Origin: Thermoplasmata archaeon
GTDB taxonomy: Archaea > Thermoplasmatota > Thermoplasmata > SG8-5
Direction: 5' to 3'
Length of the DNA stretch: 13,171 nucleotides
Assembly: GCA_023136815.1 (NCBI GenBank)
Contig: JAGLQM010000004.1
Coordinates: 1-13,171 of the forward strand
This document shows, piece by piece, positions 1 through 13,171 of this stretch. The translations under genes were made by a program, and so were the position numbers. The stretch's first letter is position 1. Each line of letters begins with the position of its first letter. The notes under the pieces are model-generated. The model had not been told where the DNA came from, made no database searches, and saw only the letters and a list, made by a program, of their open reading frames with translations.

Positions 1-1337
1 TGTGCCGCAGCCATGAACTCTATTCCCAGTATGCCATAAGCATTATCCAGTATCTGGAAGTTCTTGATTGCCGTATTCATACCCATTGAGACAAAATCTT
101 CCTGATCCGCTGCTGCCGGTATGGACTGAATGCTTGCCGGTGCGGATAAAATTCTTTGCTCCACAATCTGCATGTCTGCAGTGTACTGGCTCAGCATAAG
201 ACCGGAAAACATGCCAGCTCCCTTTGTCAGGAATGGCGGCAGTCCTTCGGATAAAGCAGGATTGTTGAGACGGTTCATTCGCCTCTCGGAAAGAACGCTG
301 ACCATTGTTACCACAACACCGGCAAGATCCATTGGCACGGACACTGGTGTGCCCTGGAAATTGGCTCCAGATATTTGCAGATCCTCATCCGGGAAGAAAA
401 CAGGATTGTCTGCAACACCGTTCATTTCTGTTTCTATCTGCAGTCTGGCATATGTGATTGCGTCATGGGCACTGCCGATGACCTGGGGTGTCGAACGCAT
501 GGAATAAGCATCCTGAACCTTTATTTTCAGGCGCTTCTCATCCAAATCACCATCAGCAATCAGCTTTTTTATTGATTTTGAGCTTCGTATAGCACCAGGG
601 AATCCTCTGGCCTCATGAAGTTTTGGAGTGTAAGGACCCATGTTTGCCTTGAGAGCTTCAAGGGACATTGCAGCGGCAATTTCTGCCTGCTTGAGCCAGT
701 TATTTGTGTCAAATAGGAATATAGCACTCATTGAGGTCATGAGATTTGAACCATTGATCATTGCCAGTCCATCTCGTGCTTTCAATCCCGGAATCTCAAT
801 ATCAGCTTTCTGCATTGCCTCTCTGCCCTGAAGAAGCTCGCCCTGGTAATATGCCTGACCCTCGCCCATCATTAGCAAGGCAATCTGAGCCATTGGAGCA
901 AGGTCGCCGCATGCGCCAACACTGCCTTTCTGGCAAACATACGGAACAACATCCTTATTCAGCATTTGGATAAGTGTCTGGGTCATTACCAGACGCTGGC
1001 CACTTTGCCCGTGTGCATGAACATTCGCCCGGAGGAGCATTGCCCCTCTGACATATTCCTGTGGTGCTGGGTCACCGATACCGGCGGCATGGTTGTAAAT
1101 GAGATATTTCTGGAACTCTTTAATCTGCTCTTCGGATAGGACCATTTCAGAAAATTCGCCGATGCCAGTATTGACACCGTACATGATTTCTCCTTTCTCA
1201 ATCTTGGCTTCGAGAACTGCTCTGCACTTGTTTATCTTCTCAACTGATGTCAGGGAAAGCTCCACTCTCTCGCCATGTCTAGCTACGTTCACTACATCCT
1301 CGATTTTCAGGCTTTCTCCGTCCAGTACAACAGTCAT
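1..1337 (-). CDS. hutH: Histidine ammonia-lyase family enzyme (MIO-type aromatic amino acid lyase), C-terminus beyond window
   Basis: The first 445 residues of an MIO-dependent ammonia-lyase; the gene runs off the window, and the family is about 510 residues long. Histidine ammonia-lyase converts L-histidine to urocanate and ammonia in the cytoplasm, the first step of histidine degradation. Visible landmarks are Tyr53 in YGVNTGIG, His83 in NHAAGIG, the cofactor loop GSVGACGDLAP, Asn195 in NGSN, Tyr278 and Arg281 in QDAYSMR, Phe327 in GANFQG and Glu413 in QEDFVSM. Their numbering matches Pseudomonas putida HAL almost exactly (53, 83, 143, 195, 280, 283, 329, 414). His83 and Glu413 favour histidine over phenylalanine or tyrosine, but substrate is inferred. 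The oddity is Cys143 where the family has Ser as MIO precursor. The start is ATG at 1337, with GGTGA a few bases upstream. No hutU or hutI is visible nearby. Confidence 0.9.
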   Translation of the reverse strand, partial: MTVVLDGESLKIEDVVNVARHGERVELSLTSVEKINKCRAVLEAKIEKGEIMYGVNTGIGEFSEMVLSEEQIKEFQKYLIYNHAAGIGDPAPQEYVRGAMLLRANVHAHGQSGQRLVMTQTLIQMLNKDVVPYVCQKGSVGACGDLAPMAQIALLMMGEGQAYYQGELLQGREAMQKADIEIPGLKARDGLAMINGSNLMTSMSAIFLFDTNNWLKQAEIAAAMSLEALKANMGPYTPKLHEARGFPGAIRSSKSIKKLIADGDLDEKRLKIKVQDAYSMRSTPQVIGSAHDAITYARLQIETEMNGVADNPVFFPDEDLQISGANFQGTPVSVPMDLAGVVVTMVSVLSERRMNRLNNPALSEGLPPFLTKGAGMFSGLMLSQYTADMQIVEQRILSAPASIQSIPAAADQEDFVSMGMNTAIKNFQILDNAYGILGIEFMAAA

Positions 1338-1380
1338 GATTTTCACCTTGGATTAGATGAATCGGGGAACAAAAGCCTCA

Positions 1381-1407
1381 ATATAAAATTACGCCAAATT
1401 ATGGCGT
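1381..1407 (-). promoter_or_regulatory. Putative promoter and operator of the ammonia-lyase gene
   Basis: On the minus strand a TTTTATAT element (about 1382-1389) lies roughly 45 bases before the lyase ATG, suitable for an archaeal TATA box with a 5' UTR of about 20 bases that contains the GGTGA ribosome site. Directly abutting it on the upstream side is a perfect inverted repeat, ACGCCA-AATTA-TGGCGT (1391-1407), occupying the BRE position where a bound dimer would block or recruit TFB. The rest of 1338-1521 is AT-rich; a T-rich run on the minus strand near 1425-1440 could end transcripts of the upstream regulator gene. Operator function is inferred from position and symmetry only. Confidence 0.5.
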
Positions 1408-1521
1408 TGCCCTTAAAATCATTAGATGAAAAAAGAAAAGCTGAAAATCAAGGATTTTTTACATCAAAATTCCGATATATGCTGTTTTTGAGTAATTTAA
1501 GAGCAAAGCCCCAAATTATCA

Positions 1522-2046
1522 TCACATCTTGGTCCAAACATCAATGAAACTGTCCAGTGCCTCGTCCATGATGCCCGAGCGATATGTAATCAGCATCTGG
1601 CTGACACGTTCTTCATCAACAATGCAGTAGATATTATTGTTTTCCAACTTGCTCTTTTGAAGCATACCAGCCTTTGTTAATCTCTTCAGGTGGAAAGACA
1701 GAGCACCCTTGGTGAATGTGAACTCTGCCAGTATCTCTTTGAAGGTTGAATTCGGGTTCAGTAGCAGGAACGTTACAATCCTTCTGGGAGTCTTCAGTTT
1801 CAGCACAGACAGCATTGCCATGTCAATGAACTGCACGTCCTGGTTAACAAAGTAGCCTTTCCTCTTCCTGTCATCATGATGGGATATTAGTTCGAATTTT
1901 TCCAGCTGCTGTAAATGATATTGAAGGTCTCCCACAGATAATTCAAGTGCCCGCTCCATCTCCCTGAGATATGTGCCTGGATGCTCTGAAATATGTTCGA
2001 ATATTCTTCTGCGTCTTGACAGGGCCAGGGGGTCACCTTCAACCAT
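1522..2046 (-). CDS. Transcriptional regulator with two tandem winged-helix domains
   Basis: A 174-residue cytoplasmic DNA-binding protein. Two winged-helix domains are seen: about residues 9-69 (RRRRIFEHI, then recognition-helix-like VGDLQYHLQQLEKFELI and a short wing) and about 82-155 (TPRRIVTFLLLNP, then TKGALSFHLKRLTKAGML and wing LENNNIYCIV). Both resemble the ArsR/MarR-like fold common in archaeal regulators, and the tandem arrangement is frequent in euryarchaea. No metal-binding cysteines typical of ArsR sensors are present; the only Cys is at 141. The ATG lies 8 bases after the annotated TAG of the small membrane gene, behind AGGTG, so the two are translated together. Ligand and targets are unknown; the palindrome at 2377-2401 is a candidate autoregulatory site. 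Confidence 0.85.
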   Translation of the reverse strand: MVEGDPLALSRRRRIFEHISEHPGTYLREMERALELSVGDLQYHLQQLEKFELISHHDDRKRKGYFVNQDVQFIDMAMLSVLKLKTPRRIVTFLLLNPNSTFKEILAEFTFTKGALSFHLKRLTKAGMLQKSKLENNNIYCIVDEERVSQMLITYRSGIMDEALDSFIDVWTKM

Positions 2047-2054
2047 TATGACAC

Positions 2055-2321
2055 CTATCTCTTGATAATTGACAGGTAGAAGAACACCAATGCCACAAAG
2101 TTGGCACCAACCAGGAAACTAACAGTCACCAGGCTTTCCAGCCCATCATTGAATATGCCGCCTGCAAGGATAATACCTTCAATCATGAAAATTCCAAAGC
2201 CAATGGCAGCGAATATTAGTTTCATCTCTTTGGTTTTCAATGCTGCTGACATGGACAGAACAAACATTAATGCTGTTAATCCGAGAAATGCCAGCCTGAG
2301 AAATATATCAATTTCGTTCAT
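2055..2321 (-). CDS. Small three-helix membrane protein paired with the winged-helix regulator
   Basis: An 88-residue hydrophobic protein with three predicted membrane helices at about residues 7-28, 34-55 and 62-85 and short charged loops (KTKEMK; NDGLE). I do not recognise a named function. Small membrane proteins beside winged-helix regulators recur in euryarchaea, where a sensing role is often guessed but unproven. The start chosen is the ATG at 2321, which has GGAG at a good distance; an in-frame ATG at 2384 would add 21 residues without hydrophobic character, and it lies inside the putative promoter palindrome. The annotated stop is TAG (2057-2055). If it were read through, translation would end two codons later at a TAA overlapping the regulator ATG in a TAATG junction. 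Confidence 0.72.
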   Translation of the reverse strand: MNEIDIFLRLAFLGLTALMFVLSMSAALKTKEMKLIFAAIGFGIFMIEGIILAGGIFNDGLESLVTVSFLVGANFVALVFFYLSIIKR

Positions 2322-2349
2322 TATATGACTCCATCTGGAGATTGAGATT

Positions 2350-2410
2350 CCACTATTTGAATGGTTGTAGAAAGGATGTTGCACCTAATTAAGATGCAAC
2401 ACCATAGTGG
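2350..2410 (-). promoter_or_regulatory. Nested inverted repeats between surface-protein gene and regulator operon
   Basis: Two nested pairs of 7-base arms fill the gap. The inner pair is TGTTGCA (2377-2383) with TGCAACA (2395-2401), separated by 11 bases. The outer pair is CCACTAT (2350-2356) with ATAGTGG (2404-2410). The inner spacer holds TTAATTA, a plausible TATA box for the membrane protein/regulator unit, about 65 bases before its ATG, so a dimer on the inner arms would straddle the promoter. The structure also begins just after the surface-protein stop codon (2416) and, as RNA, could form a hairpin ending that transcript. Operator and terminator roles are both compatible with what is seen. 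Confidence 0.45.
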
Positions 2411-2415
2411 GGAAA

Positions 2416-3858
2416 TCACTCATCTTGACTTTTCTTTCCGCGCTGTACCACTGCAACTAATGCAATAACTATGAAAGCTGCTGCCAGTACACCGGGAACT
2501 ATTATGTTCGGTATTGATCCGATTATGCCCTGTACTGTTATTGTGTGGGTGGAGAAATGCGGCACATAGACAAACACGGTTGTTTGGGTTTCACCAAATA
2601 CTACATAGTAGCCAGCCTCAGTTCCATCCTGCATCTCTGTTAGTTCTTCCAGGGAATTGCATGCTCGAATCTCATCATCATCCATGAACACCATGAGATC
2701 GGATATCTCATCTGCATCAAGCGCGCCTTCGTTAACATTTATGGACACTATTCGGCCCTCATGGATAGAGGATTCAACTTCCACATCAAAGCAATTGTCT
2801 TCTATATTAGTGAATTCCATCTGGAAACTGGGGTCATTGAAGGTACTTGCATTGCTCCAGTCTTCGCCTGATTCTTCATCCACCATGAGATAGCCCATAG
2901 CAGCCAGCAATCCTTCTTCCACTGCTGTTTCGATTATTCCGCGGTCATCATATTCAAGGTCATTATACCATTCTTCATCGACGTATTCGTAGCAATAGGG
3001 CATATCCAGCCAGGCTGAAAAGCTTACCCAGGCATTCTTGTAGGTATTGATGGTGAGTGTGTTATTTACCTTGTCAATGTCAATGCTGCCACGGTCAACC
3101 CATACTGAACATGTGAAATTATCACCGGTGAGCCAGACCTCTTCCCAACTCCAGAAATATGGGGTGCCCATCATCTGCATATCCTCTATTGCTATGCCAT
3201 CTTCTGGGATTTCATCTATGGGCATTGGGTCCGTTCCCTCATATTGGTCATCTTCCCAATCTTCCCATTCCTCCAGTCCTTCCTGGTCCCATTCGTACAA
3301 ATCCCAGTAATAGGGGTCTTCGGAAATTTCCAGACCCTCGGCTACTTTAATGGTCATTGTGCCGTTCTCGGTGCCGAACTGATATGATGCACTGGCATAC
3401 TCACAGTCATAGAAATCCATCATCATATTCTCTCCAAGGAAGATAAATCTCTCGCCGAAATTAGCTGGATGGCCGTTTGCCACGAAATTCTCTACTTCTA
3501 TGGTATCGAATAATGTGAATATTTTTTCCTCTGGCTCAGGCATCTCTGCTGGATCATCTGGCCTAAATTCAGGCATGCCATCATCATAAGATACCAGTGA
3601 ATAGAAATTAATGTAATCTATTAGTGTTACAGTATAATCAGATACTGTACCACTTTCTTCATCAAGTTCAAAATCAACATAGGTTCCATCAGCTGTGCCA
3701 TTTGAATAATCAAATCCACCTGGCTCCGGCCAGAAATAATATGGATCATAATATGCCATGTCATCAACGGATACAGTATCATTCTCCTGGGCAATCACTC
3801 CCAGTGGGATTGCGGTCAACATTGCAAACGCGATTATCATTGCCACGAGTTTTTTCAT
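2416..3858 (-). CDS. Acidic secreted surface protein with signal peptide and C-terminal membrane anchor
   Basis: A 480-residue protein of unrecognised function. Residues 1-23 form a Sec signal peptide (MKK, then a hydrophobic stretch ending near VIA-QEND). The body is strongly acidic and rich in Trp and Tyr, with DPYY repeated near both ends of the N-terminal half and a very acidic stretch around residues 195-215 (EEWEDWEDD). Residues about 449-471 are a single membrane helix followed by RGKK, a positive cytoplasmic stop, so the protein is exported and anchored facing outward. The segment VYVPHFSTHTITV before the anchor resembles beta-sandwich stalk ends of archaeal surface proteins. Several N-X-S/T sequons (NDT, NGT, NFT, NNT, NAS) suggest glycosylation. 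The ATG at 3858 follows GTGAT a few bases upstream. Calcium or other cation binding by the acidic face is only a guess. Confidence 0.82.
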   Translation of the reverse strand: MKKLVAMIIAFAMLTAIPLGVIAQENDTVSVDDMAYYDPYYFWPEPGGFDYSNGTADGTYVDFELDEESGTVSDYTVTLIDYINFYSLVSYDDGMPEFRPDDPAEMPEPEEKIFTLFDTIEVENFVANGHPANFGERFIFLGENMMMDFYDCEYASASYQFGTENGTMTIKVAEGLEISEDPYYWDLYEWDQEGLEEWEDWEDDQYEGTDPMPIDEIPEDGIAIEDMQMMGTPYFWSWEEVWLTGDNFTCSVWVDRGSIDIDKVNNTLTINTYKNAWVSFSAWLDMPYCYEYVDEEWYNDLEYDDRGIIETAVEEGLLAAMGYLMVDEESGEDWSNASTFNDPSFQMEFTNIEDNCFDVEVESSIHEGRIVSINVNEGALDADEISDLMVFMDDDEIRACNSLEELTEMQDGTEAGYYVVFGETQTTVFVYVPHFSTHTITVQGIIGSIPNIIVPGVLAAAFIVIALVAVVQRGKKSQDE

Positions 3859-3888
3859 TTTATCACTAATGACAGAATTGCGGCTTCT

Positions 3889-3896
3889 CTTTTAAA
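3889..3896 (-). promoter_or_regulatory. TATA box for the surface-protein gene
   Basis: On the minus strand GGGGTTTAAAAG lies about 30-40 bases before the ATG at 3858, giving a short leader with GTGAT as ribosome site. The purine-rich GGGG just upstream fits a BRE. The direct repeats at 3903-3941 begin immediately upstream of this element. Confidence 0.5.
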
Positions 3897-3902
3897 CCCC
3901 TT

Positions 3903-3941
3903 TTGATACAAACATTGAACAGGTTGATACAAACATTGAAC
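3903..3941. repeat. Perfect 18-bp direct repeat, period 21 bp, behind the surface-protein promoter
   Basis: TTGATACAAACATTGAAC occurs at 3903-3920 and again, without change, at 3924-3941, separated by AGG. The 21-bp period equals two helical turns, so two bound proteins would sit on the same DNA face directly upstream of the BRE/TATA at 3889-3900. A weaker relative, TTGATGTACAAACAATTG, occurs at 4116-4133. This reads best as tandem binding sites for an activator or repressor of the surface-protein gene; no binding protein is identified. Confidence 0.6.
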
Positions 3942-4132
3942 TGATTTTAGGGTCTAGTTTAATTATCGCTAATAAAGGATATAGGGTCTGAGTTTTTATA
4001 ATTGTCCTCGTAAGAACAAAGAACGTTGCATTCGTTTCACATAGTTGTTTAAACTGAGAATTCGACAATGGCATGTGAGAATTTTTAAGTTAAATCAAAT
4101 GCCATACTGCTCACATTGATGTACAAACAATT

Positions 4133-4200
4133 GTTGGGTACGGAGCAAATATCCATATAACAAGTACCCGACTTGATATGACTGAAAGCAATATTTTTTT
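4133..4200 (+). other. Stem-loop followed by a T-run: candidate terminator or small RNA end
   Basis: GTTGGGTAC (4133-4141) pairs with GTACCCGAC (4164-4172), nine pairs including one G-U, across a 22-base loop. A run of seven T follows at 4194-4200, flanked by AATATT on each side. A TATA-like TTTTTAAG at about 4082 could start a short RNA of about 90 bases ending at the T-run. No coding potential is convincing here. It may be a small RNA or simply leader structure upstream of the helicase. Confidence 0.25.
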
Positions 4201-4203
4201 AGA

Positions 4204-4250
4204 ATATTAAAAGGCCCGCAATCGAACTTTGTAAAGAAAGCGGATTGCGG
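4204..4250 (+). promoter_or_regulatory. Putative helicase promoter and leader hairpin
   Basis: ATATTAAAAGG (4204-4214) is a plausible TATA box for the helicase. Just downstream, CCGCAATC (4216-4223) and GATTGCGG (4243-4250) form perfect 8-base arms around a 19-base spacer. At the expected start site this could act as an operator or fold in the 5' end of the mRNA. The remaining 64 bases to the ATG contain GGAG at 4301-4304 as ribosome site. Confidence 0.35.
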
Positions 4251-4314
4251 AGGCGTAGCTTTATTATCAGGACACCCCTATAACCTTTGATTCATCGCCA
4301 GGAGTATCCGTGTA

Positions 4315-7300
4315 ATGATAAGAAGAGTAAGAAAAAAACATTCCAAGGACGAAGTCTTAAAGCAAATGCTGCCCCTTGTCAGGGAGTGGTTCGATACTCG
4401 TTTTGAAGGGCTGACCGAACCCCAGGCCTATGCTGTCCCTATCATTCACAAACGCCATAATGTATTGATATCTTCGCCCACTGGCTCCGGTAAAACACTG
4501 ACCGCGTTCCTGAGCATAATCAATGAGCTTCTGAACAAACAGGAGAATGACCAGCTGGAGGACAGGATATACTGTGTATATGTCTCTCCGCTGAAGGCCT
4601 TGGCCAATGATATAAACAAGAATCTCAAGCAGCCATTGGCGGAGCTTGAAGAATTGGCTGAAAAAAAAGGCATCATGAAACCCAAGATACGTGTAGCAGT
4701 CCGATCTGGTGACACAACCAACTATGAACGACAGAAAATGGCGAAGAAACCCCCTCACATTCTTATCACAACACCCGAGTCATTGGCTATTATTCTCTCA
4801 ACACCGAAATTCAGCCAGGCACTCTACACAACCGAGTGGCTCATAATGGATGAAATCCACGACATCTGCAATTCCAAGCGTGGAGTTCAACTTTCTGTGA
4901 ATCTGGAACGGTTGCAGAGCCATCTGGATGGCCAGGCAACCAGAATTGGGCTTTCTGCGACCCAGGCTCCAATCGAAGAAATTGCCAAGTATCTATCTGG
5001 CTATGACGATGATGATAAACTGCGGCCAGTAAGACTTGTTGAAGTTGATAGCAATAAGCAGATCGAAGTTACAGTCATGACACCAGTGGAAGACATGACG
5101 TCCATGCCATTCGAAATAATCAATGCCAGACTCTATGAAACACTTCGAGATATAGTAATGGAAAATACCACCACGCTGGTGTTCACCAATACTCGCAGCG
5201 GAACCGAGAATGTTCTGCTTAAACTCAGCGAACTGGGTGTTGAAAATATTGCTGCGCATCACGGCAGTTTGGCCAGGGAGACACGTCTTGATGTAGAGGA
5301 CCGGCTGAAGCGAGGCGAGTTAAAGGCAGCAGTTTCCAGTACCAGCCTTGAACTGGGTATTGACATCGGCAGCATTGACATGGTATGCCAGATCGGTTCT
5401 CCAAAATCCATTGCCAAAGGCCTTCAACGCATCGGACGGTCAGGCCACGGTTACGGCGAAGTAAGCCGCGGAAAACTTATCGCATTCGATAATGATGATT
5501 TGATGGAATGTGCCGTGCTGGCCAAGAAGGCAAGCGAGAATTATATTGACCGGGTGGACCTGCCGAAGAATTCGCTGGATGTTCTCTCCCAAACAATTGT
5601 TGGTATGTCCCTGGAAAAGGTATGGCGTGTTGACGAGGCCTATGATGTAATTCGGAAATCATATAGCTTTCATGAACTATCAAAAGCTGATTTCCTGTCT
5701 GTGGTGCATTATCTGGCCAGCCGGGACATGCCTCATGTTTACTCGAAAATATGGCTGGATGATGATACGCAGGAGTTCGGAAGAAAGCGTTCAAGCCGTC
5801 TTATTTATTATCTCAATAGCGGCACTATTCCTGAAGAAGCAAATTACAAGGTGTATTCGGATTCTGGTGGCCGCCTGGGGGAGCTTTCCGAAGGGTTCGT
5901 TGAAAAACTTTCGCCTGGTGATGTATTTGTTCTCGGCGGTAAATCATATGAATTCACCAAGGCAATGGGAATGAGCATTTTTGTCAAACCTGCTACCGGT
6001 CGGAGGCCCACAATACCATCCTGGACCGGGGAGATGATGCCTCGCAGCTTTGACCTATCGGTTGCAATAGGTCAATTCAGAGGTCAGATGGGGCAATTAG
6101 CCGCCCAGGGTAAGGACATTGGGGAATGGTTGAGAAAAACTTACCCGTTGGATCGGGGTGGTGTAAAATCCATTTTATCCTACATAACAGAACAGGTTGC
6201 ATTCAATGGGAATGTTCCATCTGATACTAATCTGCTAATGGAGGGATATCTTGATCCGAAAGGAAACTTGAATATCATTTTCCATTACTGTTTTGGCCGC
6301 CGTACAAACGATGCACTGGCCCGGGCCTATGCTATGGCCATTTCCAATAAATTCCATTGCAATGTTTCAATCACTGTCAGCGACGACTGCTTCATGCTTA
6401 CGGTTCCTCGCCGCATAAAACTCGAAGGGTTGGAAAAGCTGGTTACCCAGAATAATATAGTAAAACTTTTGGAGGAAGCAATTCGTGATACCGAGTTGTT
6501 CAAGCAGCGTTTCAGGCATTGCAGTACCCGTGGTTTCATGATCCTCAGAAATTATCAGGGTAGAGAAGTGCCAGTAGGCCGCCAGATGCAGCGGAGCCAG
6601 AAAGTTTTACGGGCACTGGAAGACCGGGATAATTTTCCAATAGTGCGCGAAACCATGAACGAGATCCTCAATGAGGCAATGAATATTACTGGTGCAAAAC
6701 AAATACTTCAAGGAATAGAGGATGGAAATATCAAGGTAAACCATGCCAGTGTTTCTGACGTTCCGTCCCCATTTGCCCATAATATCGTGCTGGTTGGCAT
6801 GTCTGATATTGTGCTGATGCACGATCGTTCAGCTTTACTGAAGGAACTTCATCGCAAGGTGCTCATGCGGGTAGGCGGTGATAAAGCCCTGGAGCCGGAA
6901 TTTGACCTTGAAATATTGAGTCAGCATTTTGCCGATAAATGGCCGAATATAGCCAGGTCTGAACATATCCCCAAGATACTGACCCAGGTTGGACCACTGG
7001 AGTTTTTCACAAGAAAAAGTGCCAGTATTTATGATTTTTCCGAATTACCTGAAGATGAACTTGCAGCAATGGCAGGCCAGCTTATCGAGTCTGGCCATGT
7101 TGCTTCAATATGGGCTGGAAGAAGCCTCTGGGCAAACCCTGATGAACTGGAAGATATGGCTGGAATTTACAGTACTGGCAAGAAGCCGGATGATGCAGGA
7201 AAGGCAATTCTTAATGCGTTAAGAGAAAAACCAAAAACCTCCCTGGCCCTGTCGAAAACTCTGGAGGCAGATGCAAGAAAAGTTCGCCGTGACCTTGGAA

Positions 7301-9732
7301 CATTGGAACGTGCTTATCTGGTGGAACGGGCCGGTCAGGATAAAAAAGGTAATGTGACATGGGGCATTCGTGAGGTTAAACCAAAAAAACCTGGCAAGCG
7401 TTTCATGGGAAAAATGCTAACAAGACATCTGGAACACTTCGCACCGCTGACAATGGACGAGCTAGCTTATGATTTGGCACTGGATAAGAACTTGTTATCC
7501 GATTTACTGGCAGAACTGGAATCTCGAGGTATTCTCTCCAGTGGTTCTTTTACCGAGCCAGATTTACAGTTTTTACTTACAGCAGACCGGATGGAGCTTC
7601 AGGGCGGCGGGAAAGAGGATATTATCCTGCAGCCCCAGGTTGAAAATTACCAACTGGCAAAGCATTGCCGTAAGATTAATAAAATCGACGATTATTTTGA
7701 CAGGTATGGCGTGGTCTGGATGCCACAGGACTTACTGGCTCGTGGAAAACCAGCCCTTTACACCAAGTGGCTGAAGCTCAGAAAGAATGGTGATGTGCTA
7801 CATGGCCGGTTTAAGGACGGCAGTGTTTGTTATGTTCGAAAGAAAGATACGCAGATGTATATTGATGCTTACCGTCGGGAAAATCTTAATGATGCTGAGG
7901 CTAGACTCCTAAACATAATTAAGGCGAACCCGGGAATTGACATGATTTCCATTGGCAAAAAGGCTGAAATTCCATCTGTTAAGGCCAAGGAATTAATGGA
8001 AAAGCTGGACCGGAACATGTTCATAATCAGAAGATTCACAGACAGGGAAAGCTGGTCTTCCACCAATCATTATCAAACGCTAGATATGGAACCAGTGCCA
8101 GAAAATAAAGATAAGGCAGTCGAGAAAATAATCAGAATCACACTGAAGGCCTATGCGCCTATTGCATTACGTTCACTGGCCTATGCGACAGGCTTTTCAA
8201 TACGCCATGTTAAAACTGTCCTTGAGCAGGATATAGCTAGCGGCAAGATTTTAGAAATACAAATTGCAGAGGGCAGTAATACAAAATTATTACTTCCGGC
8301 GGAAGAACTGGCTGCCTTGAAATCAATGCCTACTGAGGAATCAAATGATGTTCAAATCTTAACGCTTTATGATCCCCTGGTTCAGCCCCATCGGGTGGAG
8401 TTACGCCGCCGATTCGGAGATGCCTGGTACTTCCCTATTTTTCAGGGAGCCAGGCTCATCGGTATGATGGAGATGTGGGAGATGAGTGGATGCATTGACA
8501 TCCGTCAGATGATTTTGGATGAAGTTTCAGCACTGCCAGATGTATTGAGAGCATTGGATACTTTTTCAATTTATTACAGGAAGAACCTCATGGATGTCAT
8601 CAGGATTAAGAACGTCATTGGAAGCGATGTACCAGACCTTGAGCCCGATATAATCCAGATTTTCGAAAACCAGGGCTACATTCGGGTTCGGGACTGGCTG
8701 GTGAAGGGAAACGTGGTAGATACCGTAGTTAATGAAAGCCAGTTCATCAGCTATGCAGTATGGAAGAACCATGTAATGCCAAACCGCAGATTTCACAGCA
8801 TCCATGAGGGCTTGAAGGTACTTGGCGGGTTCAGATCAGATGAGGCAGCCAGCCTTCGCTGCAAAACCACTGTCCCACTAAAATCGCTCCATAAACGGGA
8901 TATTGTCGGATACGGCCAACTGATTCCGAAAGTTCTTACGTATGCACTTCCCGAGGAAATTGCACTTCAGAAGGCCGCCCTTGCAGTTAAGCCAGATAAG
9001 AACATGAATATTGTTTTGCAGATGATAAAGGAGAGAGGCCCGGTAAAGTGGAAGGAAGTTATTGATAACTCCCCGCTGGGGTATCAAAGCTCACAGGATG
9101 CGAAGCAGCGGCTTAGCGGCTCTTTGCATATTCTTCGGGATGCCCAGAACCGCTATACCCAGGGACCGGAGACCAGCATGGACAAGGATACTGCCAGGAA
9201 AGAGGTCATCAAGAGCATCTTCAAGCAATTCGGCATATTCAGTGCAGAACATCTTGCCATGTACATTAAAGGTCAATTTCGCATGTTCGAACTTCGCAGT
9301 ATTCTTGACCAGCTGGAGCTGGATGATTTTCTCACCAAGGGCTATTTCCTTGAAAGTTCGGACAGCCTTCATTGGATAGTGAAAGAGGATATGGGCCAGT
9401 TCATCAAAAAACCTGCAACGTTTCAGGTGGTCATCACCGAAAGGGATCGCCTGGGATTCTATCTTCTTCCTTTTGTCCAGAAGAGTTTTGGAATCGGTAC
9501 TTCGTGGATAGTGATAAAGGACGGACAGCTCATTGCAGCAGCCAGGATGCGCCGCAGGAAAGATGAGTTTATCATGAAGGAATTAGTTGGAGATTCGAAT
9601 GCCTGGCATACCATGAAGGCCTATTCTGCCGAACTGGGCAAACGTATGCGTCGGGAAGAGGATGAAGTTCCAGATGTTGAAGAAGATGTTGTTGACTGGT
9701 ACGAACGGTATGTGCGGCCCGGTGGGAAATGA
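4315..9732 (+). CDS. lhr: Giant Lhr-type ATP-dependent helicase with long winged-helix/beta-barrel C-terminal region
   Basis: A superfamily 2 helicase of 1,805 residues. Motifs in order: Q-like TEPQAYAVP (34-42), Walker A SPTGSGKT (54-61), TTPES (152-156), DEIH box (179-182), SAT (214-216), VFTNTRS (289-295), STSLELGIDIG (342-352) and QRIGRSGH (371-378). The Lhr-core fourth domain follows to about residue 855, with RFRHCSTRGFMIL near 731 and PSPFAHN near 818. The remaining 950 residues hold several winged-helix-like segments (about 963-1022, 1034-1078, 1197-1242, 1269-1316, 1564-1600, 1630-1680) and two beta-rich segments. The one near 1350-1390 (YDPLVQPHR, then FGDAWYFPIFQGARLIG) resembles the AlkZ/YcaQ-like part of bacterial Lhr C-terminal domains. 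Lhr proteins unwind 3'-tailed DNA and RNA:DNA and are linked to repair. Archaeal Lhr-core is usually near 900 residues and E. coli Lhr about 1,540, so this is unusually long. The ATG follows GGAG by 10 bases. Confidence 0.93.
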   Translation: MIRRVRKKHSKDEVLKQMLPLVREWFDTRFEGLTEPQAYAVPIIHKRHNVLISSPTGSGKTLTAFLSIINELLNKQENDQLEDRIYCVYVSPLKALANDINKNLKQPLAELEELAEKKGIMKPKIRVAVRSGDTTNYERQKMAKKPPHILITTPESLAIILSTPKFSQALYTTEWLIMDEIHDICNSKRGVQLSVNLERLQSHLDGQATRIGLSATQAPIEEIAKYLSGYDDDDKLRPVRLVEVDSNKQIEVTVMTPVEDMTSMPFEIINARLYETLRDIVMENTTTLVFTNTRSGTENVLLKLSELGVENIAAHHGSLARETRLDVEDRLKRGELKAAVSSTSLELGIDIGSIDMVCQIGSPKSIAKGLQRIGRSGHGYGEVSRGKLIAFDNDDLMECAVLAKKASENYIDRVDLPKNSLDVLSQTIVGMSLEKVWRVDEAYDVIRKSYSFHELSKADFLSVVHYLASRDMPHVYSKIWLDDDTQEFGRKRSSRLIYYLNSGTIPEEANYKVYSDSGGRLGELSEGFVEKLSPGDVFVLGGKSYEFTKAMGMSIFVKPATGRRPTIPSWTGEMMPRSFDLSVAIGQFRGQMGQLAAQGKDIGEWLRKTYPLDRGGVKSILSYITEQVAFNGNVPSDTNLLMEGYLDPKGNLNIIFHYCFGRRTNDALARAYAMAISNKFHCNVSITVSDDCFMLTVPRRIKLEGLEKLVTQNNIVKLLEEAIRDTELFKQRFRHCSTRGFMILRNYQGREVPVGRQMQRSQKVLRALEDRDNFPIVRETMNEILNEAMNITGAKQILQGIEDGNIKVNHASVSDVPSPFAHNIVLVGMSDIVLMHDRSALLKELHRKVLMRVGGDKALEPEFDLEILSQHFADKWPNIARSEHIPKILTQVGPLEFFTRKSASIYDFSELPEDELAAMAGQLIESGHVASIWAGRSLWANPDELEDMAGIYSTGKKPDDAGKAILNALREKPKTSLALSKTLEADARKVRRDLGTLERAYLVERAGQDKKGNVTWGIREVKPKKPGKRFMGKMLTRHLEHFAPLTMDELAYDLALDKNLLSDLLAELESRGILSSGSFTEPDLQFLLTADRMELQGGGKEDIILQPQVENYQLAKHCRKINKIDDYFDRYGVVWMPQDLLARGKPALYTKWLKLRKNGDVLHGRFKDGSVCYVRKKDTQMYIDAYRRENLNDAEARLLNIIKANPGIDMISIGKKAEIPSVKAKELMEKLDRNMFIIRRFTDRESWSSTNHYQTLDMEPVPENKDKAVEKIIRITLKAYAPIALRSLAYATGFSIRHVKTVLEQDIASGKILEIQIAEGSNTKLLLPAEELAALKSMPTEESNDVQILTLYDPLVQPHRVELRRRFGDAWYFPIFQGARLIGMMEMWEMSGCIDIRQMILDEVSALPDVLRALDTFSIYYRKNLMDVIRIKNVIGSDVPDLEPDIIQIFENQGYIRVRDWLVKGNVVDTVVNESQFISYAVWKNHVMPNRRFHSIHEGLKVLGGFRSDEAASLRCKTTVPLKSLHKRDIVGYGQLIPKVLTYALPEEIALQKAALAVKPDKNMNIVLQMIKERGPVKWKEVIDNSPLGYQSSQDAKQRLSGSLHILRDAQNRYTQGPETSMDKDTARKEVIKSIFKQFGIFSAEHLAMYIKGQFRMFELRSILDQLELDDFLTKGYFLESSDSLHWIVKEDMGQFIKKPATFQVVITERDRLGFYLLPFVQKSFGIGTSWIVIKDGQLIAAARMRRRKDEFIMKELVGDSNAWHTMKAYSAELGKRMRREEDEVPDVEEDVVDWYERYVRPGGK

Positions 9733-9749
9733 GCGAATTTGCGAATTAA

Positions 9750-9772
9750 CGTGAACCACTTTGTGTTTCACG
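9750..9772 (+). terminator. Hairpin after the helicase stop codon
   Basis: Eighteen bases after the helicase TGA, CGTGAA pairs with TTCACG, with an inner CAC-TTT-GTG stem separated by one C/T mismatch. No T-run follows directly, so a transcription-ending role is tentative; it may protect the mRNA 3' end. The stretch 9733-9913 otherwise contains no gene that I can see. A second small inverted repeat (ACCAAT/ATTGGT, about 9868-9896) lies downstream of the tRNA on the opposite strand. Confidence 0.3.
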
Positions 9773-9913
9773 AAACATATGACGTAAGTTTATAGCATTC
9801 AGGTGAGATGAGAAAACTTGTTTTCGAATTAGACCGCAAATTTGCATCTTAAATCCAGCTGGCCCCACCAATTTTCTATTAGCTACGCTATTGGTTAATT
9901 TGTGAAATATTGA

Positions 9914-9988
9914 TGGGCCCACCCGGATTTGAACCGGGGTCTATAGCTCCCAAAGCTACAAGTATAGGCCAAGCTAGCCCATGGGCCC
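9914..9988 (-). tRNA. tRNA-Pro (anticodon UGG)
   Basis: A 75-base tRNA. The acceptor arms GGGCCCA and TGGGCCC pair fully, with A as discriminator and no encoded CCA. The anticodon stem GTAGC/GCTAT closes the loop TTTGGGA, giving UGG at 34-36 and G37 as in proline tRNAs. The T arm is CCCGG-TTCAAAT-CCGGG. U8, A14, G15, G18 and G19 are in place. The D stem is poor: only G10-U25 and G11-C24 pair, with C12/A23 opposed, and the D loop is long. It decodes CCA and, by wobble, other CCN codons. The 5' end abuts a hairpin cluster. Confidence 0.88.
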
Positions 9989-9990
9989 GA

Positions 9991-10086
9991 GTTGTGCTCC
10001 GCACAACGAGGCAAGAGGAACGCGAGCGTTCCTCGCAGTGAAGAAACACGCTAGTGTTTCGGTCGTAAGGTTGTGCGAGTTGCGAC
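9991..10086. other. Cluster of four short hairpins next to tRNA-Pro
   Basis: Four consecutive inverted repeats fill 96 bases. They are GTTGTGC/GCACAAC (9991-10007, 3-base loop); GAGGAACG/CGTTCCTC (10015-10034, CGAG loop); GAAACAC/GTGTTTC (10043-10060, GCTA loop); and GTCGTAA/TTGCGAC (10062-10086, 11-base loop). The last has one T-G opposition, a wobble pair only if the plus strand is transcribed. Three of the four are perfect. The element could be a structured RNA, part of the tRNA precursor leader, or an interspersed repeat. No open reading frame of merit lies here. Confidence 0.5.
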
Positions 10087-10090
10087 TGAG

Positions 10091-10097
10091 TATAAAT
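10091..10097 (-). promoter_or_regulatory. Possible TATA box for tRNA-Pro precursor
   Basis: ATTTATA on the minus strand is the nearest good TATA element upstream of the tRNA. It lies about 100 bases from the tRNA 5' end, so initiation about 25 bases downstream would give a leader of about 80 bases containing three of the hairpins. It could be fortuitous in this AT-rich stretch. Confidence 0.3.
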
Positions 10098-10171
10098 ATC
10101 AAACTTAATAGCCTGAATGTCCGCTGGATACTCTTTTCCGATATAATGATTTCTAATTGTTTCACAAAGAG

Positions 10172-10239
10172 CCATACCAATCAGTTTAAATACCATACAA
10201 AAACCCATACCAATCTATTTATAAACGATTTCTAGAAAT
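10172..10239 (+). promoter_or_regulatory. Putative promoter with iterated upstream sites and downstream palindrome
   Basis: CCATACCAATC occurs at 10172-10182 and at 10205-10215, with a related CCATACAAAAA at 10193, so starts are 21 and 12 bases apart. A TATA-like TATTTATAAA follows at 10215-10224, then a perfect 12-base palindrome ATTTCTAGAAAT at 10228-10239 where transcription would begin. This layout suits a regulated promoter for the small membrane protein at 10344. Between 10240 and 10330 is a purine-rich leader with a small CTGGG-ATA-CCCAG hairpin (10307-10319). Confidence 0.4.
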
Positions 10240-10343
10240 ATCCTGTACCGGTGAGTAATTGAAAGCAAAAAAGAAATCAGGAAGGAAGAAACTTGCAGGT
10301 TTAATCCTGGGATACCCAGTAACATGAGCAAGGAGGAATAATT

Positions 10344-10721
10344 ATGGTAAAATCAATACGAATAGGCTATACCATTGCCTCTGTGATTTGTACAATACTG
10401 ATGATTGTACTGATGTTTGCGAATATCTATCCATGCGGATACTGGGGCCAGACCCAATTGTATGAGGACAAAGGCTATGCTGGCCATGGTTATCATTCCC
10501 TGGCAGAGGTAGTGGGTAACGGATTTTTTTGGGATGCAGATGATGTGCCAGAACCATATGAGAAATACAATGGAGATGGGCCGTACTATGTCATGGGCCA
10601 GTGGTGGATTTCGGTGCTATACATTCCGACGTTCCTTGGAATAATCTATCTGGGATGGCTAATTGCTGGCGGTCGGGAAAGATTATTATTCTTCTTTCCA
10701 GGAAGTCAAAAGAACACCTAA
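10344..10721 (+). CDS. Small two-helix membrane protein of unknown function
   Basis: A 125-residue protein I do not recognise. Membrane helices are predicted at about residues 7-28 (YTIASVICTILMIVLMFA) and 88-108 (WISVLYIPTFLGIIYLGWLI). The 60-residue segment between them is rich in Gly, Tyr and acidic residues (GYAGHGYHS, DADDVPEPYEKYNGDGP), and both ends are likely cytoplasmic, with a basic N-terminus and GGRER after helix 2. The start is well supported by AGGAGG at 10331-10336, seven bases before the ATG. The gene converges on the ABC permease and their 3' ends overlap by 36 bases. Nothing shows a functional link to the exporter. Confidence 0.72.
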   Translation: MVKSIRIGYTIASVICTILMIVLMFANIYPCGYWGQTQLYEDKGYAGHGYHSLAEVVGNGFFWDADDVPEPYEKYNGDGPYYVMGQWWISVLYIPTFLGIIYLGWLIAGGRERLLFFFPGSQKNT

Positions 10722-12128
10722 AATGAACACAGCCAATCCAAATATGCCTATGACAATTGCACACTCCAGGATAATATCCATATCCAGTGAAATCATTGCT
10801 GCCCTGAGGCCCTCGTTCACATAGTAGAGCGGTAAGAATTTGGCCAGGGTTTGCAGGAAGTCTGGCATCATCTCAAGCTGGAAGAATGTGCCTGAGAGGA
10901 ACATCATTGGAAACATTACTGCATTTGCAGCTGCCTGGGCGGATTCTGCTTCCTTCACGAACCGGGTTATGAGCATTCCTATACCAGCAAAAGCAAACAC
11001 ATTCAGCAGAATGAAGATGAACATGAAGATGTTTATGTGTGGCCGAAGTCCGAATATACCCATTCCAACAGCCAGAATACATGCGGTGGATAGCATTGCC
11101 ATGAACATCTGGTACAATATGTTAGAAATAAGCCATTCACTTCTGGTCAATGGGGTTGTAGCCAGCTTTTTCAGGATACCTTTCTGCCTGAGCTCAGTGT
11201 TCATTCCAACGGTTCCGAAAAGGGCACTGGACATGACAGACATTGCTATTATGCCCGGCGCAAAGAAATCAATAAAATTGAATTTCTCCGAGGTGACATC
11301 ATTAGCCTCAATCAAGATAATATCCTTGGCACCACTGAGTCCTTTGTTGAGGCCATCGATCATTGAACGGATAATTTGCACCTTGGTCTGGGCCGAAGAT
11401 TCCGTCGGATCATAGTAAATAGAAAGATTTAGCGCAGGATGTGCTTCAATCTCATAGGTCATTGCCTGGACAGTGTAGTTCAGAGCATTGCCCAGTTCCA
11501 TGAGTGCCAGATTGGAGTAGTTCAAGGATTCGCCTGTTGAACCCAGGCTCATGCCAGTATAATTCAGAGCATTGCCTGTACTCCCCAGTGCCTGAAGGGT
11601 TAATCCCATGGAATTCGGCGATGAAAGGTTGGTTGCCTGTACCAGATAATCCATTGCCTCGGTTGAATAGTTCAGGGATGACTGGCTATAGGCTATTGAA
11701 TCAACCGAGCCATTTAGAACCATGATTGTGTGATTCATTGCCTCTGATGTTGCAGTGAGGGCCTGCCCCAGATAATGATAGGTGGTTTCGGTATTGTTTA
11801 TTTGTTCAGAGAAGCCAGCTGGTATCACAAGCATAGTATTATGGCCTGATGAGTTGAGATATTCATTGGGATTCTTGCTTACATCCACAACTATAATTTC
11901 AAAGACACCAGAATCATTCATGCCGTCTATGAAATGATTGGACCAGTATCCGCCATCATGATCCTGTACTGGCAATTGATATGTTATGTCATCCACACCT
12001 GAAAAGATGGCTCCGAACAGAAGCATCAGCAAAATTGGGAACAGCAGCACGAAGAAGATGGTACTCTTTTCCCTGAAGAACTGTTTAATGTGAACAGTTA
12101 AGTTGGCAAGCACTCTTTTGAGATTCAT
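10686..12128 (-). CDS. ABC-2 type transporter permease with glycosylation-sequon-rich ectodomain
   Basis: A 480-residue membrane subunit of an ABC exporter. Residues 22-44 are the first membrane helix (IFFVLLFPILLMLLFGAIF). Residues about 45-285 form a large outward domain, and five helices follow from about 287 to 473, with the cytoplasmic coupling stretch MNTELRQKGILKKLATTPLTRSEW (309-332) typical of ABC-2 permeases. The ectodomain contains 11 N-X-S/T sequons between residues 71 and 234, several spaced by exactly 14 residues (139, 153, 167 and 189, 203, 217), within helix-like repeats such as LGSTGNALNYT / LGSTGESLNYS. The start ATG overlaps the ATPase stop as ATGA, giving translational coupling. 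The cargo is unknown; the family includes drug, lipid and polysaccharide exporters. Confidence 0.88.
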   Translation of the reverse strand: MNLKRVLANLTVHIKQFFREKSTIFFVLLFPILLMLLFGAIFSGVDDITYQLPVQDHDGGYWSNHFIDGMNDSGVFEIIVVDVSKNPNEYLNSSGHNTMLVIPAGFSEQINNTETTYHYLGQALTATSEAMNHTIMVLNGSVDSIAYSQSSLNYSTEAMDYLVQATNLSSPNSMGLTLQALGSTGNALNYTGMSLGSTGESLNYSNLALMELGNALNYTVQAMTYEIEAHPALNLSIYYDPTESSAQTKVQIIRSMIDGLNKGLSGAKDIILIEANDVTSEKFNFIDFFAPGIIAMSVMSSALFGTVGMNTELRQKGILKKLATTPLTRSEWLISNILYQMFMAMLSTACILAVGMGIFGLRPHINIFMFIFILLNVFAFAGIGMLITRFVKEAESAQAAANAVMFPMMFLSGTFFQLEMMPDFLQTLAKFLPLYYVNEGLRAAMISLDMDIILECAIVIGIFGLAVFILGVLLTSWKEE

Positions 12129-13057
12129 TCGGCATCATCTCTCTGATTTGTGAGTGTCTCACCAGTAAGTGCAAGGAACAATTCCTCAAGATTTGGCTTG
12201 CGTATGTCCATGCTTAGGTAAGATACGTTTTTTAATTTCAGATTATTAAGAAATTCAATAATTTGGTCATTATCTGCAGCCTCGACAGTGACATTACCAT
12301 TCTCTATTGATTTTACTGGCATGTCCATCTCCCTGGCTATCTGGCTGACATCTTCATTGGCTCCCTTTATTTTCACATTGATTCTCTTGAAATGCTTGTC
12401 TATGAGTTCGTTTGTGGTGCCATAGGCAATGATTTTTCCCTTGGAGATGATTGCAATATAATCAGCCAAGACTTCCGCCTCTTCCATGTAATGTGTTGTC
12501 AGAAAGATTGTTTTTCCCTATGCTCTGAGGCCACTGATTACGTCCCATACATCATGTCTTGCCCTGGGATCAAGACCAGTGGTTGGTTCATCAAGAAAAA
12601 CAATTTCAGGATTGTTCACCAGAGAAACTGCAATCCCAACCCTCTGTTTCAAACCGCCGGAGAGATTCATGTAAAGCTGTTTACGGTGCTCCTCCAGATT
12701 AACAAGTTTTATGAGTTTTTCAATGTCACAATCTGTGGAAAATAAATCACCATAATACCTGATTGTCTCCTCAATTGTGAGACGGTCAAATGATGAAAAA
12801 TCCTGCGGCAGAATGCCGATACGTTTGAGTATCTCCGCCCTTCCCTTGTGAACGTCCATACCCAGAATTTCGATTGAGCCGGATGTAGGAGTGCGGAGAG
12901 TTTCTATCATTTCCAGTGTTGTGGTTTTGCCTGCGCCATTTGGCCCCAGGAAAGCGAATACTTCTCCTTTCTCAACATCGAAGGTTATGGTGTCAACTGC
13001 CCTTAGATCACCGTAAACCTTCACAAGATCCTTAACCTTGATGACGTCATCTACCAT
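12125..13057 (-). CDS. ABC transporter ATP-binding protein, interrupted by one in-frame TAG at codon 180
   Basis: The nucleotide-binding subunit of the exporter, 310 codons plus stop. Motifs are Walker A GPNGAGKT (38-45), Q-loop Gln85, signature LSGGLKQR (132-139), Walker B IVFLDE (152-157), D-loop GLDP (161-164) and H-loop His189. A C-terminal DUF4162-like region follows (about 215-305), as in DrrA-type ATPases. A single TAG (12520-12518) stands at codon 180 in GLRA-TAG-GKTIFLTTH, where relatives usually carry Glu, Lys or Gln. Frame and motifs continue undisturbed on both sides. It is therefore a recoded gene, a very recent pseudogene, or carries a sequencing error. Without readthrough the product lacks the H-loop and would not hydrolyse ATP. 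ATG 13057 is preferred: no Shine-Dalgarno precedes it, but a TATA box about 25-31 bases upstream fits a leaderless mRNA. Confidence 0.85.
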
Positions 13058-13080
13058 TGAGCGACTGTACAATTTCGTAA

Positions 13081-13090
13081 TAGATAAAGA
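13081..13090 (-). promoter_or_regulatory. TATA box of the ABC exporter operon
   Basis: TCTTTATCTA on the minus strand lies about 24-33 bases before the ATG at 13057, so transcription would begin at or just before the start codon. This explains the lack of a ribosome site. Further upstream, TTGAC and GTCAA arms (13141-13165) form a weak 5-base inverted repeat; nothing else is seen to the window edge. Confidence 0.5.
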
Positions 13091-13171
13091 TTGTGATAGA
13101 ACGTTGTCCCTAACTACGATGAATCAGTCTAATCCTATTTTTGACACTTTATTGTAGCGGGTCAAGAACAC

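Follow-up and report, generated by a model that had tools for sequence, protein, structure and literature searches.

Among the data examined, the TAG within the ATPase gene described here is a lone nonsense codon, found in this draft assembly only, in what is otherwise an ordinary two-gene ABC-2 type exporter, and we are highly confident that TAG is read as a stop. The window (the whole stretch of DNA analysed, 13,171 bases) carries the ATPase gene on the minus strand at 12125-13057, followed by an uninterrupted ABC-2 permease gene, also on the minus strand (10686..12128). The TAG (12518..12520, minus strand) is codon 180 of the ATPase gene counting from the ATG at 13057, or codon 185 if counted from an in-frame upstream TTG at 13072. 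It divides the gene into an upstream part of 179 codons (12521..13057, minus) with Walker A, signature, Walker B and D-loop, and a downstream part (12125..12517, minus) with the H-loop, the C-terminal domain and a terminal TGA. That TGA overlaps the ATG of the permease as ATGA at 12125-12128. The corresponding ATPase match in the organism's own genome (G000:C145) has the identical TAG.

The two parts share one reading frame, and the read-through frame aligns with transporter ATPase profiles and proteins across almost its entire length. The motifs occur in the order Walker A (GPNGAGKT), signature (LSGG), Walker B and D-loop (FLDEPTTGLD) and H-loop (TTH); these names are presumed assignments to the letters of the gene. 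In an alignment of 40 sequences (the ATPase and 39 database proteins) the motif columns show little or no variation. All five motifs are thus in a single frame, as expected of ABC transporter ATPases in general, with the H-loop cut off from the others by the TAG. The open segment 3' of the TAG comprises 130 codons and has a codon-use score of 0.33 bits per codon, barely over the 0.3 bits per codon that we set as the threshold for coding-like sequence. Because this segment aligns with relatives, the interruption of a gene is real rather than a chance juxtaposition. The initial annotation had described an in-frame TAG inside an otherwise intact ABC ATPase, with both segments in one frame, the expected motifs in order and an ATGA overlap with the permease. 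Frame, motifs and the alignment with 39 proteins agree with this description on each point. The stop codon itself is real, was correctly described and most likely has an ordinary explanation.

The strongest evidence on the origin of the TAG comes from an intact protein already on record. The read-through frame was searched against about 5.8 billion public proteins, of which 8,000 candidates were scored. The best match, P0001 (310 aa), is recorded on two contigs, the longest of 16,252 bases. It equals the read-through frame at all aligned residues save the TAG column, where P0001 has glutamate. Since the window contig is 13,171 bases long, at least one of the P0001 contigs should come from another assembly. 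From the protein identity and the longer contig, P0001 would appear to belong to the same strain as the window. The permease likewise has a 100% identical protein of 480 aa on record; its contig is 3,778 bases long. This suggests that other assemblies also contain the species. Both P0001 and the permease match carry the source '-', a mark described for proteins encoded by the window, yet at the one column the window has TAG and P0001 has glutamate.

An intact and otherwise identical protein is what would be found if the TAG were a consensus error, made in the sequencing or assembly of this draft metagenome-assembled genome, an explanation to which we give an even chance. The assembly is a draft of 210 contigs and 949,536 bases that is 61% complete, and the change is isolated, with the rest of the gene undamaged. 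Against an error, the draft is not obviously error-ridden: a 247-kb sample of it yielded no further gene interrupted by a clean in-frame stop, in a test that misses short extensions and frameshifts. The other explanation that we take seriously, with a probability somewhat below one half, is a genuine nonsense mutation that recently inactivated the ATPase, perhaps as a minority allele picked by the assembler. The ATPase gene shows no other damage, and the permease equals another recorded protein throughout; a loss this recent would be expected to look exactly so. A search with the 179-residue fragment gave, among the 120 matches listed of 660, a sole 100% identical match, which was full-length P0001. 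The absence of a second truncated copy among those 120 counts against a genuine mutation, if weakly, as the truncated protein of the window itself is also missing from them; it tips the balance a little towards an error or a rare allele. All of the tests would nonetheless be compatible with a TAG allele that truly exists and is widespread in the population sampled.

We also examined the column of the TAG in relatives. The best 39 database proteins of the 120 listed, P0001 included, have glutamate in 31 cases, lysine in four, glutamine in three and aspartate in one. Among 18 genome loci the residues are glutamate (12), arginine (3), serine (1), glutamine (1) and glycine (1); a nineteenth fetched locus, L017, was omitted as its fragment stops short of the column. 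A stop at this position was found in none of the 39 proteins aligned and in none of the 18 loci. Some sequences apparently occur both among the loci and among the database proteins, which means that the counts cannot be treated as independent. A dN/dS ratio could be used for two same-genus loci only, the other correctly oriented rows being saturated. Relative to L002 the ratio was 0.052 in the upstream half and 0.081 in the downstream half, and relative to L003 it was 0.112 and 0.124, respectively; in both comparisons the downstream value is a little above the upstream one. Both halves of the ATPase are therefore under purifying constraint in the comparison with these two same-genus genomes, and the interruption is either young or not real.

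These relatives bear directly on the idea that the TAG is a conserved regulatory stop, through programmed readthrough or a split, two-part ATPase. An ATG 11 codons 3' of the TAG does begin a frame of 120 aa. However, the downstream part by itself has no Walker A, signature or Walker B, and the lack of a stop at this column in every relative examined refutes a conserved feature. We regard such a role as improbable in the extreme. Two other observations concern stops in ABC ATPase matches of relatives. One TGA is present inside the match in each of two genomes (G019:C32:4333-5256 and G008:C186:337-1095). In a further relative of the class, G022, two TAGs within the ATPase match were considered as interruptions and rejected, both being by eye beyond the likely end of its protein; TAG is the commonest stop in G022 (37 of 87 ORFs in an 18-contig sample).

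A further explanation is that the organism decodes TAG as pyrrolysine (Pyl), or as another amino acid via a CUA tRNA. We think this very improbable. P0001 is strongly contrary to it, as are a column that is mostly glutamate and the relatives examined, which have no stop there. The use of TAG elsewhere in the genome points the same way. ORFs of at least 100 aa were counted mechanically in 41 of the 210 contigs, which span 247,274 of the 949,536 bases and were picked by their numbers and, in part, for the tRNAs on them. The 182 ORFs sampled, which include the interrupted ATPase gene, end in TAG in 40 cases (22%), in TAA in 64 and in TGA in 78. From this terminator use, TAG works as an ordinary stop in the organism. 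For comparison, PMC3941956 gives amber as at most 11% of stops in three Pyl-using methanogens of the seventh order. The paper also states that bacteria with Pyl show no avoidance of TAG as a stop codon. Frequent TAG stops therefore do not exclude Pyl, and the 22% seen here is an indication rather than proof against it.

The initial annotation had proposed that in-frame TAG codons be counted in conserved genes. Of the 40 TAG-ended ORFs in the 41 contigs, five had an extension of at least 40 codons past the TAG, and in only one, the ATPase gene, was it coding-like; further such genes may lie on the other contigs. The only other coding-like extension, past a TGA in L080 (0.31 bits per codon), was rejected as an interruption, as by eye it seems to comprise two neighbouring genes (presumably UspA-like and RpiA-like).

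The genes for pyrrolysine use were searched for directly. Both PylS and PylD were over the cut-off in two of 41 genomes, the same two of family f8, which are in the same class as the genome of the window; PMC3941956 names the Methanomassiliicoccales as known Pyl users. The presence of Pyl users within the class is thus in favour of decoding, as is the completeness of the genome itself (61%), which means that genes may be missing. Nonetheless, PylS in the own genome reached at best 38.3 bits against a cut-off of 178.15, PylD was also below its cut-off, and neither protein passed in any of the 12 other genomes of the order (drafts that, for the order as searched, are 59-92% complete). This includes two relatives of the same genus (85% and 77% complete), in which PylS and PylD were both below cut-off. 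In the control set, one of 14 genomes was over the cut-off with PylS and likewise one of 14 with PylD. The N-domain of PylC (PF21360) had no match in the own genome, which is a weak test given that six of the 14 controls were positive; among these six we take Methanosarcina acetivorans alone to be a Pyl user. PF21360 was therefore dropped in favour of the PylS and PylD models.

A tRNA with a CUA anticodon was absent from the 13 tRNAs found in the 61%-complete own genome, two doubtful ones being typed by eye, and from the 24 tRNAs typed by ARAGORN (of 25 matches) in G002, a genome of the same genus. The tRNA set of the own genome is incomplete, and the general tRNA model may miss tRNA-Pyl. Because the genome is 61% complete, the absences of pyl genes and of a CUA tRNA are supporting rather than final evidence, and the case is borne by the intact protein and the relatives. 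A search of the literature from 2024 onwards for the archaeal pyrrolysine 'Pyl code' found no paper. The initial annotation had offered three options and had named pylS, pylD and a CUA tRNA among the things to look for. The two genes were not over the cut-off in the own genome or in the 12 others of its order, and the tRNA was not among the 13 found in the own genome. A sequencing error and a fresh nonsense mutation both stay viable, whilst decoding of TAG is left unsupported, with glutamate in P0001 and TAG serving as a normal stop. In a variant of decoding, the missing 39% of the genome would encode an amber suppressor tRNA specific to the strain. This TAG would then be read in some cells and the change tolerated, although TAG is otherwise a stop; this too we judge to have very little probability.

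The tRNA searches also gave some side observations. A tRNA-like gene with a long variable arm is present in the own genome (L048:600-692, minus strand; G000:C138) and in L115, L116, L117, L118 and L113 (1058-1128). Its anticodon is GAA in the own genome, G003, G007 and G009, CAG in G011 and, by eye, GAA in G002. The body, with a G after the acceptor stem, is one that we take to be Ser-like; G000 and G002 additionally have an ordinary tRNA-Phe(GAA). RNAalifold, applied to five copies, predicted a stem in which the anticodon letters pair with the variable arm. Seven pairs had two-sided changes, of which four are in acceptor and T stems common to the cloverleaf and three are specific to this fold, the only one scored. 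In the G002 copy the similarity breaks down in the T arm. Candidate identities for the gene are an RNA derived from a tRNA but not used in decoding, a tRNA whose anticodon is unusual, and a tRNA that was typed wrongly. An intron-bearing tRNA (L050:3996-4119) was typed by ARAGORN as Leu(AAG); by eye, the anticodon looks to be TAA, with the intron following the loop. Elsewhere in the window, an ORF of 1,805 aa (4315-9732) has helicase-like motifs by eye and is presumably an Lhr-type large helicase. A tRNA-Pro (TGG) is encoded on the minus strand at 9914-9988, 182 bases beyond the end of that ORF.

The consequence for the cell depends on which of the two ordinary explanations applies. The host is an uncultured Thermoplasmata-type archaeon in which TAG is read as a stop. 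Should some cells truly carry the TAG, translation there would yield an ATPase fragment of 179 residues that lacks both the H-loop and the C-terminal domain; such a product would not be expected to function as an ATPase, and the exporter would be off. With a consensus error, the gene would simply be intact. Were TAG decoded after all, Pyl use or amber suppression would extend to a group in which our searches for PylS and PylD found none; the evidence speaks for the opposite. The case is therefore a caution: given common TAG stops and an intact twin protein, a draft archaeal genome with a single clean in-frame TAG offers no evidence for recoding.

The locus can finally be compared with two known systems. 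With the Pyl-decoding archaea (Methanosarcinaceae and Methanomassiliicoccales) it shares an in-frame TAG in an archaeal gene and a class that includes Pyl users. It differs from them in that no PylS, PylD or CUA tRNA was found here, in an order without PylS or PylD over the cut-off, and in that TAG is a common stop in this genome; moreover, the interrupted gene is no methylamine methyltransferase. The other system is the DrrA group of ABC-2 type exporter ATPases (NCBIfam TIGR01188). The relatives examined have no TAG at the column where the window ATPase has one, and the score of the read-through frame, 273.7 bits, is below the curated cut-off of 312.45, so that the protein is of the same general kind without being named DrrA. 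The frame aligns with the whole of the DrrA profile, and the permease behind the ATPase has DrrB as its best match.
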